This document shows positions 1-64,000 of a stretch of DNA of 64,000 bases, one piece after another. Both the position numbers and the translations under genes were made by a program. The notes under the pieces were generated by a model. That model saw only the letters and a list, made by a program, of their open reading frames with translations. It had not been told where the DNA came from and ran no database searches. This DNA comes from Methylobacterium nodulans ORS 2060. GTDB taxonomy: Bacteria; Pseudomonadota; Alphaproteobacteria; Rhizobiales; Beijerinckiaceae. How positions within the stretch are numbered: position 1 is the stretch's first letter; every line of letters begins with the position of its first letter. The DNA lies in contig NC_011894.1 in assembly GCF_000022085.1 (NCBI RefSeq), positions 2,507,501 to 2,571,500 on the forward strand, written 5' to 3'.

Positions 1-357
1 TCGTGGCCCTGCGTGCCTTCGAGGCCGCCGCCCGCCACCGGAGCCTGACCCGGGCCGCCGAGGAATTGTGCGTCACCCACGGGGCGGTGAGCCGGCACGT
101 CAAGGCACTGGAGGCGGCCCTCGGCGTGCCATTGATGCGGCGCGGGGCGCTCTCCTCCGACCCGACGCCCGAGGGCGCCTGCCTCGCCGAGGGTCTGACG
201 GCAGCCTTCGGGCTGATCCAGGCCACGATCGAGCGCGTCACGCCCGGTCCGCTGACCCTGTCCTGCTCGGCCTCGATCATGCTGTGCTGGTTGATCCCGC
301 GGATGTCGGCCTTCCACGCGGTGCACGGCGACGTGCAGGTCGAGTTGAACACGAAGT
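1..357 (+). pseudogene. LysR-family regulator, truncated (GcvA-like N-terminal half)
   Basis: Reading from the window edge, the frame encodes the winged helix-turn-helix of a LysR regulator: RAFEAAARHRSLTRAAEEL, then VTHGAVSRHVKALE, then a short hinge and the first strands of the effector domain (TLSCSASIMLCWLIPRM). LysR proteins are about 300 residues. Here family-like sequence ends near codon 118 (VQVELNTKS) and the frame runs into unrelated AT-richer DNA before stopping at 560. The 5' end lies outside the window. The break looks like an insertion or deletion junction, so the gene is probably non-functional. Confidence 0.75.
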
Positions 358-465
358 CGAGAAACTCAATAAAATCAAGGGATCTAGCCCCAGGTGCGGG
401 AATTTCGCCCCCTTTGGTCGCAATGGGTTATTTTCACGCCATACCGCACCCTCCGAGCACGAAAA

Positions 466-493
466 AGCCCGCTGCGGCGAGGCCGGGCGGGCT
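466..493 (-). terminator. GC-rich hairpin repeat (terminator-like), copy 1
   Basis: AGCCCGC...GCGGGCT can form a strong stem. On the plus strand it is preceded by five A residues, so on the minus strand the stem is followed by a T run, the layout of an intrinsic terminator. Close relatives of this 28-bp unit occur at 4711, 5475 and 14635 and a variant at 14494. No minus-strand gene ends next to this copy. Confidence 0.5.
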
Positions 494-608
494 CTGGGCG
501 GTTAGTGGCATCGGCAAGGCCGAGGCTACTGGCATTCCGGTGAGACGGATAGGCGGGTGAGGCTTGGCGGCTCTCGCGCGCGGCCTCGCCCGCGGGTAGC
601 GTCCCGCC

Positions 609-989
609 ATGTCCGACTCGGCCACGCTCAACGCCCTCTCCCCCACCGTCCTGGAATGGTCCCGCGGGCTCGCCAGCCTCTCGCCCGGTCAGCCGCCGTG
701 CCCGGGATTCCGGCCTGACGAATGGGCCGTGATCCTGAGCAACGCCCGGCGCTTCGTGGACGACTTCGGGCCCGAGGCCGATCGGCTCGGCTGGGACACC
801 ATCACCCTGTTCGGCGTGCATCCGAAATCCGGCGTGATTCGCGGCGACTGGACAGGCGTGCTGCTGGTCAGCCTCTACCCGGTCCTGGAGGTGCGGGCCG
901 ACTTCATGCGGAAGCACCTCTGGACGATCCCGCGGCACAAGCCGGGGCGGTATCGGGGCGTGCCGGTTTGGGAGTTCGGGCGCGGCTGA
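609..989 (+). CDS. hypothetical protein, 126 aa
   Basis: An uninterrupted frame from ATG, with high third-position GC like host genes. The product is acidic and soluble-looking, with DEWAVILSNARRFVDDFG and a C-terminal basic segment (RKHLWTIPRHKPGRYRG). There are no signal peptide, membrane segments or cofactor motifs. No strong Shine-Dalgarno precedes the ATG. I do not recognise a function. It stands alone between a hairpin repeat and the AlbA_2 gene. Confidence 0.6.
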   Translation: MSDSATLNALSPTVLEWSRGLASLSPGQPPCPGFRPDEWAVILSNARRFVDDFGPEADRLGWDTITLFGVHPKSGVIRGDWTGVLLVSLYPVLEVRADFMRKHLWTIPRHKPGRYRGVPVWEFGRG

Positions 990-1110
990 CCGGCACACTT
1001 TAGAACAGATCCGCACCAAAACCTACCGGGCGCCTGAAACACGAGCGCAGCGCGTATCTGTAAGAACAGTCAAAATCCATCAAACACGTCCTTTGGAGTG
1101 CTGACGAACG

Positions 1111-2529
1111 ATGCCGGACATCTTTCAAATTTCCTACGACGAAGCGTTGGCCCTATGCAGCCGCAATGAGGGTGACTTGTTTGACCACAAGGCGGCAAAG
1201 ATCGAAGCTAGAAAGGTCGAGAAAATTGCAGTCGCTTTTGCTAATTCTGATGGCGGAGAGTTTGTAATCGGAATTGCCGATAGCAAAGACGAGCCTGATC
1301 CTGCCAAAAGATGGCAAGGGGCTGCCGCCCCTGAATCCTACAATGGAATTCTACAAGCCTTGTTCAATTTGAACCCGGCGGTCGACTTCCGGCATGAGTT
1401 TCTACAAGCAGACAAAATGCCGGGTATCGCAATGCGCGTCTATATTGACAAATGCCCGAACGTCGCGAAAGCGTCCGACGGCAAAGTTTATCAGCGGGTC
1501 GGAGCGCAGTCGCTCCCAATTACCGATCCGGACAAGATAACCGCGCTTTCTTTTGCAAAGGGCGCCGCGAGTTATGAGGACACACTACTCAATCTCGACC
1601 CTGAAGAGATCGTAGAGAGTCGAGAAATAGCAGCATTCACGCGCGACCTAGCGCCAGTCACACATCCGCTCGCTTACTGCGTTAACGAAGGGCTAGTAGA
1701 CCGCAAGACTTTTGCACCAAGTTGCGCCGGCGTCCTCCTGTTTTCTGATCGGCCGCAGCCTATGTTTCCACGCCGCTGTGCAATCAAGGTTATCTTCTAT
1801 GATACACGCCAAGAAGCTCCCGAGCGAGAACACCTGAAGGTCAACAAAACTGTCGAGGGGCCACTTTATAGGCAAATCCACGAAGCTGCTCGGTTAGTAA
1901 CGGACATTATGTCTAGCATTAGCATTATGACGCCTGAGGGGCTGCAGCGCGTAAAATACCCCCCCGAAGCGATATGGGAGATACTTGTTAATGCGGTTAT
2001 ACACCGTGACTACTCAATCGCCGATGACATTCAGATTGTGATATACCAGAACCGAATTGAGATAAGAAGTCCAGGAAGGTTGCCGGGGTTTGTAACCACG
2101 GAGAATTTTCTGGACGTTCGTTACAGCCGTAACTCCAAAATCGTCCGCAGTCTCGCAAAATATAAAGACGCGCCCAACAAAGATCTTGGCGAGGGCCTTA
2201 ACACTGCCTTTGAAAAAATGAAGGAGTGGAAGTTAAAAAGCCCAACTTTGGTCGAAGACGGTAACTATGTGCTCGTCACCATCCCGCATACACCTTTGGC
2301 CTCGCCCGAGGAACTCGTAATGGAATACCTGCAGAAGCACCCTGAAATCAAAAACAAGCAGGCACGAGAGATTACAGGTATTAAGTCAGAAAACCAAATG
2401 AAGGAGGTATTTTATCGCTTGCGCGACAAGGGCTTGATTGAGCTGATAGCGGGCCGCAAGGGCAATGCTGCGGCGTGGCAGCTCGTACCGGCGCCCGTTG
2501 AGAATGAAGCCAGTCCACCGGTGGCATGA
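1111..2529 (+). CDS. AlbA_2/Schlafen-like ATP-binding protein, 472 aa
   Basis: The N-terminal 150 residues match the AlbA_2 (Schlafen AlbA) nucleic-acid-binding domain: FDHKAAKI, then KIAVAFANSDGGEFVIGIAD. Residues about 285-400 carry a GHKL-type ATP-binding fold like the C-terminal part of RecG-like/AlbA_2 proteins (EILVNAVIHRDYS, IEIRSPGRLPG, DLGEGLNTAFEKM). The last 70 residues resemble a winged helix (REITGIKSENQMKEVFYRL). Family members are called transcriptional regulators or defence-related; the real substrate is unknown. Codon use is clearly AT-richer than neighbouring genes, which suggests recent transfer. It stands alone with about 120 bp of upstream non-coding DNA. Confidence 0.8.
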   Translation: MPDIFQISYDEALALCSRNEGDLFDHKAAKIEARKVEKIAVAFANSDGGEFVIGIADSKDEPDPAKRWQGAAAPESYNGILQALFNLNPAVDFRHEFLQADKMPGIAMRVYIDKCPNVAKASDGKVYQRVGAQSLPITDPDKITALSFAKGAASYEDTLLNLDPEEIVESREIAAFTRDLAPVTHPLAYCVNEGLVDRKTFAPSCAGVLLFSDRPQPMFPRRCAIKVIFYDTRQEAPEREHLKVNKTVEGPLYRQIHEAARLVTDIMSSISIMTPEGLQRVKYPPEAIWEILVNAVIHRDYSIADDIQIVIYQNRIEIRSPGRLPGFVTTENFLDVRYSRNSKIVRSLAKYKDAPNKDLGEGLNTAFEKMKEWKLKSPTLVEDGNYVLVTIPHTPLASPEELVMEYLQKHPEIKNKQAREITGIKSENQMKEVFYRLRDKGLIELIAGRKGNAAAWQLVPAPVENEASPPVA

Positions 2530-2602
2530 GGGTGTTTCGCAAATGTCGCAGGTCACTCCAGGTCGTGGCGATTATTGCGTGTGGCCGTCAGCCGCCTGAA
2601 AC

Positions 2603-2641
2603 GCGGTACGAACCGCGATTCTGTTGGAAAGGCCGGCGTGA
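2603..2641 (+). pseudogene. fragment of a small repeated gene (C-terminal end)
   Basis: Thirteen codons including the stop read AVRTAILLERPA. They match, at both DNA and protein level, the end of the longer remnant at 3031-3159 (VRTAILLARPA). It is a leftover copy of the same small gene with no start of its own. Confidence 0.4.
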
Positions 2642-2705
2642 TACCAGCTTCGCCGGTTGTGCCGAGGCTGGCCTTATCATCGGCTCGGGCTGAGCGCTCA
2701 GATGA

Positions 2706-2939
2706 TCAGCGCGCAGCTATACGAGAGATGCGCTCCTCAAGAGCGTTGCCCTGCAAGGTTTTGCCTTGACAGTCGATCATAACAGTCTGCCTTTGCTCGG
2801 CAGGCAAGCCCGCAATGAAGACCAAAGCATCTCCGATGGAAGCGAAATCGCGCTGTGCGCCATTCCGGGATACAATACCCGGCTTGCTCGGCGGGTTCGT
2901 GATCCATCGTGCCACAACCGGTCCATCCTCATCGCGCAT
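2706..2939 (-). CDS. small hypothetical protein, 77 aa
   Basis: Starts at MRDEDGPVVARW, chosen because a GGGAG Shine-Dalgarno lies about 10 nt upstream; a longer in-frame extension lacks one. The product is charged and soluble, with a central DFASIGDALVFIAGLP segment and an ERISRIAAR tail. No known domain was recognised. It lies between decayed copies of a repeated small gene. Confidence 0.5.
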   Translation of the reverse strand: MRDEDGPVVARWITNPPSKPGIVSRNGAQRDFASIGDALVFIAGLPAEQRQTVMIDCQGKTLQGNALEERISRIAAR

Positions 2940-3030
2940 GTTCACGGAGTTCTCCCTTTTTTGATAAGAGGGGAGGAACCATAGCCGATTTCGGGGCGGA
3001 GCCGGCGTGTTGTCCACAGGATCAAGCATT

Positions 3031-3159
3031 AACACGCCCCGCCGCAACCCACGCCTCGTCTACGACGAGAACGGCCGGGAGATCCCACCACCTGCAATGA
3101 GCGAAGCCGCCCGGCACATGGCAGTGCGGACCGCGATCCTGCTGGCGAGGCCGGCGTGA
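3031..3159 (+). pseudogene. remnant of small zinc-ribbon-like gene (paralogue of 8007-8216)
   Basis: The frame TPRRNPRLVYDENGREIPPP parallels MPRRNPRRAYNEHGREIPPP of the intact gene at 8007. The remnant has no ATG (ACG or ATT at the equivalent place), lacks the CxxC region and ends in VRTAILLARPA. The head of one paralogue thus appears joined to the tail of another. Probably not expressed. Confidence 0.55.
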
Positions 3160-3598
3160 GCGAACCGGCTGGATTATGGGCGAGCGGAATCGGCCAGAGA
3201 CTGAATCGGCCCTCGAAGCTGCTCTCGCGTGGCTTGCCAAGGGGATAAGACTGTGAGGGCAGAGGCCAGCGGAACCGTCGCAAGGGCTGCCGGGACAGCA
3301 GGGCGGCAGCGGCCGGAGTGGCTTGCGAGATTCATGCAGTCTCGCGGAGAGCGTCGGCGCCATGCGAGCCCTTCACCGCACCGGACCGCACAGAAGGGCT
3401 TTTGCTGGGTGAGCCTCCCAAATATCTACTCCGACGCTTTACTGGACAGGCAAATCTGCAAAAAGTCGAGCTGGGCGATTTATCCTATATGGACGCGGCT
3501 TCAAAAACCGGTATGCTGCGCCACCCTGGCGCAACTACGTGCGCCAGCATGGAACGCGTAGGACTTATCGGACCTTCACTCCATCAATGGAGGGAACC
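3160..3598. other. non-coding stretch with a dispersed repeat
   Basis: No convincing gene. About 80 bp at 3286-3368 (CCGGGACAGCAGGGCGGC ... GGCTTGCGAGATTC) recurs in diverged form at 12437-12530, downstream of the first TPR-caspase gene. The last 150 bp probably hold the promoter of the Cys-rich peptide gene, but no clear -35/-10 pair stands out. Confidence 0.35.
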
Positions 3599-3985
3599 GT
3601 GTCGCGCATATCCAAGAGTAAGCGTCGGAGCGAAGTTGTGCCAGCGGTTGGCGTCGTCGGCTTGACATTGTCGATGGCCAGCGGGGCGTCCGCTGCTGTC
3701 AGTACTCCTGCGGCGGATGCCGCATCGCAGGACGGCCCGCCTCGGCCCGAAATCGCGCTCGGTCTCCACGAGGAAGAAGTCAGCGACGTCAGCCTTGCGA
3801 CATTCTTCGTCTTCGACAGGGAAATGACCGATACGTTGCGCGGTGACGTGCAGCTCGCAGGCTACTACCGGGGCTGCCGCGGCTGCTGGGGATGGCGCGG
3901 CTGCAGAGGATGTCGCTGCTGGGGTTGCCGCGGCTGCCGCGGCTGCCGCTGCGGCTGTGGCGGCTGTGGCGGCTGCCGGTGTTAA
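3599..3985 (+). CDS. exported Cys/Gly/Arg/Trp-rich peptide, RiPP-precursor-like, 128 aa
   Basis: The GTG start is chosen because GGAGGG lies 5 nt upstream; an ATG 12 nt earlier would place that Shine-Dalgarno inside the gene. Residues 1-33 (MSRISKSKRR, then a hydrophobic stretch ending ASGASAA) form a signal peptide. An acidic middle carries EEEVSDVSLATFFVFDRE. The last 41 residues are almost only Gly, Arg, Cys and Trp in RGC/WGC/GGC units and contain 13 cysteines. A conserved leader with a Cys-rich repetitive core is typical of modified peptides or metal-binding secreted peptides. No radical SAM, cyclase or transporter gene is adjacent, so any modification would act from elsewhere. Confidence 0.65.
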   Translation: MSRISKSKRRSEVVPAVGVVGLTLSMASGASAAVSTPAADAASQDGPPRPEIALGLHEEEVSDVSLATFFVFDREMTDTLRGDVQLAGYYRGCRGCWGWRGCRGCRCWGCRGCRGCRCGCGGCGGCRC

Positions 3986-4172
3986 CGCATAGACGCAGTC
4001 ACAAGGTGCACGCATCTCCGGGATTCACGTTTTCGCGGTAGACGTTTCGTGATGCGGCCCAAGATGGCCCGCCCGCGTTTCCACGCGGGGAGCCTCGCAT
4101 GGGTCCACGTGAGGGGTCGCAGGACGCGTAACGCAGGTATGGCAAGCCGGTCATCGCGCGCCACACGGCCTT

Positions 4173-4490
4173 TCAACGACGCCGGTGGTCCTTCCGCCAC
4201 GCGCTTGGTGTCGTGCCGGTCCAGCGCCGGAAAGCGTGGGTGAACGCGGCCGGCTCGGAGAACTTCAGCGCGGCCGAGATCTCCGCCATGCTCATGGTGG
4301 TATCAGCCAACAACCGCTTCGCGATGCCAAGCTGCGCCTCGTCGACGATCTGTGTGAAGCTCGTGCCTTCGGACTTCAGCCGGCGGCTCAGCGTGCGCCG
4401 ATGGATCCCCATCTGCTGCGCGACCTGCTGCTTGCTGAGTGGCTGCTCAATCATCGTGGCGCGCAAGCGCTGGTGAAGCTCGTCTGTCAT
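4173..4490 (-). CDS. AraC-type DNA-binding domain protein, N-terminally truncated, 105 aa
   Basis: The product is only the double helix-turn-helix of an AraC/XylS regulator: SKQQVAQQMGIHRRTLSRRL followed by AEISAALKFSEPAAFTHAFRRWTGTTPSAWR. Full proteins of the subtype with this C-terminus are about 330 residues with an N-terminal effector domain. Upstream DNA on this strand has stops and shows no such domain. It is either a decayed regulator or a stand-alone DNA-binding remnant. The start ATG has no evident Shine-Dalgarno. Confidence 0.65.
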   Translation of the reverse strand: MTDELHQRLRATMIEQPLSKQQVAQQMGIHRRTLSRRLKSEGTSFTQIVDEAQLGIAKRLLADTTMSMAEISAALKFSEPAAFTHAFRRWTGTTPSAWRKDHRRR

Positions 4491-5075
4491 GTCAGCGGCA
4501 ACGACAGTCTAAACCACTAGATCGGTGCCAGAACTAGATCACTAGCCTTCCACATTGTCAAACAAACTCCAACAGACTTGCCGATATCTGATCTGCGCTG
4601 CCAGCCACATGTGGCTATGGGCCGTGGAGATCTCGCGCTCGTTCAGATGCCCTCATCTGGCCTCGCACGCGGGAAGGCGATTCGCATAAGCGCAAGTATG
4701 GGACGAGAAGAGCCCGCCACGACAGGACCGGGCGGGCTGAAGGCAAACAGAGAGTGTGCCGACAGATAACCACACCTGCCGGCGCGGCGCATTCACCTGC
4801 GCTACTGGATCGCCCCTCGCGCGTGAGGCCGGCCAGGGCGATGTGAGTCTCATCGGATCAAGCGGCGCAACCGCAGCATGGCACAATGCAGATGCTCCGC
4901 CGCGTTGGCGCCGCGGCGGAGCATCTCCTTCTGGGGTTTTATCACCCTACCTTCGGGCCGCTCCGCAAGAGCGGCCTTCCTTTGCCTTGCTGGATTGCCC
5001 CTCGCGCGCGAGGGGCATGGGTCATTGCTCGCGGGACGCGTAAGCCGGTGTATGGAACCACCTCAAGCGGCCAGC
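4491..5075. other. non-coding stretch with repeated units
   Basis: No gene. It starts with a CTAGATC-rich palindromic patch at about 4518-4545. It then holds repeat units shared with 5430-5650, including ATTCGCATAAGC, the hairpin at 4711 and CGCCCCTCGCGCGTGAGG. Confidence 0.4.
4711..4738 (-). terminator. GC-rich hairpin repeat, copy 2
   Basis: AGCCCGCCACGACAGG then ACCGGGCGGGCT. Same stem as copies at 466, 5475 and 14635, but the preceding A run is broken, so terminator strength is doubtful. Confidence 0.35.
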
Positions 5076-5288
5076 TCATTGCCGGTTCAACAAGCCCTCC
5101 AGGGCAAGCCGGTAGCGGTGCAAGGCAGCCAGCGTCTGGGTGAGGATGGCGAGGCCGCGTTTCGCCTCCGCGAGTTCGGGGCTGTCTGGCCGCAGGCACG
5201 CGACCTGCCGGATCTCCTCCTCCCGCTCCTGCCCGACTAGGGTGATGAGGCGGTCCAGGTCGGCGAGGGTGTTGGGCGCCTGAAGCAT
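5076..5288 (-). CDS. small helical hypothetical protein, 70 aa
   Basis: The ATG is preceded by GAGAGGA at about 6 nt. The sequence is helical and leucine/glutamate rich (LADLDRLITLVGQEREEEI, then ELAEAKRGLAILTQTLAALHRYR), which suggests a two-helix coiled coil. No known family was recognised. Codon bias matches host genes. It sits within the repeat-rich 4.6-5.7 kb stretch. Confidence 0.5.
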   Translation of the reverse strand: MLQAPNTLADLDRLITLVGQEREEEIRQVACLRPDSPELAEAKRGLAILTQTLAALHRYRLALEGLLNRQ

Positions 5289-5474
5289 GGTCTGTCCTCT
5301 CGGCCCAAGGCCCGCTCAGACCTCTTGAACGCGCATTCCCCGACCCGACTGGGGCTGAAGCATACTGCGCTGGAGTATCGTGGCATTAAGCTGGATCAAA
5401 TCTGGATCAAATAACGAGCGCCGAGCGCGTGAGGCGCTGTATGGAACCAGAGCCTCTCGCGTCTCAGACGAAAA

Positions 5475-5502
5475 AGCCCGCCACGGCGGGACCGGGCGGG
5501 CT
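5475..5502 (-). terminator. intrinsic terminator / GC-rich hairpin repeat, copy 3
   Basis: Near-perfect stem GCCCGCC/GGCGGGC. On the minus strand it is followed by TTTTTC, a textbook rho-independent terminator. It lies about 270 nt beyond the stop of the minus-strand beta-helix/RTX gene and could end that transcript. Confidence 0.6.
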
Positions 5503-5768
5503 GGAGGAATCCTCATGTTCAGACCAGCGCAGCCAAGCACACCTACCGGCGCTGCGCCTTAACCTGCGCTACCGGATCGTCCCTCGCGCGTGAGGGCGGG
5601 CCATTCGCATAAGCCCCAGTATGGGTTCGAACGACAAGGGCCGCTCTGGATGAGCGGCCTGTCGGTATCAGCACGGTAAGAAGCTACCAGTGACAGCCCA
5701 AAATGGATGAGGCCGCCAAAGGCCAGGGCAGCCGCTCGCCATCTCACCGCCGAGGTTCGGTTCCAGCG

Positions 5769-7411
5769 CTACACGACCGTGAAGTCGCTCGCAGTGATCA
5801 CGGGCTTGTTGTCGAGTGTCGCGAACGGCACAGCCGTAGATGCCGTGCCGGAGCCATCCGCATCATAGGACAGCACGCCTGTGCGGCTATTGTAGAGAAT
5901 GCGGTCACTGGCATCGACCATGGCGCCCTTTACGCCCAGGTCCTTGAACGCTGCGGCTGCAAGAGGCCCCGTCGCCAGTGATCGGAACGCGCTCTGCGCC
6001 AGCTGGATGGTGTCGTCGTTGCCGCTCGCCGACGGGCTGAAATCCCGGATGTGATCGACACTTCCGGTCACCAGCGCGGTGCTGAAACCGAAGGTGTCGT
6101 TGCCCAGACCACCCTGCAGCGTGTCGGCGCCCGCACCGCCGTCGAGCACGTTGGCGGCTCCGTTGCCGATGATCAGGTTGGCGAGGCCGTTGCCCGTGCC
6201 ATTGATCGCGCCCGAGCCAGTCAGGGTCAGGTTCTCGACGTCCTGACCTGCCAAGCTGAAGCTGACCGAGGCCAGCACGGTGTCGGTGCCCTCGCCAGGA
6301 ACCTCGATCACCTTGTCGCCGACATTGTTCACCACGTAAGTGTCATCGCCTAAGCCGCCCCGAAAGGTGTCGGCGCCCAAGGTGCCCTGCAGGGTGTCGG
6401 CGCCTGGAGTACCTTCCACCAGAGGGTACCAGGAGGAAAAGGTGTTGAGCCATCCGGACATCGGCGTCTGGCCGGTAATCTCATGGGCGTCGAACGTTCC
6501 AGTGAAGGTGCCGTCTGTGTACCCACCGCCGGAGACGATGTTCCCAGGGTTGGCCGGGTTCTGGTACGCGGCGTTGGTGATGGTGGTATCGTTCGCCAGC
6601 GCGAAGATCAGGCCGTTCGAGAGAGGAGGTTTGCGTCCGGCGTAGCCGGTCACATGGTTGTCGAACGAGCGGACGTAGTCGAAGGTGTTGTGGCTCCCGT
6701 AGTCCGAGAACGCGCCGTCGCCCATATGGATCGCATCCACATGGGAGACCACACCATAGGAGGAATTCTCGAAGATAACACCAACCCCACTCGGAGAGTT
6801 GTTGCCGTCAACGACACCATTGCTGATGTGAACGTTATCGCTGCCGCCGATATTGATGTTGTCTTCGGTCCAAGATTTGTTCAAATCATTTTTGACATAG
6901 AAGTTGGTGAGCGAGCTATTGCTGGAGCCGTTGAACTGCACCAGCTGTCCGCGCGGAAATGGCCCGCGCATGTCGTAGCCTTCGATGCCCTGCAGCGCGG
7001 TGTTCGGGGAGTCCTGCACATAGATGCCCGTGGAGGTATCGCGGACGGTGACGTTGCTGATCTGGGTCCCGGGGCTACTGTAGAGCGCAATGCCATAGTG
7101 CTCCGGGCTCAGCTCAGCTCAGCGCCAGACGCCGGCGCACCGGCGTTGATGATCTCCACCTGGTCGATCTTGAGGCCGGCGGCATTGACGGCTCTAATTC
7201 CCATATTGATGGGTTTGTTGCCGAGGTCGTCACTCTTGTTGCCCGCGCCGTTGTAGTGGATGCGGACGTTGCTGATGGTGACGTTCTGGACACCGTTCAC
7301 CTCGATGCCAGCTCCGCTGTTGACGTAGATGTCGAGATCCTTGATGACGTCCCCGCTATGCGCGACGATCGTGCCATCGTGACGGGTGAGCGTGACCGAC
7401 GTCTCAGCCAT
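5769..7411 (-). pseudogene. right-handed beta-helix + RTX calcium-binding secreted protein, frameshifted
   Basis: The ATG at 7411 (MAETSVTLTRHDG) has GGAGG upstream. The first 100 codons give beta-helix rungs (VQNVTISNVRIHYNG, LKIDQVEIINAG) and stop at 7111. The reading resumes in another frame (YGIALYSSPG, GSDNVHISNGVVDGN), with nonapeptide RTX repeats (GADTLQGTLGADTFRGGLGDD, GGAGADTLQGGLGNDTF) and a C-terminal type I secretion-like region (VDHIRDFSPS). The joint contains CTGAG three times on the coding strand. Removing one unit restores one frame of about 545 codons. Intact, it would be a type I-secreted carbohydrate-active or adhesive protein; no ABC exporter is nearby. Confidence 0.75.
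7108..7122 (-). repeat. pentanucleotide tract (CTGAG)3 at the frameshift
   Basis: Three tandem 5-bp units, written CTCAG on the plus strand, inside the beta-helix/RTX gene. Because 5 is not a multiple of 3, gain or loss of one unit switches the frame. Two units join both halves in frame. Confidence 0.85.
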
Positions 7412-8006
7412 GAGCGTACCCTCCGGCGTTGTCACGTGAAGTGATAGCAGGGTGACTCTGGTCGGGGTAGGAGGCGCGTAAGCGGCTTTATGGAACCGGA
7501 TTCCGCCCCTCCGGACAGTGTTCGGAAGGTCTCGCGCAGACCTCGAGCCGGCAGGTAGTTGAGGGCCAGTCTATCGGCCTCTGGCGGGGCCTCGCGGGCC
7601 GGCGGATGTACTGCGTTGATCTACGGGCACGTTCTATGCAAAGAGCGCCGCCGTTCCACGCTCGTCTCCCACCCGGGCGCGGGACAGCGGGCCGGGTGTG
7701 AAGGGCCTCGATCAACATGCACTCGGCCCGCGCTCCTCCTAGTGCTCCAGACGAAGAGAACGCCGACCGCGGGTGAGAACACTGCCCGAGGCCGGCGCGC
7801 CGGCCGTCGCTGGCTAGGAAAGAAGCCGGCCGGAGATGCGTGATCCCAGCCGGCAGTGGGCAAGGGCCATGGGGGTTAGGCATGGCCACTGAATCAATCG
7901 AGGCGCGGCGCGGCCTGTTCCGCTGCAGGCTTGTCTTACCGCGTAGGGGCACGTGATCTGCGCATCACGGATCAAGGGCGCACAGCCTTGGACAGGGGCT
8001 ACTGAG
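7412..8006. other. non-coding stretch
   Basis: About 600 bp with no convincing gene on either strand. Open frames here are GC-driven and have no Shine-Dalgarno or family-like sequence. It contains one CGCGTAAGC...TATGGAACC repeat unit near 7480. Confidence 0.4.
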
Positions 8007-8216
8007 ATGCCACGCCGCAACCCGCGCCGGGCCTACAACGAGCACGGCCGGGAGATCCCGCCGCCGATCATCGGCGATCTGCGCGCGGAGGGCGACCGAA
8101 CCGCGGCGGTCACCTGCCACGGGTGCGGCTACCACGTGGTCATCAGCACCGATCGCTTCCCGGCCGAGCTGCCGTTCCCTGACAACGCGCTCCCGCTGCG
8201 CTGCTCGGCCTGTTGA
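8007..8216 (+). CDS. small zinc-ribbon-like protein, 69 aa
   Basis: MPRRNPRRAYNEHGREIPPP is a basic head. It is followed by VTCHGCGYHVVIST and LPLRCSAC, two CxxC pairs that could hold one zinc. The ATG is chosen because relatives at 3031 and 14133 begin equivalently; an upstream extension is unlike them. Paralogues extend about 30 residues beyond the second CxxC, while this copy stops at CSAC. Role unknown. Confidence 0.55.
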   Translation: MPRRNPRRAYNEHGREIPPPIIGDLRAEGDRTAAVTCHGCGYHVVISTDRFPAELPFPDNALPLRCSAC

Positions 8217-8265
8217 TCTCAAGACTTTCACTTCAGCGAAGATGGCAACAGGTTCCAGCCAATGG

Positions 8266-9093
8266 TTAAGGGCTGTCGTCTTGGGTGTCGGCGCTCCAGC
8301 CCGAGACCACCTGGCACCCCCGATCTCTAACACAATCGGACACCGCCGCTCGAAACGTATCGTTGTCGATCCCGTCGGGCTCACCTCGGTACAATTTTTT
8401 GTCTCGCAAATTCCACTGCGTATTCTTGATGAATTGGGAGTCTGCCCGGTCAAACGCTGCATGATAATCCCGAAGCGCTCGATCTATGTCGCCTACCGCT
8501 CGCCATACCTCGGCCCGCTGAATATAAGCCGCCGGCCGATGCGGCACCAGCCGGATCACCTCATCAAAATCACGCAGAGCCAACTCGTTTTTCTGAGCTT
8601 TCCCGTGCAGGCGGCCCCGCCGAAAGAAGACATAGGGGTCCTGGGGGCTGAGGGTAATGGCCTGATCGAAGTAGCTCATGGCCCGCCCCCAGTCTCGTTC
8701 GGCGACGATTTCTCCTAGCCTCACCAGGTAGAAGGGCTTGCATTGCATGCTCAGTTGCACAGCTTGCTCGTGGTCGCGGACGGCCGCTGCCCAGGCGTCC
8801 GTGCTGGATCCCCAGAACTCTGACCGCCGGGCGTGCGCATACGCCAACGCCTCCGAATCCGCCGTTCCGCGCTCGATCAGGCGATTGGCTGCCCTGACAA
8901 CATTGGCGACGCTCGCGCTCAGCAGCATCTGCATGTAATCATCGTCATCAATTTTGCTGGTAAAGTGTTTCTGGTAGATTGTATTGATGTAATCGACAAC
9001 GTGCATTTCCTGGGCCACTGCGCCGCTCGTCCATAATGACAGCACGAAGCCGAGCCATAAGCTCATGGCTCCCCATTGACCCCGCCTCAGCAT
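8266..9093 (-). CDS. exported TPR protein, 275 aa
   Basis: The start ATG has GAGG 5 nt upstream. A hydrophobic segment (MSLWLGFVLSLWTSGAVAQ) is a signal peptide, so the protein is probably periplasmic. Residues about 120-220 hold TPR units (RAMSYFDQAITLSPQDPYVFFRRG, LALRDFDEVIRLVPHRPAAYIQRA, RALRDYHAAFDRA). The C-terminal tail has a Cys pair (DCVRDRGC). TPRs bind partner proteins; no enzyme domain is seen. It points away from the TPR-caspase gene at 9951, a possible partner only by proximity. Confidence 0.7.
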   Translation of the reverse strand: MLRRGQWGAMSLWLGFVLSLWTSGAVAQEMHVVDYINTIYQKHFTSKIDDDDYMQMLLSASVANVVRAANRLIERGTADSEALAYAHARRSEFWGSSTDAWAAAVRDHEQAVQLSMQCKPFYLVRLGEIVAERDWGRAMSYFDQAITLSPQDPYVFFRRGRLHGKAQKNELALRDFDEVIRLVPHRPAAYIQRAEVWRAVGDIDRALRDYHAAFDRADSQFIKNTQWNLRDKKLYRGEPDGIDNDTFRAAVSDCVRDRGCQVVSGWSADTQDDSP

Positions 9094-9268
9094 GTCAACC
9101 TCAGGATGCAGTGACAGCAGATGCCGCTACTGTGAGGAGAGCAGAGCGCACCAAATTCATGGTCCACCTTTAGGCTGAGAGGGGCAATACTACCATCTAC
9201 TCGCCTATATGGACAGCAAATTCGGATAGCACGTGATCTGGCCCTTGTCACGGTTTACATTCAAGAAC

Positions 9269-9800
9269 TCAGGCCCAGCGCCCGATGAGCCGCATCAGGA
9301 TCATGATAAGAGGCGGCGAAGAGGAAAGCTCGGGCGGAAGCTAGCGTCGCTTCCGGGTGTTTCCATGGCCACCAATCCCGGCTGATCCAGGCGAAGAGCC
9401 TCGACCCACCCGCGTGGGTGCCCTGCAAAGCCCACTTGATCGGGTAGCTTGCGGACGATCTCGATGGTGATGCCGGCAGGTGGCTGTAGCTGGCCCATCA
9501 GCGGCAGACAGCGGTGCGCCCCCTCGCCTGAGACCAGAACGGAATTGTGGTGCCTCAGGGGGGCGGGTCCAAGTGGGGCCACGCACAAGCGTTCATCAGG
9601 TCGCAGCTGGCGCCGCCCGGCACGGCCGGGGGCAGCGCCAGCCCGCCTCGCGGTCACCCCGTCGCCTCGGCGTTCAGCCGCGCGGCGATCGTCCGCAGGG
9701 CCGCGCACCTTGCGCTTGCCTATCCGCTCGCTCACGCTGCTGCGGGTCCGGCACACGGCGCTGAAGCGCCAGCTAGGTGACCCAAACGGCGGCCGAGCCA
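9269..9800 (-). mobile_element. decayed IS5-family transposase and serine-recombinase remnants
   Basis: On the minus strand, pieces in different frames match the end of IS5-type transposases: ITIEIVRKLPDQVGF, then FAWISRDW, then ATLASARAFLFAAS, then IMILMRLIGRWA with a stop at 9269. At least two frameshifts are needed. Further upstream, at about 9650-9705, ALRTIAARLNAEAT followed by PRGG resembles the helical linker of large serine recombinases, broken by a stop. No intact ends were identified. It fills most of the gap between the two TPR genes. Confidence 0.5.
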
Positions 9801-9904
9801 AGAATGTCGCTCCGCTCGGCTTGCGAGCCCCTCTTCAGGTCGCTCCGCGTGTCGATTGTCACTCCGCGTGCTGATTGGAACGTAGAATGTGCTGATTTTA
9901 GAGC

Positions 9905-9910
9905 TATAAT
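9905..9910 (+). promoter_or_regulatory. possible -10 element of the TPR-caspase gene
   Basis: A perfect TATAAT lies 40 nt before the ATG at 9951 in an AT-rich patch. No good -35 is present at 17 nt (TTGGAA is 24 nt upstream), so this is tentative. Confidence 0.3.
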
Positions 9911-9950
9911 TTAGCTGCTGATGCCCGGCCATCGGGGGCGGAGCGGAGCC

Positions 9951-12407
9951 ATGCATCAAGCTCATGTATTGATGCTTGTTTTAGGGTTGCTTGGTCTGGC
10001 AACCTCAACAGCTTATGCATTGGATGCAACTGACTACTATAATCGCGGAGATGCCTTCCGGAGCAAGGGCGAGTACGACCGGGCGATTGCAGACTACGAC
10101 CAGGCTTTGCGCCTCGATCCTAAGTCCGCAGTCGCGTACACCCATCGCGGCTTAGCGTTCTACCGCAAGGGCGAGTACGACCGGGCGATTGCAGACTACG
10201 ACCAGGCTTTGCGCCTCGATCCTAAGTCCGCAGTCGCGTACACCCATCGCGGCCTGGCGTTCTACCGCAAGGGCGAGTACGACCGGGCGATTGCAGACTA
10301 CGATCAGGCCCTGCGCCTCGATCCTAAGTACGCAAATATCTACATCAATCGCGGGTTAGCGTTCTACCGCAAGGGCGAGTACGACCGGGCGATCGCAGAC
10401 TACGATCAGGCCCTGCGCCTCGATCTCAGGGACGCGGTCGTCTACACCAATCGCGGAGATGCCTTCCGGAGCAAGGGCGAGTACGACCGGGCGATCGCAG
10501 ACTATGACCAAGCCTTGCGGTTCAATCCCAAGTACCCGTATGCCTACAGAAATCGCGGGGATACCTTCCAGAGCAAGGGTGAGTACGACCGGGCGATCGC
10601 GGACTACGATCAGGCCCTGCGGCTCAATCCTGAGGACGCAGCCGCATACACCCATCGCGGGTTAGCCTTCCAAAGCAAGAGCGAGTACGACCGGGCAATT
10701 GCAGACTACGATCAGGCCCTGCGCCTCGATCCTAAGTACGCAAATATCTACATCAATCGCGGCTATGCCTTCCGGAGCAAGGGCGAGTACAACCGGGCAA
10801 TCGCGGACTTCGATCAGGCCCTGCGGCTCGATCCAAAGTCCGTAATCGCCTACACCGGGCGTGGGGATGCCTTCCGGAGCAAAGGTGAGAACGACCGGGC
10901 AATCGCCGACTACGACCAAGCCTTGCGGTTCAATCCCAAGTACGCCTATGCCTACAGAAATCGCGGGGATGCCTTCCGGAACAAGGGTGAATACGACCGG
11001 GCGATTGCAGACTACACTCAAGCTCTGCGCCTCGATCCCCAGTCCGCAACTGCCTACAACAATCGCGGGTTAGCCTTTCAAGACAAGGGCGAGTACGACC
11101 GGGCAATCGCGGACTACGATCAGGCGCTGCGGCTCGATCCTAAGGACGCAGCGGCGTACACCAATCGCGGAGCAGCTTTCTACCGCAAGGGCGAGCACGA
11201 CCGGGCGATCGCGGACTACGAAGAGGCCCTGCGGCTCGATCCCAAGTCTGCAGCGGCCTACAACGGTCGCGGAGCGGCCCTCAACAAGAAGGGTGATTAC
11301 GACCGGGCGATCGCAGACCTCGACCAAGCCCTCCGGCTCAAGCCCGGGTTCACCAACCCGCATTACCATCGCGGGATGGCCTTCCGGCACAAGGGCGATC
11401 TCGACCGCGCGCTTGCGGACCTGAATGAAGCCGTGCGCCTCAATCCCAAGTACGCGGACGCCTACCAGGAACGCGGGGTGACGTTCCAGGCCCGGGGCGA
11501 GTCGGACCGGGCTCTGGCGGATCTCGCTGAGGCTGTGCGGCTGAAGCCTGAGCTTGAGGCAGACGCCACCTTCCTCAAGGTGCGCGGCGAGGCGCAGGCG
11601 GCTCTGGCCAGCCGGCCTGCAGCCGCCGCGGTGGTGGCGGCCGTCCAGACCCCGCCGGTCGTCCACACGCCTGCTGTGTCGGCTGTCACACCGCTAACTG
11701 AGACCAGGGTCGCGCTCGTGATCGGCAACAGTGCGTATGCCGCTGTCGCGCCGCTCGACAACCCGGCTCGGGACGCCAACGCAATCGCCCGCTCCTTGCG
11801 TGAGGCCGGCTTCAAGACTGTTCAGCTCAAGAATGATCTTCGCTACGATGATCTGCGGCGAGCTCTGAACAGCTTCTCGGCGGAAGCGGACAAAGCCGAC
11901 TGGGCCGTCGTCTACTACGCGGGGCACGGCATCGAGGTCGGCGGCGTCAACTATCTCGTGCCCGTCGATGCCCGACTGAAGACGGACCGGGCCGTACAGT
12001 TCGAGGCAATACCGCTCGATCAAGTTCTGGGCAGCATTGAGGGTGCGCGCAAGTTGCGCCTCGTCATCTTGGATGCCTGTCGCGATAATCCGTTCCTGCA
12101 GCAGATGACGCGTACGATCGCGGCGCGTTCGGTGGGACGAGGCCTGGCGAAGGTCGAGCCGGAGTCAAGCGGCACGTTGGTGGCATTCGCAGCCAAGCAC
12201 GGCCAGGTGGCGCTGGATGGGCAAGGCAGTCCGGGGAACAGTCCCTTCGCGGCAGCGCTGATCAAGAACATTGCCAAGCCTGGCATCGAAATTCGCAAGA
12301 TGTTCGGGCTGGTGCATGATGATGTGCTGGCGGGTACAGGTCGCAAGCAGGAGCCCTTTGTTTATGGCGCCCTCGGAGGAGACGATTACTTTTTCAGAGC
12401 GCGTTGA
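9951..12407 (+). CDS. exported TPR-caspase (peptidase C14) protein, 818 aa, 15 TPRs
   Basis: The start is ATG 9951 (MHQAHVLML), giving a signal peptide ending near STAYA. Residues about 25-535 are 15 consecutive 34-residue TPRs of consensus RGxAFxxKGEYDRAIADYDQALRLDPK. After an Ala/Pro linker, a caspase-like domain starts near residue 583 (RVALVIGNSAYA). It has the catalytic His in YYAGHG (H659) and Cys in DACRDN (C710). It is probably a periplasmic cysteine peptidase with a protein-binding scaffold; substrate unknown. A second copy lies at 54341. The terminal YGALGGDDYFF is conserved in both. Confidence 0.88.
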   Translation: MHQAHVLMLVLGLLGLATSTAYALDATDYYNRGDAFRSKGEYDRAIADYDQALRLDPKSAVAYTHRGLAFYRKGEYDRAIADYDQALRLDPKSAVAYTHRGLAFYRKGEYDRAIADYDQALRLDPKYANIYINRGLAFYRKGEYDRAIADYDQALRLDLRDAVVYTNRGDAFRSKGEYDRAIADYDQALRFNPKYPYAYRNRGDTFQSKGEYDRAIADYDQALRLNPEDAAAYTHRGLAFQSKSEYDRAIADYDQALRLDPKYANIYINRGYAFRSKGEYNRAIADFDQALRLDPKSVIAYTGRGDAFRSKGENDRAIADYDQALRFNPKYAYAYRNRGDAFRNKGEYDRAIADYTQALRLDPQSATAYNNRGLAFQDKGEYDRAIADYDQALRLDPKDAAAYTNRGAAFYRKGEHDRAIADYEEALRLDPKSAAAYNGRGAALNKKGDYDRAIADLDQALRLKPGFTNPHYHRGMAFRHKGDLDRALADLNEAVRLNPKYADAYQERGVTFQARGESDRALADLAEAVRLKPELEADATFLKVRGEAQAALASRPAAAAVVAAVQTPPVVHTPAVSAVTPLTETRVALVIGNSAYAAVAPLDNPARDANAIARSLREAGFKTVQLKNDLRYDDLRRALNSFSAEADKADWAVVYYAGHGIEVGGVNYLVPVDARLKTDRAVQFEAIPLDQVLGSIEGARKLRLVILDACRDNPFLQQMTRTIAARSVGRGLAKVEPESSGTLVAFAAKHGQVALDGQGSPGNSPFAAALIKNIAKPGIEIRKMFGLVHDDVLAGTGRKQEPFVYGALGGDDYFFRAR
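10069..10254 (+). repeat. near-identical 102-bp tandem repeats encoding TPRs
   Basis: The 84-bp block at 10069-10152 recurs without change at 10171-10254, a 102-bp period equal to one TPR. Later units are diverged. Such exact neighbours indicate recent unit duplication and possible length variation. Confidence 0.8.
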
Positions 12408-12923
12408 TTGTGGCTGACGCTGACTTGCGAGCTTAGAGTCTGTACGCGAGCCGGGACGGCAGGGCGGCGGTGATCGGCGCGGCTTGCGAGATTCGAACGG
12501 GGTCGCGGAGGCGGTTGGGGCCGTGCGCTAAAGGCATGCTGCCGATTGGGTCTTCGTGACAATAAAGCGCTGGAACGTGTGTTCGATGGCATTGCAGGTG
12601 CGATGGAGAGCTGTCGATAAACCGGGCAGTCCCGACAGGCCACTACTTACTCAGCCGTAGCAAGCTTAGCGTTAGTGGCAGAAAACTGCATTGCCAAATA
12701 TAAGCCGCCTCTCAACTCTGCGTTGAGCCTTCTTGGGGCAGATCAGCTCGGCAGCCGATTGAACTGGACGGCACTTAGAAACGAGCACATACTTGCTTGC
12801 TAGGTGTTCAAAACCGGGCTCATAATCGGCGACAAACTTAGGTATTGGCGGAAACTAATCCTCGCGGCGCTGGCTATTGGCAGCGCTGTTTCGGCAGGTC
12901 CGATGCCAAGGAAGGAGCCGTCC
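12408..12923. other. non-coding stretch with diverged copy of a dispersed repeat
   Basis: No convincing gene. About 90 bp at 12437-12530 resemble 3286-3368 (CCGGGACGGCAGGGCGGC ... GGCTTGCGAGATTC). The rest, AT-richer near 12640-12800, probably holds the promoter of the exported protein gene at 12924. Confidence 0.35.
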
Positions 12924-13469
12924 ATGCGTTTCCCCCTAAGATATCCTCTCGCCCTGGTGCTCCTCGCCAGCGCTTTAACCGTGTTTCCCGCTCATGCAGA
13001 TCCGAGGGGCGGAGGCGGCATGAGCGGAGGAGGAGGAACGGGTATGCGAGGTAGTGGAGGAGCTGGTGCCGGAGGCGTAGTGTCCGTCGGCAGAAGCGAG
13101 AGCACGACCTCTGGAAGGAAAATCCTCACGATAGATGAATACGAGGCAGAATCGAATCGAATTTATCAACTAATTGTTGAGAGAAATAGAGGTAGAGGCA
13201 TTGATCTAAGCGCTATGGCGGGTGCTGCAACCGCCATTATGAATAAGAGGTACCGGCTGGCCAAGCCAGAGAAATACGATAATGACGCAGCATTTGAGAG
13301 AGGTCGCATACAGAATCGAGAAATGAGGAGAATCAACTCTAGAGGTCAATCTTCTCAATCCTCAACCAACACCAATGATCCATTCAGACTCAAAAAAAGC
13401 GGACTCACTCAACAAGAACATGACGTACTTTATAACCGTGGAGCAAGACCAACGGGTGACGAATGGTGA
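12924..13469 (+). CDS. exported glycine-rich hypothetical protein, 181 aa
   Basis: The ATG at 12924 is chosen for its AAGGAG Shine-Dalgarno and because it gives a clean signal peptide (MRFPLRYPLALVLLASALT, cleavage after AHA). A Gly-rich segment follows (GGGGMSGGGG). The C-terminal half is polar and basic, lower in GC, with YEAESNRIYQLIVERNRGRG and a Ser/Asn-rich stretch. Probably periplasmic or surface; no known family recognised. An in-frame extension upstream is unlikely because it puts the signal peptide inside the protein. Confidence 0.6.
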   Translation: MRFPLRYPLALVLLASALTVFPAHADPRGGGGMSGGGGTGMRGSGGAGAGGVVSVGRSESTTSGRKILTIDEYEAESNRIYQLIVERNRGRGIDLSAMAGAATAIMNKRYRLAKPEKYDNDAAFERGRIQNREMRRINSRGQSSQSSTNTNDPFRLKKSGLTQQEHDVLYNRGARPTGDEW

Positions 13470-13717
13470 TAATCACTCACCACCACTGAAGCCGCGATTC
13501 TGGCACATCGTTGGATAGCTAAGGACCGCGGAAATGTTCCTATCGTGAGAGGCAGCTAACCTTTCTCTTGCTGAGAAATTGTCGCGGCGAGCGGTTGCTC
13601 GGTCGTCATCGCGATGGACGGCATGCCAGGCAGATAATGGCGTGATGATTGCAGCCGGGCGCCTCGCAGTTTGCGCATTACGCAGGCTGATTTCGTGGAT
13701 GCGGGCTCACCCGGTGA
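13470..13717. other. short non-coding stretch
   Basis: No gene or clear hairpin seen. It separates the exported glycine-rich gene from the small-protein pair at the left end of the phage region. Confidence 0.3.
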
Positions 13718-14053
13718 TCAGCCCATGCCACCCCCTATGATCTTCAGCCCTCCCAAAGCGGGCGGCAGATCCGGTGGCACTGGCGGGCCGACCAGATCGG
13801 GGAAGTAGGCATGGCAGCGCGGGACGTACTGGTTCCCGCGCACCTTGTCGGGCGGCGGGTACGGACAGTCGGCCGCGATCCTCTCCAGCACGCGCTCGAG
13901 CGGCGTGTCGGCCCCGAACTTCTCCGCCAGCCGGGCAAGGCGGTAGGAGTCTTGCCGGGAGGCGCAAATCCCGCAGGCCACACGGACGATCACGAACGGA
14001 TACTGCGCTAAGCAGGTGATCCGCGCGCCGCCGATGCCTCGTCCCTGCCCCAT
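13718..14053 (-). CDS. Cys-containing hypothetical protein, 111 aa
   Basis: MGQGRGIGGARITCLAQYP opens the protein. ACGICASRQDSYRLARLAEKFG and later DCPY and CHAY supply cysteines spaced as in a zinc ribbon. The tail is Pro/Gly-rich. It is divergent from the zinc-ribbon-like gene at 14133, with about 80 bp between starts. The pairing of small Cys-motif genes next to phage tail/lysis genes recalls phage accessory genes, but no function can be given. Confidence 0.55.
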   Translation of the reverse strand: MGQGRGIGGARITCLAQYPFVIVRVACGICASRQDSYRLARLAEKFGADTPLERVLERIAADCPYPPPDKVRGNQYVPRCHAYFPDLVGPPVPPDLPPALGGLKIIGGGMG

Positions 14054-14132
14054 GCTCTGCCATTCCCGCGAGACTCATATGCGGAGCGATGCTAGAACAG
14101 CATAAGAACGAACGGCAGCCCCGGAGGCACCG

Positions 14133-14483
14133 ATGCGCCGCGGCCGCGACCGAGACGACGAGAGCGGTCCACCCTCCACCACTGCCGAGTTGCGCGCGGC
14201 CGGCGTCACGACGGTTGAGGTCTTCTGCCGGCGCATCGGCTGCGGGCACAACGCCGTCATCGCGACGGATTGAGTCCCCGATGATCTGCCCTCGGATCGC
14301 TTTGCCCCCCGCCTGCGCTGCTCCCGCTGCGGGGCGCGCCGGCCGGAGGTCCGCCGGGACATCCTGGCGCATTACGCACAGATCCACACTGAGAGCGGCT
14401 GGCGCACGACCGGATCCGGCCCGCTGCCAGCACACTATAAGGTGGTTGGGCGGGACGTGCTGTGGCCGGATGAGAAGGCCTGA
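14133..14483 (+). pseudogene. small zinc-ribbon-like gene interrupted by an in-frame TGA
   Basis: A frame of 116 codons plus stop opens MRRGRDRDDESGPP, with GGAGG 7 nt upstream. CRRIGCGHNAVIATD comes just before a TGA at codon 47 (14271-14273). The same frame continues as VPDDLPSDRFAPRLRCSRCGA and AHYAQIHTESGW to a natural stop. The parallel gene at 8007 has TDRF-type sequence at this place. The stop is either a nonsense mutation or, less likely, readthrough. Confidence 0.6.
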
Positions 14484-14493
14484 AACGCAAAAA

Positions 14494-14524
14494 GCGCCCC
14501 GCCGCGGCAGGGCCGGACGGGGTG
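14494..14524 (-). terminator. GC-rich hairpin, variant copy
   Basis: CGCCCCGCCGCGG...CCGGACGGGGTG follows a run of five A residues, giving a stem then T run on the minus strand. It is the second hairpin beyond the end of the minus-strand phage operon. Confidence 0.45.
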
Positions 14525-14634
14525 AAAGGCAAAGCCTCGCTATCAGCAGCTATAGATAAGCACATCCTCCGCGTAAGGTGCATCTTTTCTTCGGGGGTAG
14601 GCGATCATCCGTGCGCGGGATCTACGGGCAGAAT

Positions 14635-14663
14635 AGCCCGCCGCGGCGGGGGCCGGGCGGGCT
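14635..14663 (-). terminator. hairpin at the end of the phage late operon
   Basis: AGCCCGCCGCGG...CCGGGCGGGCT forms a strong stem 24 nt beyond the stop of the last phage gene (14687). The T run is absent (GGGCTATTC), but its position fits an operon terminator. Confidence 0.55.
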
Positions 14664-14686
14664 TGGGTGGTCAGATCGACGGCCGG

Positions 14687-15097
14687 TCAGCGGGGATGCT
14701 GGTCGCGGCGGGAGCCGCGAGGCTGGCCATGGTGCGGCCCGCGGCCGCCTTCCTCCAGCTCTTCGAGGCGGTCGGTGAGACGCTCCAAGACGCTGATCAG
14801 CTGGTCATTGTGCCGGGCCGTGTCCGACGCGGTGTCCTCGCGGATGGCCAGGGCCAGCTCCTTCACCGCGTCCGTCAGGTCGGCCACGGCGATCGCATCG
14901 AACACCGCTGGCCCGGCTGTGGTAGCGATGTCCCGAGCCGTCTCGGGCTTCAACGCCTCGGCTTTCTTCGCCTCCAGCCGGTAATCGAGCAGGGTCTTGA
15001 CGAAGCCGTTCAGCGGGACGAGCGCGCCCGCCAGCGCGGCTGTGATGCCGACGACGATCGCCGGCCAGCTGTCAAAGGAGACGCCCGAGTCGGCCAC
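14687..15097 (-). CDS. phage lysis-region membrane protein with coiled coil, 136 aa
   Basis: GTG start overlapping the preceding gene by 26 nt. One hydrophobic segment (WPAIVVGITAALAGALVPL) near the N-terminus is followed by a long charged helix (EKKAEAL-type, then LISVLERLTDRLEELEEGG). The tail is basic. A membrane anchor plus coiled coil at the end of a lysis module fits a spanin-like or holin accessory role, but there is no decisive motif. Last gene of the operon. Confidence 0.55.
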   Translation of the reverse strand: MADSGVSFDSWPAIVVGITAALAGALVPLNGFVKTLLDYRLEAKKAEALKPETARDIATTAGPAVFDAIAVADLTDAVKELALAIREDTASDTARHNDQLISVLERLTDRLEELEEGGRGPHHGQPRGSRRDQHPR

Positions 15098-15572
15098 CAG
15101 CTCGCCTCCTCTTGCGCAGGCCGAAGGTGTCCTCGGCCGCCATGTCGGAGGCGGCCCGCCCCGACGAATGAAGCTCGGCGAGGGCGAGGACGCCGTAGAC
15201 CGCGATGCCGGTGGAGAGTGGCGGGTAGGCCGCCGCGAAGCCGGCCGCGGTCGCGAGCCAGAAGGCGAATCCCGACATGCACCCGAGGGTGCGGATCAGG
15301 GAGGTCTCCCGGCCGCGGCGGCCATTGATCCAGAGGGCAAGGATGCGAGCCCCGCCCACTGCAATGGAGATCGTCCCGGCCGTTCGCTCCGTCACACAGG
15401 AGGCGATCACGCGCCATTCCGGGCCGACGAAGGTGGGCTCGGGGAGGAGCAGCACCGCCCCGAGCGTGACCATGATCAGGGAGAGCCAGACCTCGGCCCA
15501 GCGGGTCTGGCCGTAGCGGACGGCTCTGCGGATGCGCTCGTTGATGATGGGGTCGGGGTCGTACTGGATCAT
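15072..15572 (-). CDS. phage-encoded multi-pass membrane protein, 166 aa
   Basis: The start MIQYDPDPIINERIRRAV is chosen as the first ATG before a soluble head; longer frames are GC artefacts. Four hydrophobic stretches follow (WLSLIMVTLGAVLLL, GTISIAVGGARILALWI, SGFAFWLATAAGFAAAY, GIAVYGVLALAEL). A basic C-terminal RKRRRAGGR ends it. Such proteins beside holin and endolysin genes are often unannotated phage membrane proteins. Exact role unknown. Confidence 0.6.
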   Translation of the reverse strand: MIQYDPDPIINERIRRAVRYGQTRWAEVWLSLIMVTLGAVLLLPEPTFVGPEWRVIASCVTERTAGTISIAVGGARILALWINGRRGRETSLIRTLGCMSGFAFWLATAAGFAAAYPPLSTGIAVYGVLALAELHSSGRAASDMAAEDTFGLRKRRRAGGRLGRLL

Positions 15573-15657
15573 GGCGGTTCCGTGCCAAGGCGCAAGGTAA
15601 GCCAGCCAGCAGCGCCCTTTGGAGATCCGCATGGCCGCCTCCGGGCTGCCGGTTGCA

Positions 15658-16221
15658 TCAGCGCTTGACCACGCTCGGCAGGATGGCACTGATCTGCGCA
15701 TCCTTCTGCTGGCTGGAGCGCGACGAGCCGAGCCAGAAGGCGATGGCGGTGCCCAGCGCGAGGTTGGCCGCGCCATAGGCTTGGCTCAAGAGCTGGTAGA
15801 CGCGCTCGGGGATCTCGCCCTGGATGAAGTAGAGCGCGCTGGTCAGCAGCGCCCAGGCGGTGAGGATCGCCAGCGTGACGATCGCCGGCATCGCGGCGGT
15901 CCAGTGACTGGCCTGCGCCAGCCCGAGCTGCATCTGGCGAGCGTTGGCGAGGTCTTCCAGCTCGGCCATCTGCAGCTTTGCGGCCGCCTCGATCTCGGCG
16001 AGCTTCACTTGGGCGCCGGAGGGATCGGCCTGCAGTGCCTGGCTGATTGCCTGCGGGGTTGCGGGCACGCCAAGGGCCGCGCCGATGGCGGCGGCCGCGC
16101 CCTTGCCCACTGCGGCCCCGATGCCGCCGCCGATCGGCCCGCCCAGCGTGGTGCCGAGGAGTGCGCCAAGAGAGGGCAGCCCGACCTGCGCGAGCTGCCC
16201 GGCGAGTTGAAGCCAATCCAT
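15658..16221 (-). CDS. holin-like protein (3TM type), 187 aa
   Basis: N-terminal Gly/Ala-rich hydrophobic region (LGALLGTTLGGPIGGGIGAAVG). A helical charged middle (KLAEIEAAAKLQMAELEDLANARQMQ) precedes two transmembrane segments (AAMPAIVTLAILTAWALL, ANLALGTAIAFWLG). This layout resembles 3TM-type phage holins of alphaproteobacterial phages, which permeabilise the inner membrane so the endolysin can act. It sits directly downstream of the GH108 muramidase. Confidence 0.6.
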   Translation of the reverse strand: MDWLQLAGQLAQVGLPSLGALLGTTLGGPIGGGIGAAVGKGAAAAIGAALGVPATPQAISQALQADPSGAQVKLAEIEAAAKLQMAELEDLANARQMQLGLAQASHWTAAMPAIVTLAILTAWALLTSALYFIQGEIPERVYQLLSQAYGAANLALGTAIAFWLGSSRSSQQKDAQISAILPSVVKR

Positions 16222-16322
16222 GGGAGGAGGTCTCCACCCCTCTGCTGTTCCAGAGAGGGGGCGTGCGCGCGGCGGGCCCGGCCGGCTCGGGGGGAACTAC
16301 CGCAGATTTTGCGGCGGTTCGG

Positions 16323-16964
16323 TTAGGCGACCTTGCCGCGCCACAGGCGCTTGAGCGCCGCGAGCAGGCCGCCGGTCTGCATCATGCCCGCCTTCGGCGC
16401 ACCGCCTTCAGGCCGCGCCATGGTGGTCGCGGTCCCGACGACCGGTGCCGTGACCAGGGCGAGCGCTTCCGTCCGGACGCCGGCCACCCGCGTGGTCCAG
16501 CCCTTCCCGAAGGTGGGCCAGCTCTTCGTCAGCGACTGCAGGAAGGCCAGGCGGCTGTCGCAAAGCGCCTTGACGAGCCAGCGCTGATCCGTCCGCGCGA
16601 CCGCCGCCAGGGTCACCGAGCCGATCACGCCGTCGTCCGCCACGCCGACCAGGCGCTGCAGCGCGATGGCCGCCCGGGCCGGCCCGCTGTTCACCGCAAA
16701 GTCGAACACGGCGTAGTCGACGCCGGCCGGCAGCTCGTCGCCGCGCACCGCATCCCAGAAGCGGGTGCGGTAGATCGGAGCGACCTTGGCGGGCGTCAGC
16801 GCCTTCACCTCTGCCCGGGTGGCGGGCCGCCCGAGCACCGCCGAGAGCGTGCCGATGGTCACCCCGAGGTTGGTGGGCCCGCCAGGGTCGTCGGGGTGAT
16901 CGACGTAGCCGCCCTCGTGCGCCAGGACGAGCGTCAGCGCCCGGTCGAAAGTCGACGCGGCCAT
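16323..16964 (-). CDS. phage endolysin, GH108 N-acetylmuramidase, 213 aa
   Basis: The ATG at 16964 has GGAGAT upstream. The N-terminus shows the GH108 signature: LAHEGGYVDHPDDPGGPTN, with catalytic Glu17 in EGGY. It is followed by the family's peptidoglycan-binding half (YRTRFWDAVRGDELPAG, AVFDFAVNSGP, VIGSVTLAAV). It hydrolyses the glycan backbone of peptidoglycan during lysis. It lies between the tail fibre genes and a holin-like gene, the usual place of a lysis cassette. Confidence 0.88.
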   Translation of the reverse strand: MAASTFDRALTLVLAHEGGYVDHPDDPGGPTNLGVTIGTLSAVLGRPATRAEVKALTPAKVAPIYRTRFWDAVRGDELPAGVDYAVFDFAVNSGPARAAIALQRLVGVADDGVIGSVTLAAVARTDQRWLVKALCDSRLAFLQSLTKSWPTFGKGWTTRVAGVRTEALALVTAPVVGTATTMARPEGGAPKAGMMQTGGLLAALKRLWRGKVA

Positions 16965-16995
16965 GGGGGATCTCCAATGTGGGGAATGGATGGGG

Positions 16996-19518
16996 TCAGC
17001 CCAGGCGGACTTCGAGCGCGGCGAGGCGGGCCTCCTGGCCGCGGGCAATGAAGAGGGCGAGTTGATCCGGCCGGAAGCCGTAGCAGTCGCCGGCCGGCCG
17101 GGCGGGCGACAGCACGCGGGTCTCGCCGGTCGGCTCACCATCCTCGCCGATGATCGGCTCGGAGACCTCGGGCTCGGCGTCCCACTTGTCGTAGCAGATG
17201 AAGCCGTAGCGGAAGGGATCGAGGCCGCGGGCCTGCCCCAATTCGATCGCCCGCTGCACCGTCAGGCCGATGTGGTGCCGCGCCCCGTCCTCGCCCTTCT
17301 CGGCAACCGCGGAGAGGAACTGGAAGGCGCCGATTTCCCGGGCCAGATCCTGCGCCCATGCGAGTTCCGCCTCGGTCAGCGGCGCGACCCCGGTCTTCTT
17401 GCGGGCGTCCGAGGTGTTGATTGAGCCCGACGCGGCGTAGACCATGCTCCACTTCGCGGTTGGCTGACCGAGCGCCATCCCGCCGTCATTGCCGGGAGCG
17501 AAGTAGGGGGTATTGAAGGTGAAGAGGTCGCCGCTATCGCTCCGAAACAGTCTCAGCGGACCACCGTACTGGTAAATGGTCCACTGTGTAGATCCAGCCG
17601 CTCTGTCAGAGAGCACGAAGCCTGAGCCGGTGCCGAGCGACTGCACCAAACCGCTCACGTTGGCGGCGGTGGCGGCGACGGTGCCGAAGGTGACGTCGGT
17701 TCCGGCCCGGACGATCTCCTCCCACGCCGACCAATTGCCGGCATCGCGGGTGCGCTGGTAGGTCTTCCGACCGGCCGATAGCTGGGTGATGGTCTGCTTG
17801 CAGTAGAGCGGGCTGTTCGAGTGGGTTTGGACCTCGATATGATACCAGTCGGCTGTCGGGGCGTTGACCATGCCAGCCCCATCGTAGAAGCCGGCTTCCG
17901 TGAGAGTATTGAGGTCGAACGAGCCGGCTATCGTAAAATTCTTCCCGTGTTTCAGTCCGACCGAGGTTAGAACACCAGACACAGCTGCGCTGCCGGCTAG
18001 GCTCATACCGCCGGCATCGCCGAGATTGAAGATCTCTGCTCCGTTATAGTAGTACCGAAGAGCGCCGCTCGTATGCTTGAGTTGACTTTTTGCATCGCTC
18101 GTGAAGACAACCGGGTTCGACTCTTGTAGATAAATTGCGCCGCCGATGTTAAACTCGCCAGTATCCTTGATGTTAAATAGTTCAGTTCCGTTGTAGTAGT
18201 AGCGAAGAGCCCCGACGTCATGCCGTAACATGGGCCGGTTTTCGGCGTCGAAGGAGATCGACATGCCTTCAGCCATTCTGAAGGCCGGTGCCTGAGCAAT
18301 TGAAAAGCCCTGGGACGCATCGAAGCCGGCGCCGTTAAAGGCGATCTGTAAGCCGTAGCCAACCCCGACATAGGATTGGTCGGGCCAAGCGTAGCCAAGA
18401 CCGCCATCCTTATTCGAGATGACGCTGCCCCAACCGAAATACGCCTTGGGTCCGGTCGGGTTTTGACGCCCTAAGACCATGTGGTGATTGATGCGGTTAG
18501 CCCCGGTGAAGTGGTCCTCACCGTTAGCAAACATGTCGTGTTCAAACCCGACCATGCTGCCCGTAGCGTCCGGGGGTTGGTTGGTCTGGTCGTTGGTCTC
18601 CACGTACAGACCCCAAATAGGGGAACGCTGCCCTTGCCCGTCACTCAGAGCATCCGCCGGACGTGTTGCAAGTGAAGCAAGGGCTACGTGCTCTCCCGCT
18701 CCGCGGCCTGACGAAGTCAGAATAGTAGAGTTCGCCCAACCGAAGTTATTCAGCCCACCTACGTTAGTGATTGTTTGATTCACACGAAACGCAGGAATGA
18801 CGTTAGCAAGCGTCCCCCCGGAATGGTTGATGGTCTGGTCAATACGTACAACCGGGCCGTCATTGGGGCGGCTGTTCGCCTTGGCGAAGTATTTCCCACC
18901 TTCGACCATCGTTTCAACGACATCGGTGCCGATACCAATGACCGGCCACCCCTCCGGGGTTGTATTGCCTGACAACCGCCAGAGAATCGGAGTGGATGGT
19001 CCTCCGGCAGGGGTACCGCTCACCTTCCACGTACCCGGGGGGACTTCTACGGTGCCGTTGTTCGGGGTTGCGGCGCGGGCTGCGCTGAAGGCCGAAAGGT
19101 CTTCCTTCGTACCGTCAAGCTGGGCACCGAAGTCCTTGACGTTCGGGATGTCGGCCGCAGGGCGCTGCGCCAATGCGAGCTTGCCGTCCGAACCGAGTGT
19201 CGCGACCCCATTGGCTGCGCCCTTCTCGGTATCCGCGATGCGGGCGGCGATGGCGTCGCCGACGGGATTCCCGGCCCCTGCGAGGGCTGTGAGGCTGCCG
19301 AGGGTGCTCAGGGCGCTCAGCACCTCCGTCGCGGGCTGCCGGCCGGCGATGGTGCTTGAGAGCCCGTTGAGGGCCGCGACCACATCGGTCGTGCCGAGCG
19401 CCTCGGCGAGATCAGCATAGGCCCGCAGGAACAAGTTGACCTTCAGGAAGGCCGTGCGCAGGTCGTCGCCGGTGCCGTCATTGGGCACCCGCCCGATGTT
19501 GATCAGTTCGAAGGCCAT
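16996..19518 (-). CDS. phage tail fibre with C-terminal S74 intramolecular chaperone, 840 aa
   Basis: The N-terminus (NIGRVPNDGTGDDLRTAFLKVN) is the virion-anchoring motif shared with the protein at 21019. A fibrous middle holds repeated RYYYNG.E.FN units. The C-terminal 140 residues are a Peptidase_S74 chaperone: INTSDARKKTGVAPL with the Ser-Asp cleavage site, ending in a long helix (QLALFIARGQEARLAALEV). In this family the chaperone trimerises the fibre and cuts itself off. It is probably the main receptor-binding protein of the phage. Confidence 0.82.
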   Translation of the reverse strand: MAFELINIGRVPNDGTGDDLRTAFLKVNLFLRAYADLAEALGTTDVVAALNGLSSTIAGRQPATEVLSALSTLGSLTALAGAGNPVGDAIAARIADTEKGAANGVATLGSDGKLALAQRPAADIPNVKDFGAQLDGTKEDLSAFSAARAATPNNGTVEVPPGTWKVSGTPAGGPSTPILWRLSGNTTPEGWPVIGIGTDVVETMVEGGKYFAKANSRPNDGPVVRIDQTINHSGGTLANVIPAFRVNQTITNVGGLNNFGWANSTILTSSGRGAGEHVALASLATRPADALSDGQGQRSPIWGLYVETNDQTNQPPDATGSMVGFEHDMFANGEDHFTGANRINHHMVLGRQNPTGPKAYFGWGSVISNKDGGLGYAWPDQSYVGVGYGLQIAFNGAGFDASQGFSIAQAPAFRMAEGMSISFDAENRPMLRHDVGALRYYYNGTELFNIKDTGEFNIGGAIYLQESNPVVFTSDAKSQLKHTSGALRYYYNGAEIFNLGDAGGMSLAGSAAVSGVLTSVGLKHGKNFTIAGSFDLNTLTEAGFYDGAGMVNAPTADWYHIEVQTHSNSPLYCKQTITQLSAGRKTYQRTRDAGNWSAWEEIVRAGTDVTFGTVAATAANVSGLVQSLGTGSGFVLSDRAAGSTQWTIYQYGGPLRLFRSDSGDLFTFNTPYFAPGNDGGMALGQPTAKWSMVYAASGSINTSDARKKTGVAPLTEAELAWAQDLAREIGAFQFLSAVAEKGEDGARHHIGLTVQRAIELGQARGLDPFRYGFICYDKWDAEPEVSEPIIGEDGEPTGETRVLSPARPAGDCYGFRPDQLALFIARGQEARLAALEVRLG

Positions 19519-19621
19519 GGCGCTCCGCGCTCACGAAAGAGCCGCCCGGGTGGGGCGGCTGCGATGGGGCGAGGGATGAGGGACGGGATCGGCAGCCGTC
19601 GGGCGGCCGCACCGGGCGGTG

Positions 19622-21019
19622 TCAGCGCATCTTCCAGGACGTCCCGTCGCAGAATACGGGGGTCTTCAAGTTGCCGCCGCCGACAGGCACGGCATTGTAC
19701 GTCACCGCCGTGGCGTCGGTGACGTAGGCCATCGTGCCCTCCGACCCGGACACGCATGGATACAGCGTAGAGACCGTATAGGGGGCCAACTTGAGGCCGC
19801 CCGTCATCACAATGCCCGAGGCCGTGATGACGCCCATTGGGTTGACGTTCCATCCCTGACCGTTGATTTGGAAATTGGCGTAGGTGCCCGCGAAGGTCAG
19901 ACCGACACCTTGAGCACCCGTCGAGATCAGGGAGTGGTGGGTGATGTCGCCGAACGGATTGACGTTCCAGCCGGGCCCTTGGATCTGAAATCCGGAGAAG
20001 CTGCCGCTCAACGCGAGACCGACACCATAAGTCCCGCCTAATCGAATGGCCGTTCCAGCGTGTGTCAGGTCGTAGTAGCCATTATCCGAGACGAGCTTGT
20101 CGCAGCACAGCGTGATGCCGTTGACGACGTGCGCGGGATCGCTCACGTCGTCGAGGCCCGCGATGGACAGCCCGGACGAGGAGCGCCGCGGCCCGTTCAT
20201 GAAAATCTGAAGAGCCGTTGCGACACCGCCGGGTGTTGCCACTCCGTAGTCCGTCCGGTAGTTGACGAGGTCGATTTCCTGCGAATAGACGTTGATCCGT
20301 CTTCCGTCACCCTGCGAAATCTGCGTATCGACCGCGACCCCCCAAGTCGCCCCGGCATTATCTTCGGCATAGGTGAAGACGCCAAGATTGGTCTTACCGC
20401 CGTTAGCTGGGGACTTATTTGGTTCATAGCGCCACGTCACCGTGCCATCCGGGATATCGACGCCCGGCGTGGTGCCGGTCGGGCCGCCCGAGTTGCCGGA
20501 CGTACCGCCGTAGGTGCCGTCCTTAACGACATACATATTGCCGCCATGCACGACGGTCGAGCGGTGCTTATAGACCGTGTTTGGCGTCCAGTTGCCGGGA
20601 TAACCGTTGGTCACGTTCATATTGAACAGGTTAGCGTACTCGCCCTTATCGCTGTTCTGCGAGGCAGTATAGTAGCGCGCCAATCCAGCCCGGGTCAGAT
20701 CCTGCGCCACAAGGGCCGGCGAGATGTTGCCGGATCCGTCGCGCGACCAGAACGGCCCCAGGATCGGCTCGGCCATGAGCGAGCCCTGCGTGACCCAGGT
20801 CCCGCTGGTGGGCATGCCGCCGGAGATGAGGTCGAGCGGTGCATCGCCGCCCGTGACCGCCAGGCGCCCGCCCGAGATAGCGCCCGGGGCCGTCACGGTG
20901 ATCGCCTCCAGGCTCTTGCCGGCGAGCGGCGGGCGCTTGGCGAGGGCGGCGGCGTCGAGGGCGCGCGCCGGCGCGGCGCTCGCGAGGACGAGCGCGAGAA
21001 TCGCGAGGAAGAGGCGCAT
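19622..21019 (-). CDS. phage tail fibre-like protein with signal peptide, 465 aa
   Basis: The ATG overlaps the stop of the preceding gene (TGATG). The N-terminus MRLFLAILALVLASAAPARA is a clear Sec signal peptide, unusual for a virion protein. The body is rich in Gly/Thr/Asn. It contains a duplicated motif, GFQIQGPGWNVNPFGDIT and NFQINGQGWNVNPMGVIT, typical of beta-structured fibres. The C-terminus (TPVFCDGTSWKMR) resembles fibre tips. It is either a second fibre or an exported, surface-acting moron protein. Confidence 0.6.
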   Translation of the reverse strand: MRLFLAILALVLASAAPARALDAAALAKRPPLAGKSLEAITVTAPGAISGGRLAVTGGDAPLDLISGGMPTSGTWVTQGSLMAEPILGPFWSRDGSGNISPALVAQDLTRAGLARYYTASQNSDKGEYANLFNMNVTNGYPGNWTPNTVYKHRSTVVHGGNMYVVKDGTYGGTSGNSGGPTGTTPGVDIPDGTVTWRYEPNKSPANGGKTNLGVFTYAEDNAGATWGVAVDTQISQGDGRRINVYSQEIDLVNYRTDYGVATPGGVATALQIFMNGPRRSSSGLSIAGLDDVSDPAHVVNGITLCCDKLVSDNGYYDLTHAGTAIRLGGTYGVGLALSGSFSGFQIQGPGWNVNPFGDITHHSLISTGAQGVGLTFAGTYANFQINGQGWNVNPMGVITASGIVMTGGLKLAPYTVSTLYPCVSGSEGTMAYVTDATAVTYNAVPVGGGNLKTPVFCDGTSWKMR

Positions 21020-21372
21020 CAGGTGTTGGTCCCCGTCACGAAGAGGGTGTAGCCGCCCGACGCGTCGCCCTGGCGGTACACCTTGTTGGTCCCGAGCCCG
21101 TCCGGCGCGGTCGGGCGGCTCAACAGCCACGCAACAAACAGCGCCTCGAAGGCGGCGTTGAAGGCGGCCTGCTCTTTGCTGAGCGCTTGGTCGGCCGAAG
21201 CGGTGGCCGCCGCAGCGGCGGCGACCGCCGCCCCGATGGCGCTCTGGACGTCCGAGAGGGCGGCCACGAGCGCTGCCATGTTGCGGTTGACCTTGGCGAA
21301 GGACACCCGCGGGGTGTCGCCCTGCCCGTCGTTGGGCACCCGCCCGATGTTGACGTGCTCGATCTCGACCAT
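21019..21372 (-). CDS. tail fibre N-terminal anchor protein, 117 aa
   Basis: Starts at MVEIEHVNIGRVPNDGQGD. A longer frame begins in unrelated Arg/Pro-rich sequence. The motif INIGRVPNDGxGDxxRxxFxKVN is the same as the start of the 840-aa fibre. An Ala-rich helix follows and the protein ends GYTLFVTGTNT. It looks like a fibre adaptor or the head of a fibre whose body became the next gene. Confidence 0.65.
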   Translation of the reverse strand: MVEIEHVNIGRVPNDGQGDTPRVSFAKVNRNMAALVAALSDVQSAIGAAVAAAAAATASADQALSKEQAAFNAAFEALFVAWLLSRPTAPDGLGTNKVYRQGDASGGYTLFVTGTNT

Positions 21373-21385
21373 CGGCGGCCTCTCC

Positions 21386-21895
21386 TCAGGCCGCGAAGGC
21401 GGCGTCGATCTGGGCCAGAGTCGTGACGGTCGGTGGCTCGGCGCGGATCCCGGCCACGAGGGCGGCCTCCGTGGCAAAGCAGCTCTGGACATGGGCGCCG
21501 ACCGCCAGGGCGATGGCGGTGACCTGCGCCGCCGTCAGCATCACGAAGCCGCCAAGCCCCTTGAACGCGACGCTCGGCGCGCCGGAGGACTGGAGGTAGG
21601 CGACCGCAGCCGTGAGCATGGCCTGGGAGGTGCGGTCGCTCGCGACCGCGACGCCGTCGACCGTGATCCCTCGGGTCTCGGCAATGTAGCGCTGGGCAGC
21701 GGCGTGCTGGAGGAGGTCCGTGACCGTGGGCGGCGGCGCGACAGGCGGGGCAAACTCCGCCCCATCGTAGCGCCAGCTGATCCCGACCTCCGCCGGAGCC
21801 GGCACGCAGAGCTCGATAAGGGCCTCCGGGTAGCGGCCCGGCGTCGGGTCAAGCAACTCGACCACGACGCCATTGACAAGGCGGGCAACGGCCAC
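21386..21895 (-). CDS. DUF4376-like tail fibre accessory protein, 169 aa
   Basis: GTG start. The C-terminal 100 residues fit DUF4376: HAAAQRYIAETRGITVDGV, DRTSQAMLTAAVAYLQ, GGFVMLTAAQVTAIALAVGAHVQSCF. This is common in proteins encoded next to phage tail fibres and thought to help fibre assembly or attachment. The N-terminal 50 residues are a small beta domain. Confidence 0.7.
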   Translation of the reverse strand: MAVARLVNGVVVELLDPTPGRYPEALIELCVPAPAEVGISWRYDGAEFAPPVAPPPTVTDLLQHAAAQRYIAETRGITVDGVAVASDRTSQAMLTAAVAYLQSSGAPSVAFKGLGGFVMLTAAQVTAIALAVGAHVQSCFATEAALVAGIRAEPPTVTTLAQIDAAFAA

Positions 21896-21907
21896 GGGCG
21901 CGTCTCC

Positions 21908-23050
21908 TCAGAATGTGAGCTTGATCAGGCCGTCGGCGCCGCGGCCCCCGACGGCGTTCGAGGACGCCCCGGAGCCGCCACACCCCGGCGCGCTGGCATC
22001 GGCGCCGGGATAGGGGCCATAGCCGCCTGCCGGGGCGGTGCCCAGGTAGCTGGAGCCACCGGCACCGCCGAACAGCGCGCCTGCGAGGCTGTAGGGGAAG
22101 CTGCCGAACAGGCCCGGCACGTTGAACCCGTCAGAGCCGATGCCGTTGCCGCCGAAGGCGACAGTGTTGCCGAAGCCGGAGGCGCGGCCCTCGCCGCCTG
22201 CGCCACCCGTCGCCGCGGCGAGCGTCCCGACCGAGGTGGTGCCGCCCGCCCCGCCGTTGCCGCCCCCCTGCGCCCCCGGGGCGCCCCCCGTGCCCACGGT
22301 GAGCGCGATGGTGGTGCCGGGCACGACCTTGATCGCCGTCAGCTCCTTGTAGCCGCCGCCGCCGCCGCCCGTGCCCGCGGACGACCAGTTGCCGTTGCCG
22401 TCCGCCGCGCCCCCGGCGCCGCCGCCGCCGCCGCCTGCCCCCCAGATCTGCAGCGTCTTGATTTCGAATACGCCGGCCGGGACGACCCAGTTCTGGCTCG
22501 TGCGCACAATGAGCGTGCCCGACGCCGCGAAGCGCGCCGGGTTGAAGTTCACAAGCCCCAGCCTGCCGTCCGCACGCACCGCGACCAGGAAGGCCCCCGC
22601 GAGCACGTCGTTGTCCTTGAGGTCCGAGCCATCGGCCCGGCAGACGCTGCGCGTGATGTCCGGCTCGAACCCGGTGAACGTCACGGTGGTCGCGCCAACG
22701 TTCGGGGTGGGGAAGATCAGTTCGATCAGCATCCCCTCTTCGAGGGCCTCGACGGCCGGGTAGAGGCTCGCGACGGCAAACGCGCCGCCGGACCCTGTCG
22801 CGGTGCCGATGTGCAGGAGCGCCTTTGGCGGCGCCGCGCCGCCGATCAGCGCCTTGACGGCCTTGAGCACCTGCTGAAGGTCAGACCCGCTGGGGATGAG
22901 CCCGGCGCCCTCGATCAGCGCCTTCAGCTCCCGCATCGGATGCTCGATGGCCTTCGGCGGCACCTTCGAGCCCTGGGTGCCGGCAGCCGTGTTCTTGCTT
23001 ACATAAGGCGCGTTCGGGTCGAGCGACCCGGTCGGGGGCACGTAGTCCAT
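21908..23050 (-). CDS. glycine-rich phage tail protein, 380 aa
   Basis: The start MDYVPPTGSLDPNAPYVSKN is typical of minor tail or fibre proteins. After about 190 residues with beta structure, residues 200-380 are extremely Gly-rich (WGAGGGGGGAGGAADG, GGGNGGAGGTTSVG, GGYGPYPG). This resembles the polyglycine tip domains of receptor-binding phage adhesins. It ends GGRGADGLIKLTF. It follows gp48 in Mu order, where fibre genes are expected. Confidence 0.7.
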   Translation of the reverse strand: MDYVPPTGSLDPNAPYVSKNTAAGTQGSKVPPKAIEHPMRELKALIEGAGLIPSGSDLQQVLKAVKALIGGAAPPKALLHIGTATGSGGAFAVASLYPAVEALEEGMLIELIFPTPNVGATTVTFTGFEPDITRSVCRADGSDLKDNDVLAGAFLVAVRADGRLGLVNFNPARFAASGTLIVRTSQNWVVPAGVFEIKTLQIWGAGGGGGGAGGAADGNGNWSSAGTGGGGGGYKELTAIKVVPGTTIALTVGTGGAPGAQGGGNGGAGGTTSVGTLAAATGGAGGEGRASGFGNTVAFGGNGIGSDGFNVPGLFGSFPYSLAGALFGGAGGSSYLGTAPAGGYGPYPGADASAPGCGGSGASSNAVGGRGADGLIKLTF

Positions 23051-23126
23051 GGGGGCTCCGGCAGGCAGGCGCGCGCACCCGGCCGCGGAGGGGCGGCCGA
23101 TCAGCGGCGCAGGCGAATGAGGATGG

Positions 23127-24089
23127 TCAGGCGGCGAGGCTGTAGGCGAAGATCAGCCTTGTGTGCTGGGGCGCGTAGCGGTGGAGCAGGCACTCCAGAT
23201 CCTGCGCGGTGGTGAACCCTTCGAGGGGGTCCGTGTCGCACTCGCCCTCGTCCGGGTAGAACCACGTTTCGCCGTAGCCGCGCACGTGCACGACCCAGTA
23301 TTTCCACTGGGTCTCGTCGGAGACTTGGTCGGTGTCCTCGATGTCGGGCTTGAGGATGTAGCCTTCGAGCGGGGTGCTGTCGCACTCGCCCTCATCACAG
23401 GTGAACCACGTCTCTTCGAGCGAGTCGTTCGAGCACTCCGACACGTCGCACAGGAACTGAGTCGGCTCCTCGATGGTGATGTCGTAGCCGATCGAGGCGG
23501 CGAGACAGATGAAATAGGCGGGCGACGCGCCGCCCTGCGCGGCGAAGCGGGCGCGGACCGCCGCAACCCGCGCCTCCCGTCCCGTCGGGCCGGTGCCGCA
23601 GGGGTCCGGCAGCCCGAGCTCGGCCTCCCAATCAGGCAGAGCCCAGGAGACGGCGGACGGCAGGGCCTGGGTCGCGAGGTCGAACTCGACCCGGTTGACC
23701 TCCGCGACCCAGGCCGCGAGCGCGCTCCAGACCTGGCGCATGACGGGCGAGGCGCCCCGCCCGTCGCCGGCCTCGTCCGTGCCCCAGGCGGGACCCCGCG
23801 GCGTGAGCGCGAGGAGCTGCGGCAGGATTCGCTCGGCTGTCGGCTCGGCCTGGATGTCGTAGACGGAGGGCGGCTCCGCCCCGAGGTGGGCGCAGGGCCA
23901 GCCGGGCGGCAGCTGGCCGGGATAGTCCAGGTCGACCGTGTAGCCCTCGCCGTCAACCGTCGGCAGCAGCCGGTCGGCGGTGGGCAGGGGGCGCGGCGGA
24001 TCGATGAAGCCGAGCGCGGTCGCATCGGCGGTGAGGCCGGTGGCGTCGGCCGTAGGGCTGAGCCGGTCGACGGACAGGCGGCGCAGCAT
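23127..24089 (-). CDS. Mu gp48-like (YmfQ/DUF2313) baseplate-tail protein, 320 aa
   Basis: Starts at MLRRLSVDRLSPTADATG, 5 nt after the gp47-like stop. The core from about residue 85 is YmfQ-like: LPQLLALTPRGPAW, VNRVEFDLATQALPSAV, LPDWEAELGLPDPC, REARVAAVRARFAAQGG. Usual length is about 190. The extra N-terminal 85 residues and a C-terminal acidic duplication (DEGECDSTPLEGY / DEGECDTDPLEGF) are unusual. It acts at the edge of the baseplate. Confidence 0.75.
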   Translation of the reverse strand: MLRRLSVDRLSPTADATGLTADATALGFIDPPRPLPTADRLLPTVDGEGYTVDLDYPGQLPPGWPCAHLGAEPPSVYDIQAEPTAERILPQLLALTPRGPAWGTDEAGDGRGASPVMRQVWSALAAWVAEVNRVEFDLATQALPSAVSWALPDWEAELGLPDPCGTGPTGREARVAAVRARFAAQGGASPAYFICLAASIGYDITIEEPTQFLCDVSECSNDSLEETWFTCDEGECDSTPLEGYILKPDIEDTDQVSDETQWKYWVVHVRGYGETWFYPDEGECDTDPLEGFTTAQDLECLLHRYAPQHTRLIFAYSLAA

Positions 24090-24094
24090 CGGCC

Positions 24095-25207
24095 CTAATC
24101 CGTGTAGGAGATGAGCCCCGGCACCGGGAGCTGACCCGGCCCGAAGACGAGGTCGTCGGCGGGCGTGACGAGGCGGTGGCGGTCTTCGCCCGTCGCGCGC
24201 GAGATGGCCTCGGTGAGCCAGGAGCGCGAGAGGGCGAAGGCGCCCTTGGTCGGCTTGCCCGGCTCGGCGCGATCGACGAACACGGCCTCGACCTCGGCGG
24301 CGATCGCGTCGCGGATGTCGGGTGTGTCGGGGGAGAGGCCCGCGATCAGGAGGTTGATGTGGTGCGCGATGGGGGCTGACACGAACACCCGGGCGGTCAC
24401 GGGACGGCGCACGCCGTCGTCGATGTGGGCCTGAACCGTCGCAACCTGGGCCGCGGTCGGGATGCCGTTCGGCTGGTCGGCGACGGTGAACATCACCCAA
24501 ACCGAGCGCGCGTCGTTCGAGAAGCTGTCGACCCAGACCGCGCGCACGACGCCCGGTAGCGCCTCCGTCACCCAGGCGATGTAGTCGCCCTCCGCCCCGC
24601 CATGGGGCGGGTTGCGCTTGCGGGCGAGCACCCGGGCGCGCAGGGACTCCAGGTCCTCGGCGTCGATCCCGCCCGAGAGGCCCGACCCGTCCTCAGCCGC
24701 GACGACGGTGGCAACGGTGCCCAGCGCCTCGGGCGCGTCGCTGTCGGGCGAGAGCGTCAGTTCGGTCCCGGCTGCGACGTTCCCGACCTCGCCCACGAGG
24801 TCGGCTTCGACGTAGAGGGTGACCGAGTTGCCGGCCGCGATGGCCTGCGCCAGCGTCGTATAGGTGAGCCCGTCCTCGCGGACCCACGTGAGACCCGCGG
24901 GCACGACGAGGCCGGGCGTCGCCGCGACTGTGACCCGTCCGAAGGCGGTCTGACCCGCGCCCTGCGCCAGCCCCAGCTCGAAGGCGTGGCGGACGAGCCA
25001 GATCTCGTCCGCCGTCGAGGCGAACATCTGCTTGAACAGCCACGCGCGGCGCTGCTCGTGCTCGAAGTCGAGGAGGGCGAGGACCTTGGCAAACACCGTG
25101 AAGGTGTTGGCCCAGACGAGCGCGACCGCCCCCTCGACGGCTTGCGTAAAATACTTGCGCGCCTGTGACCCAAGTTCGGCGAGCGAGCGGATGTTATAGC
25201 CCGCCAT
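24095..25207 (-). CDS. baseplate protein J / Mu gp47-like, 370 aa
   Basis: The start MAGYNIRSLAELG is chosen over a longer frame because it overlaps the gp46-like stop by 14 nt and begins like the family. Motifs include LVRHAFELGLAQGAGQTAFG, VPAGLTWVREDGLTY, the NPPHGGAEGDYIAWV baseplate J signature, and GIPTAAQVATVQAHID. It is the wedge component of contractile-tail baseplates. Confidence 0.87.
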   Translation of the reverse strand: MAGYNIRSLAELGSQARKYFTQAVEGAVALVWANTFTVFAKVLALLDFEHEQRRAWLFKQMFASTADEIWLVRHAFELGLAQGAGQTAFGRVTVAATPGLVVPAGLTWVREDGLTYTTLAQAIAAGNSVTLYVEADLVGEVGNVAAGTELTLSPDSDAPEALGTVATVVAAEDGSGLSGGIDAEDLESLRARVLARKRNPPHGGAEGDYIAWVTEALPGVVRAVWVDSFSNDARSVWVMFTVADQPNGIPTAAQVATVQAHIDDGVRRPVTARVFVSAPIAHHINLLIAGLSPDTPDIRDAIAAEVEAVFVDRAEPGKPTKGAFALSRSWLTEAISRATGEDRHRLVTPADDLVFGPGQLPVPGLISYTD

Positions 25208-25766
25208 CGCTGCGCCCCCAAAACATGTCGAATCGATCGGAATAGACCTTGCGACCGTCACGGCCGTAGAGGTCGACGAACAGCATCAGGAGGTCGTTTT
25301 CCAGAATGAGGTCGTAGCCCGTATCAATGCGGGCGACCGCCCTCTGCATGAGGAGCGGATTGAGGGCACGCTTGGCCTCGGCCGCGACCTGCATCGCGAT
25401 CTGCGCGGACAGCGTCTCGCGGCGGTAGAGCCAGACCTTCGAGCCGAGCGGCGCCTCGCCATTCGCCGTGTCGACGTCAAACCCATCCCCGACCCAGCCG
25501 CGCCGATCGCCGCGGTGCTCGGGCCGAAGCTCATGCACTTCGACGCGGCAGTCCGAGAACAGCAGCATGATGGTGGCGGTGCGCAGCGGGTTGGCTGCAA
25601 CCAAGCCGCCGACCGGGCCGTCCGCGGCCCGCGTCGAGACCCTGAAGTCCCCGACCACGCCGCTTTCGCCCCGCCCGGCCGGGGCGCCGTCGATACGCAG
25701 CCAGACGATGTCCGGCGGCAGCACGACGACGCGCGCGTCCGCGAGCGGCGTGATGGTGAGCTGCAT
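25194..25766 (-). CDS. Mu gp46-like baseplate protein, 190 aa
   Basis: Family features: LLFSDCRVEVHELRPEHRGDRRGWVGDGFD, GSKVWLYRRETLSAQ, then AVARIDTGYDLILEND. Gp46-type proteins are wedge components related to T4 gp25. Length is slightly above the usual 140-160 because of an N-terminal beta segment (DIVWLRIDGAPAG). It lies between gp45-like and gp47-like genes, exactly Mu order. Confidence 0.82.
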   Translation of the reverse strand: MQLTITPLADARVVVLPPDIVWLRIDGAPAGRGESGVVGDFRVSTRAADGPVGGLVAANPLRTATIMLLFSDCRVEVHELRPEHRGDRRGWVGDGFDVDTANGEAPLGSKVWLYRRETLSAQIAMQVAAEAKRALNPLLMQRAVARIDTGYDLILENDLLMLFVDLYGRDGRKVYSDRFDMFWGRSDGGL

Positions 25767-25784
25767 CGAGCCGGTATCCCTGGT

Positions 25785-26270
25785 TCAGACCGCATAGACC
25801 TTGGACGCGCTTCCCACGGCGATGTCGCCGTCGCTGTCGAGGTCGTCCTTGCGGTGGACGAGCTTCGCGCCCGACTTGCCGCCGAGGTAGACCGTGCCCT
25901 CCAGCACGATCTCCGGGGCGACGATGTGGACCGCCTTCGAGTGCACGACCCGGATGTTCTGCTGGACCAGCGAGACGATCGAGCCGTTCGCGTCATAGAG
26001 CGCGGTCGAGCCGACCTCCCGGTTCTTCGGGCGGTGGTCGGGGTGCTCCAGCCCAAGCACCATGTTGAGGCGGCGGCCCCCTTCGGGACCGCCGCCGAAC
26101 TGCACCCCGAGCCCGTGCGCTCCTTTCGGCACGCTCGAATGGAAACCGAAAGGCTGAAGGCGGTGGACCCGTTTCAGCTCCTCGCCCGCGGGCCCCAGGA
26201 GCGTCGTGGTCTGCAGGTCGCCCTTGTCATCGGTCTCGACATGTTCGACCCGGAAGAGACGTCCGCTCAC
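25785..26270 (-). CDS. baseplate assembly protein V / Mu gp45-like spike, 161 aa
   Basis: GTG start overlapping the preceding stop (GTGA). Residues 1-100 match Mu gp45 (GELKRVHRLQPFGFHSSVPKGAHGLGV-type region, GLEHPDHRPKNREVG). The C-terminal beta-helical part, IRVVHSKAVHIVAPEIVLEG then LGGKSGAKLVHRKD, forms the spike that pierces the outer membrane. Confidence 0.83.
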   Translation of the reverse strand: MSGRLFRVEHVETDDKGDLQTTTLLGPAGEELKRVHRLQPFGFHSSVPKGAHGLGVQFGGGPEGGRRLNMVLGLEHPDHRPKNREVGSTALYDANGSIVSLVQQNIRVVHSKAVHIVAPEIVLEGTVYLGGKSGAKLVHRKDDLDSDGDIAVGSASKVYAV

Positions 26271-27427
26271 GGTTCCTCCTCGCCGCCCTGGTCCTCGCCG
26301 TCGGCGCCCAATTCGCTGCCGGTGTCGAGATCCCCGCTCGAGGAGCCGCCGCCCGACTTCGCGCCCCCAAGCGTGCGCGGCTCGACGAGGACGAGATCGG
26401 CATAGGTGCCGGCCCCCTCCCCCTCACCCATCACCTGCACGAAGCTGATGGTCTTGATCGCGAGGTCCTGGTCGAGGTCCTCGCTCGGCACCCGTGCCGC
26501 GACAAGGAAGCCGGGCTCCCACAGCTTGCCGCCGGCATCACGCCACGTCGCGACGCAAGGCGACGCGGTGACGCCGGATCCGGAGCGGCGCAGCTGCTGC
26601 CACTTCGCACGGCGCTTCAGTTCCTTGGCGGTGTCGGACCCCTCGTTGAACAGGATCTCGGGCCGGTAGCGCTCGACGCTCGGATCCTCTTCCCGCTCCT
26701 CCTGGCGCAGGGCCTTGCCGCCTGTGCCCCGGGCGGTCTGACCGCGCACGATGATCGGCGAGCGCTTGTTCTGGATCGAGAATCGCAGCTTCCACTTCGT
26801 GACCGGAGACTGCCCCTCGACGAGGGCGCCCGCGTGTCGGGTCTTGCCTGCGCGCGTGATCTTCACGGACCCGTCGGGCTGACCAGTGAGAAGCGCGCCG
26901 ATCCGGCGCGCCTCCCGCTCGACCGTCTTGAAGAAGCTCTCGCCCGGGACGGTCTGTACGTCGCGCAGCTTCTTCAGCGGAATGTCGGCCTTGAAGCCGA
27001 TGCCCCACTCGTCGAACTCGTCGCAGACCCCCTTGAGGTCCTTGTTCTCGACCCGGCCGGTCTTGTGCTTGGCGGGCGGACAGTCGATGGCATCGCCCGC
27101 CTTCGAGCGGCCCGAGACGCCGACCTCGCGGTGACCCTTCGCGCCGATCTCAACATCGTAATCGTCGACGTAACCGGTGCAGAGGAGATCGGCATCTCCG
27201 GGATTGAAGCTCCCGAAGCCTTGCCCCTCGGTATCGGGAGCGGTGTAGATCTGCACCAGCTTGCCGCGGCGCAGAAGGCGGGCCTGTTGCGACCAGGCCG
27301 GGTTCGTGGCCACGAGGCTGAAGGAGATCGCGGCTGCCTCGGCCGAGCGGGTTACGCTGACCTGCTGCCAGCCCTGCAGGGCCTGTCCGTCGACCACAAG
27401 GGTGACGATCTCCCACGTCGCGGACAC
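26267..27427 (-). CDS. Mu gpP-like baseplate hub protein, 386 aa
   Basis: GTG start. Motifs: VTRSAEAAAISFSLVAT, LVQIYTAPDTEGQGFG, GYVDDYDVEIGAKGHREVGV, then SGRSKAGDAIDCPP, matching the Mu gp44/gpP hub fold (T4 gp27-like). The C-terminal region is charged and ends SGGGSSSGDLDTGSELGADG, an acidic tail. Translationally coupled to the spike gene. Confidence 0.82.
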   Translation of the reverse strand: MSATWEIVTLVVDGQALQGWQQVSVTRSAEAAAISFSLVATNPAWSQQARLLRRGKLVQIYTAPDTEGQGFGSFNPGDADLLCTGYVDDYDVEIGAKGHREVGVSGRSKAGDAIDCPPAKHKTGRVENKDLKGVCDEFDEWGIGFKADIPLKKLRDVQTVPGESFFKTVEREARRIGALLTGQPDGSVKITRAGKTRHAGALVEGQSPVTKWKLRFSIQNKRSPIIVRGQTARGTGGKALRQEEREEDPSVERYRPEILFNEGSDTAKELKRRAKWQQLRRSGSGVTASPCVATWRDAGGKLWEPGFLVAARVPSEDLDQDLAIKTISFVQVMGEGEGAGTYADLVLVEPRTLGGAKSGGGSSSGDLDTGSELGADGEDQGGEEEP

Positions 27428-27437
27428 GCGTCAGGCC

Positions 27438-28178
27438 TCACGGGTTCGGGGACAGCGCCTCGATCACGGGCCCCAGAAAAAGCGGGGTCCCAGAATTGTT
27501 GCGGGCGACCAGCTCGGCGCCGCGCGCCGGGTCGCCGTAGAGCGCCCAGGCGAGCGCCGTCGACGGCAGCGCGCGGGCGGCCTGGACGCGCACCACCGGC
27601 CGCAGGCTCGCGAGCTGCTGGGCCAGATAGGTGCCCGTCTCCAGCGCCACCGCGTTCAGCGCGCCGTAGACCTCCTGCCCGAGCAGCCCGGCGATGCGGT
27701 CGCCGGAGGCGTCCATCGCGGCCGCGATGCGCGCCCGTGCCCTCTCGCCGGAGGGACGGTCCGCAAAGGCGGACCGCGACTCGGCCAGGAAGGCCTCACC
27801 CAGGCAGGCGACCTCCATGCCGGTCGCGAGCGCCTGTGCAGCGCGGTAGGCGCGCGTCAGGACCGGCGAGGCCGTGCGGGGATAGGCGTCCCTCGCGCGC
27901 GCCGCAGCCGCGTACAGGCCGGTCGCCGCGTCGGAGGGGTTCGCCGCCCTGGCGAGATCCTGGACGCCCTGCGCCAGCATCCGGCCGATGGCGCCGACGT
28001 CGGCCATGCCGCGCACCCGGGGCGCCAGAACCCGGATGATCTGGCGAGCGCGGCGCCCAACCGGATCCGCTGTGGCCGCCGGGGCCGAGAGCGCTGTGGC
28101 GAGGTCGAGCAGGATCCGGGCGAGCGCCTGCGCGCTGACCGCGCAGGCGGCAAGCGCGCTCGATGGAATGTCGGCCAT
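27438..28178 (-). CDS. C-terminal half of gpN-type DNA circularisation/baseplate protein, 246 aa
   Basis: The ATG overlaps the preceding stop by 1 nt (TGATG). The protein is mostly alpha-helical and ends ALPSTALAWALYGDPARGAELVARNNSG. This closing motif, with its LYGDxxRxxELVARN, is normally found at the end of Mu gpN-like proteins of about 450 residues. Here it is a separate gene directly after the N-domain gene, so the ancestral protein is split or was always encoded in two parts. Confidence 0.7.
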   Translation of the reverse strand: MADIPSSALAACAVSAQALARILLDLATALSAPAATADPVGRRARQIIRVLAPRVRGMADVGAIGRMLAQGVQDLARAANPSDAATGLYAAAARARDAYPRTASPVLTRAYRAAQALATGMEVACLGEAFLAESRSAFADRPSGERARARIAAAMDASGDRIAGLLGQEVYGALNAVALETGTYLAQQLASLRPVVRVQAARALPSTALAWALYGDPARGAELVARNNSGTPLFLGPVIEALSPNP

Positions 28179-28657
28179 CAGCGGACCCCGAAGGCGGAGA
28201 GGGCGGAGCCGATCAGCCTCGGCAGTGTGTTGAGCACCCCCTCGGCAATGCGGTCGCCGAGGGGGATCGCCGGGAACCCGCCCCCCTGCGCGCCGGCCTC
28301 GCCGAACTCAAGATCGAACTGCACATAGCCCTGACTGTTCTTCTCGGCGGCACGGGAGCAGTTAAGGCAGCGGACCATGATCCCGGGCAGCATCGGCAGG
28401 ATGAGCATGCCTGCGCCCGGCGTCGAGCAGACCTCCAGAAAGGCCATCGCGTCGGCGTCCACCGTATCGCCGGTGAGATACGCCTGGACCCGGAACTTCC
28501 AGGCCTTGCGGCCCATATCCTCGGTGCCGTGCGTCTCCGCCTTCGCGAAGGGATGGAACGCGACGTAGCGCCCGGCGTCGTCCACGGTCTCGCGGGACAC
28601 ATGGAAGGGCGTCCCGCGAAAGCTGGCTCCCGGAACGGTCTTCGGCCAATTGCGCAT
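28178..28657 (-). CDS. DNA circularisation protein N-domain (Mu gpN-like), 159 aa
   Basis: Begins MRNWPKTVPGASFRGTPFHV, then GRYVAFHPFAKAE, GRKAWKFRVQAYLTGD and MAFLEVCSTPGAGMLILP. This is the DNA_circ_N family pattern. In Mu-like phages these proteins are baseplate components despite their name. Only the N-domain is encoded; the C-domain is the next gene. Confidence 0.8.
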   Translation of the reverse strand: MRNWPKTVPGASFRGTPFHVSRETVDDAGRYVAFHPFAKAETHGTEDMGRKAWKFRVQAYLTGDTVDADAMAFLEVCSTPGAGMLILPMLPGIMVRCLNCSRAAEKNSQGYVQFDLEFGEAGAQGGGFPAIPLGDRIAEGVLNTLPRLIGSALSAFGVR

Positions 28658-28664
28658 GCGATCC

Positions 28665-29231
28665 TCAGGGCAGGATCTTTGCGAGTTCCTTGGCGATCTC
28701 CGCCGGCAACTCGCGGTGCACCACCTCGTCGAAAGCCGCTCGCGTCTTGCCCCGGATCATCTCGGCCGGGATCAGCACGCCCGACTTGACCTTGCGGATG
28801 TGGCCGCGCCAGCGACCGCCATCCGTGTTCACGTAGACATGGCCGTTGAGCTTCTTGACCATCCGGCGGTTCGGGTCGCGGCCAGAGCGGCGGAAGCCGC
28901 CCGCGATCACGACCTTGTCGCCATAGACCCGCGCCACAACGCTTCCCCCCTCCTCCCGGGGATGGAAGTACTTCAGTGAAATATCCCCGCCGCGAGTCCA
29001 GATGTCGACGCGCAGCTTGTTCGGCGACGCCCGGTTCATCTTGACGGCCTTGACGATGATCCGCCGCGGCAATCCAGTTTGCTCGGGAAGCGTGGCGACG
29101 ACGACGGCCTTCGTGCGGGTGCCGACGCGGTTGAGGACGAGGGCCTGGGCGCTGGGGAGGCGCTTGCCCATCACCTCCAGTGCCCGCGCCATGTCCATGA
29201 CGCCGGTGGTACTGAGATGGATGGAGAGCAT
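28665..29231 (-). CDS. minor tail protein Z-like, 188 aa
   Basis: The ATG overlaps the tape-measure stop by 1 nt (TAATG). A basic protein with RVGTRTKAVVVATLPEQTGLPRRIIVKAVK and a C-terminal GHIRKVKSGVLIPAEMIRGK. The N-terminal VLNRVGTRTKAV resembles lambda gpZ/prophage minor tail Z proteins. Its place between tape measure and gpN fits a tail-completion role. Confidence 0.65.
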   Translation of the reverse strand: MLSIHLSTTGVMDMARALEVMGKRLPSAQALVLNRVGTRTKAVVVATLPEQTGLPRRIIVKAVKMNRASPNKLRVDIWTRGGDISLKYFHPREEGGSVVARVYGDKVVIAGGFRRSGRDPNRRMVKKLNGHVYVNTDGGRWRGHIRKVKSGVLIPAEMIRGKTRAAFDEVVHRELPAEIAKELAKILP

Positions 29232-32200
29232 TAGATCCAGTCCCCCTCCGAGCGCGCCTGAGGCATCGACACGCCGACATCGGCCTTGATCGGACCCGAC
29301 GTCGTCGCGCGCATGCCGCGGGTGCGCGCCTGCAGCCCCGGTGAGGCCGAGACCTCGACGAGGTGATGCGTGCGCAAGGACATGTCCCGCAGCGTGGCGG
29401 CCACGTTCTGGAGCGAGGCCGAAGCGTCGTCCTGCGCGGGCTTGGGCGGCAGCGCGCGCTGCATCGTCTTGGCGCGCTCGTCGTCCTCGCGCTGGAACCG
29501 GTTGTACCAGTCCCGCCCGAAGCCGCCGCGGCGCCGACTCGCCCCCGGAATGTCGGCCGGGATCTCGAACCGCCGCACGCCAAGCGCCGCCGCTTCCTCG
29601 GGCGTCGTGGTCTGGCGCAAGCGCCCCCAGAAGCCCTTGTGGCGGCCCTGGGTCATCTCCCAGTAGGCCGCCTCGAGCTGCTGCTGGTGGGTCGCACCGT
29701 GGACGTTAATGCCTGTCCCCGCGAGGATCTCGCGGCGCCGATCCATCTTCCACATGAACGACCCGTAGGACGTACCCCGGTCGCCGTAGCCGTGCGGCTT
29801 GAAGTTGTTCTCGCCCTGCTCCATGCCGACGAGGCCGGCGGCCTGGGCGGGCGTCGCGCCCTTCCCGATCCAGAAGTCGTAGGACTCCCGAGCTCCGGCC
29901 GCGAGCCAGTTCGGGGCGCCGGTGTAGCGATCCCGGCCGCCTCCTCTGCCACTCGGGAGGGAGGCATAGCGCCCGCTGCCGGAACCGACGGCACCGCCGC
30001 CCTTGCCGCCCGGCGCAGCCGAGGAGATCGAGGCGAGAGCGCCAGCGGCACCGCCCGCCGTGCCGCCGCCGAAGGAGGCGCGCTGGATCAACGAGCCGCC
30101 CCCGCCGAAGCCCTCGCCGGGCGCGAGGTTGATCGGCATGTTGATGCCCTGCGCGAACAGGGCCTTCATCCGATCGTAGATCGTCTGGCCTTGGCTCTGA
30201 ACCTCGGACGCCTTCTCCTTGACGCCATCTGCGATACCCTGCCCGGCGGCGCGGCCGGCCTCCTTGGCCGGCTCACCGCCGAACCACGTCGGGGCATGGC
30301 TCTTCCACCACTCCTTGATCGCTGGGCCGAACTCACCCATTGGGTTCTGGTCGATCACACCACCGGTCGCCGGATCAATCGCGGTCGGGCCCTTCTCCTT
30401 CAGAACCTTCGGCAACTGTTCCGCGGTCGCGACGCCGGCGACTGCCGCGCCGGCCGCCACACCTGCCGCCGCCACGCCGCCGGCAAGGCCTACACCGGCC
30501 GCAGCTGGGGCGGCCGTGCCTGCCACCCCAGCCGCGCCACCCGCGCCCAGCCGCACGGCTGCGGCATCGAGCATGGCCGCCGAGTGGGTCAGGGCCGTTG
30601 CCGACCCAGAGAGGCCGAACCCGGTGGCCAGCTTGTAGGAGAGATAGCCCGCCGCCCCGAAGCCCGCCCCCGCAACCCCAATGCCGCCCGCAACCGCAAG
30701 GTTCGGGTGGTCCTTGGCGACGAGCGCGAGGCTCTGCACGCCTTCGGCAACCGACTTCAGTCCGACCGAGGCCTGCGCCATCAGCGGAGACGAGGCCGTG
30801 GTGATCAGGTTCTCAAGCGAGGCCGTGACCGCCTTGAACGCCTGTGTCGGATCCTCCGAGAGGTTCCGGGCATAGATCTGGTCGAGAGTTCCGGCCTTGT
30901 TGATGTTGACCTCGTCCTTGAGCAGACGTTGCACGGACAGCTTCTGCGTCAGCGCCTCGGCGAACAGGTTCGAGTTCGAGTTGCGGAACATCGTGCCGAG
31001 AGCTTTCGTCAGCTCCAGCTTGTCGTCGACGTTGACGCCCTTCTTGCGCAGGGCCGGCAGCAGCACGGTCTGGGCCCATTCCAGCGGGTCGGACAGGGCG
31101 AGGTTGGTGTTCTTGACCGCCCCGCCGGACCACGAGACGGCGTGACCGCCCTTCGTAATCGTCTTCTTCGGGTCGAGCAGCCCGAGATTGAGCCAGGCCT
31201 CGGCCTGCTTCTTGTCGTTTGCCTTGCCGAGGATGACGTTCCTGAAGGCGTTGGCCGCCGTGCCGGCGCGGTCGCCGCCGTATTCCGTCACCAGGGACGG
31301 CGCGATCTTGGTCAGGAATCGCTCGCTGTAGAGCGGCAGCGACGCCTTCGCTTGCTGGGCGAAGTTGACCGCCTCGCGCGGGTTGAAGTTGCCGCGCGTG
31401 AAGGCCATCGCGCGGATCAACTCGCCGGCCTCCCGCTGGAACACGGGCGTGTTGCCGGCCGTGCCGCGCATCTCGAAGAACCGGGCGAGCTTGTTGCCGA
31501 GCTCGCCCGCGCCCTCATGGATCTTGTCGCCGGCCGAGGCGTGCAGCACCGAAGCCGACTTCTGCATGAAGGTCAGGTTCTCGATCGCGTGGTGCAGATC
31601 ACCGAACGCGCCGGTCGTCTCGTTGATGACCTTCAGGTTCTCCTCGAAGGTCGCGGTCGGCACCGCGCGGGTCGTCGCGCGCGAGGCCGCCTCGATCTCC
31701 TCCATCTCGTGGGCGGTGCGGCCCGCGTTCTTGAGCGCCACGACCTCGTGCTGGTAGCGAGCGCCGGCTCGCACAGTCTCTGACACGCCGTGCGCCACGG
31801 TGTGGGCGCCGACATAGCCCGAGGCCGCGGCGGCGGCCGTGCCGAGAGCGCCGTGCCGACGCATGTGCCGGGCGTATTCCTGCATCTCCCGGCGGTGGTG
31901 CGCCGCGGCCTGGGCCGCGCGCTCCTCGGCCGAGATCTGCTGGCGCAGCGCCTGTGTCGTGCTCTCGGTCGCAGCCTTCAATTGCCGCTGCCTGCCGGCA
32001 AGGTTCGAGAGATCCGCCCCAAGCGCGGTCGCAGCCCGCTCGGCGTGCTGCAGCGTCGCGGTCTGGGCGGCCACTGCCGCGGTCGCGACCCGGACCGACC
32101 GCTCGGCCGTCCGGTACTCCTTCCCGAGCTCGCGCACCGCCGTGCGGGCAGCCGCGGCGGTGCGGGCCTGCTCCGAGCCCTTGGTGAGACGCACCCCGTT

Positions 32201-32497
32201 GAAGGCAGCCGCCGCGGCGCGCGCCTTGTCGTACTCGCCCGCGAGCCGCGCCGCCTCGGCGCTGGCTGCCTTGAGGGTCGCCTGCGCCTGCTGCAGGCCA
32301 TTGCGCGCGTTCATCGCCGCCGTGACGGCCTTCTGCGCCTTTTCGGTCTCCAGGAGCGAGCGGGCGAGCTTGTCGACCGAGGCCGAGACCTTCGATGCGT
32401 CCTCGATCTGCTTAAGCGCCTTGACGACATTGTCGACGGCAGCCGTAGCCCGATCCTCGCCAGAGAGGACCAGTTTGGCCTCGATGATGCTGCTCAT
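29231..32497 (-). CDS. tail tape measure protein with C-terminal tail lysozyme, 1088 aa
   Basis: The ATG overlaps the stop of the frameshifted chaperone (ATGA). Long helical stretches (residues 1-210) and Ala/Gly-rich hydrophobic segments around 590-690 are typical of tape measures, whose length sets tail length. Residues about 925-1050 carry a phage tail lysozyme domain: GATPAQAAGLVGMEQGENNF, GYGDRGTSYGSFMW, RHKGFWGRLRQTTTPEEAA. This would open peptidoglycan during infection. Confidence 0.88.
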   Translation of the reverse strand: MSSIIEAKLVLSGEDRATAAVDNVVKALKQIEDASKVSASVDKLARSLLETEKAQKAVTAAMNARNGLQQAQATLKAASAEAARLAGEYDKARAAAAAFNGVRLTKGSEQARTAAAARTAVRELGKEYRTAERSVRVATAAVAAQTATLQHAERAATALGADLSNLAGRQRQLKAATESTTQALRQQISAEERAAQAAAHHRREMQEYARHMRRHGALGTAAAAASGYVGAHTVAHGVSETVRAGARYQHEVVALKNAGRTAHEMEEIEAASRATTRAVPTATFEENLKVINETTGAFGDLHHAIENLTFMQKSASVLHASAGDKIHEGAGELGNKLARFFEMRGTAGNTPVFQREAGELIRAMAFTRGNFNPREAVNFAQQAKASLPLYSERFLTKIAPSLVTEYGGDRAGTAANAFRNVILGKANDKKQAEAWLNLGLLDPKKTITKGGHAVSWSGGAVKNTNLALSDPLEWAQTVLLPALRKKGVNVDDKLELTKALGTMFRNSNSNLFAEALTQKLSVQRLLKDEVNINKAGTLDQIYARNLSEDPTQAFKAVTASLENLITTASSPLMAQASVGLKSVAEGVQSLALVAKDHPNLAVAGGIGVAGAGFGAAGYLSYKLATGFGLSGSATALTHSAAMLDAAAVRLGAGGAAGVAGTAAPAAAGVGLAGGVAAAGVAAGAAVAGVATAEQLPKVLKEKGPTAIDPATGGVIDQNPMGEFGPAIKEWWKSHAPTWFGGEPAKEAGRAAGQGIADGVKEKASEVQSQGQTIYDRMKALFAQGINMPINLAPGEGFGGGGSLIQRASFGGGTAGGAAGALASISSAAPGGKGGGAVGSGSGRYASLPSGRGGGRDRYTGAPNWLAAGARESYDFWIGKGATPAQAAGLVGMEQGENNFKPHGYGDRGTSYGSFMWKMDRRREILAGTGINVHGATHQQQLEAAYWEMTQGRHKGFWGRLRQTTTPEEAAALGVRRFEIPADIPGASRRRGGFGRDWYNRFQREDDERAKTMQRALPPKPAQDDASASLQNVAATLRDMSLRTHHLVEVSASPGLQARTRGMRATTSGPIKADVGVSMPQARSEGDWI

Positions 32498-32951
32498 CTC
32501 TTGCCCTGCGCCTTGCGCTCAGCCCTATCGACTGCGCGACTCCACCACCACAGCAACTGGCTGATGGTCATTCGGCCGATGGTGTCGGGCTGGATTCCGA
32601 CGTCGAAGAAGAGTCGCTCGACGATGACGTCGAGCCACGGATCACCTGCGGATCGACGTCGAGGAAAAAATCCATGATCACGTCCCGCACCTTGCGGGTG
32701 TCGGACGCGCCGAGCAGCGAGAGGGTGATCGGGTCGCCCGGCTTTTCGCCTTCCGCGATCAGGCGCTCGGCATAGGCCTTGATGTTCCCGTACATGGGGA
32801 CCGGGATCATCCGGTCATCGCCCCGCGGTGTCCAGACATAGACGTCACCAATCTCCATGATGTCGTTCCAGACCGGCTCCCGGAACTCGAGCTGGTGGAT
32901 GACCTTGTGACCGGTAATCGAACGGTCGAGAATGACGATCTTATTTGCCAC
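32494..32951 (-). CDS. tail assembly chaperone, -1 frameshift fusion product
   Basis: If ribosomes slip one base back at T TTT TTC (32664-32670), reading leaves the chaperone frame after IMDFF. It continues as DPWLDVIVERLFFDVGIQP, then DTIGRMTISQLLWWWSRAVDR, ending at 32494. The extra frame is closed by a stop that overlaps the tape-measure ATG and has protein-like content, including the Trp-rich end often seen in such extensions. In lambda, P2 and Mu relatives, the short and long forms coat the tape measure before tail polymerisation. Confidence 0.75.
32568..32951 (-). CDS. tail assembly chaperone, short (unshifted) form, 127 aa
   Basis: GTG start (MANKIVILDRSITGHKV). The body is Mu gp41-like: REPVWNDIMEIGDVYVW, PVPMYGNIKAYAERLIAEG, ASDTRKVRDVIMDFFLDV. 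After the slippery site the normal frame becomes a Ser/Thr-rich low-complexity tail (GSTSSSSDSSSTSESS). That is the signature of a frame conserved only because another frame overlaps it. It sits between tail tube and tape measure. Confidence 0.8.
   Translation of the reverse strand: MANKIVILDRSITGHKVIHQLEFREPVWNDIMEIGDVYVWTPRGDDRMIPVPMYGNIKAYAERLIAEGEKPGDPITLSLLGASDTRKVRDVIMDFFLDVDPQVIRGSTSSSSDSSSTSESSPTPSAE
32664..32670 (-). promoter_or_regulatory. slippery heptamer for -1 frameshifting (T TTT TTC)
   Basis: On the minus strand, GAT TTT TTC in the chaperone frame gives X XXY YYZ with only T and C. Both tRNAs can re-pair one base back. It lies 34 codons before the short-form stop, just where the coding character switches frames. 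Confidence 0.78.
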
Positions 32952-33003
32952 GGGAAGAGCCTGTGTTGAGGCGAGCCATATCGGCAGGAATCGACGGGGC
33001 AGG

Positions 33004-33375
33004 TCAGCGCGTGCGCGCCCAACGGTACTGGTCGCTTTCGAGCTTCAGGCCCGTGACCTCACCGTCCTTCGTGTTGATCTCCGGCTCACCATCCCAGCCA
33101 GCCGCAGTGAGGTAATGGACGACACCCGCGTCCGTCTCCTCGAAGGTGACGTCCGGCTTCTGGAGCAGCATCGTCTCGTCCCACGGGATGCCCTGCCCGC
33201 GGTCGAAGCTCAACTCGATCGAGGCGAGCTTCGGGGCAACCGACGAATAGGCCGACCCGTCCCAGTTCACGCCGTTCGCGTTGACGGCTCGCGCTGGTCT
33301 CACCTTCCCTTCGCTTCGGCCGGAGAACCGGCGGCCGCCGATGTCAATGGTGTAGCGCCCACCCTTGGTGTCCAT
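33004..33375 (-). CDS. phage tail tube protein (Mu gpM-like), 123 aa
   Basis: MDTKGGRYTIDIGGRRFSGR opens the protein; FDRGQGIPWDETMLLQKPDVTFEETDAGVV forms the core and GEPEINTKDGEVTGLKLESD the end. Length and pattern fit the tube subunit of Mu-type contractile tails. It is encoded directly after the sheath, the standard order. Confidence 0.82.
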   Translation of the reverse strand: MDTKGGRYTIDIGGRRFSGRSEGKVRPARAVNANGVNWDGSAYSSVAPKLASIELSFDRGQGIPWDETMLLQKPDVTFEETDAGVVHYLTAAGWDGEPEINTKDGEVTGLKLESDQYRWARTR

Positions 33376-33440
33376 ATCCCGTGCTCCGGCAAGAGATCAG
33401 CAACGTCCAGGCGCGCGAGAGCGCGCGCCCGGATCGGCCG

Positions 33441-34997
33441 TCAGAGGCCCGACGCGTTCGCGGCGGTGAGGTTGGTGAAGATCGTCTCGTTGACCGCGAA
33501 CACGCGCAGCGCCGCAGCAGCCGAGGCCGGCAAGTAGAAGTTGACCCGGTCGTTATCGTAATCGGGGTCGACCACGAGGTTCGCGGCGAAGAGATCTGGT
33601 TGGCGCACGACCCCGGCAATGTTGCTGAGTTCCACGTAGCCGTGGATCACCGTTGCCCGAAGCTGCGGAGGCGTCGCCACCCCCTGAATGCTGTTCGGAT
33701 TGTCCTCACGGAGAACGTGCCGCGGGTAGGTCCCGAGCAGCTTCGCCTTCATGTGGCGCTTCACATAGACCGAGATCATTACCTTCTCGATGTCGAGGAA
33801 GGTGGTGTCCGGCAGACCCGCGGCATTAGTCCGGTAAGTGGTGACGACCCGGTCAAGCGCGGCATCGCCGGACGCCGTGAAGACCAGCGCGCTGATCCCG
33901 TTCCGGTAGAGAGAATCACGGTCCGCAATGCCGAAGACTGCCGCCGGATCCTTGGGGGGGCGAACGCCGACAAGCACGATGGTCTGCATCGGCCGGGCGA
34001 TCTCGATCGCCGTCTTCAACTCGCGGCCGAGGTTTTTGTAGAAGGCGATCGCGCCGCCGAGAGCGCCCGCGATGCACCAGGGCGCGGTCGGCACCTGGTT
34101 GATGCCGAGCACCGTGGCGTGGCGGTCGTTGCGGGTCACACCGAAGGCAGTCAGCGTCGACAGCGTGCCGTTCTTGACGGTGATGTAGTGCCCGTCGAGG
34201 CCGACGAGGGGGGCAGCGCGGCCGGTACCGGTGTCCGAGAGGAAGTCACCGGCCGCATTCAGATCGGACACGCTGCTGTATGGTGTCGTGATGAAGTCGG
34301 CCGGGCGATTACCGAGGCAGGCGAGCACGCTCGCCATATCAGGCAGGCCAGAGCCGCCGGTCATCGCCGTGATGGTCACGGTGAGCCCGGCCGGGTCGAC
34401 CTCGTCGCCGTCGAGGCCTGCCTCAATGCGTAGGTCGTTCGCTTCCGCGCCGGTGTGGCGAGCTGTGAGGATGATCTTGCCGGTGTCGGTGCCGTCAATG
34501 GTCGCGACGACCGGGGCGCCGAGGCGGCGACCGAACTTCACGTAACCCGCGTTGATCTTGGCCGCCAGGGCAGCGGCGATCGTCGTCTTGGTGTCGTTGA
34601 CCCCGACGCCGACCTGATATCGCTCACCACCGATGTAGCGCACGAGCGCGCCTGCTGCGGTGGCCGTGCCGTTGATGGTGATGGCGCCCGCCGCTTTCTG
34701 ACCGCCGGAGGGATCGCCGACGTCAACGTACCACATCTCGCCGAGCGGGTTCATCGCCCGGGCATAGGCGATCATCTCCGCCCCGATCGATCCGACGCCG
34801 CAGAGTGCGTTCGGATCGGTAGAGCCGATATTCACGGGGGTCAGCGGCTGCGAGGCGCTCCCCGTGAGCGAGCGCCCGAGGACGTATTGCTGCGAGGGTC
34901 CGCGCGCGGTCGGCGGCCCCGCATTGATCTCGGCGGCGAAGATCGGAACCCGGATGTCGCCCGGGACCTGGTTGAACGCGACCTGGGAGGCGGCCAT
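33441..34997 (-). CDS. contractile tail sheath protein (Mu gpL-like), 518 aa
   Basis: N-terminus VAFNQVPGDIRVPIFAAEIN, then GRSLTGSASQPLTPVNIGS. The middle shows MVSDLNAAG-type and TVLGINQVPTAPWCIAGALGGAIA. The C-terminal third, DTTFLDIEKVMISVYVKRHMKAKLLGTYPRHV and DYDNDRVNFYLPASAAAALRVFA, matches the Mu/contractile sheath family. The sheath contracts to drive the tube into the cell. Confidence 0.88.
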   Translation of the reverse strand: MAASQVAFNQVPGDIRVPIFAAEINAGPPTARGPSQQYVLGRSLTGSASQPLTPVNIGSTDPNALCGVGSIGAEMIAYARAMNPLGEMWYVDVGDPSGGQKAAGAITINGTATAAGALVRYIGGERYQVGVGVNDTKTTIAAALAAKINAGYVKFGRRLGAPVVATIDGTDTGKIILTARHTGAEANDLRIEAGLDGDEVDPAGLTVTITAMTGGSGLPDMASVLACLGNRPADFITTPYSSVSDLNAAGDFLSDTGTGRAAPLVGLDGHYITVKNGTLSTLTAFGVTRNDRHATVLGINQVPTAPWCIAGALGGAIAFYKNLGRELKTAIEIARPMQTIVLVGVRPPKDPAAVFGIADRDSLYRNGISALVFTASGDAALDRVVTTYRTNAAGLPDTTFLDIEKVMISVYVKRHMKAKLLGTYPRHVLREDNPNSIQGVATPPQLRATVIHGYVELSNIAGVVRQPDLFAANLVVDPDYDNDRVNFYLPASAAAALRVFAVNETIFTNLTAANASGL

Positions 34998-35071
34998 CGG
35001 GTTTCAGCTCCAACGAAAAGGCCGCCCCGGGTGGGGCGGCCTTGGGGTGGGGTCAGGGGTTGATGGCGCGG

Positions 35072-35332
35072 TCAGCGCCGGGGTCGAAGAGGGGCGCCTT
35101 CGAACGTCGGCGCTGTGGCTGCATCGCCCGTGGGCGCCGCGGTGCTTGCGGCCATGCCCGAGGCCTGAACTCCCTCGTTCGGCACATCCTCGGCGACGAT
35201 GTCGCCGCGGCGCTCCAGCAGCGCCCAATGGGGGGTCCAATCGAGGACAAGCCCCTCGGGTGGGAGATCGCGTCCGCGTTCGATGTCGGGGATCACCGCG
35301 CCCGGTACGGCCGGCTTGATAAGCTTCTTCAT
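35072..35332 (-). CDS. DUF2635-like phage protein, 86 aa
   Basis: MKKLIKPAVPGAVIPDIERG, then LPPEGLVLDWTPHWALLERRGDIV, matches the small DUF2635 proteins (P.pG...D...LP.eG......YW.r.l..GdV) encoded just before the sheath in Mu-like phages. The C-terminus is Ala/Thr-rich and variable. Role unknown. Confidence 0.75.
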   Translation of the reverse strand: MKKLIKPAVPGAVIPDIERGRDLPPEGLVLDWTPHWALLERRGDIVAEDVPNEGVQASGMAASTAAPTGDAATAPTFEGAPLRPRR

Positions 35333-35335
35333 GGG

Positions 35336-36106
35336 TCAGCCTTGGTCGAGCGGCACGATGATCGAGGTTGAGGGGGGATTCTGCTCGGGCGGAATCACCG
35401 GCTCGCCCTCAACGAGCGGCTGGGGCGCGATCGTCATCCCGACGGTCAACGGGCGCGGCGCAGGCTGACCTGCAACGGGCGGGTACTTCCCGGCGATCAG
35501 CGCGCAGGTCTGGTAGCCCGAGGAGCCGATGGGCATGGCTTCGCAGACGGTGCGCAGCGGATCCGGCAGGGCGCGGAACTCCCCAGGCCGGGCGTCCCAC
35601 ACCGACGCCGCCTCGTCTCCGATCAGTTCGACGTGTACGGTCAGCAACCGGATCGCGAGCTTCTCGCCGATGTCTTCGGTCGCGAAGCGCTCGCTCTCAT
35701 AGCCGGTAACCCGACGGATGACCTTGCGCACGAGGCGGCCGGCGCTCGACCCAGCAAGCCAGAGGATGCGATCCTCCAGCACGTCGAGGATCGCCTCGGC
35801 CTCTCGGTCGGTGACAGGCGTCCCATAGCCCAGGAACTCGCCGGCCTCGTCGAACTCGACCGTACGCAGCGCGATCTCGAAGGTGAGGCCGGCGCTGTCG
35901 TCGAAGGGCGGTCCGCCGTTCTGGGGGTTCCACGCGCGCCCCCTCGAATCCTCGGTGGTCAGGATAACGACGGGATGGGGCTCGCGCGCGTTGAAGTTGC
36001 CGATGCGGCTGTCCCAGATGCAGTCCTGGCAAATCGTCTGGAATACAGGATCCGCGAGCATTCCCTGGTACATCGCGAGGCGGGCTGCCGTGCGCTTCAG
36101 GCTCAT
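35336..36106 (-). CDS. phage head-tail junction/tail completion protein, 256 aa
   Basis: The ATG overlaps the preceding stop (TGATG). Conserved-looking features are DCIWDSRIGNFNAREPHPVVILTTED, SAGLTFEIALRTVEFDE and YGTPVTDREAEAILDVLEDRI. An extended Pro-rich tail follows (VIPPEQNPPSTS). Its position between the capsid and sheath genes, and its beta-rich sequence with a partner-free Cys pair, suggest a tail terminator or head-tail connector. I do not recognise the exact family. Confidence 0.55.
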   Translation of the reverse strand: MSLKRTAARLAMYQGMLADPVFQTICQDCIWDSRIGNFNAREPHPVVILTTEDSRGRAWNPQNGGPPFDDSAGLTFEIALRTVEFDEAGEFLGYGTPVTDREAEAILDVLEDRILWLAGSSAGRLVRKVIRRVTGYESERFATEDIGEKLAIRLLTVHVELIGDEAASVWDARPGEFRALPDPLRTVCEAMPIGSSGYQTCALIAGKYPPVAGQPAPRPLTVGMTIAPQPLVEGEPVIPPEQNPPSTSIIVPLDQG

Positions 36107-36495
36107 CAGGCGGGCCTCAATTGCAAGACGGCGCGGTCGAAGCGGCCGTCGAGGACCTGACCGACAACGAAGCGCTCGCCGGTCTCCCGGCGCTCGAGGA
36201 GGTCACCCTCGCGCACCTCCTTGAGCAGGTTCGCCTTGGCAACCGTCACCCGGGGCATGGCGGAGACCATCGGGCGCGTCATGTTGAGGGACACGTTCCG
36301 GTCCCGCGCCCGGACGTCCTCGGCCGAACCGGAGAACCGGCCGAGGAAATCAAAGGCGAGGCGGGAGGGATCCGGGACGTGGCGCGCCGAGCGATCCCCA
36401 GCAGGCGCCATGCGGGGCGAGAGCCGGAAGCTCTCGCCCCACTGGCGATCGACCGCGGCCGCCACGCGGGCGCGGCGCTGCGCGGTCCTGGACAT
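36106..36495 (-). CDS. putative head-tail joining protein, 129 aa
   Basis: A basic protein (MSRTAQRRARVAAAVDRQWG) whose last 45 residues form a small beta-barrel-like domain: KANLLKEVREGDLLERRETGERFVVGQV. This resembles lambda gpFII/head-tail attachment proteins. It is directly downstream of the major capsid gene and overlaps the next start by one nucleotide. Confidence 0.6.
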   Translation of the reverse strand: MSRTAQRRARVAAAVDRQWGESFRLSPRMAPAGDRSARHVPDPSRLAFDFLGRFSGSAEDVRARDRNVSLNMTRPMVSAMPRVTVAKANLLKEVREGDLLERRETGERFVVGQVLDGRFDRAVLQLRPA

Positions 36496-36504
36496 GGCCG
36501 CCGA

Positions 36505-37530
36505 TCAGTTGTTGGTGCTGACGCCGGAGAGCAGCGCCTCTGGCCGGGTGCAGATGCTGATGGCGTTCATCTGCACCTCCATGTTCCGACCTTTACCGTT
36601 CTCCTTGCGCCACTGGCGCGCGTAGCGCGGCAGTCCGATCGTGTTAACCGTCTCCTCGTAGTCCGCCGGCGCGAAGCGGGTGATGAAGAGGTCCTGGACG
36701 CCGACCGGGATGAAGCGCACCTCCTCCGACCCGAAGAACGGGCCGTTGGCCGAGGCGGTGGCCTGCGTTCCGGTCCGGTAGCGCTCGAAGGTGATGCCGC
36801 CGAACTCGAAGCGGAAGACGTGCGCGTTGCCGCGCAGCTCGGCTGCCTGGATCGTGTTAAGGTAAGTCTCACGCACCGTCTTGTGGGCGAGCAGCTTCTT
36901 CCAGAACCCGTTGCCGCAGAAGGCGTGCAGCCCCGACATCATCATGCCGTCGAGCGCCGCTTCGACCTGATCAATTACGTCGAAGCAGACCATGCGGACG
37001 TCGGTGGTGGCGATGTCGAGGTGGAACTCGATCGGGTCGGGACGCGTCAGCCCATACATCTGGTACAGGTCGAACATCGTGTTCCCGTACTTGTCGGTGA
37101 TGAGTCCCTTGAGGCAACCGACCCGCTGGTGCTCGAGCGTGACGTCGAGAGCGCGCGTGTGCTTGCCCATCTTGCTCTCGACGAGACGCTCGACGGTCTC
37201 GACCTGAGAAGCCTGCCCCTCGGCACCGAACGCGCGGACGCCCTGCACCTCGTCCGCCATCACGCTGTCGTCGCGCTGATAGTGCGGCACCGGGAAGGCG
37301 CGCACCTTGCGCTTCTCATTATCTGTCGTTTCGCCGACTCCGCCACGCGGCGTCGGTGCGACAAGGGCGAGGGTGCCGTTCATCTCCTCGACCATGACGG
37401 TCGTGGTGGTGACGCCCTCTTCCTGGAAGATGCCCGTCGCGCCGATCTGGCCGGGCACGAAGGGCTGCTTGTTCACCTTGGCGGTCATCGAAACGACCGA
37501 GAAGGCGTCATTCTCGAAGATGTTCAACAT
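36505..37530 (-). CDS. major capsid protein (lambda gpE family), 341 aa
   Basis: MLNIFENDAFSVVSMTAKVNKQPFVPGQIG is the gpE family opening. It continues with TPRGGVGETTDNEKRKVRAFPVPHYQRDDSVMADEVQGVRAFG and RLVESKMGKHTRALDVTLEHQRVGCLKG. The length equals lambda gpE (341). It builds the icosahedral shell and follows the decoration protein gene, as in lambda. Confidence 0.92.
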   Translation of the reverse strand: MLNIFENDAFSVVSMTAKVNKQPFVPGQIGATGIFQEEGVTTTTVMVEEMNGTLALVAPTPRGGVGETTDNEKRKVRAFPVPHYQRDDSVMADEVQGVRAFGAEGQASQVETVERLVESKMGKHTRALDVTLEHQRVGCLKGLITDKYGNTMFDLYQMYGLTRPDPIEFHLDIATTDVRMVCFDVIDQVEAALDGMMMSGLHAFCGNGFWKKLLAHKTVRETYLNTIQAAELRGNAHVFRFEFGGITFERYRTGTQATASANGPFFGSEEVRFIPVGVQDLFITRFAPADYEETVNTIGLPRYARQWRKENGKGRNMEVQMNAISICTRPEALLSGVSTNN

Positions 37531-37606
37531 GGACGGGGGTCCTCTGAAACGCAGAAGGCCGCCCGTCAGGCGGCCGGATAGAGGGGACTGGCGAGCGGGA
37601 TGCGCG

Positions 37607-38254
37607 TCAGCGGACGATGATGCCGAGGGCTTTTAGCTCGGCGACCTTGGCGGCCACCTCGCCCGGCTGATCGACCGAAGCGTGGTAGACGAGGCGGGCG
37701 CCGTAGACCTCGGCGTCGCGCGCAATGGCGGCCGCCAGGACATCGACGGAGGTGGCATCCACGCGGTGGTAGAGGACCGCCGCGGCCTGGGCGCTGCCGT
37801 TCACGGCCGCGAGATCGGTGGGCACGTACTTGCCCGATCCGGCCGCGATCGTGATGTCAAAACCATCACCGCTGGCGAACGGGGTCCCGCCCGCCGTGAT
37901 GGTGAAGCCGAGCGGCCCCGCGAAAGCGACACCCGTGCTGCCCTGCCCGACCTCCTCGCCATCAGGGTCGACGACGACGAACTTCGTCGCCGCCGTGAAC
38001 TCGACCCGGTAGACGCCCGGCTGGACGTTGGTGCCGGTGGTCACGGCCGAGATGGTGCCGTTGCCGGCATTCCCCGCCTTCGCCGCAGCCGTTGCGGCAC
38101 CCGAGGTGATCCGTCCCAGCACGGTGCCAGGCATCAGGACGCCAGAGCCGGACGCGACGGTAATGTTCTCGCGCGAGCGGTAGCCTTCGGCCTCGGACTT
38201 GAGGAATTCGGCGGTGTGCCGACCCTCGGTGAACGTCGGATAGGTGGGGAACAT
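37607..38254 (-). CDS. head decoration protein (lambda gpD-like) with inserted domain, 215 aa
   Basis: N-terminal FTEGRHTAEFLKSEAEGYRSRENITVASG and C-terminal AVLYHRVDATSVDVLAAAIARDAEVYGARLVY match gpD-type head stabilisers, usually 110-130 residues. Between them about 80 residues (TGTNVQPGVYRVEFTAATKFVVVDPDGE, GVAFAGPLGFTITAGG) form an extra beta domain. Many Mu/lambda hybrid phages have this insertion, perhaps displayed on the capsid. Confidence 0.82.
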   Translation of the reverse strand: MFPTYPTFTEGRHTAEFLKSEAEGYRSRENITVASGSGVLMPGTVLGRITSGAATAAAKAGNAGNGTISAVTTGTNVQPGVYRVEFTAATKFVVVDPDGEEVGQGSTGVAFAGPLGFTITAGGTPFASGDGFDITIAAGSGKYVPTDLAAVNGSAQAAAVLYHRVDATSVDVLAAAIARDAEVYGARLVYHASVDQPGEVAAKVAELKALGIIVR

Positions 38255-38304
38255 CGCTGGACCTCAAGATCAGGGGTGGCGGGCAGCAGGCGCGCGGAAG
38301 CGAT

Positions 38305-38700
38305 TCAGACGTCCTTCGGACGGCGGGCGGCGTAGATCGCATCGGTGTCGATCACGGCCTTCTTCGGCTCGGGCGAGGTGGTGGCCTCGGGGTCGAGCAC
38401 CAGCGGCTCGCGGGCGGACATCCGATCGGCGAGGCTGCCGCTCTTGGTGAGGCCGGCGAGCGCGCCCTTCGCGGCGTCGGGCGTCATGTCGGTGGTGAGC
38501 GCGAGGTGGCGGGCACTCGCCTCGCGGCCCTTCGCCTCGTCGCAGCCAAGGATCGCCGAGATGCGCTCGCGTTCGGCGGTGGCGCCGGCCCTGGTGCCTT
38601 CGGCGAGGCCTGCGGCGTGACCTTCGGTTCGCGCCTTGTCGAGGTCGGCCTGGGTGAAGCCCGAAGCGGTGGCGCCGGGCACGGTCTTGTCGTCGCTCAT
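38305..38700 (-). CDS. nested scaffold protein (lambda Nu3-like), internal start, 131 aa
   Basis: In frame within the protease gene, an ATG at 38700 (MSDDKTVPGATASGF) has GGAG 6 nt upstream. It begins exactly where the protease domain ends and a helical scaffold-like region starts (TQADLDKARTEGHAAGLAEG, ERERISAILGCDEAK). Lambda makes its scaffold Nu3 the same way from within C. Confidence 0.65.
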   Translation of the reverse strand: MSDDKTVPGATASGFTQADLDKARTEGHAAGLAEGTRAGATAERERISAILGCDEAKGREASARHLALTTDMTPDAAKGALAGLTKSGSLADRMSAREPLVLDPEATTSPEPKKAVIDTDAIYAARRPKDV

Positions 38701-39690
38701 GGAAGCTCCATTCGATCGCGACTGGGTGGAGCGCCCGGCGGGCGCGGCGGAGAGATCGGCGAGCACCTCCTCTAAGGTGCCGACCGCGTCGACGAGGCCG
38801 GCTGCGACCGCCTCCTCGCCCATGAAGCAGCGGGCCTGTGTGCCCCGGATCTTCGTCTCGTCGAGATTGGTGCGCCCCTTGGCGACCGTCTCGACGAACT
38901 TCCCGTAGAAGCCCTCGACCTCGGCCTGCAGGTTGGCGCGGACGTCGTCGGGGAGTGGCTCGTAGGGGTTGGCGTCGACCTTGTGGTCGCCGGCGAAGAT
39001 CAGGGTCGGCTTCAGACCCTCCGCCTTCAGCCACTCCGAGAAGTCGAGGTGGCAGAGCACGACTCCGATCGAACCCGAGATCCCGGTCGGGATGGTCACG
39101 ATGCGGTTTGCCGCCGAGGCAATGGCGTAGGCGGCCGAGGCCGCCATGCCATTCACCAGCGCCGTGACAGGCTTCTGGGCCGCGACCTGGCGCACGACCT
39201 CGGCCGCCTCGAAGGCGCCGACCGCCTCCCCGCCCGGGCTCTCCAGGTCGAGCAGGATGCTCTTCGTCCGCAGGTCCGCCGCGGCCATCCGCATCTGGTA
39301 GGCGAACCCCTCGTAGGAGATCAGGCCCGACGAGGCGCCGACCCAGGCGCCGCGATTCACGAGCTCGCCGACCATGGTGATGATCGCGACGCCGTCGGCT
39401 GTGCGCCGGAACGGCAGAGGCCGGCGGGTGCCGTCCTCTGCCATCGGGTACTCGCCGTAGAAGCGGCTCGCCCGCGGCGTGTGGGCCTCGATCGAGCCGT
39501 CCGCCCGCTCCTGGCTGCGGAAGAGCTGCACGCTCTCGCCGGCATCGTGCTCGACGCCGCCCACGTTGCCGAGGGCGGCCGGGCCAGCGGCCATGCGCGA
39601 GAGCAGGAAGACCGAGATCGTCTCGGCCGCGGAGGGCGCGAGCAGGAGCGCCCGGTTGTAGAACCGGCCGGCGACGCGATGGTACTGCAT
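38305..39690 (-). CDS. S49-family head maturation protease (lambda gpC-like), 461 aa
   Basis: An SppA/ClpP-fold protease: SLISYEGFAYQMRMAAA-type region, then LLDLESPGGEAVGAFEAAEVV, VTALVNGMAASAAYAIASAANRIV (nucleophile Ser in the AAS motif) and PTGISGSIGVVLCHLD. The C-terminal 130 residues are charged and helical and can also be made alone from an internal start at 38700. It cleaves scaffold and portal during head maturation. Placed between gpW-like and gpD-like genes, as in lambda. Confidence 0.87.
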   Translation of the reverse strand: MQYHRVAGRFYNRALLLAPSAAETISVFLLSRMAAGPAALGNVGGVEHDAGESVQLFRSQERADGSIEAHTPRASRFYGEYPMAEDGTRRPLPFRRTADGVAIITMVGELVNRGAWVGASSGLISYEGFAYQMRMAAADLRTKSILLDLESPGGEAVGAFEAAEVVRQVAAQKPVTALVNGMAASAAYAIASAANRIVTIPTGISGSIGVVLCHLDFSEWLKAEGLKPTLIFAGDHKVDANPYEPLPDDVRANLQAEVEGFYGKFVETVAKGRTNLDETKIRGTQARCFMGEEAVAAGLVDAVGTLEEVLADLSAAPAGRSTQSRSNGASMSDDKTVPGATASGFTQADLDKARTEGHAAGLAEGTRAGATAERERISAILGCDEAKGREASARHLALTTDMTPDAAKGALAGLTKSGSLADRMSAREPLVLDPEATTSPEPKKAVIDTDAIYAARRPKDV

Positions 39691-39711
39691 GGGGCCTCTC
39701 GGTCGGGCCGA

Positions 39712-39957
39712 TCAGCCCGCGGTGAACGCGAACCGCCGGGGCTTGCCCAGCGACCTCGCGGCGCACTGCGCCTCCGCATCCGCGAGTTCGGTGCGCAGAA
39801 GGTCGATCTTGGGAGCGGTGAACCAGACGTCCTCGTCGACGTCGCCGTTGCGGAAGCGGATGCGCTGCTCGTGCTGACCGCTGAGGAGGCCAAAGTAGGC
39901 CGTGCGCAGCGCGGTCGCGCGGGCGCACGGATCGGTCCAGTCGACCGCGTCGGCCAT
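39712..39957 (-). CDS. gpW-like head-tail joining protein, 81 aa
   Basis: The ATG (MADAVDWTDPCARATAL) lies 2 nt after the portal stop; a TTG two codons earlier is possible. The body, RIRFRNGDVDEDVWFTAPKIDLLRTELADAEAQC, matches the short head-completion proteins between portal and protease genes that bind the portal and gate DNA retention. Slightly longer than lambda gpW (68). Confidence 0.7.
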   Translation of the reverse strand: MADAVDWTDPCARATALRTAYFGLLSGQHEQRIRFRNGDVDEDVWFTAPKIDLLRTELADAEAQCAARSLGKPRRFAFTAG

Positions 39958-39959
39958 GC

Positions 39960-41579
39960 TCAATCGTCCTTTTGCGTGACGAGCTTGTCGGAGACGGTGT
40001 CGGGCACGGTACCGGCGCCATTCTCGGGCAGGCCGTACTCCTCCCGCATGTCTCGCTCGCGGGCGCGCTGCCGGTAGACGTCCTCGATGTCGACGCCGAG
40101 GTCGTTGGCGATCATCTCGTCGGTCATAACGCCCATGTTGCGGTAGGTCTCATGGGCCTTGGCGGTCTTGAGATCGTCGGCCTGGGGCTTCGGCGAGCCA
40201 CGCCACTCAGCGCGGCAGGCGGCGGTGCGGTTGGCCATGAAGCCGTCGATCCCACCTGGGAACGGGATCGCGCCGCTCTCGATCTCCTCCTCGAGCCAGC
40301 CCTCGTAATGGGGCTGGCAGAAGGGCGCGACGATGTTCCGGCGGCGGTAGAGAGTGATCTGGAAGATCTCACCCGTCGCCATTCTGACCGACGAGTAGGT
40401 CGCGTTCGTGTAGTCGCCGGTCCCGCTCTCGTAGGTCAGGCCAAGGCAGCGGAGGAGTTCGCGAAGCAGAAACAGCGCTTGGTCCTTGTAGTCGGACGCG
40501 GATCCTTGCGCTGAATGGAACGTGAGCTCTTGGCCGGGAAAGAGGTGCGCGAAGCGACCCTTCTCCCCAAGGTCGATCGTCGTGCCCTTGTACCAGCCAT
40601 CCTGCATCGACGCCCAGCAATCGAAGGCCGTCAGGCCTTCGCTGTGCATCCGCGCCTGTTCCTGGGGGGTGAGGAGCCCTTTGAGCACCTCCTCGGTCGG
40701 CTCGTTCGACTTCACGGTCGCCGCGAAGACTGCGCGGATCAGCGCGGCGGTCAGCGTTGCGTCCGCGAGCTGGTCGAACTGGCGAGCGACCTGGAGCGCC
40801 GGCACCAGGGGCGAGATACCCCGGTACTGACCCGCGACGCCGTCGAAGACATGACCGATGCGCACCCGCCCGCCGGCCTCGCGCGCCCTGACCTCGATCT
40901 CGACGTCGGAGAGGCCCTGGCGGCGCCAGAAGATGTAGGATTGGGGCGCCCAGTCCTGATCCATGCGCACGCCTTGGACGAGGCGAGGGTACTCCGACCG
41001 CTGTGATAGGCGGTGGGGCGGAATGAGCCGCACCTTGGTGCCGTACTGTCCTCCAGGTCGGGTCTTCCACGCTGTTTCGGAGACGATCTCACCGGGCGCG
41101 AACCAGCCGCGGAACGCGGCCGCCTGCAACTGCCCGAAGCTGCGACGGCACTCGATATCGCACTCGTAGGGGTTCCGTGCCCATAGTTCGAAGCGCTGCT
41201 CGATCAGCCGACCAAGCTTGCTGGCCTCGCCCTCGGTGAGACCGAGGGCGACGGCGTCGGGCAGCGCCGAGAGGCGCAGGCCGGTGCCGACGGTGTTGGC
41301 CACTGCCTGGTCAACGGCGCCAGCGACCCACCCGCTGTTGTGGATGATGTCGTTGGCGCGGCCCGCTGCCCGCCACCACGCCTGCTGGACCTCATCGGAG
41401 GCGTCGCGCACTGGCGGGTTCCAGCCGCGAAACAAGGGTCCATGGCCGCCTCGCATGTAGCCGGACGCCCACGACGGTACGGATGCTCGCGGCTGTGGCC
41501 GGCTGCCGGAGACGGCCGGCACGCCGCTCGGCATCGAGCCCTGCCGGATCCGAGGCACAACCGACACCATCCGCATCAC
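39960..41579 (-). CDS. phage portal protein, lambda gpB family, 539 aa
   Basis: Family signatures: NDIIHNSGWVAGAVDQAVANTVGTGLRL, ECRRSFGQLQAAAFRGWFAPGE, GQYGTKVRLIPPHRLS, HVFDGVAGQYRGISPLVPAL, then LLRELLRCLGLTYESGTGDYTNATYSSVRM. It forms the dodecameric DNA gateway at one capsid vertex. Its start overlaps the terminase stop by 4 nt (ATGA). Confidence 0.9.
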   Translation of the reverse strand: MMRMVSVVPRIRQGSMPSGVPAVSGSRPQPRASVPSWASGYMRGGHGPLFRGWNPPVRDASDEVQQAWWRAAGRANDIIHNSGWVAGAVDQAVANTVGTGLRLSALPDAVALGLTEGEASKLGRLIEQRFELWARNPYECDIECRRSFGQLQAAAFRGWFAPGEIVSETAWKTRPGGQYGTKVRLIPPHRLSQRSEYPRLVQGVRMDQDWAPQSYIFWRRQGLSDVEIEVRAREAGGRVRIGHVFDGVAGQYRGISPLVPALQVARQFDQLADATLTAALIRAVFAATVKSNEPTEEVLKGLLTPQEQARMHSEGLTAFDCWASMQDGWYKGTTIDLGEKGRFAHLFPGQELTFHSAQGSASDYKDQALFLLRELLRCLGLTYESGTGDYTNATYSSVRMATGEIFQITLYRRRNIVAPFCQPHYEGWLEEEIESGAIPFPGGIDGFMANRTAACRAEWRGSPKPQADDLKTAKAHETYRNMGVMTDEMIANDLGVDIEDVYRQRARERDMREEYGLPENGAGTVPDTVSDKLVTQKDD

Positions 41580-43648
41580 CTGCCGTTGAGGCGCGCCGCG
41601 CGGGCTGCCATGCGAGCCGCGAGCGTCTCGCGGAGGGACTTCTGGGCCACCACGGCCTGGGGCGGTCCGGCGGGCGCTGGAACCTCCGGAACCGGCTTCG
41701 GGGGCTCCTCGAAGGGCACCTGTGGTGCGCTCCCCGCCGCCGGCAGCGGCGGGGGCGCAGTGTCGTCCCAGTCCCGCATGACGCCTTCCGGGATGCGCTG
41801 CACGTTCAGCAGGTAGCCGGCCGCAGCCGCGAGTGCCTCGCAGTCGAGGAAGTGGTTCTCGGCCGAGATCGGCGTCCAGACTGGCTTGCCGGCGACGATC
41901 TCCCGGACCTCCGAGACGAGCTGCTGACAGTACCGGGCCGGCACGTCGGAGGGCACGTGGAGCGAGCCCGGCCGGCCGATCGGCGTCAGGAGCCGCGAGG
42001 TGACGAGGCTCTTGAAGAAGTCCGAGTCGAGGGTCGCCAGGTCCACGCTGAAGCGCGCCGCCCTGCCCTTTGCGTCGACCTCATGCTTCTTCACCGTCAG
42101 CGGCTGCGTCCGGGTCGCCCTGCCCTTCGTCGGGCTGACCAGCCAGTCGTAGCGCCGGCAGAACTCGTAGACCTTGTGGACGTCGCCGGCGTCGGGCTTG
42201 TCAGGCCTGAAGCCGGAATCGATCAGCGCCTTCTCGATGTGGAGGCCCCCGTAGGCACTCGTGAGTGCGTCCGCGAGGTCGTCCCAGATCTCCTCGCCAT
42301 CGGTCGGGCCAAGCAGCTCCTCGGCCTCAATCAGCCAGGAGGCGCCGCGGGCGCCGAAGCCGCGCACCACGTAGTAGATCGAGCGCCTCTGGACGTCGAT
42401 GCCGGCGACGAGGCGCATCACCTCACGCGGCACCTCGCCCAGCCGGTAGGGCACGATCTTCGCCCGCACCGATTCCGCCTTCGGCGCGTTCATCGGCGCT
42501 TCGGCGTAGACCTCGCCAGCCTTGTTGACAGAGCCCTGGATCGCCTCGTGGTCGCTGGTCAGGCGGGCGAGCATCAACTCCTCGACCCGCTCGCCCCAAG
42601 TCACGAAGGGCGAGGCGAGGCCCGAGACCCACAGCGACAGGACCGTGGAATCGGGAGCCTCACCCTCGACCGCACCGTCCGGCCGGATTGTCTGCCCGGG
42701 CGCGACGAACACGCCACGCGCATTCATCTCGGGCTTCAACTCCTCGGTGATGACGCAGCCGTGCACCGGGCAGCAGAGGAACGTCTCGCGGCGCGCTTGC
42801 GCGGGCGTCGCGTCCTTGGGGGCCTTCAGGTCCTTGAGCCGCGGGATGAACCATTCCGAGCAGGACGGGCAGCGCCACGCCCAATGGTGGCGGGTGCCGC
42901 TCTGCCACTTCACCCAGATCGGGCTGTCGAGGACGGAGGGGTCCGCCACCTTCCAGAATTCGAGGCCCGAGCGCTCGCAGCGCTCGGTCTCGACCCGACC
43001 ACGCTTCGGGGTCGAGGTGACCGCAATCTTGCGGTCCGCATAGGTGTCCGCGCGCGCCTTGGCGAGGGTGAAGGGATCTCCCTCGCCCCGCACGCCGCGG
43101 AGCATCTTGTCGTACTCGTCGATGTAGACGTCGCCGGCCTGATCCGAGGCCAGCGAGGTCGCCGAGCCGGCCCAGGCCAGGCGCACCGACACGCCGTTGA
43201 CCGTCTTCCGGGTCTTCTTGTTCCGCTTGCCGCGAGCGACGAGGCCAGCGAGCCGCTCGGCCTCGTCGAACAGCTTCATGAGCCGGGGCTCGAACTGCTC
43301 GGAGACGAAATCCTTCGAGGGGCCCACGTAGAGCTGCGGGCGCGGCCGAGTGTCGAGCCGCCAGCCGATGACGTCGAGGATCCCGTCCGTTTTGCTCGAC
43401 TGAGTGCCCGTGATGAGCGCGCAGACCTCGTAGCGCGGATCCTCGAAGAACCGCTCGAACGGGATGATGTAAGGGGTTAGCCCAGGGTCACGAGAACCGG
43501 GTACGCCGGCGCTGAGGGGATACACGCGGTTTGCGCGTGCCCACGCGTCGGGGCTTGTCTGCGGCCTTGGCTCCCACAGCTTCGCCAGCCGGGCCAGCGC
43601 CGCCGGCCGTGTCTGCAGCTCGCTTCGCAGCCGCTCCGAAAGCGTCAT
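41576..43648 (-). CDS. terminase large subunit, GpA family, 690 aa
   Basis: The ATPase motor has a deviant Walker A GTQSSKT at residues 81-87 and Walker B VYIDEYDKM. A zinc-ribbon pair follows (CPSCSEWF and CCPVHGC). The C-terminal nuclease half includes VAGIDVQRRSIYYVVRGFG and LIDSGFRPDKPDAGDVHKVYEFC. It cuts concatemers and pumps DNA into proheads. Its start lies 161 nt inside the small-subunit gene. Confidence 0.93.
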   Translation of the reverse strand: MTLSERLRSELQTRPAALARLAKLWEPRPQTSPDAWARANRVYPLSAGVPGSRDPGLTPYIIPFERFFEDPRYEVCALITGTQSSKTDGILDVIGWRLDTRPRPQLYVGPSKDFVSEQFEPRLMKLFDEAERLAGLVARGKRNKKTRKTVNGVSVRLAWAGSATSLASDQAGDVYIDEYDKMLRGVRGEGDPFTLAKARADTYADRKIAVTSTPKRGRVETERCERSGLEFWKVADPSVLDSPIWVKWQSGTRHHWAWRCPSCSEWFIPRLKDLKAPKDATPAQARRETFLCCPVHGCVITEELKPEMNARGVFVAPGQTIRPDGAVEGEAPDSTVLSLWVSGLASPFVTWGERVEELMLARLTSDHEAIQGSVNKAGEVYAEAPMNAPKAESVRAKIVPYRLGEVPREVMRLVAGIDVQRRSIYYVVRGFGARGASWLIEAEELLGPTDGEEIWDDLADALTSAYGGLHIEKALIDSGFRPDKPDAGDVHKVYEFCRRYDWLVSPTKGRATRTQPLTVKKHEVDAKGRAARFSVDLATLDSDFFKSLVTSRLLTPIGRPGSLHVPSDVPARYCQQLVSEVREIVAGKPVWTPISAENHFLDCEALAAAAGYLLNVQRIPEGVMRDWDDTAPPPLPAAGSAPQVPFEEPPKPVPEVPAPAGPPQAVVAQKSLRETLAARMAARAARLNGR

Positions 43649-44093
43649 CGATGTGCGTCTCGATCTGCCGGCGAAGCGCGAGGTCCTTCGTCACCCGCGC
43701 GGGGATGCTCATGAGGTCCGCCCGGAGTGGCCCGGCGAATTCGTCCACGATGGCGAGCGCCTCGGCTCGCGCCTCGTTGATGAGCGCGCCGGAGCGCTCC
43801 TCGAGGCGCATGTCGATCTCCTCGGCCCGCTTGTCCTTCAACCGGCTCTCGCCGGCCGACTTCGTGGCCCGCCGCTGCTCGTCCTGCAGGTACCGCAGTC
43901 GCGCCACCAGGGCCTCGCGCAGTCGGTACCGGCCCTTGCCGTATCGCTTGATCACGCTGGCGCGGGCGAGCTTCAGGATCGTCTCGTCGGAGCAGTCCGC
44001 CCAGAGGCAGAGGGTCGTGAGCCCGACCTCGAAATCCATCCGCCCGTCATCGCCGACGACGGGGGTGAAGGGCTGCTCGGGGGTATCGGCCAT
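43488..44093 (-). CDS. terminase small subunit, Nu1-like, 201 aa
   Basis: MADTPEQPFTPVVG opens the chosen start; a TTG three codons upstream is also possible. A winged helix (LTTLCLWADCSDETILKLARASVIKRYGKGRYRL) is followed by the dimer/linker helices of Nu1-type proteins (SRLKDKRAEEIDMRLEERSG, MSIPARVTKDLALRRQIE). It recognises cos/pac DNA. The basic low-complexity tail (KPRRVGTRKPRVSPQRRRTR) overlaps the large-subunit gene. Confidence 0.75.
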   Translation of the reverse strand: MADTPEQPFTPVVGDDGRMDFEVGLTTLCLWADCSDETILKLARASVIKRYGKGRYRLREALVARLRYLQDEQRRATKSAGESRLKDKRAEEIDMRLEERSGALINEARAEALAIVDEFAGPLRADLMSIPARVTKDLALRRQIETHIDDAFGAAAKRAADTAGGAGPAGEAVGAKAADKPRRVGTRKPRVSPQRRRTRFS

Positions 44094-44102
44094 CCACTCC
44101 AA

Positions 44103-44240
44103 CCTGAAACTGCGGGAGCGCAGAAACGGGCGGGAGGCGCGCCCTTTTCGGCCGCAACCCCCTCTCTACTTGCTACGGTCCCTTAAGTTCTTAAAGTCAA
44201 CCCCTCGACATCGATAAATCGCACTTTTATCTATCTTTTT
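44103..44240 (-). promoter_or_regulatory. upstream region of phage late operon
   Basis: AT-rich compared with its surroundings. On the minus strand, TTGACT is followed by the imperfect palindrome CTTTAAGAACTTAAGG (plus strand 44182-44197). This could be a -35 and an operator for the operon beginning with the small terminase gene. No firm -10 was identified. Confidence 0.3.
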
Positions 44241-44456
44241 TCATGAGGCTTGACTTCGATTGACCGACACCATCATGGTCTTGTCTTCAATCGTCTTGCG
44301 TCCAGCCCGGGCCAGTCTGATAACCCTTGCCATATCCTCGACGGCGGTGCGGGTGATGACGCCAGCCTCTCTGCGGGCGGCCTGCATGTCGCCTTGCAGG
44401 ACGGCGTGAGCGGCGGCGGTGACAGCCGCCCGCCGCTCGGCACACCGGCATCCCAT
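44241..44456 (-). CDS. possible small helical protein, 71 aa
   Basis: ATG start (MGCRCAERRAAVTAAAHAVL), basic and helical, ending MVSVNRSQAS. It lies on the same strand about 150 nt before the terminase genes. No family and no clear Shine-Dalgarno, so it could be chance. Confidence 0.3.
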   Translation of the reverse strand: MGCRCAERRAAVTAAAHAVLQGDMQAARREAGVITRTAVEDMARVIRLARAGRKTIEDKTMMVSVNRSQAS

Positions 44457-44898
44457 GCGCGTGATCCCAGCTGATGAAGGCCGCGAGGGGTGGAGGGATC
44501 AGGCTCGCGCGGACGGGGCCTTCGGAAGCCGGGTGGAGAAGCGGCCGGTGAGATTCTCGAATCGGTCATCGCGCGCGGAGTGCTCGACTGGGATTCGGGG
44601 TTTGACACGCTCACCAGCCGGGAGGGTCATCGGCCCGCGTTCGCTCACACGCTGGTTCAGCGGGTTGATCTTCATCAGGGGCACCGAGGGGAGAGGAGGC
44701 GCACCGGCTGATGTCGCGGGTGATCGCCTCGCTCGCTCGCGCCCCTTGAGGGGGTCGCGATCGAGGCGATCCGGCAGCCGTGCATCTCGTCGGGGCTGGA
44801 GGGGAGGCGTTGGCGTCTCCGCGCAAGGCGAGCCGTACCTCGGGCGGGACAGAGCCCGATTTCGTGTCGGGCGGCAAGTGCCGTGCGCTGAAAAACGG

Positions 44899-45060
44899 GC
44901 CAAAACCCGTTACAAAATTTTGTAACGCCCGTGAACGTTGTTTTCGTGTGTGGGATCAGAGGGTTGTGCCCTATTCGTGACCCCACGCTCTCGAAGGGAG
45001 AAATGCACCAAAACCCGTTACACCGATTTGGAACGCGGATCGGCCCGTGAACAGTGTTCT
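44899..45060. promoter_or_regulatory. duplicated operator-like element with palindromes
   Basis: A perfect 18-bp palindrome, GTTACAAAATTTTGTAAC (44909-44926), is preceded by CCAAAACCC and followed by GCCCGTGAAC..TGTT.TT.G. About 109 bp later the block recurs as CCAAAACCC GTTACACCGATTTGGAAC (45017-45034) and GCCCGTGAACAGTGTTCTTTG. This looks like two binding sites for one regulator. TTGACA at 45065 follows the second, upstream of the gene at 45172. Confidence 0.5.
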
Positions 45061-45171
45061 TTGCTTGACAGGTTTTCGGGGTGGGTCGGGATTCGGGGCT
45101 ACGACGCGCTGCGATTCGCCCCGTGACGGGGCGTGACAGGCGGCGTGACGCGGATGCCAGGGGGCGTGACG

Positions 45172-45453
45172 ATGGCGGATCCTGCGGGCATTCCGGAGCT
45201 GCTGCGGCGGCTCGCTCTCGACGCAGCGGAGATCGGGGCCGATCGCAATATGGACGTGGGCCTGGCGCTCACCGTGCTGGGCATCGACGTGACGGTGACC
45301 GGCGTGTCGCCCCGTACAGGCCAGAGCTACAGCGACCTGCGGCGGGTGAAGTGGTCGGAGCTCGAGTCGGCCGAGGAGTTGTCCGCGCCGATCTGCGAGG
45401 CGGTGCAGGCCGGCGTGGAGACCGTGACGGAGCGACTGAAGAGCCGGCGGTGA
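45172..45453 (+). CDS. hypothetical protein, 93 aa
   Basis: MADPAGIPELLRRLALDAAE is chosen as start (AGGGGG about 7 nt upstream). The protein is acidic with one hydrophobic strand (NMDVGLALTVLGIDVTVTGV) and a C-terminal helix (AVQAGVETVTERLKSRR). No family recognised. It lies downstream of the duplicated operator-like element, which may control it. Confidence 0.5.
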   Translation: MADPAGIPELLRRLALDAAEIGADRNMDVGLALTVLGIDVTVTGVSPRTGQSYSDLRRVKWSELESAEELSAPICEAVQAGVETVTERLKSRR

Positions 45454-45528
45454 GGCACTTGATTCGGATTGCGGCTTACGTAAGTATTTGAGGCGCTGTT
45501 GTCCTTTTGAACATCTAGGTCGGTGAAC

Positions 45529-45729
45529 ATGGTATATCGCGTCATATATTATGAAGGCGAGGAAAAAGGGTCAACTCCACACGCTGGCCCTCTGCAGGAT
45601 ACAGTGGAGTTCGCAAAGGCCGGATTGATCCGTCACTCGGCCGACATGGCACGCATCATTGATGTCGACGGGAGCGGAGCAGAAGTCGAATCCGTTCGCC
45701 GCGACAACGAAGTCAGCAATACGAAATAA
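45529..45729 (+). CDS. small conserved-type hypothetical protein, 66 aa
   Basis: MVYRVIYYEGEEKGSTPHAG, then EFAKAGLIRHSADMARIIDVDGSGAEVESVRRDN. The spacing of YRVIYY, GLIRHxADxARIIDxDG and a closing VESVRRD resembles small alphaproteobacterial proteins of unknown function. A perfect hairpin follows the stop. Confidence 0.55.
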   Translation: MVYRVIYYEGEEKGSTPHAGPLQDTVEFAKAGLIRHSADMARIIDVDGSGAEVESVRRDNEVSNTK

Positions 45730-45732
45730 CAA

Positions 45733-45761
45733 AGCACAGGCGCGCGGAACGCGCCTGTGCT
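45733..45761 (+). terminator. perfect 12-bp stem hairpin
   Basis: AGCACAGGCGCG, loop CGGAA, CGCGCCTGTGCT, 3 nt after the stop codon at 45729. No T run follows, but the stem is very strong and well placed for a terminator or mRNA-stabilising end. Confidence 0.65.
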
Positions 45762-45954
45762 ACGCTCCTCCGGTTAGCGAGCGGCATCGTGAGATGTGGA
45801 GGCGCACCAGCCCGCCGGGGCAGGATGCTTTGCGGTGCGGCATGCGCGGCTGATGCCACACCTGGCCGAAGTCGTGCTGCAACTGCTTGGCAGCATGCTG
45901 GATCTGGTTAAGCCGATCGACCGCCAGCTTGGTGCGCTGTTCGTCTATTCTCAT
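45760..45954 (-). CDS. possible small protein, 64 aa
   Basis: MRIDEQRTKLAVDRLNQIQHAAKQLQHD is helical and GGAG abuts the ATG. It is 13 nt downstream of another small minus-strand gene. The C-terminal half is Arg/Pro-rich and runs into the hairpin at 45733-45761, which weakens the case. Confidence 0.35.
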   Translation of the reverse strand: MRIDEQRTKLAVDRLNQIQHAAKQLQHDFGQVWHQPRMPHRKASCPGGLVRLHISRCRSLTGGA

Positions 45955-45967
45955 CTCCCTGCGCCGG

Positions 45968-46096
45968 TCAGTCCCATTCGATCCAGTCGCGCCCGCAGCG
46001 CCTGCAGTGACACTGCCAGCCGTGGTTGAGAGGCCACTCCTGGCGATCGGCGCCGTGCGCGAGGGTGCACCACACCGTTTTCAGCCACCTGCGCAT
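45968..46096 (-). CDS. tiny zinc-ribbon-like protein, 42 aa
   Basis: Start MRRWLKTVWCTL is chosen for GGAG 6 nt upstream; a second ATG two codons earlier is possible. It ends HGWQCHCRRCGRDWIEWD, with a CxC/CxxC cluster like many one-finger phage and alphaproteobacterial micro-proteins. Function unknown. Confidence 0.45.
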   Translation of the reverse strand: MRRWLKTVWCTLAHGADRQEWPLNHGWQCHCRRCGRDWIEWD

Positions 46097-46381
46097 CGAC
46101 ATCTCCAGGTGTGCCGGATCATGCCTCCGCCAAACTGCGGTCGCCAACTTCAGCAGCGCAGATCCGGAATGCCCCCTCATACAGACACTTGCCGTGATAG
46201 TAGCCCGGATGATGAATGCCTTCCCGCGCCACAACTGTGCTGCGGCGCACGTCGGCCTGACCCGCTGAATACGCGCGATAACAATCGAACGCAGCGACGG
46301 CGATCGGGCGCTTCGGAGTTTCTCATATTGCTGTCAGGATCGTTCCGTCTGCAAATCTCCTGTGAGTCCGTATCTACGGTA

Positions 46382-46436
46382 TTGACAGGGCAACCTATCA
46401 GGATCAGGGGGGAACTGTTCGCATAGGAACAACAAG
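46382..46436 (+). promoter_or_regulatory. conserved upstream region of mucR-like gene 1
   Basis: TTGACAGG at 46382, then CATAGGAACAACAAG before the ATG, closely matches the region before the second mucR-like gene (49472-49526). Conservation outside the coding part suggests a shared promoter and leader. The -10 box is not obvious. Confidence 0.45.
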
Positions 46437-46934
46437 ATGACAGACTCCGTCTCCACCAACTCCGTAGAACTCGCCAGTGACATCATCTCGGCTTACGTCT
46501 CGAACAACCCGGTGCCAGCCGCGAGCCTGCCGGAGCTGATCAAGGCCGTCTATGAGACGCTCAGCAACCTCACGAACCCGCCCGCGCCGGCCGTAGAGGA
46601 GACCCCCAAGGCGAGCCCGGCCCAGATCAGGAAGTCGATCACGCCGGACCACCTGATCAGCTTCATCGACGGCAAGCCGTACAAGAGCCTGAAGCGGCAC
46701 CTCACCAAGCACGGCATGACGCCGGAGGACTACCGCACGAAGTTCGGGCTCCCGGTGACGTACCCGATGGTGGCCGAGACCTACGCGACCCAGCGTTCGG
46801 AGCTCGCAAAGAGCATTGGGCTTGGCCAGAAGCGTCAGGAGGCGGCGAAGGCGGCCGCCAAGGCCGCCACGCCTGATGCCATCGTGAAGGCGCCTGCGAA
46901 GACCAAGCGGCCGCGTAAGCCCGCCGCGGAGTAG
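46437..46934 (+). CDS. Ros/MucR-family transcriptional regulator, 165 aa
   Basis: Family core: PAQIRKSITPDHLISFIDGKPYKSLKRHLTKHGMTPEDYRTKFGLP and VTYPMVAETYATQRSELAKSIGLG. The Ros zinc finger's cysteines are absent (SFIDG where Ros has C..C), so it probably uses the zinc-free variant known from Mesorhizobium relatives. The C-terminal tail is Lys/Ala/Pro-rich (KAPAKTKRPRKPAAE). MucR proteins bind AT-rich DNA, repressing virulence, motility and phage-like genes. GGA lies 7-9 nt before the ATG. Confidence 0.88.
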   Translation: MTDSVSTNSVELASDIISAYVSNNPVPAASLPELIKAVYETLSNLTNPPAPAVEETPKASPAQIRKSITPDHLISFIDGKPYKSLKRHLTKHGMTPEDYRTKFGLPVTYPMVAETYATQRSELAKSIGLGQKRQEAAKAAAKAATPDAIVKAPAKTKRPRKPAAE

Positions 46935-46935
46935 C

Positions 46936-47094
46936 GTGAAGAGCCCCTTCTCACGAAGGCGACAAGTTGCGCCCACTCGTAGCCTGTCGCTCGCCTCGGC
47001 GCTCCTCGTGCTGCTCGGCGCGGTGATTGCTGTGATCGGCATCGTCTTCGCTGCGCAGGACTTTTTCGGCGGAGGGCTGCCGGTCCCGCGATAA
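46936..47094 (+). CDS. single-pass membrane micro-protein, 52 aa
   Basis: GTG start 1 nt after the mucR-like stop. A basic head (MKSPFSRRRQVAPTRS) is followed by a transmembrane helix (LASALLVLLGAVIAVIGIVF) and a short tail (FFGGGLPVPR). It is a paralogue of the micro-protein at 48010, which also follows a mucR-like sequence by zero nt. Translational coupling with the regulator suggests a joint role, unknown. Confidence 0.55.
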   Translation: MKSPFSRRRQVAPTRSLSLASALLVLLGAVIAVIGIVFAAQDFFGGGLPVPR

Positions 47095-47182
47095 GCCATG
47101 CTCTTGGCGGCAGAGTGTGGCATGCAAACAGCAGCTCAAGACACGGCGGGGCGCTACAGCGGCGCGAACCAGGACGCCGCCC

Positions 47183-47335
47183 TTGCACACCCTTCGTTTT
47201 GCTGTCGTTAGCTTCATCATCAGCACCCTCGTCGCCGCGGCCGCGATGGTGGCGATGGACCGGGATGCGCGTTACCGGCTGGCAGGAGCGCTGCAGGTCG
47301 CGCCGGCGACGCGGGTTGAGGCTCAGGCGAAGTAG
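47183..47335 (+). CDS. single-pass membrane micro-protein, 50 aa
   Basis: TTG start with AGGA about 8 nt upstream (MHTLRFAVVSFIISTLVAAAAMVAM). One transmembrane helix at the N-terminus, then a short polar tail (RDARYRLAGALQVAPATRVEA). Could be a secreted or anchored small protein. No family recognised. Confidence 0.45.
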   Translation: MHTLRFAVVSFIISTLVAAAAMVAMDRDARYRLAGALQVAPATRVEAQAK

Positions 47336-47385
47336 CGGGCGGCTGCCTGCGAGCATTGCGCGCCTGAGCTCTATGCTTCTAGGCG

Positions 47386-47760
47386 TCATTTCGCGGGCGT
47401 CGGTATCAGGATCACCTTGCCGATCTGCGCCGTCGGGCTCGCGAGCCCCCTCTCGATCGCGGGCCACGCATCGTCCGGCGGATCGCAAGGATGACTATTG
47501 TGGGTTGATACGGGCCGCTCAACGAGGCGCCCCAGCTCTTCCGCCCAATCCTGCCACGCGGTCTGCACCTGTACGAAGTCGGAGATCAGGCTCCCGTCGC
47601 TGCCGTCGAGATTGGACCAGATGATATAGACATCGACGTCACTCAGCGGACCGAGGTCGGCCCGGGCGGTGCTGCCGAAGACAGCGATGCGCTCGATGGA
47701 GGCGTGCGAAGCAACGCGCTCGGCGAGAAACGACAGGATGGTGTGCTGGTCCGGCGTCAT
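47386..47760 (-). CDS. MNT-type nucleotidyltransferase domain protein, 124 aa
   Basis: The minimal nucleotidyltransferase motif is clear: IAVFGSTARADLGPLSDVDVYII (GS at 29-30, D41 and D43). Proteins of this type often act as MntA antitoxins that AMPylate a HEPN toxin. No HEPN gene is adjacent, so it may be an orphan or work with a distant partner. It abuts a truncated mucR-like gene whose 5' half is missing. Confidence 0.75.
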   Translation of the reverse strand: MTPDQHTILSFLAERVASHASIERIAVFGSTARADLGPLSDVDVYIIWSNLDGSDGSLISDFVQVQTAWQDWAEELGRLVERPVSTHNSHPCDPPDDAWPAIERGLASPTAQIGKVILIPTPAK

Positions 47761-47802
47761 GCTCTCCTCGTCCCTCCTGATTTCGCGTCGAAGCCAACGC
47801 CG

Positions 47803-48009
47803 CTTCTCGGGCTGCCTGTGACGTATCCGATGGTGGCTGAGAGCTACGCGAAGGCCCGCTCCGAGCTCCCACAGGCCCGCTGGTCTTGGTCAGCGCCGCC
47901 GGAAGCTGCCGAGGCCCGCAAGGCCGCTGCCAGGGCGGGTGCTCCTGATCCAACGGTGAAGGCATCGGCCAAGCGGACCCGCAAGCCCAAGGCCGCCGCG
48001 TCCGAGTAA
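47803..48009 (+). pseudogene. C-terminal remnant of a Ros/MucR-like regulator
   Basis: Starts abruptly at LLGLPVTYPMVAESYAKARSEL and ends KASAKRTRKPKAAASE, the last third of the family. The DNA-binding core is absent. The nucleotidyltransferase gene occupies the place of the missing half, so an insertion/deletion replaced it. Confidence 0.7.
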
Positions 48010-48129
48010 GTGCACAGCTCCTTCCGATCGCGACAGGCCGCGCGCAAGCGCAGCCTGACGCTCGGCTCGGCGGCCCTCGTGCAGATGAGGGCGCTGATCG
48101 CGGCCGCAATTGGCGGCAATTGGCTCTGA
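48010..48129 (+). CDS. membrane micro-protein, 39 aa, paralogue of 46936
   Basis: GTG immediately after the mucR remnant's stop. MHSSFRSRQAARKRSLTLGSAALV parallels MKSPFSRRRQ...SLSLASALLV of the first copy. A shorter hydrophobic stretch ends IAAAIGGNWL. It retains the arrangement after a mucR gene, although that mucR is truncated. Confidence 0.45.
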   Translation: MHSSFRSRQAARKRSLTLGSAALVQMRALIAAAIGGNWL

Positions 48130-48237
48130 GAGAAGGCGCCGGGAGACGACCTGCTTCCGACGCGCCGCGGAACCCTAGCAGCGACTTGCTCTTGATGTAA
48201 GAGTGGCTCGCCCTGCCATAGCGACCGGAGCCTTCAC

Positions 48238-48399
48238 ATGGCAGACCTGGTTCTGGGCTTCCTGAAGACAGCAGCACTCGTCGCGTTCATCAGCCTGGCC
48301 GTGCTGCACGTTCATCTCGAGCGTAAGAGCGTTCAGCTACCTTCCAAGGCCGAAGCAACGCCCGCGCTCTCTCAAGCCGCCTACATCCCGCGCCAGTAG
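48238..48399 (+). CDS. single-pass membrane micro-protein, 53 aa
   Basis: ATG with GGAG 8 nt upstream: MADLVLGFLKTAALVAFISLAVLHVHL is one transmembrane helix, followed by a polar tail ending AAYIPRQ. No family recognised. It lies downstream of the second mucR/micro-protein unit. Confidence 0.55.
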   Translation: MADLVLGFLKTAALVAFISLAVLHVHLERKSVQLPSKAEATPALSQAAYIPRQ

Positions 48400-48428
48400 T
48401 TGTTTCTCTCCGGCCGGCGAGGTGATCC

Positions 48429-48638
48429 CTACCGGTGCACCGGCCCTTCCGCCTTGGCGGTGCCGAGGATGCACAGCGCGACGCCGATAACGCCCACGAC
48501 CGTTCCGGCTGTCGAGTGGTGCATGTAGGACCAGTAGTAGCCCGGACCGCCGACCACCACGCCGGCCAGGGTGAGGACCAAGCCCTTCAGCGAGACTGAC
48601 GGCTGCGTCGGTACCTGCAGGTTCCCGCTCACGTCCAT
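48429..48638 (-). CDS. small two-pass membrane protein, 69 aa
   Basis: MDVSGNLQVPTQPSVSLKG starts at an ATG with GGAGG 7 nt upstream. Two hydrophobic segments (LVLTLAGVVVGGPGYYW, GTVVGVIGVALCILG) are joined by YMHHSTA. Convergent with the micro-protein at 48238. Function unknown. Confidence 0.55.
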   Translation of the reverse strand: MDVSGNLQVPTQPSVSLKGLVLTLAGVVVGGPGYYWSYMHHSTAGTVVGVIGVALCILGTAKAEGPVHR

Positions 48639-48908
48639 CACGGACCTCCCTCGAGCAGTCCTTAAGCAAGCCAAAACCCAGAAGATGTCGGATGTGTGGA
48701 AGTTGACCGCGCGTTGTGGCCGCTCGCGCTCGGCGCACAAGCGGGCGCCGAGAGGATGAGCGCCCGCCAGCCGAGACGCGGCCGCTCCCGTCCGCGCGCA
48801 TGCCGCGCGTCCGGCCTGCGGGCCGGAGCTGGCGGACACCTCGACCGTGTAGTGAGAGCGCCAGCTGATGCTTTCCAGCCGGTCCACCGCTGTGCATCCG
48901 CTCGGCCG

Positions 48909-49166
48909 CTACCGACCGTCGTCGCGGATCGTGATCAGACCAATTTCGCCACGCACCACATACCGAGGCGCATAGCCGGCACGCTCCAGCGCGCATATGG
49001 CGATGTCCTTTGGATTGGTAAAACCGTGATGCACTGCATCCTGGATTTGAACCAAGATGGTGGCCCTCTCTGCTGGGCTCAACTCGCGATACGCGTCGCG
49101 GAAGGCAACATTGACGATCGCCATGGCGACGATGTCAGGGCCCCGCGGACTGGCCGTGACCGTCAC
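48909..49166 (-). CDS. hypothetical protein, 85 aa
   Basis: A GTG start overlaps the stop of the SLOG remnant (GTGA), which suggests coupled translation. Helical (VNVAFRDAYRELSPAERATILVQIQDAVHHGFTNPKDIAICALERAGYAPRYV-type region). The tail is IRDDGR. An internal ATG (MAIVNVAF) is an alternative start. No family recognised. Confidence 0.5.
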   Translation of the reverse strand: MTVTASPRGPDIVAMAIVNVAFRDAYRELSPAERATILVQIQDAVHHGFTNPKDIAICALERAGYAPRYVVRGEIGLITIRDDGR

Positions 49167-49324
49167 GAGAGGACACGCGCCCTCGCACCGGCCGCCCTCG
49201 CCAACTCCAACATGTTTGCCGTCCCCGTGCCGCCCGGGTAGGCCAAAACTAGATCAGGCTGCTCCTCCATCAACATCCTGATGCCGTCGGGCATCTGATT
49301 TGCAAGGCCCAGGGACGATGCCAC
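49163..49324 (-). pseudogene. C-terminal remnant of a DUF2493 (SLOG/YspA-type) protein, 53 aa
   Basis: The frame reads IRMLMEEQPDLVLAYPGG, then GTANMLELARAAGARARV. It matches the PDLVxAFPGGRGTADMxRRAxxAG end of DUF2493 proteins, which have a nucleotide-binding Rossmann-like fold. The N-terminal part is absent and a stop precedes the possible GTG. It is either a stand-alone fragment or the end of a frameshifted gene. Confidence 0.6.
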
Positions 49325-49471
49325 TCACGGCCGTCCTCAGGGTCGCAGTGGGGTATCCTCGAAACTCAGGAGACCTCGTTTCCGGATGGTTTCGTGAGCA
49401 TCGCGCGAAATGTCTGGTGCATACTCAAGGGTATCCGCTCACAAATCGCGTGTGATTCCGCGATCGTGGTG

Positions 49472-49526
49472 TTGACAGGCTGGTTCATCAAGCTCAGGGG
49501 GAAGCTGGTCGCATAGGAGCAACAAA
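49472..49526 (+). promoter_or_regulatory. conserved upstream region of mucR-like gene 2
   Basis: TTGACAGG at 49472 and GCATAGGAGCAACAAA before the ATG parallel 46382-46436. GGAG lies 8 nt before the start codon. Confidence 0.45.
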
Positions 49527-50033
49527 ATGACCGACTCCGTCTCCACCAACTCCGTAGAACTCGCCACCGACATCGTTTCGGCCTACATCTCGAACAACAA
49601 CGTACCTGCATCCGAACTGCCGGCCCTGATCCAGAGCGTCCATGCAGCGCTCGGCGCTCTGGGGAAGCCGGCCGCTCCGGCCGTAGAGGAGGCACCTAAG
49701 GCGACCCCGGCCCAGATCAGGAAGTCTATCACGCCGGACCACATGATCAGCTTCATCGACGGCAAGCCGTACAAGAGCCTGAAGCGGCACCTCACCAAGC
49801 ACGGCATGACGCCGGAGGACTACCGGGCGAAGTTCGGCCTACCCGTCACGTACCCGATGGTGGCCGAAAGCTACGCGGCCCAGCGTTCGGAGCTCGCCAA
49901 GAGCATCGGGCTTGGTCAGAAGCGCCAGGAGGCAGTGAAGGCGGCCGCCAAGGCCGCCGCGCCTGATGCCATCGTGACGGCGCCTGCGAAGGCCAAGCGG
50001 GCCCGCAAGGTCAAACCTGCAGCTGCCAAGTAA
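49527..50033 (+). CDS. Ros/MucR-family transcriptional regulator, 168 aa
   Basis: Very similar to the protein at 46437 (same opening MTDSVSTNSVELA and same core ending HGMTPEDY). It also lacks the zinc-finger cysteines. The ends differ (KRARKVKPAAAK). The two genes share upstream DNA, so they are recent duplicates. A strong hairpin follows at 50045-50076, and no micro-protein follows this copy. Confidence 0.88.
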   Translation: MTDSVSTNSVELATDIVSAYISNNNVPASELPALIQSVHAALGALGKPAAPAVEEAPKATPAQIRKSITPDHMISFIDGKPYKSLKRHLTKHGMTPEDYRAKFGLPVTYPMVAESYAAQRSELAKSIGLGQKRQEAVKAAAKAAAPDAIVTAPAKAKRARKVKPAAAK

Positions 50034-50044
50034 GGCGCAACAGA

Positions 50045-50076
50045 TCGGCGCTGGCATTTTAGAATTCCAGCGCCGA
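50045..50076 (+). terminator. hairpin after mucR-like gene 2
   Basis: TCGGCGCTGG, 12-nt loop, CCAGCGCCGA, 12 nt after the stop codon. A 10-bp GC-rich stem without a clear T run. Confidence 0.5.
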
Positions 50077-50242
50077 CGTTCCGAAGAGCCATCGTCCTTC
50101 GGCATGCCGCTTCGGAAGAGCTTGAGTTTGGCGCTGTTCAGATTAGCCCATCTGTCCAGCGCCATTCTGATGAATAGTAGCGGAACCTTGCCTGATAAGA
50201 GTACAGAAGATCTCAATGTATTAAGCTGAATCCTGGGTTCGA

Positions 50243-51220
50243 CTAAGCGGCATCTGATCTTAGAGGTACGGTCTCGGCAATTCCATGAGGCGGCGCGACT
50301 GTCACCTCGACAGGACCCGGAGCGGCAGCCCGCCGGAGTTGGTTCAACGCATCAATCACGATGGGCAGTTCGGCCAGCACCGCTTCGAGCGGCATGCTCA
50401 TAATGCGGGGCCCCTCGTCGTCCAAGTCTGCCGTTTTGGCAGCCTGTCGCCCAGCTTGCATATCGGCGACGATGCCGGCGGCCTTCGACCCGGCGATCGG
50501 CTGTACGGCTTGCACGCGTCCGAAGATCGCCAGCCCGCCGCCCACGACCGGGCCGATGATCTGGATCGCCTTCAATACGAAGTCCGCTGCCGAATTCGGA
50601 TCAACGAGTTTGAGGGCCGGAAAGGCGGCGCTAAGCAGGGGGAGCGCGATAGCCATGATGCCGCCGATGACAGCCTTAGACTGGTACCAGGGCTTTGCCG
50701 CTGTATCGGGGAGCGACGGATTCGGCATGGCAGGTGTCTCCTTGGCAAGGTCGGACGCATGGCTTGCGGAGTAGAGCGCGATTGCCCGCTGGGCGAAGTT
50801 GAGTCGGGCCTCAATCCTTTTGATGCCGGCTTTCTCGTAATGCGCTTCGAATGTTTCTACGGCAGCTCGGACCGTCGTCGTCTTCTTGAGCTGCGTGATG
50901 GCGTGGCTGAATTTAAGATCCGGGATTGCGTCGGTCAGCTCGGCTCTCATGTAGCCGTAGTTCGCCTCGTAACTGGTGAGATCGAAGCCGCGGGCACGAG
51001 CCCAGCGCTCGAAGGCTACACGGCGCGCGCCCGTCCATTGCGCCCAGCCAAAACCGCCACGGCTGCCACGAATGGCTGGGCGCAGCTCCTGGATGGCTCG
51101 CAGGCCACTTTCCGCTCCCAGGTTGCCGAGGATTCCGGCTGCTTGCTCGACCGTCAGGTCGAAGTCGGAGATCAGCTCTCGCATGACTCTCGGCGCGAGA
51201 TTATCGAATGCAGTCGCCAT
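50243..51220 (-). CDS. phage lysozyme with C-terminal membrane region, 325 aa
   Basis: Start MATAFDNLAPRVMRELISD with GAGGT 6 nt upstream. Residues 1-150 match the phage tail lysozyme (Phage_lysozyme2) fold: TVEQAAGILGNLGAESGLRAIQE, GGFGWAQWTGARRVAFERWA, ETFEAHYEKAG. Residues about 185-250 hold two hydrophobic segments (KAVIGGIMAIALPLLSAAF, IGPVVGGGLAIFG), recalling holin-like tails. It may be an endolysin of a second, decayed prophage. Confidence 0.75.
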   Translation of the reverse strand: MATAFDNLAPRVMRELISDFDLTVEQAAGILGNLGAESGLRAIQELRPAIRGSRGGFGWAQWTGARRVAFERWARARGFDLTSYEANYGYMRAELTDAIPDLKFSHAITQLKKTTTVRAAVETFEAHYEKAGIKRIEARLNFAQRAIALYSASHASDLAKETPAMPNPSLPDTAAKPWYQSKAVIGGIMAIALPLLSAAFPALKLVDPNSAADFVLKAIQIIGPVVGGGLAIFGRVQAVQPIAGSKAAGIVADMQAGRQAAKTADLDDEGPRIMSMPLEAVLAELPIVIDALNQLRRAAAPGPVEVTVAPPHGIAETVPLRSDAA

Positions 51221-51605
51221 GGAGCACCTCGACATCAGCAACTAGCGATAAGGGTCTCACAGGTTGCTCTGTATGGCTAGAAATCGCTGCACGTGGGTGC
51301 GGTTGAATGCACCATGGCGTGCGTTTTCGCACGTACAATCATAGAATCAGTCCTGATTGGCTCAGCCCATGCGCTGGGCGTGCAGGGAATTCGCGCTTTG
51401 ATGAAGCTTGGGTATTCGCCCGGCTGGACAGATTTGTGAGCGCAAAATCATGTTTTAGAGTTGATCGGGCGTTCGACGGCGCGGCGCGGCAGAGTTGCAC
51501 CGAGGCCGGAGCAGTGGCAGCGCTATTCTTCTGTGCGCGCTCGGAGCAGGCTCTTGTCCCGGGGGCCTCCCTCAAGCCAGGAGAGCGTGGGGCCGGAGGA
51601 ACGCC

Positions 51606-51788
51606 ATGCCGCACCGCGGGTACACCGTGCGGAGGGCACGTGAGGGCTGGGGCGTCTATGTCGTCGGCACGGGTGAGCCCGTCCGCGTGGACGGGCGGGA
51701 GCAGACAGGGCTGTCGAGCGAGAGCGCCATCGAACTTCTCGCGGCACTGAGGGTCCTCGCCTTCATCAGATCTGAGTTCGGCGAGTGA
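51606..51788 (+). CDS. small hypothetical protein, 60 aa
   Basis: MPHRGYTVRRAREGWGVYVVGTG is preceded by GGAGG at 6 nt. The first half is a beta hairpin (YTVRRAREGWGVYV, then PVRVDGREQTGL); the second is a helix (ESAIELLAALRVLAFIRSE). Pattern like small DUF2188-type proteins. Function unknown. Confidence 0.55.
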   Translation: MPHRGYTVRRAREGWGVYVVGTGEPVRVDGREQTGLSSESAIELLAALRVLAFIRSEFGE

Positions 51789-51825
51789 CCGGCTACTAAT
51801 CCCGACAGGATCTTGTCAGCACTCG

Positions 51826-52455
51826 TCAGACGGACCTCCAGTGAGGCAGCTCGGCCTCGCCCATCTCGGCGAGGTGGCGACGCACCTGAGCGTCGAGCAC
51901 GGCCACCAGAGAGCGAGAATCGACCTTGCCTGTCCGCGGATCGACTTGGATCTCGTCCGCGGCCTCGATCGCGATGCGAGCCGGCCAAGCCAGCCACGCA
52001 TCGCGGTTCTCGCGCGCCGCGTCGAAAAACGCGGCCTCGGCCGCGGTCCGCTCGATGAGGCGGCCCTGCTGCTCGGCCTGGTCAAGGCTGCGCTGGCGGG
52101 CCTTCAGGATCAGCTCGGCGGTGCGGGCCTTGCCGAAGTCGATGCCGCCGTCCGCATCCTCCACCCCCTCCTCGGCCAGCACCCGGGCGATCAGGCTGAC
52201 CGCCTCGCGAGCCTCGGCCGGGGTGCGCACCTCCGCGCGGGGGTGCGTACCGCGGGTGCGCACCGTCTGCGGCTCGGTACGCACCTTGGTACGCGCCGGA
52301 TCGGTTGAGCCCTGCCACGCCTCGCGGACTGCCTCGGGATCAATCAGGCCATTCGGCAAGCGCTTGATCCGGTTGGCCTTGAGCGCCTTCCGCACCGCGC
52401 CCTCGGTCACGCCGAGGACCTTCGCCAGCTGCCTTGCCGAGACGCCGTCGGCCAT
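51826..52455 (-). CDS. Nu1-like terminase small subunit/DNA-binding protein, 209 aa
   Basis: N-terminal helix-turn-helix (SARQLAKVLGVTEGAVRKALKANRI), then a Pro/Arg linker. The C-terminal helices, AELILKARQRSLDQAEQQGRLIE and ENRDAWLAWPARIAIEAADEI, follow the Nu1 pattern also seen in the protein at 43488. No large terminase is adjacent. It is probably the packaging initiator of a second phage remnant or satellite. Confidence 0.65.
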   Translation of the reverse strand: MADGVSARQLAKVLGVTEGAVRKALKANRIKRLPNGLIDPEAVREAWQGSTDPARTKVRTEPQTVRTRGTHPRAEVRTPAEAREAVSLIARVLAEEGVEDADGGIDFGKARTAELILKARQRSLDQAEQQGRLIERTAAEAAFFDAARENRDAWLAWPARIAIEAADEIQVDPRTGKVDSRSLVAVLDAQVRRHLAEMGEAELPHWRSV

Positions 52456-52577
52456 GGGTGCGTACCTCGAATTTCGGGGTCAGCGCTAGGAACAGGCGGG
52501 GCCCCGCCCACCCGTATCGATTTCGACCCTCCAGGGGCCCTGACGCTTCGTCAGGAAGAGGCGGGACAGGGCGTCAG

Positions 52578-52850
52578 TCAGGGCTCTCCCTTGCCTCGTT
52601 CCTCCAGCAACGCCACAGCGCGCGACACCTCTGACGCTAGCTGCTGAAGGAGACTGGTCATGCCCTCCCCTGCGATGGCCGCCTCCAGCAGGTGCTCGAC
52701 CTCTTCGCTGAGCGAGTGCGCATTCGCCTGCGCGCGAGCCTCGACAGCCTCTCGAATGGTGGGACGCAGGCGGACCGTCAGCGTCGGCCTTTTCGCTACG
52801 CCTTCCGCCTTGCGTGGCCTGCCTCTCGGCCTCTTTTCAGAACAGGGCAT
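52578..52850 (-). CDS. AT-hook/ribbon-helix-helix DNA-binding protein, 90 aa
   Basis: MPCSEKRPRGRPRKAEGV contains an AT-hook (RPRGRPRK). It is followed by a ribbon-helix-helix-like segment (RPTLTVRLRPTIREAVEARAQAN) and a long C-terminal helix (EEVEHLLEAAIAG, then LLQQLASEVSRAVALLEERG). Its start overlaps the preceding gene by 14 nt. Likely a small regulator of this three-gene set. Confidence 0.6.
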   Translation of the reverse strand: MPCSEKRPRGRPRKAEGVAKRPTLTVRLRPTIREAVEARAQANAHSLSEEVEHLLEAAIAGEGMTSLLQQLASEVSRAVALLEERGKGEP

Positions 52851-53313
52851 CGAGATTTTCCGGCCCGTCCGCAACCGGTGCATACCGGATCGCCGCACGG
52901 TTCCTGGCGCGGACTGCCTCCATGCGCTCCAAGCCACGGTGGAACTCGTGCTGCCCATGGCGCTCCTGGGTCAGCTGACCGAGTAGGCGAGAAGCGATGA
53001 TCTGCATTGCGCCGCGGACCGACTGATCCCGAGCGCGATCAAATTCATCAGCACCGCTCTCACTGCGCCAGATATTCAGCGCCGCATCAACGACATCACG
53101 ACCCGGCCGACCGCCGGTCAAGTCGAGATAAGCGTCGAACGCCTGGGCACATTCGACAACCGTGTTGCCCAGCTCCTCGGGCTTCCCGGCACCCCTCTGA
53201 ATGCGGAGCAGGTTGGCGAGCATCTCGCGTAGGCAGCCACCAAGGCGCTCAGTCGCATGGCGCAGAGCGATATCGCGCTCCGACTGCTCGGCCACCAGTC
53301 GCAATTCAGTCAT
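52837..53313 (-). CDS. helical hypothetical protein, 158 aa
   Basis: MTELRLVAEQSERDIALRHAT opens an all-helical protein (GGCLREMLANLLRIQRG, VVECAQAFDAYLDLTGGRPG, AMQIIASRLLGQLTQERHGQHE). It overlaps the AT-hook protein gene by 14 nt, so the two are coupled. No family recognised. Confidence 0.55.
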   Translation of the reverse strand: MTELRLVAEQSERDIALRHATERLGGCLREMLANLLRIQRGAGKPEELGNTVVECAQAFDAYLDLTGGRPGRDVVDAALNIWRSESGADEFDRARDQSVRGAMQIIASRLLGQLTQERHGQHEFHRGLERMEAVRARNRAAIRYAPVADGPENLDALF

Positions 53314-53566
53314 GCATGCTTCTCAATCATTGCCTGGCTAGCATTGGTCAAGGTGCTGCTTCCGGAGGATCAGCCACAGTGCAGCTCGGGTGGGATCCGT
53401 GGTCGACCCTTCGACCAACCGTCCAGGGTACCCCGGAAGATTGATTGCTCGGATCCGATGCCCCGCGTAGTCTCACGGACATGCGGGTGAAGTAGGCGAC
53501 GGTCAGGGTTCTCACTGATCGGCGGCGGGGCAGCACCGGCCCACCCGCACCAATCTCTTCTCACCC

Positions 53567-53812
53567 CTACTGCCGTTCGCGGCACGGGCCCTGGCCGCAG
53601 ATCGCGCAGGCGGTGAGGCTGGCAGGCCCGCTGAGCGGGCAGCTTTGGCACTGCGGGGTGTCGAAGTTCTCAACCCTCGGGTCGATCGCGCCCGCGGCAG
53701 TGACGACATCACGGGCGAAGCGCAGGGCTTCTCGCGTCGCGGTGTCAGATCGCTTCGGAGCATGGCGGCGCGTCCCTGAGCCGCCACGACGGGACCTGGA
53801 CAAAGGATGCAT
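53567..53812 (-). CDS. possible Cys-motif protein, 81 aa
   Basis: Start uncertain (MHPLSRSRRGG chosen; a GTG about 30 codons upstream is possible). The last 25 residues, QCQSCPLSGPASLTACAICGQ followed by GPC, form a Cys cluster that could bind metal. The preceding helix is TREALRFARDVVTAAG. The rest of 53314-53566 shows no gene. Confidence 0.4.
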   Translation of the reverse strand: MHPLSRSRRGGSGTRRHAPKRSDTATREALRFARDVVTAAGAIDPRVENFDTPQCQSCPLSGPASLTACAICGQGPCRERQ

Positions 53813-54340
53813 TCCCCCTGTCGCGGCGCACGGGTCTTCCGGGCCAGGGCCACACCGGAGATGCACGCGAAGCTCGCGGATCACGCACAGCGTGGTCGTC
53901 CAACAGCCGAGGTAGCATGCTACCGCCATTCGAGCAAGAGGAGGAGCTCGGTCGGCACCCTTGAGGGGTTGAACACAGACGACTGTTTGATGAACCAGCG
54001 CTCCTGACCCGCGCGGGGAACTTCGCCGCCCCCGCGGCGAGCAACTGCTTTCGAGCGTCGTCCAGACGTTCGATACACGGCCAGCGCATGGGATCGGCAC
54101 GGACAGCGCCAGATCGGAACGTGGGCACAAGGACTTGCGCTGCCCTCGTTGCAGGCCAGAGCGATGCCAGAGTGAACCAACGTCTCTGGACCCGGGCCGA
54201 GGCGAGCAAAGAATGAAGCTATGCTGATGCAGCCCCGCAATCTCTCTCCGAGTTTGCAGTACGCTCCCTTCAGCCTTTATACTAAAACAGTTACCCGTGT
54301 CGCGAAGTTGCGACAGGTACTATAGTCGCAGGGTGAAGCC
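53813..54340. other. intergenic region before the second TPR-caspase gene
   Basis: No convincing gene. Near the end it becomes AT-richer and holds the inverted repeat TGTCGC...GCGACA (54298-54315) just before TACTATAGT, some 20 nt from the ATG. This could be an operator over a promoter. The equivalent region before the first TPR-caspase gene differs. Confidence 0.35.
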
Positions 54341-57300
54341 ATGCGCAAAACACATGCATTGCTGCTTGCCTTGGGGCTCATTGGCCAATCGAGCTCGACA
54401 GCTCTTGCGTTAGATGCGGCCGGCTACAATACTCGCGGGTACAGCTTTCAGAACAAGGGTGAGTACGATCGGGCGATCGCCGACTACAATCAAGCCTTAC
54501 GGCTCGACCCCAAATTGACCGCCGCTTACGTCAATCGTGGGTTCACCTTCCGAAGCAAGGGTGAGTACGATCGGGCGATCGCCGACTACAATCAAGCCTT
54601 ACGGCTCGACCCCAGGTCTGTAATCGCTTACAATAATCGCGGCGACGCCTTCTACCACAAAGGCGACTATGAGCGAGCGATCGCAGATTATAACCGAGCT
54701 TTACAGTTGGACCCCAAGCATCCGATCGTCTACAACAATCGCGGGTTCGCCTTTCACGGCAAAGGAGAGTACGACAGAGCAATTGCAGACTACAATCAAG
54801 CCCTGCAGCTTGATCCTAATTACACATTTGCATACAATAATCGCGGATTTGCATTTCAGGGCAAGGGTGAATACGATCGAGCTATTGCAGACTACAGCCA
54901 AGCCCTGCGTCTCGACCCCAAATACGCAATCGCCTACACCAATCGTGGGGACGTTTTTCGGAGCAAAGGTGAGTACAACCGGGCGATCGCCGACTATAAT
55001 CAAGCCCTACAGTTCGATCCTAAGCCCATAATCGCTTACAACAATCGCGGTCTCGCCTTTCAGAATATGGGCGAATACGATCGAGCAATTTCGGATTACA
55101 CTGAAGCCTTACGGCTCGAACCTAAATACGTGATTGCCGTTGTCAATCGTGCAGATGCCTTTCGGATCAAGGGTGAGTACGATCGCGCAATAGTTGACTA
55201 CGACCAAGCCCTCCATCTTAACCCAAATTACGCTATAGCCTACAACAATCGAGGATTGGCCTTTCAGAACAAGGGTGAATACGATCGAGCTATTGCAGAC
55301 TACAGCCAAGCCCTGCGTCTCGATCCCAAATACGTAATCGCCTTTGTCAATCGCGGGGACGCCTTTCGAAACAAAGGTGAAAATGACGTCGCGATCGCTG
55401 ACTACAATCAAGCCCTCCGTCTAAATCCAAGTTACAGTACTGCCTACAACACTCGCGGGCTGGCTTTTCAGAACAAGGGCGAGTACGATCGAGCGATTGC
55501 AGATTATGAACAGGCCATCCGGCTCGATCCCAAGTCGGCGATCGCCTACAACAATCGTGGGTTCGCCCTCCAAAGCAAAGGTGAGTACGATAGAGCAATC
55601 ACAGACTACAATCAAGCCTTACAGCTCAATCCCAAGTCCGCGATAACCTACACCAATCGCGGGTTCGTCTTCCAGAGCAAGGGTGAATACGATCGAGCAA
55701 TTGCAGACTATGATCTCGCCTTGCAGTTCGATCCAAAGTACGCGATCGCCTACACCAATCGTGGGGATGTTTTTCGGAGCAAAGGTGAGTACGATCGAGC
55801 AATTGCAAACTATGATCAAGCCATCCAGCTCAATCCAAAATACGTAGTAGCTTACAACAATCGTGGGCTAGCCCTCCAAAATAAGGGTGAGCCCGACCGG
55901 GCGATTGCAAATTACGACCAAGCCCTTCAGCTTAATCCCAGATACATAGTCGCCTACATCAATCGTGGGGATGCCTTTCGCAGCAAAGGTGAGTGCGATC
56001 GGGCGGTCTCCGATTATAATCAAGGTCTCGAACTTGACCACAATAACGTGCTTGCCTACAACAATCGTGGACTATGCTTCCAAAACAGAGGGGAGTACGA
56101 CCTGGCAATCGCAGATTACGATCATGCCCTGCAGATTGACCCCAAGTACGCAACCGCCTTTGTCAATCGGGGATTTGCGTTCCAGAAGAAGAGTGAATAC
56201 GATCGGGCAATCGCAGATTATGATCGCGCCTTGCAACTCGATCCCAAATCTGCAGTCGCCTACAACAATCGCGGGTTCGCCTTCCAAAGCAAGGGTGCGT
56301 ATGACCTCGCAATTGCGGATTACGATCATGCGTTGCTGCTTAAACCTGGGTTAGCAAACGCATATTATCATCGTGGAACGGTTTTCAGCTTTAAAGGCAA
56401 CCTTGATCACAGTATCTCTGATTTGAGTGAGGCCATACGGCTTAATCCCAAGTACGCCGAGGCTTATCAAGATCGGGGCATCACGTACCAGGCCAGAGGG
56501 GAACCGGACCGGGCTCTTGCAGATTTCGCTGAGGCTGCACGGCTGAAGCCTGAGCTTGAGGACGATGCAGCCTTTCTCACGGCCCGCCGCGAGGCGCAGG
56601 CAGCTCAAACTAGCCGGACCGCAGCCGCCGTAGTTGTTACAGCCGTCCAGACCTCGCCGGTCGTGTCTCCGCCCACGATGTCGGTCATCACACCACTTTC
56701 CGAGAGGCGGGTCGCGCTGGTGATTGGCAACGGTGCGTATACCTCCGTCGCCGCACTCGACAATCCGACGCGAGACGCCAGCGCTATCGCGCGCTCTTTG
56801 CGTCAAGCTGGCTTCAAGAGCGTTCGTTTGGAAAATGACCTCCGCTATGATGATCTGCGGCGAGCTCTGAACAGCTTCTCGGCCGAGGCTGACCAGGCTG
56901 ATTGGGCCGTGGTCTATTACGCTGGGCACGGCATTGAAGTCGGGGGCACTAACTACCTTGTGCCTGTCGATGCCCAGCTGAAGACGGACCGGGCCGTGCA
57001 GTTCGAAGCGGTTCCACTTGATCAAGTGCTGGGCAGCATCGAAGGCGCACGTAAGCTCCGTCTTGTGATCTTGGATGCCTGTCGTGACAATCCGTTCCTG
57101 CAGCAGATGACGCGCACAGTTTCGTCACGATCAGTGGGGCGCGGCTTGGCGAAGATCGAGCCAGAGACAAGTGGCACACTGGTGGCTTTTGCAGCCAAGC
57201 ACGGCCAAGTTGCACTAGATGTGCAGGATGGTCAGGCAAATAGCCCTTTCGCAACGGCCTTGATCAAGAACATTGCAAAACCTGACACTGAGATCCGAAA

Positions 57301-57409
57301 GATGTTTGGGTTAGTACACGATGATGTCATGGCAAGCACAGGTCGCAAGCAGGAGCCTTTCGTTTATGGTGCCCTCGGAGGTGAGGATTACTTTTTCAGT
57401 ATGCGCTAA
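54341..57409 (+). CDS. exported TPR-caspase (peptidase C14) protein, 1022 aa, 21 TPRs
   Basis: Signal peptide MRKTHALLLALGLIGQSSST then ALA. Twenty-one consecutive 34-residue TPRs of consensus NRGxAFQxKGEYDRAIADYNQALxLDPK are followed by an Ala-rich linker. The caspase-like domain (RVALVIGNGAYT) has His863 in YYAGHG and Cys914 in DACRDN. It is 204 residues, exactly six TPRs, longer than the copy at 9951. The catalytic domains are very similar, but DNA here is AT-richer in third positions. Likely a periplasmic or cell-surface protease module with a variable-length binding arm. Confidence 0.9.
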   Translation: MRKTHALLLALGLIGQSSSTALALDAAGYNTRGYSFQNKGEYDRAIADYNQALRLDPKLTAAYVNRGFTFRSKGEYDRAIADYNQALRLDPRSVIAYNNRGDAFYHKGDYERAIADYNRALQLDPKHPIVYNNRGFAFHGKGEYDRAIADYNQALQLDPNYTFAYNNRGFAFQGKGEYDRAIADYSQALRLDPKYAIAYTNRGDVFRSKGEYNRAIADYNQALQFDPKPIIAYNNRGLAFQNMGEYDRAISDYTEALRLEPKYVIAVVNRADAFRIKGEYDRAIVDYDQALHLNPNYAIAYNNRGLAFQNKGEYDRAIADYSQALRLDPKYVIAFVNRGDAFRNKGENDVAIADYNQALRLNPSYSTAYNTRGLAFQNKGEYDRAIADYEQAIRLDPKSAIAYNNRGFALQSKGEYDRAITDYNQALQLNPKSAITYTNRGFVFQSKGEYDRAIADYDLALQFDPKYAIAYTNRGDVFRSKGEYDRAIANYDQAIQLNPKYVVAYNNRGLALQNKGEPDRAIANYDQALQLNPRYIVAYINRGDAFRSKGECDRAVSDYNQGLELDHNNVLAYNNRGLCFQNRGEYDLAIADYDHALQIDPKYATAFVNRGFAFQKKSEYDRAIADYDRALQLDPKSAVAYNNRGFAFQSKGAYDLAIADYDHALLLKPGLANAYYHRGTVFSFKGNLDHSISDLSEAIRLNPKYAEAYQDRGITYQARGEPDRALADFAEAARLKPELEDDAAFLTARREAQAAQTSRTAAAVVVTAVQTSPVVSPPTMSVITPLSERRVALVIGNGAYTSVAALDNPTRDASAIARSLRQAGFKSVRLENDLRYDDLRRALNSFSAEADQADWAVVYYAGHGIEVGGTNYLVPVDAQLKTDRAVQFEAVPLDQVLGSIEGARKLRLVILDACRDNPFLQQMTRTVSSRSVGRGLAKIEPETSGTLVAFAAKHGQVALDVQDGQANSPFATALIKNIAKPDTEIRKMFGLVHDDVMASTGRKQEPFVYGALGGEDYFFSMR

Positions 57410-57479
57410 CGTATGTGACGGCTGCCTCTGCCCGACCGCCGTCAGTTGATCTGCCGCTGTGGGCGCGGATCAGGTGCCG

Positions 57480-57863
57480 TCATCTCCATGCGCAAATTTT
57501 TGCGGTTGAGTTGACCCAGCATGCGCTTCCTTCTCGCCTTAAGGTTCCGAGGCTATCATGAGCATGACTCCCTCCGTGTACTCCATTCCAGCTGCCTTCA
57601 GCTGTGCCGTCCTCGTTTTTGTTTATATATGCAAAGAAGCGCGAAGCGCGGCGGCGATCTCCGGTTCCGATTGAAAAACTTCCATCTGAGCTAATCTCGA
57701 TGTTGCACCTGCCGTTAAGATACTTCTTTCCCCCGATTTCAATTAAGCATCGGCCCTCTTCGGATTCGCTGAGGCAATGTCCCTCGGAGCGCAACGTACA
57801 GGTCGCCTCCGCTGGCGAGATTGCGATTAGCGAGAGGACGGAAGAAATAAGCATTACACGCAT
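57480..57863 (-). CDS. exported Cys-containing small protein, 127 aa
   Basis: ATG with GGAG 8-9 nt upstream. Signal peptide MRVMLISSVLSLIAISPAEA. The mature part has CTLRSEGHC, EGRCLIEIGGKKYLNGRC and a terminal SACWVNSTAKICAWR, so several disulphides are possible. Convergent with the TPR-caspase gene, stop to stop with about 70 bp between. Function unknown; a periplasmic partner or inhibitor would be speculation. Confidence 0.6.
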   Translation of the reverse strand: MRVMLISSVLSLIAISPAEATCTLRSEGHCLSESEEGRCLIEIGGKKYLNGRCNIEISSDGSFSIGTGDRRRASRFFAYINKNEDGTAEGSWNGVHGGSHAHDSLGTLRREGSACWVNSTAKICAWR

Positions 57864-58064
57864 TTGTAATTCTCCTCAGTCTGAGCAAATTGCCCACCCA
57901 GGACAATGTTATGTTCAAAGGGCACCCGCTCGTAATCATGCTGTCTTGTCCCGAATACAACTACTCGACTATATCAAGAACAGACAAGAACAGCAAAAAT
58001 CCACATGAAAACATTCGCCGGTTCAAATCTACCGTAACCGCTTTGCCCTAAGCAAACAGCACAA

Positions 58065-58556
58065 TTAGTCTCTCAAGCCTAGCATACGGCGGAGTCCCTG
58101 CGCTTGGTTGGATGTGACATCGTAAATGCGCCAGCCATCTGGAGCGCGCTTCAGACGGTATGTGACATGCGTGGGTTTGCTGAAGTTGCGGAGATTCGCT
58201 TGGACGACTGCGTATTCGCCCATCATTTTGCTCCGTTCGATCGACAGCTTTGAAACGTTTGCGTCCTGGGCGCCGATGAACGGATCAACATCAATGACAT
58301 TGTCGCCGTTTGATGCACTGGCGAGATCTTTGAGCCATGCCCTTGCAAGCTCTGGCTCGAAGAAATGGTTCGCAGCCGCGCTGTCCAAGCGAAGTGAAAG
58401 CAAATTTGGCCTTTTGCTTGAACCCTGATATTGGGCGTAGACCGCTTGAACGGCAGCTTCCGGCGTCGCAAACTGAGCCTGTACGGCAGTCGATACTTCG
58501 AACGATATGATACCTGTTGCGAATACGAATAGCAGCAGTCGCATGAGGGCAGCCAT
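58065..58556 (-). CDS. exported DUF3828-like protein, 163 aa
   Basis: MAALMRLLLFVFATGIISFE with GGAG 7 nt upstream is a signal peptide; a longer frame would hide it. The mature part, TPEAAVQAVYAQYQGSSKRP, DVDPFIGAQDANVSKLSIERS and THVTYRLKRAPDGWRIYDVTS, has the cystatin/NTF2-like pattern of DUF3828 exported proteins. Their role is unknown. Confidence 0.65.
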   Translation of the reverse strand: MAALMRLLLFVFATGIISFEVSTAVQAQFATPEAAVQAVYAQYQGSSKRPNLLSLRLDSAAANHFFEPELARAWLKDLASASNGDNVIDVDPFIGAQDANVSKLSIERSKMMGEYAVVQANLRNFSKPTHVTYRLKRAPDGWRIYDVTSNQAQGLRRMLGLRD

Positions 58557-58775
58557 ATTAAGCTCCTCAAATTTTTGCTCCGTCGGCAGGACGGCAGCCT
58601 CGCTAAACAAGCAGCGGGCTCTCAGGACCAGTTTAGCAAAAAGCCCCGGCGGAAGACATAGCTCCGCAATCCCTGACATCATTTACCGCAAAAGCGTTCA
58701 ATATCAATAGGTTATAAATCTTTATGACACGGTAGTACCGGAAAGCAGTGTGGTGATCCGCGCAGCGCGTGCGGA

Positions 58776-58842
58776 ATCCCCCGTTGAGGGTGCACCGAGT
58801 CGTTCTCCGTGCAGGATCCCCCATCGAGGGTGCACCGAGTCG
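58776..58842. repeat. 27-bp direct repeat, 40-bp period, two copies
   Basis: ATCCCCC.T.GAGGGTGCACC followed by GAGTCG occurs at 58776-58802 and 58816-58842. The unit contains the small inverted repeat CCCCC/GAGGG. It lies in the non-coding region between two divergent exported-protein genes. Confidence 0.65.
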
Positions 58843-58976
58843 GTCCAAATCATTGACACCGGAGAGATCTTCGCCATACTTGGAGCAATAGTCTTTCCTG
58901 ACGCCTTGATTTGCCACCCCCGAGCGAGGCTGGCGGTCGAGATCGCCCGGAGATTGAGTCTGGTCAGGAGGTATTC

Positions 58977-59252
58977 ATGGCGCATCATGGCCAATGGATG
59001 CTTGCAGCGGCTGTGACTGGCTTCGTGCTGTGCAGCCCGTCCAGCGGATGGAGCGCGCCGGTCCAGGGCGCGGCGATCCTCGGCTCTCTGCAGGAGAACC
59101 CGCTGGTGCAGGATGCGCGGGTCTTCTGCTACAACCGACGAACCGGACGCTTCCTCCACTGGGGGTATTGCCGCCGCGTGTCGCGGCCGCGGGTCTACTG
59201 CATGAACCGGCGGACGGGCCGCTTCCTCCATTGGGGAAGCTGCTGGCGCTAA
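58977..59252 (+). CDS. exported small protein with duplicated CxNRRTGRFLHWG motif, 91 aa
   Basis: An ideal AGGAGG lies 7 nt before the ATG. Signal peptide MAHHGQWMLAAAVTGFVLC, then a short spacer. Two copies follow: VFCYNRRTGRFLHWGYC and VYCMNRRTGRFLHWGSC, each flanked by Cys. The motif is compact, basic and aromatic, as in small cell-wall-binding or surface proteins. Function unknown. Confidence 0.65.
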   Translation: MAHHGQWMLAAAVTGFVLCSPSSGWSAPVQGAAILGSLQENPLVQDARVFCYNRRTGRFLHWGYCRRVSRPRVYCMNRRTGRFLHWGSCWR

Positions 59253-59429
59253 CCCTCCTCAGCCCTCTACCACCAGCTCAAGCCGGCGGTTCACCGAGGT
59301 GAAGCGCAAACGCCAAGCTAACTACACGGCTTTCAACAGGGGCAGCTATATGAGCAGGAGTGGTCGTTCTCGCTGTGTTGGTCGAACTTCCGCTCCTGCC
59401 GGATGTTGTTGAAAAACTCACTTCGGCGC
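59253..59429. other. intergenic with imperfect inverted repeat
   Basis: GCAGGAGTGG ... CCGCTCCTGC (about 59355-59401) could form a hairpin with one mismatch between two convergent genes and may serve as a terminator. Confidence 0.35.
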
Positions 59430-60116
59430 TCATTGGCGGATCTCAGCATACAAAGGGTTAGGTCTGCGCGTCGCGCCAGCTGTTACATATAGAGGCCCCG
59501 AAGGCCCTCTGCGTACCAAGTCGCCAACCTCGCAGAAGTCCAGGCGCTGCCCCTCCAGAATGCGCGCGGCCGCAGCCGGGAACTGCCCGACCGGCTCCGT
59601 GCCCGCATAGAGCACCGCCACGAGCTCGGCGCCGACCTTGTCCGAGAACCGCTGCAGCTGCTCAGGCCCGAACGGCCCCATCACGCGGTAGAAGGGGCGT
59701 TCCGCCTCGCCCTGCTGCCGGACCCGGACGAGGCGGCCCTCGTCCTCTAGCGCGAACACGCGGGGCGGCAGGCTCGCCATGACGCGGTCGTGGTAGGCCC
59801 AGAGCGCCGCGCGCCCGTCCATGCCACGATCCGCCCCGACGAACAGATAGCCCGGGACGGCGCGGCGGCGCGTCTCCCGGTACCGACCGCGATGCTCGAT
59901 TACGGCGCTGCTGGCGGGCACGCAGGTCGCAAAGCCTGCCGTCTCCAGCCCCTCGCGGATCTTCCGCTCGCGGGTGGGGTCGATCCGAACGACGTACCAG
60001 CGGCGGTCTCCATCGACCACGACCCGCAGCCGATGCAGCCGCACGTGGTGTGTCGGGGTGACCTTCGCGTCGAAGATCTTGGTGCGGTTGCGGCGGCGGT
60101 TCCGCTTCCGGGCCAT
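59430..60116 (-). CDS. NusG-like (NGN-domain) protein, phage-type antitermination factor, 228 aa
   Basis: A very basic head (MARKRNRRRNRTK) precedes a NusG N-terminal domain: RRWYVVRIDPTRERKIREGLE, then TAGFATCVPASSA and RRRAVPGYLFVGAD. This is the W-Y-V.....E..v...L...G...y.P.......r.r.....r.lfpGYvFv pattern. The C-terminal part lacks an obvious KOW motif, though FCEVGDLVRRGPSGPLYV may be a degenerate one. Specialised NusG paralogues bind RNA polymerase to suppress pausing and termination; here likely on early phage genes. Confidence 0.7.
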   Translation of the reverse strand: MARKRNRRRNRTKIFDAKVTPTHHVRLHRLRVVVDGDRRWYVVRIDPTRERKIREGLETAGFATCVPASSAVIEHRGRYRETRRRAVPGYLFVGADRGMDGRAALWAYHDRVMASLPPRVFALEDEGRLVRVRQQGEAERPFYRVMGPFGPEQLQRFSDKVGAELVAVLYAGTEPVGQFPAAAARILEGQRLDFCEVGDLVRRGPSGPLYVTAGATRRPNPLYAEIRQ

Positions 60117-60203
60117 GCTCGCTGGGCTCCTCGGTAGGCGACAGGGAGACGATCGCCGGCGGCCGGAACAGGCCCGGCCGCCGGCAGGATCAAGCGCCGG
60201 TCT

Positions 60204-60608
60204 TCAGGCCCGCAACCGGCCCAGCCCGGTCTTCTTCGCCAGCTCGGAGCGCTGCGCAGCGTAGTTTGCCGCCGTCATCGGGTAGTCGGGCGGCAGGCCC
60301 CACTTCGCCCGGTACTGCTCGGGCGTCAGCCCGCGCCCGGCAAGGTGCCGCTTGAGCGTCTTGTAGGGCTTGCCATCCTCCAGCGAGATGATCGCGTCCG
60401 GCGTCACGGTCTTGCGGATCGGCACGGGCGGGACGAGGGCCGGCACTTCGGGCTCGGCCGGCTGGCCCAGGCCTGCAAGGGCACCGTGCAACGACGCGAT
60501 GAGCACGGGCAGTTCCGCGGCAGGGACGGCGTTGTGGGCGACGTAGGCGCTGACGATGCGGCCGGTGAGGCCGGCGAGGTCGGGGGACTGGGTGTCGATC
60601 TCGGGCAT
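60204..60608 (-). CDS. Ros/MucR-family regulator, 134 aa
   Basis: Core PVPIRKTVTPDAIISLEDGKPYKTLKRHL, then GLTPEQYRAKWGLPPDYPM and YAAQRSELAKKTGLG. It lacks both zinc-finger cysteines and one of the usual His residues (AGRG), so it is a zinc-free variant more distant from the copies at 46437 and 49527. It lies immediately left of the large G/C-tract inverted repeat and is transcribed away from it, so that region is its probable control site. Confidence 0.85.
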   Translation of the reverse strand: MPEIDTQSPDLAGLTGRIVSAYVAHNAVPAAELPVLIASLHGALAGLGQPAEPEVPALVPPVPIRKTVTPDAIISLEDGKPYKTLKRHLAGRGLTPEQYRAKWGLPPDYPMTAANYAAQRSELAKKTGLGRLRA

Positions 60609-60680
60609 CGGGATCTCCTCTATGTCTCTGAACTACCAACTGTTCTTCATCTGGAACGGCGGTGGCGCACCAGTCCGGTC

Positions 60681-60962
60681 CTGGGGTTTCGGTGGGGTTT
60701 TGGGGGGTTAGGGTGGGGTTTTTTTTCGAGAAACCCCACACCAAAATCTGCTGATCTGTCAGAGACTTAGAGGTGTTTTGGGGGTTATTGGGGTTTTTTC
60801 TCATTCTTACGCGTGCGCAGGAAAGGTCGCGCGTGAAGATTGGCGAAAAAACCCCGAAAACCCCCAAATCGGCCATAAACCCCTGTCCCACCGTCAGATT
60901 TTCCGTGGGGTTTCCGGTGGGGTTACATTTTTCGAAACCCCACAAACCCCAGCAGAAACCCC
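60681..60962. repeat. G/C-tract array forming a large inverted repeat, candidate ori or control region
   Basis: More than a dozen GGGG or CCCC tracts flanked by T or A runs (GTGGGGTTT / AAACCCCAC) occur in 280 bp. Three pairs mirror exactly around 60822.5: AAAATCTG at 60743 and CAGATTTT at 60895; TTTGGGGGTT at 60777 and AACCCCCAAA at 60859; GGGGTTTTTT at 60790 and AAAAAACCCC at 60846. GAAACCCCAC (60730) and GTGGGGTTTC (60905) pair with a 1-nt offset. The centre is TCTTACGCGTGCGC...CGCGCGTGAAGA. Flanks hold two further GTGGGG...TTTTTCGA...ACCCCAC hairpins. Confidence 0.8.
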
Positions 60963-60974
60963 ATTCGCGCGTGC

Positions 60975-62603
60975 TCACCTCCCTTCCTCCGGCGCCTTGC
61001 AGAGCGCGTAGCGGTTGCCCCGCTTCTCGTCGGCGACCATCTCGATGCGCATGCCGGCCACGACGCGACCGCGGACGCCCGTAAGCCAGCGGCCGAGGCT
61101 GCGGGTCGAGATCGCGGACCCCTTGCCGGCCTGGCGCATCAGCACCTCGCGCAAGGACGGCCGCAGCGGGTGCCCGTCGGTGCCGGTCTCCTGCGCGGCC
61201 GCGGCGATGTCGCCGGTGGCGTAGTAGGCGCCCTCGATGAGGTGCTCGCCCCAGGCCGTGATGAGCTCCGACAGCGCGGCGCGCTCGGGATCCTCGCCCC
61301 GCGCGATGTCCATGCTCGCGACCGGGTCGGCCTCGCCGAGCCACACCAGCGCGGAGCGGACCGTGTCCGACCACGCCCCGTAGGAGCCGATCGGGCCGCA
61401 GACCCGCGGCGCGCCGGCGGCGCGGTAGGCCCGGGCGATGGTGAGGGCGGCGGCCACGTAGGCGCCGCGGTCGGCCATCACGGCCTGCATCGGGTTCGAC
61501 GCGAACTCGCGCTGCTCCGGCCGCTCCACGCCGGCGTCGAGCCGGCACAGCACGGCCCGCCGCGTCATGTCGCCGATCAAGGTCAAGTTGTTGCCGGTGG
61601 CGAACACCGCGGCCCGGCACTCGATCTCCGGCACCTCGGATCGGCCCAGGATGCGCACCCTGACCACCGGCCGTTCCGTCACTTGGCAGAGCGCGTCTCC
61701 GCCGAGTTCGCCGTTGACGTTGTCGAGCGAGATCAGGGGCGTACCGCTGAGAAGGAGTGCGCCGAGACGCTTCTCGGTCTCCTCCTCGGTGCGCCCGACC
61801 GCCATGACGGCACAGGGGCGCCCGGTGACGATGGCGGCGATCAGATCGACGAGATACGACTTGCCGGTGCCCGCGGAGGAGGCCCGGATCCCGTGACAGG
61901 GCGCCGAGGGCAGCGTGGGCCGCAGCACCGCGGTCAGGATGCCGGACAGTGCCACGGCGCGATCCACGGGCCCGACGAAGGGAAATTCCTGCAGGGGCCC
62001 CAGCAGAAGCGCGAGCGCGGCCTGCGCCTCGGCGCGACTCGGCCGCTCCGGGATCGCCGGCATGACCACGGCCTCGTCCGGCATCAGGAAGAGCCGGGTC
62101 GCGGGGTCGTAGCCGGGCTCGTCGAGGAGCGAGCCGTCGGGCCGCAGGGTCGGAATCGTGGTGATGCCGGAGATCGGCGGAAGCCGCCACCGGCCCTCGC
62201 GCGACAGCAGGATCGCCACGGCCTTGTCGGGCGGATCGATGTTCACCCAGCGCTGGGCGCGCCCGTCGAAGCGCTGGAACTTGGCGACCTGGGCCAGGAT
62301 GTCGGCCAGGGAATCTGCGGTCAGGGATTTCAGCTTGGCGACGAGGGCGAGGCCGCCGTTGGCGGTCGGGGTCGGCTCCACGACCGGCCGCACCAGCGCG
62401 CCGGCGCGGGCGAACACCGCGGCCCCGCTCTCGATCAGGGCGTCCTCGGCCTCGTCGACGACCCGCGGCAGCTCGGAGGCCACCACCTTGATCACCGGCA
62501 GGAGACCCGACGATCCCGACGCGCCGCCGGCACCCTGGGCACCGGCATCACGAAGCCGTTTAGCCCGGCGGGCCTGATCGAGGTCGATCGGCGCCGTCAT
62601 CAT
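60975..62603 (-). CDS. phage P-loop replication ATPase/helicase, 542 aa
   Basis: MMTAPIDLDQARRAKRLRDAG starts in an ATGA overlap with the preceding gene. The middle has a clear Walker A, ASSAGTGKSYLVDLIAAI (about 242-259), and Walker B-like LISLDNVNG. Sensor-like AVFATGNNLTLIGDMTRRAV and VRVRILGRSEVPEIECRA follow. The C-terminus has a winged-helix-like region (GSAISTRSLGRWLTGV). It resembles DUF927/primase-associated helicases of phages and plasmids that start replication. The G/C palindrome lies just beyond its stop. Confidence 0.75.
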   Translation of the reverse strand: MMTAPIDLDQARRAKRLRDAGAQGAGGASGSSGLLPVIKVVASELPRVVDEAEDALIESGAAVFARAGALVRPVVEPTPTANGGLALVAKLKSLTADSLADILAQVAKFQRFDGRAQRWVNIDPPDKAVAILLSREGRWRLPPISGITTIPTLRPDGSLLDEPGYDPATRLFLMPDEAVVMPAIPERPSRAEAQAALALLLGPLQEFPFVGPVDRAVALSGILTAVLRPTLPSAPCHGIRASSAGTGKSYLVDLIAAIVTGRPCAVMAVGRTEEETEKRLGALLLSGTPLISLDNVNGELGGDALCQVTERPVVRVRILGRSEVPEIECRAAVFATGNNLTLIGDMTRRAVLCRLDAGVERPEQREFASNPMQAVMADRGAYVAAALTIARAYRAAGAPRVCGPIGSYGAWSDTVRSALVWLGEADPVASMDIARGEDPERAALSELITAWGEHLIEGAYYATGDIAAAAQETGTDGHPLRPSLREVLMRQAGKGSAISTRSLGRWLTGVRGRVVAGMRIEMVADEKRGNRYALCKAPEEGR

Positions 62604-63169
62604 GGTGCCTCGACCAGGATGCGGGGCATCCTGACCTTCCTGAGCATCGCCTCCACGGCCTCGCCGTGGGCGATGTCCTGCGTCAGCAGCGTGCCGGCTC
62701 CCAGGAGCGCAGGCCGGGCAAGGGCGTCGTTGATCACCACCACGCCGCGCCAGCCCGCCGCCAGCCAGCCGACGGGGTCGCGGTGCACCACGAGCGGCTC
62801 CTTGTCCGCGAGCGGGCGCCACAGGCTGTCCTCGCCGAGCATGCCGACCGCGCCGAGCCACGTCGCGAGGCGGCCTGCGGCGGGATCCCAGGCCACGACG
62901 TCGACCAGCGCGCCGCCGGCGTCCCGGGCCGGGATCGTGTAGGCCTCGACCGCGCCCGGCCCTTCGCCGCCGTCGTGCCGCGCGAAGCCGAAGCGCTGTC
63001 GCTTCCCGAACACCACGAGGTCGCGCAGCACCAGGTCGACGCCATGCCGAGCGCAGGCGAGATGCCGGCCCTCGACGCCGCGGCGCCGGAACGCCGCGAA
63101 GTCGGCGCGCCCCAGCGGCAGCCCACGGGCCTGCTCCCGTTCCGGGTCGAGGGCGGGCCGCGCCCTCAT
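62600..63169 (-). CDS. phage replication-module hypothetical protein, 189 aa
   Basis: Start MRARPALDPEREQARGLPL overlaps the helicase stop by 4 nt (ATGA); the stop overlaps the next gene the same way. The sequence alternates alpha and beta (HLACARHGVDLVLRDLVVFGKRQRFGF, ALVDVVAWDPAAGRLATWLG, GWRGVVVINDALARPALL). The second half recalls a toprim-like or nucleotide-handling fold, but the catalytic residues are not clear. Coupling on both sides implies a role in replication. Confidence 0.6.
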   Translation of the reverse strand: MRARPALDPEREQARGLPLGRADFAAFRRRGVEGRHLACARHGVDLVLRDLVVFGKRQRFGFARHDGGEGPGAVEAYTIPARDAGGALVDVVAWDPAAGRLATWLGAVGMLGEDSLWRPLADKEPLVVHRDPVGWLAAGWRGVVVINDALARPALLGAGTLLTQDIAHGEAVEAMLRKVRMPRILVEAP

Positions 63170-64000
63170 GACAGCACCACCGTCACGGCATCGGCCGCGC
63201 GCGTGAGCCCGGTGTAGAGCCAGCGCCGCGCGGTCTCGCGAAAGGCGCAGCTCTCGTCGAACAGCACCACGCGATTCCACTGCGAGCCCTGCGCCTTGTG
63301 CACGGTGAGCGCGTAGCCGTACGTGAACTCGTCGAAGCCTCTGCGCTGCTTCGGGCTCAGCGCCTCTTCCTGGCCGTGGAAGAACTCGCTGCGTACCTCC
63401 ACCGGGACCGGCGCGGCGTCCGGGTCGTGGTCCGGCATGACCTCAAGTTCGACGATGGCGCCGTCGTTCTGCGCGACGTCGGCGACCTCCCAGAGCCCGC
63501 CGTTGAGCAGGCCCTTGTCCTTGTTGTTGCGCAGGCAAACGAGCCGGTCGCCGATCTCCGGGCCGGCCGGGTCGCGACCGTAGAGCCGTCGCACCTTCGC
63601 GTTCAGCCCGCGCCGGGTCTGGTTGCGACCGACCAGGATCTGGTCCGCGCGGAGCACGGCGCGCTGGCCGAGCGCCGCGCGCTGGATGACGCGGCTCTCG
63701 CCGTAGGCGCCGGCGGCGAGCCGCCCGCCCTGGCGCACGCGCATCGACAGCGCGATGATCGGGTTGTCCGCGGCCTGCCGATGCACCTCGGTGAGCATGA
63801 AATCGGGGTCGCCGCCCGTGAAGTAGCCAGCGCCGTCGACGGGCGGCAGCTGCGCGGGGTCGCCGAGCACGAGCACCTTGGTGCCGAAGCTCATCAGGTC
63901 TCGGCCAAGCTCAGGACCGACCATCGAGCACTCGTCGACGATGACGAGCGCGGCCGATGCGACGGGGCTGTCCTCGTTCAGCACGAAGGTCACGCTGCCG
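63166..64000 (-). CDS. RecD-like DNA helicase, 5' end beyond the window
   Basis: Visible parts: Walker B VIVDECSMVGPELGRDL, LVLGDPAQLPPVDGAG, TEVHRQAADNPII, and the SF1B C-terminal motif EFTYGYALTVHKAQGSQWNRVVLF. It ends RRWLYTGLTRAADAVTVVL. The Walker A and N-terminal domain lie beyond 64000. It unwinds DNA 5' to 3'; phages use such enzymes in replication or recombination. First visible gene of the right-end operon. Confidence 0.85.
   Translation of the reverse strand, partial: GSVTFVLNEDSPVASAALVIVDECSMVGPELGRDLMSFGTKVLVLGDPAQLPPVDGAGYFTGGDPDFMLTEVHRQAADNPIIALSMRVRQGGRLAAGAYGESRVIQRAALGQRAVLRADQILVGRNQTRRGLNAKVRRLYGRDPAGPEIGDRLVCLRNNKDKGLLNGGLWEVADVAQNDGAIVELEVMPDHDPDAAPVPVEVRSEFFHGQEEALSPKQRRGFDEFTYGYALTVHKAQGSQWNRVVLFDESCAFRETARRWLYTGLTRAADAVTVVLS

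Follow-up and report, generated by a model that had tools for sequence, protein, structure and literature searches.

A 282-bp segment of the Methylobacterium nodulans ORS 2060 chromosome (60681-60962 of the 64,000-nucleotide stretch analysed here, referred to as the window) is very probably (probability about 0.88) a prophage replication origin, made up of two opposed iteron sets and loaded by the adjacent initiator-helicase. The segment fills the gap between the stop codon of the ATPase gene and a mucR-like gene. Since plasmids and phage satellites have comparable origins, it is considered a fresh example and not a new kind of element.

The original prediction had placed an exact mirror axis at 60822.5, and this was borne out by an ungapped count, in which 80 of 141 pairs matched about that axis compared with a mean of 46 and a maximum of 59 in dinucleotide-block shuffles (n = 1000). 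A repeat search returned two pairs of arms, both centred on 60822.5 (60682-60709/60936-60963, 82% complementary, and 60743-60800/60845-60902, 72% complementary), and the second-best axis in the ungapped count, 60822.0 with 67 pairs, agrees with the offset motif pair described at the same time. The arms had been read as GGGGTTT-type tracts, and 12 of the 15 exact GGGGTTT copies of the window do fall within 60683-60962 (15 in the whole window against 4.9 expected, a number reached in 0 of 100 shuffles); the arms do not form one continuous stem and are instead arrays of a short word. The segment carries 15 exact GGGGTT words, 12 of them GGGGTTT, which, read in the direction of the helicase gene, follow the order FFF-RR-F-FF / RR-F-RRRR (F and R being the two orientations), at F19 F31 F40 R57 R69 F98 F117 F126 / R186 R195 F244 R261 R272 R282 R293.

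In window coordinates, the putative origin is a composite mirror-symmetric array (60683-60962, supported by symmetry, word counts and GC content). The word map resolves it into a left outer iteron module at 60683-60737 (words at 60683, 60694, 60704 and 60715 plus an inverted copy at 60731), a left inner pair on the plus strand at 60780-60796 (GGGGGTTATTGGGGTTT), a right inner pair of two inverted copies on the minus strand at 60849-60866, one additional inverted iteron standing alone between inner and outer modules (60877-60883, minus strand) and a right outer module at 60907-60962, with direct words at 60907 and 60919 and inverted words at 60935, 60944 and 60956. The GC content of the segment is 0.46-0.59 in 100-bp windows, compared with 0.67-0.76 in the flanking genes, and its centre (0.46-0.55) is AT-richer than those genes rather than AT-rich. 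The spacer between the inner pairs (60797-60848) is the candidate strand-opening zone, and its only moderate AT-richness (GC content 0.53) counts against the origin reading.

Both neighbours named in the original prediction, a replication ATPase and a Ros/MucR protein, were recovered. The initiator-helicase gene (60975-62603, minus strand; phrog_29234, E 1.4e-206) has its stop codon just before the array and encodes a 542-aa protein with an SF3/D5-like AAA+ core and a C-terminal winged-helix-like end. The predicted structure of this protein (pLDDT 83.9) matched D5, SaPI5 Rep, PriRep1 and NrS-1 in the PDB, with low Foldseek TM-scores of 0.28-0.39 by query, and a PDB profile search with the initiator returned no convincing initiator, only chance or designed proteins. 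Upstream lie a gene for a 190-aa protein without a family match in Pfam or PHROG (62600-63172, minus strand) and a Dda/RecD-like helicase gene (63166-63993, minus strand; phrog_325) that continues beyond the window end. No Pfam prim-pol match was found in five window genes; a prim-pol is fused to the initiator in some homologues (L024, L055). On the other side of the array, the Ros/MucR-family regulator gene (60204-60608, minus strand; Pfam PF05443, ROS_MUCR, E 2.5e-45) starts about 75 bp away and probably lies outside the origin.

The region of the window copy has phage character: it contains a large terminase gene (phrog_15, E 4e-151; window 41576-43648, L011:968-3040), a weak tail tape-measure match (phrog_9570, E 2.4e-9) and a repressor, and it is listed in IMG/VR as a viral contig of 64.9 kb. 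Other frames observed in the region were a NusG-like putative antiterminator next to mucR (59430-60116; Pfam PF02357, E 4.7e-9), two more mucR-like frames (46443-46835 and 49533-49925, 53% and 58% identical to 60204-60608) and a 1022-aa protein (54341-57409) whose translation reads as many TPR-like repeats with an apparent caspase-like domain at the end.

The placement of the array was compared across loci carrying homologous helicase genes. When homologues of the ATPase protein were sought, 7 loci came from genome contigs and 9 from viral contigs, along with 48 phage and 21 plasmid records; an alignment-based search contributed the best 80 of 172 confirmed viral loci and matches in 9 of 385 genomes from the class, including the present one. 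Of 115 loci, 9 were dropped because the sequence past the stop codon was too short, which left 106, reduced to 84 once near-identical initiators were removed. The main rule demanded that, within at most 400 nt after the stop codon, an 8-letter word be present at least twice and be followed by at least two inverted copies. By this rule, arrays were present in 68 of 106 loci (30 with six copies), compared with 6 of 298 control stretches taken from these loci and none of 106 shuffles, and in 51 of the 84 non-redundant loci, compared with 3 of 412 stretches that follow other ORFs. Two laxer rules each detected arrays in 63 of 84 loci, against 59 and 92 of 412 controls, respectively; the main rule left 33 of 84 loci without an array, and 21 still lacked one under either laxer rule. 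The median distance from the stop codon to the start of the array is 12 nt, the words are spaced by 9 nt in 112 of 151 cases, and 47 to 163 nt separate the opposed sets. Plasmids and viral contigs of several phyla have the array in this same place behind the initiator.

Among the eight distinct plasmid records, the main rule found an array in L055, L056, L059 and L062 and none in L057, L058, L060 and L061; no paper on plasmid pCM32 was found in the literature searched. Eight of nine later records were scored, L155 (phiAsp2) being left out as its gene ran past the stretch. Later actinobacterial plasmids had arrays in four of four cases, each with other words, and no array was detected with either rule in the phages TPWB-08, RcXuper and DSS3_MAL1 (L154, L157, L162). 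In Streptomyces and Saccharopolyspora plasmids (L158-L161), the array words behind the homologous gene were CGTGGGAA, TGCAGGGA, ACTACCCG and AAACCCGG. The archaeal virus vir525 carries one word in both orientations and passes the looser rule only. A close and simple relative is L066, whose initiator is 64% identical and whose GGGGTT words lie at F52 F62 F71 / R132 R141 R151. The composite order seen in the window is uncommon, since among 51 loci mapped with exact 6-letter words, at least 10 words occur in three only (15 in the window, 10 in pWTY27 and 10, from overlapping G-runs, in L071), compared with 2 to 7 in the others. For L129 and L115 the first word call appeared spurious, and both were dropped from the 6-letter and spacer-word maps but kept in the 51 of 84.

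The original prediction had also suggested that the segment could be a large operator array, and the adjacent Ros/MucR protein, or another transcription factor, might use it to control downstream early genes. A mucR-like frame does stand beside the array in the window, in three other copies in this genome and in L066. However, a tblastn search with this MucR against the 115 helicase loci, with flanks of a few kb, placed it beside the array in L066 and the copies of this genome only; in L055 it lay at a distance of about 3 kb. In 16 loci gathered from mucR relatives, a GGGGTT cluster (the only word sought) was located upstream of mucR solely in this prophage's own entry, and a scan of 60590-61050, a weak test, revealed no sigma-70-like promoter. 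A simple operator would not be expected to have some 15 sites mirrored about one axis across 280 bp. Dozens of loci have the array behind the helicase gene, and in most of them no relative of this MucR was found within flanks of a few kb. An operator is given only a very small chance.

The iteron word itself varies from locus to locus, including TGCATAG, TGCGGGTA, CTTGGGAT, TGCAGGAT, GTTGGACC, GGGGTTT, GTGGGTT and GTGGGAAC, and the same layout is built from words without G-tracts in L031 and L032 (TGCATAG) and in L096 (GTTGGACC). G-quadruplexes, proposed earlier as a control element on account of the G-tracts, are thus not the conserved property. This variation also bears on the wider suggestion that the segment acts through DNA or RNA structure, be it a cruciform, a G-quadruplex or a long hairpin RNA or terminator read through from the helicase gene. 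Besides the G-tracts, the folding of the segment as single-stranded DNA speaks for such structure (-74.8 kcal/mol, z = -7.3, with 0 of 200 shuffles as low), as does the proposal of the pWTY27 authors that RepA may read a stem-loop (PMC3583192). However, what is conserved between homologous arrays is copies of a word at a pitch of about 9 bp, as for protein sites, and the spacers of 47-163 nt would be long for efficient hairpin formation. Furthermore, the promoter and terminator scan found no terminator-like site in the segment, and an Rfam search of it gave a chance miRNA hit only (E 0.98). A structural element was likewise given a very small chance.

Words and initiators appear to have diverged together, as the distance between words correlated with the distance between initiators (r 0.40 for the ATPase part, 0.43 for the C-terminal part and 0.35 for the last domain, the last of these not equalled in any of 2000 permutations). 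L129 was omitted from this comparison, its first word call being seemingly spurious. The last domain was considered as the reader of the word, and its partial correlation given the ATPase part was weak (0.087, p 0.04) and smaller than that of the ATPase part given the last domain (0.223). As the ATPase part explains more, the last domain is not claimed as the reader.

The original prediction knew of no described element with this design, yet the literature describes the iteron region of plasmid pWTY27, with a nearly identical repeat order (PMC3583192), and the origins of PICIs, with two iteron sets (PMC6092414). The RepA protein of pWTY27 is a homologue of the window initiator (tblastn E 2e-26, 31.9% identity over 63% of the query; 28% identity to the window protein by alignment). 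According to the pWTY27 paper (PMC3583192), replication in S. lividans needs repA, repB and a 300-bp non-coding stretch, which the inner 149 bp cannot replace; RepA binds the iteron region specifically, protecting 405-447 and 462-509; and there are signs of bidirectional replication. When the words were mapped in the coordinates of the record, the inner FF/RR words fell inside these two footprints, making the inner pair of the window the counterpart of the pair protected by RepA, and the outer words fell outside the 149 bp. Both systems have an array directly 3' of the initiator gene, composed of direct and inverted copies of one word, and the pWTY27 order FF-R-FF/RR-F-RR closely parallels the composite order of the window around its inner FF/RR pair, as do many gaps (F to R 16-17, pair pitch 9-12). 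They differ in that pWTY27 is a plasmid, has a separate prim-pol gene (repB) and uses 10 copies of the word GTGGGAAC, whereas the window belongs to a prophage and has 15 words of the GGGGTTT type. Together with the arrays behind homologous initiators, this precedent lends good support to the replication origin that had been listed as one option for the segment.

PICI origins are described as lying 3' of the initiator and as having, in every case, an AT-rich region with an iteron set on each side, an arrangement said there to be common to no other known bacterial replicon (PMC6092414); the present data speak against that uniqueness. The window shares with SaPIs and PICIs an origin immediately 3' of the initiator gene (PMC6092414, PMC7581432), two iteron sets around a less GC-rich region and a D5-like helicase fold. 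Unlike these helper-dependent satellites, its region has a large terminase gene of its own, its initiator is only distantly similar and its array has nested outer modules. The putative origin of SCCmec Cch2 likewise has repeats directly downstream of its own helicase gene, to which the helicase binds through its C-terminal domain; there, however, direct repeats carry the binding and inverted repeats are dispensable for it (PMC7581432). A family-wide description of such origins in phages was not found in the literature covered, most subscription journals lying outside that coverage.

Inverted arrays of short words are also found in partition and recombination sites, and the segment might instead serve another step of the phage life cycle, as a recombination or attachment site, a partition site or a packaging start. 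This was judged the least probable explanation, as the position of the array recurs behind initiators across phyla, five neighbouring genes had no partition or integrase family match in Pfam, and the pWTY27 region is required for replication (PMC3583192).

For the favoured replication origin, a mechanism can be proposed in which the gene ending just before the segment would supply an SF3/D5-like initiator-helicase, several subunits of which would bind the GGGGTTT iterons in two opposed, mirror-ordered sets. By analogy with SaPI, SCCmec and SV40-type initiators, the 542-aa protein would then open the spacer of lower GC content that separates the inner sets and load as two hexameric helicases facing opposite ways, and induction of the phage would lead to bidirectional replication from the segment. 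Points that count against this reading, besides the modest AT-richness of the spacer, are the homologous loci without an array, the rarity of the composite order, the weak partial correlation of the last domain, the low TM-scores and the absence of a convincing initiator from the PDB profile search.

A search with the 280 bp, as advised in the original prediction, was productive within the genome, where three further copies, 97-98% identical, are found on the same contig; outside it, the phage and plasmid collections gave no match and, among 98 other genomes, two only gave matches, of 28 and 33 bp. The DNA homology around the three copies is mosaic. At each, the initiator frame aligns over all 542 residues (97.8, 98.2 and 98.7%) and the adjacent mucR-like frame is 82-87% identical. 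No second word cluster was found in 60 kb around any copy, with at most two exact GGGGTTT per 300 nt elsewhere. Since the word is identical in the four prophage-like regions and their initiators are nearly so, induction of a single prophage could activate all four origins. It is tentatively proposed, at somewhat less than even odds, that this may be so, and that origins with mirrored iterons 3' of D5-like initiators make up a single, widespread class of replicons found in temperate phages, phage-like plasmids and plasmids of actinobacteria, with initiator and word diversifying together. Four possibly cross-compatible origins in one chromosome would make prophage co-replication directly testable, and the finding bears on whether satellites, phages and plasmids have a common origin type. 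Opposed short repeats right behind the stop codon of a D5-like initiator would also offer a rule for finding origins in many uncultured phages, and dozens of natural initiator/word pairs would provide material for how such helicases read DNA.

A second conserved word was observed in the spacers, AAACTGTCAG and its inverse CTGACAGTTT, sometimes paired between the iteron sets (e.g., in L055, L067 and L138); CTGACA/TGTCAG occurred in 18 of 49 spacers, compared with 1.7 expected. It may serve as a further protein site or as a signal for priming. In the window segment, TGTCA is present once, at 60757.
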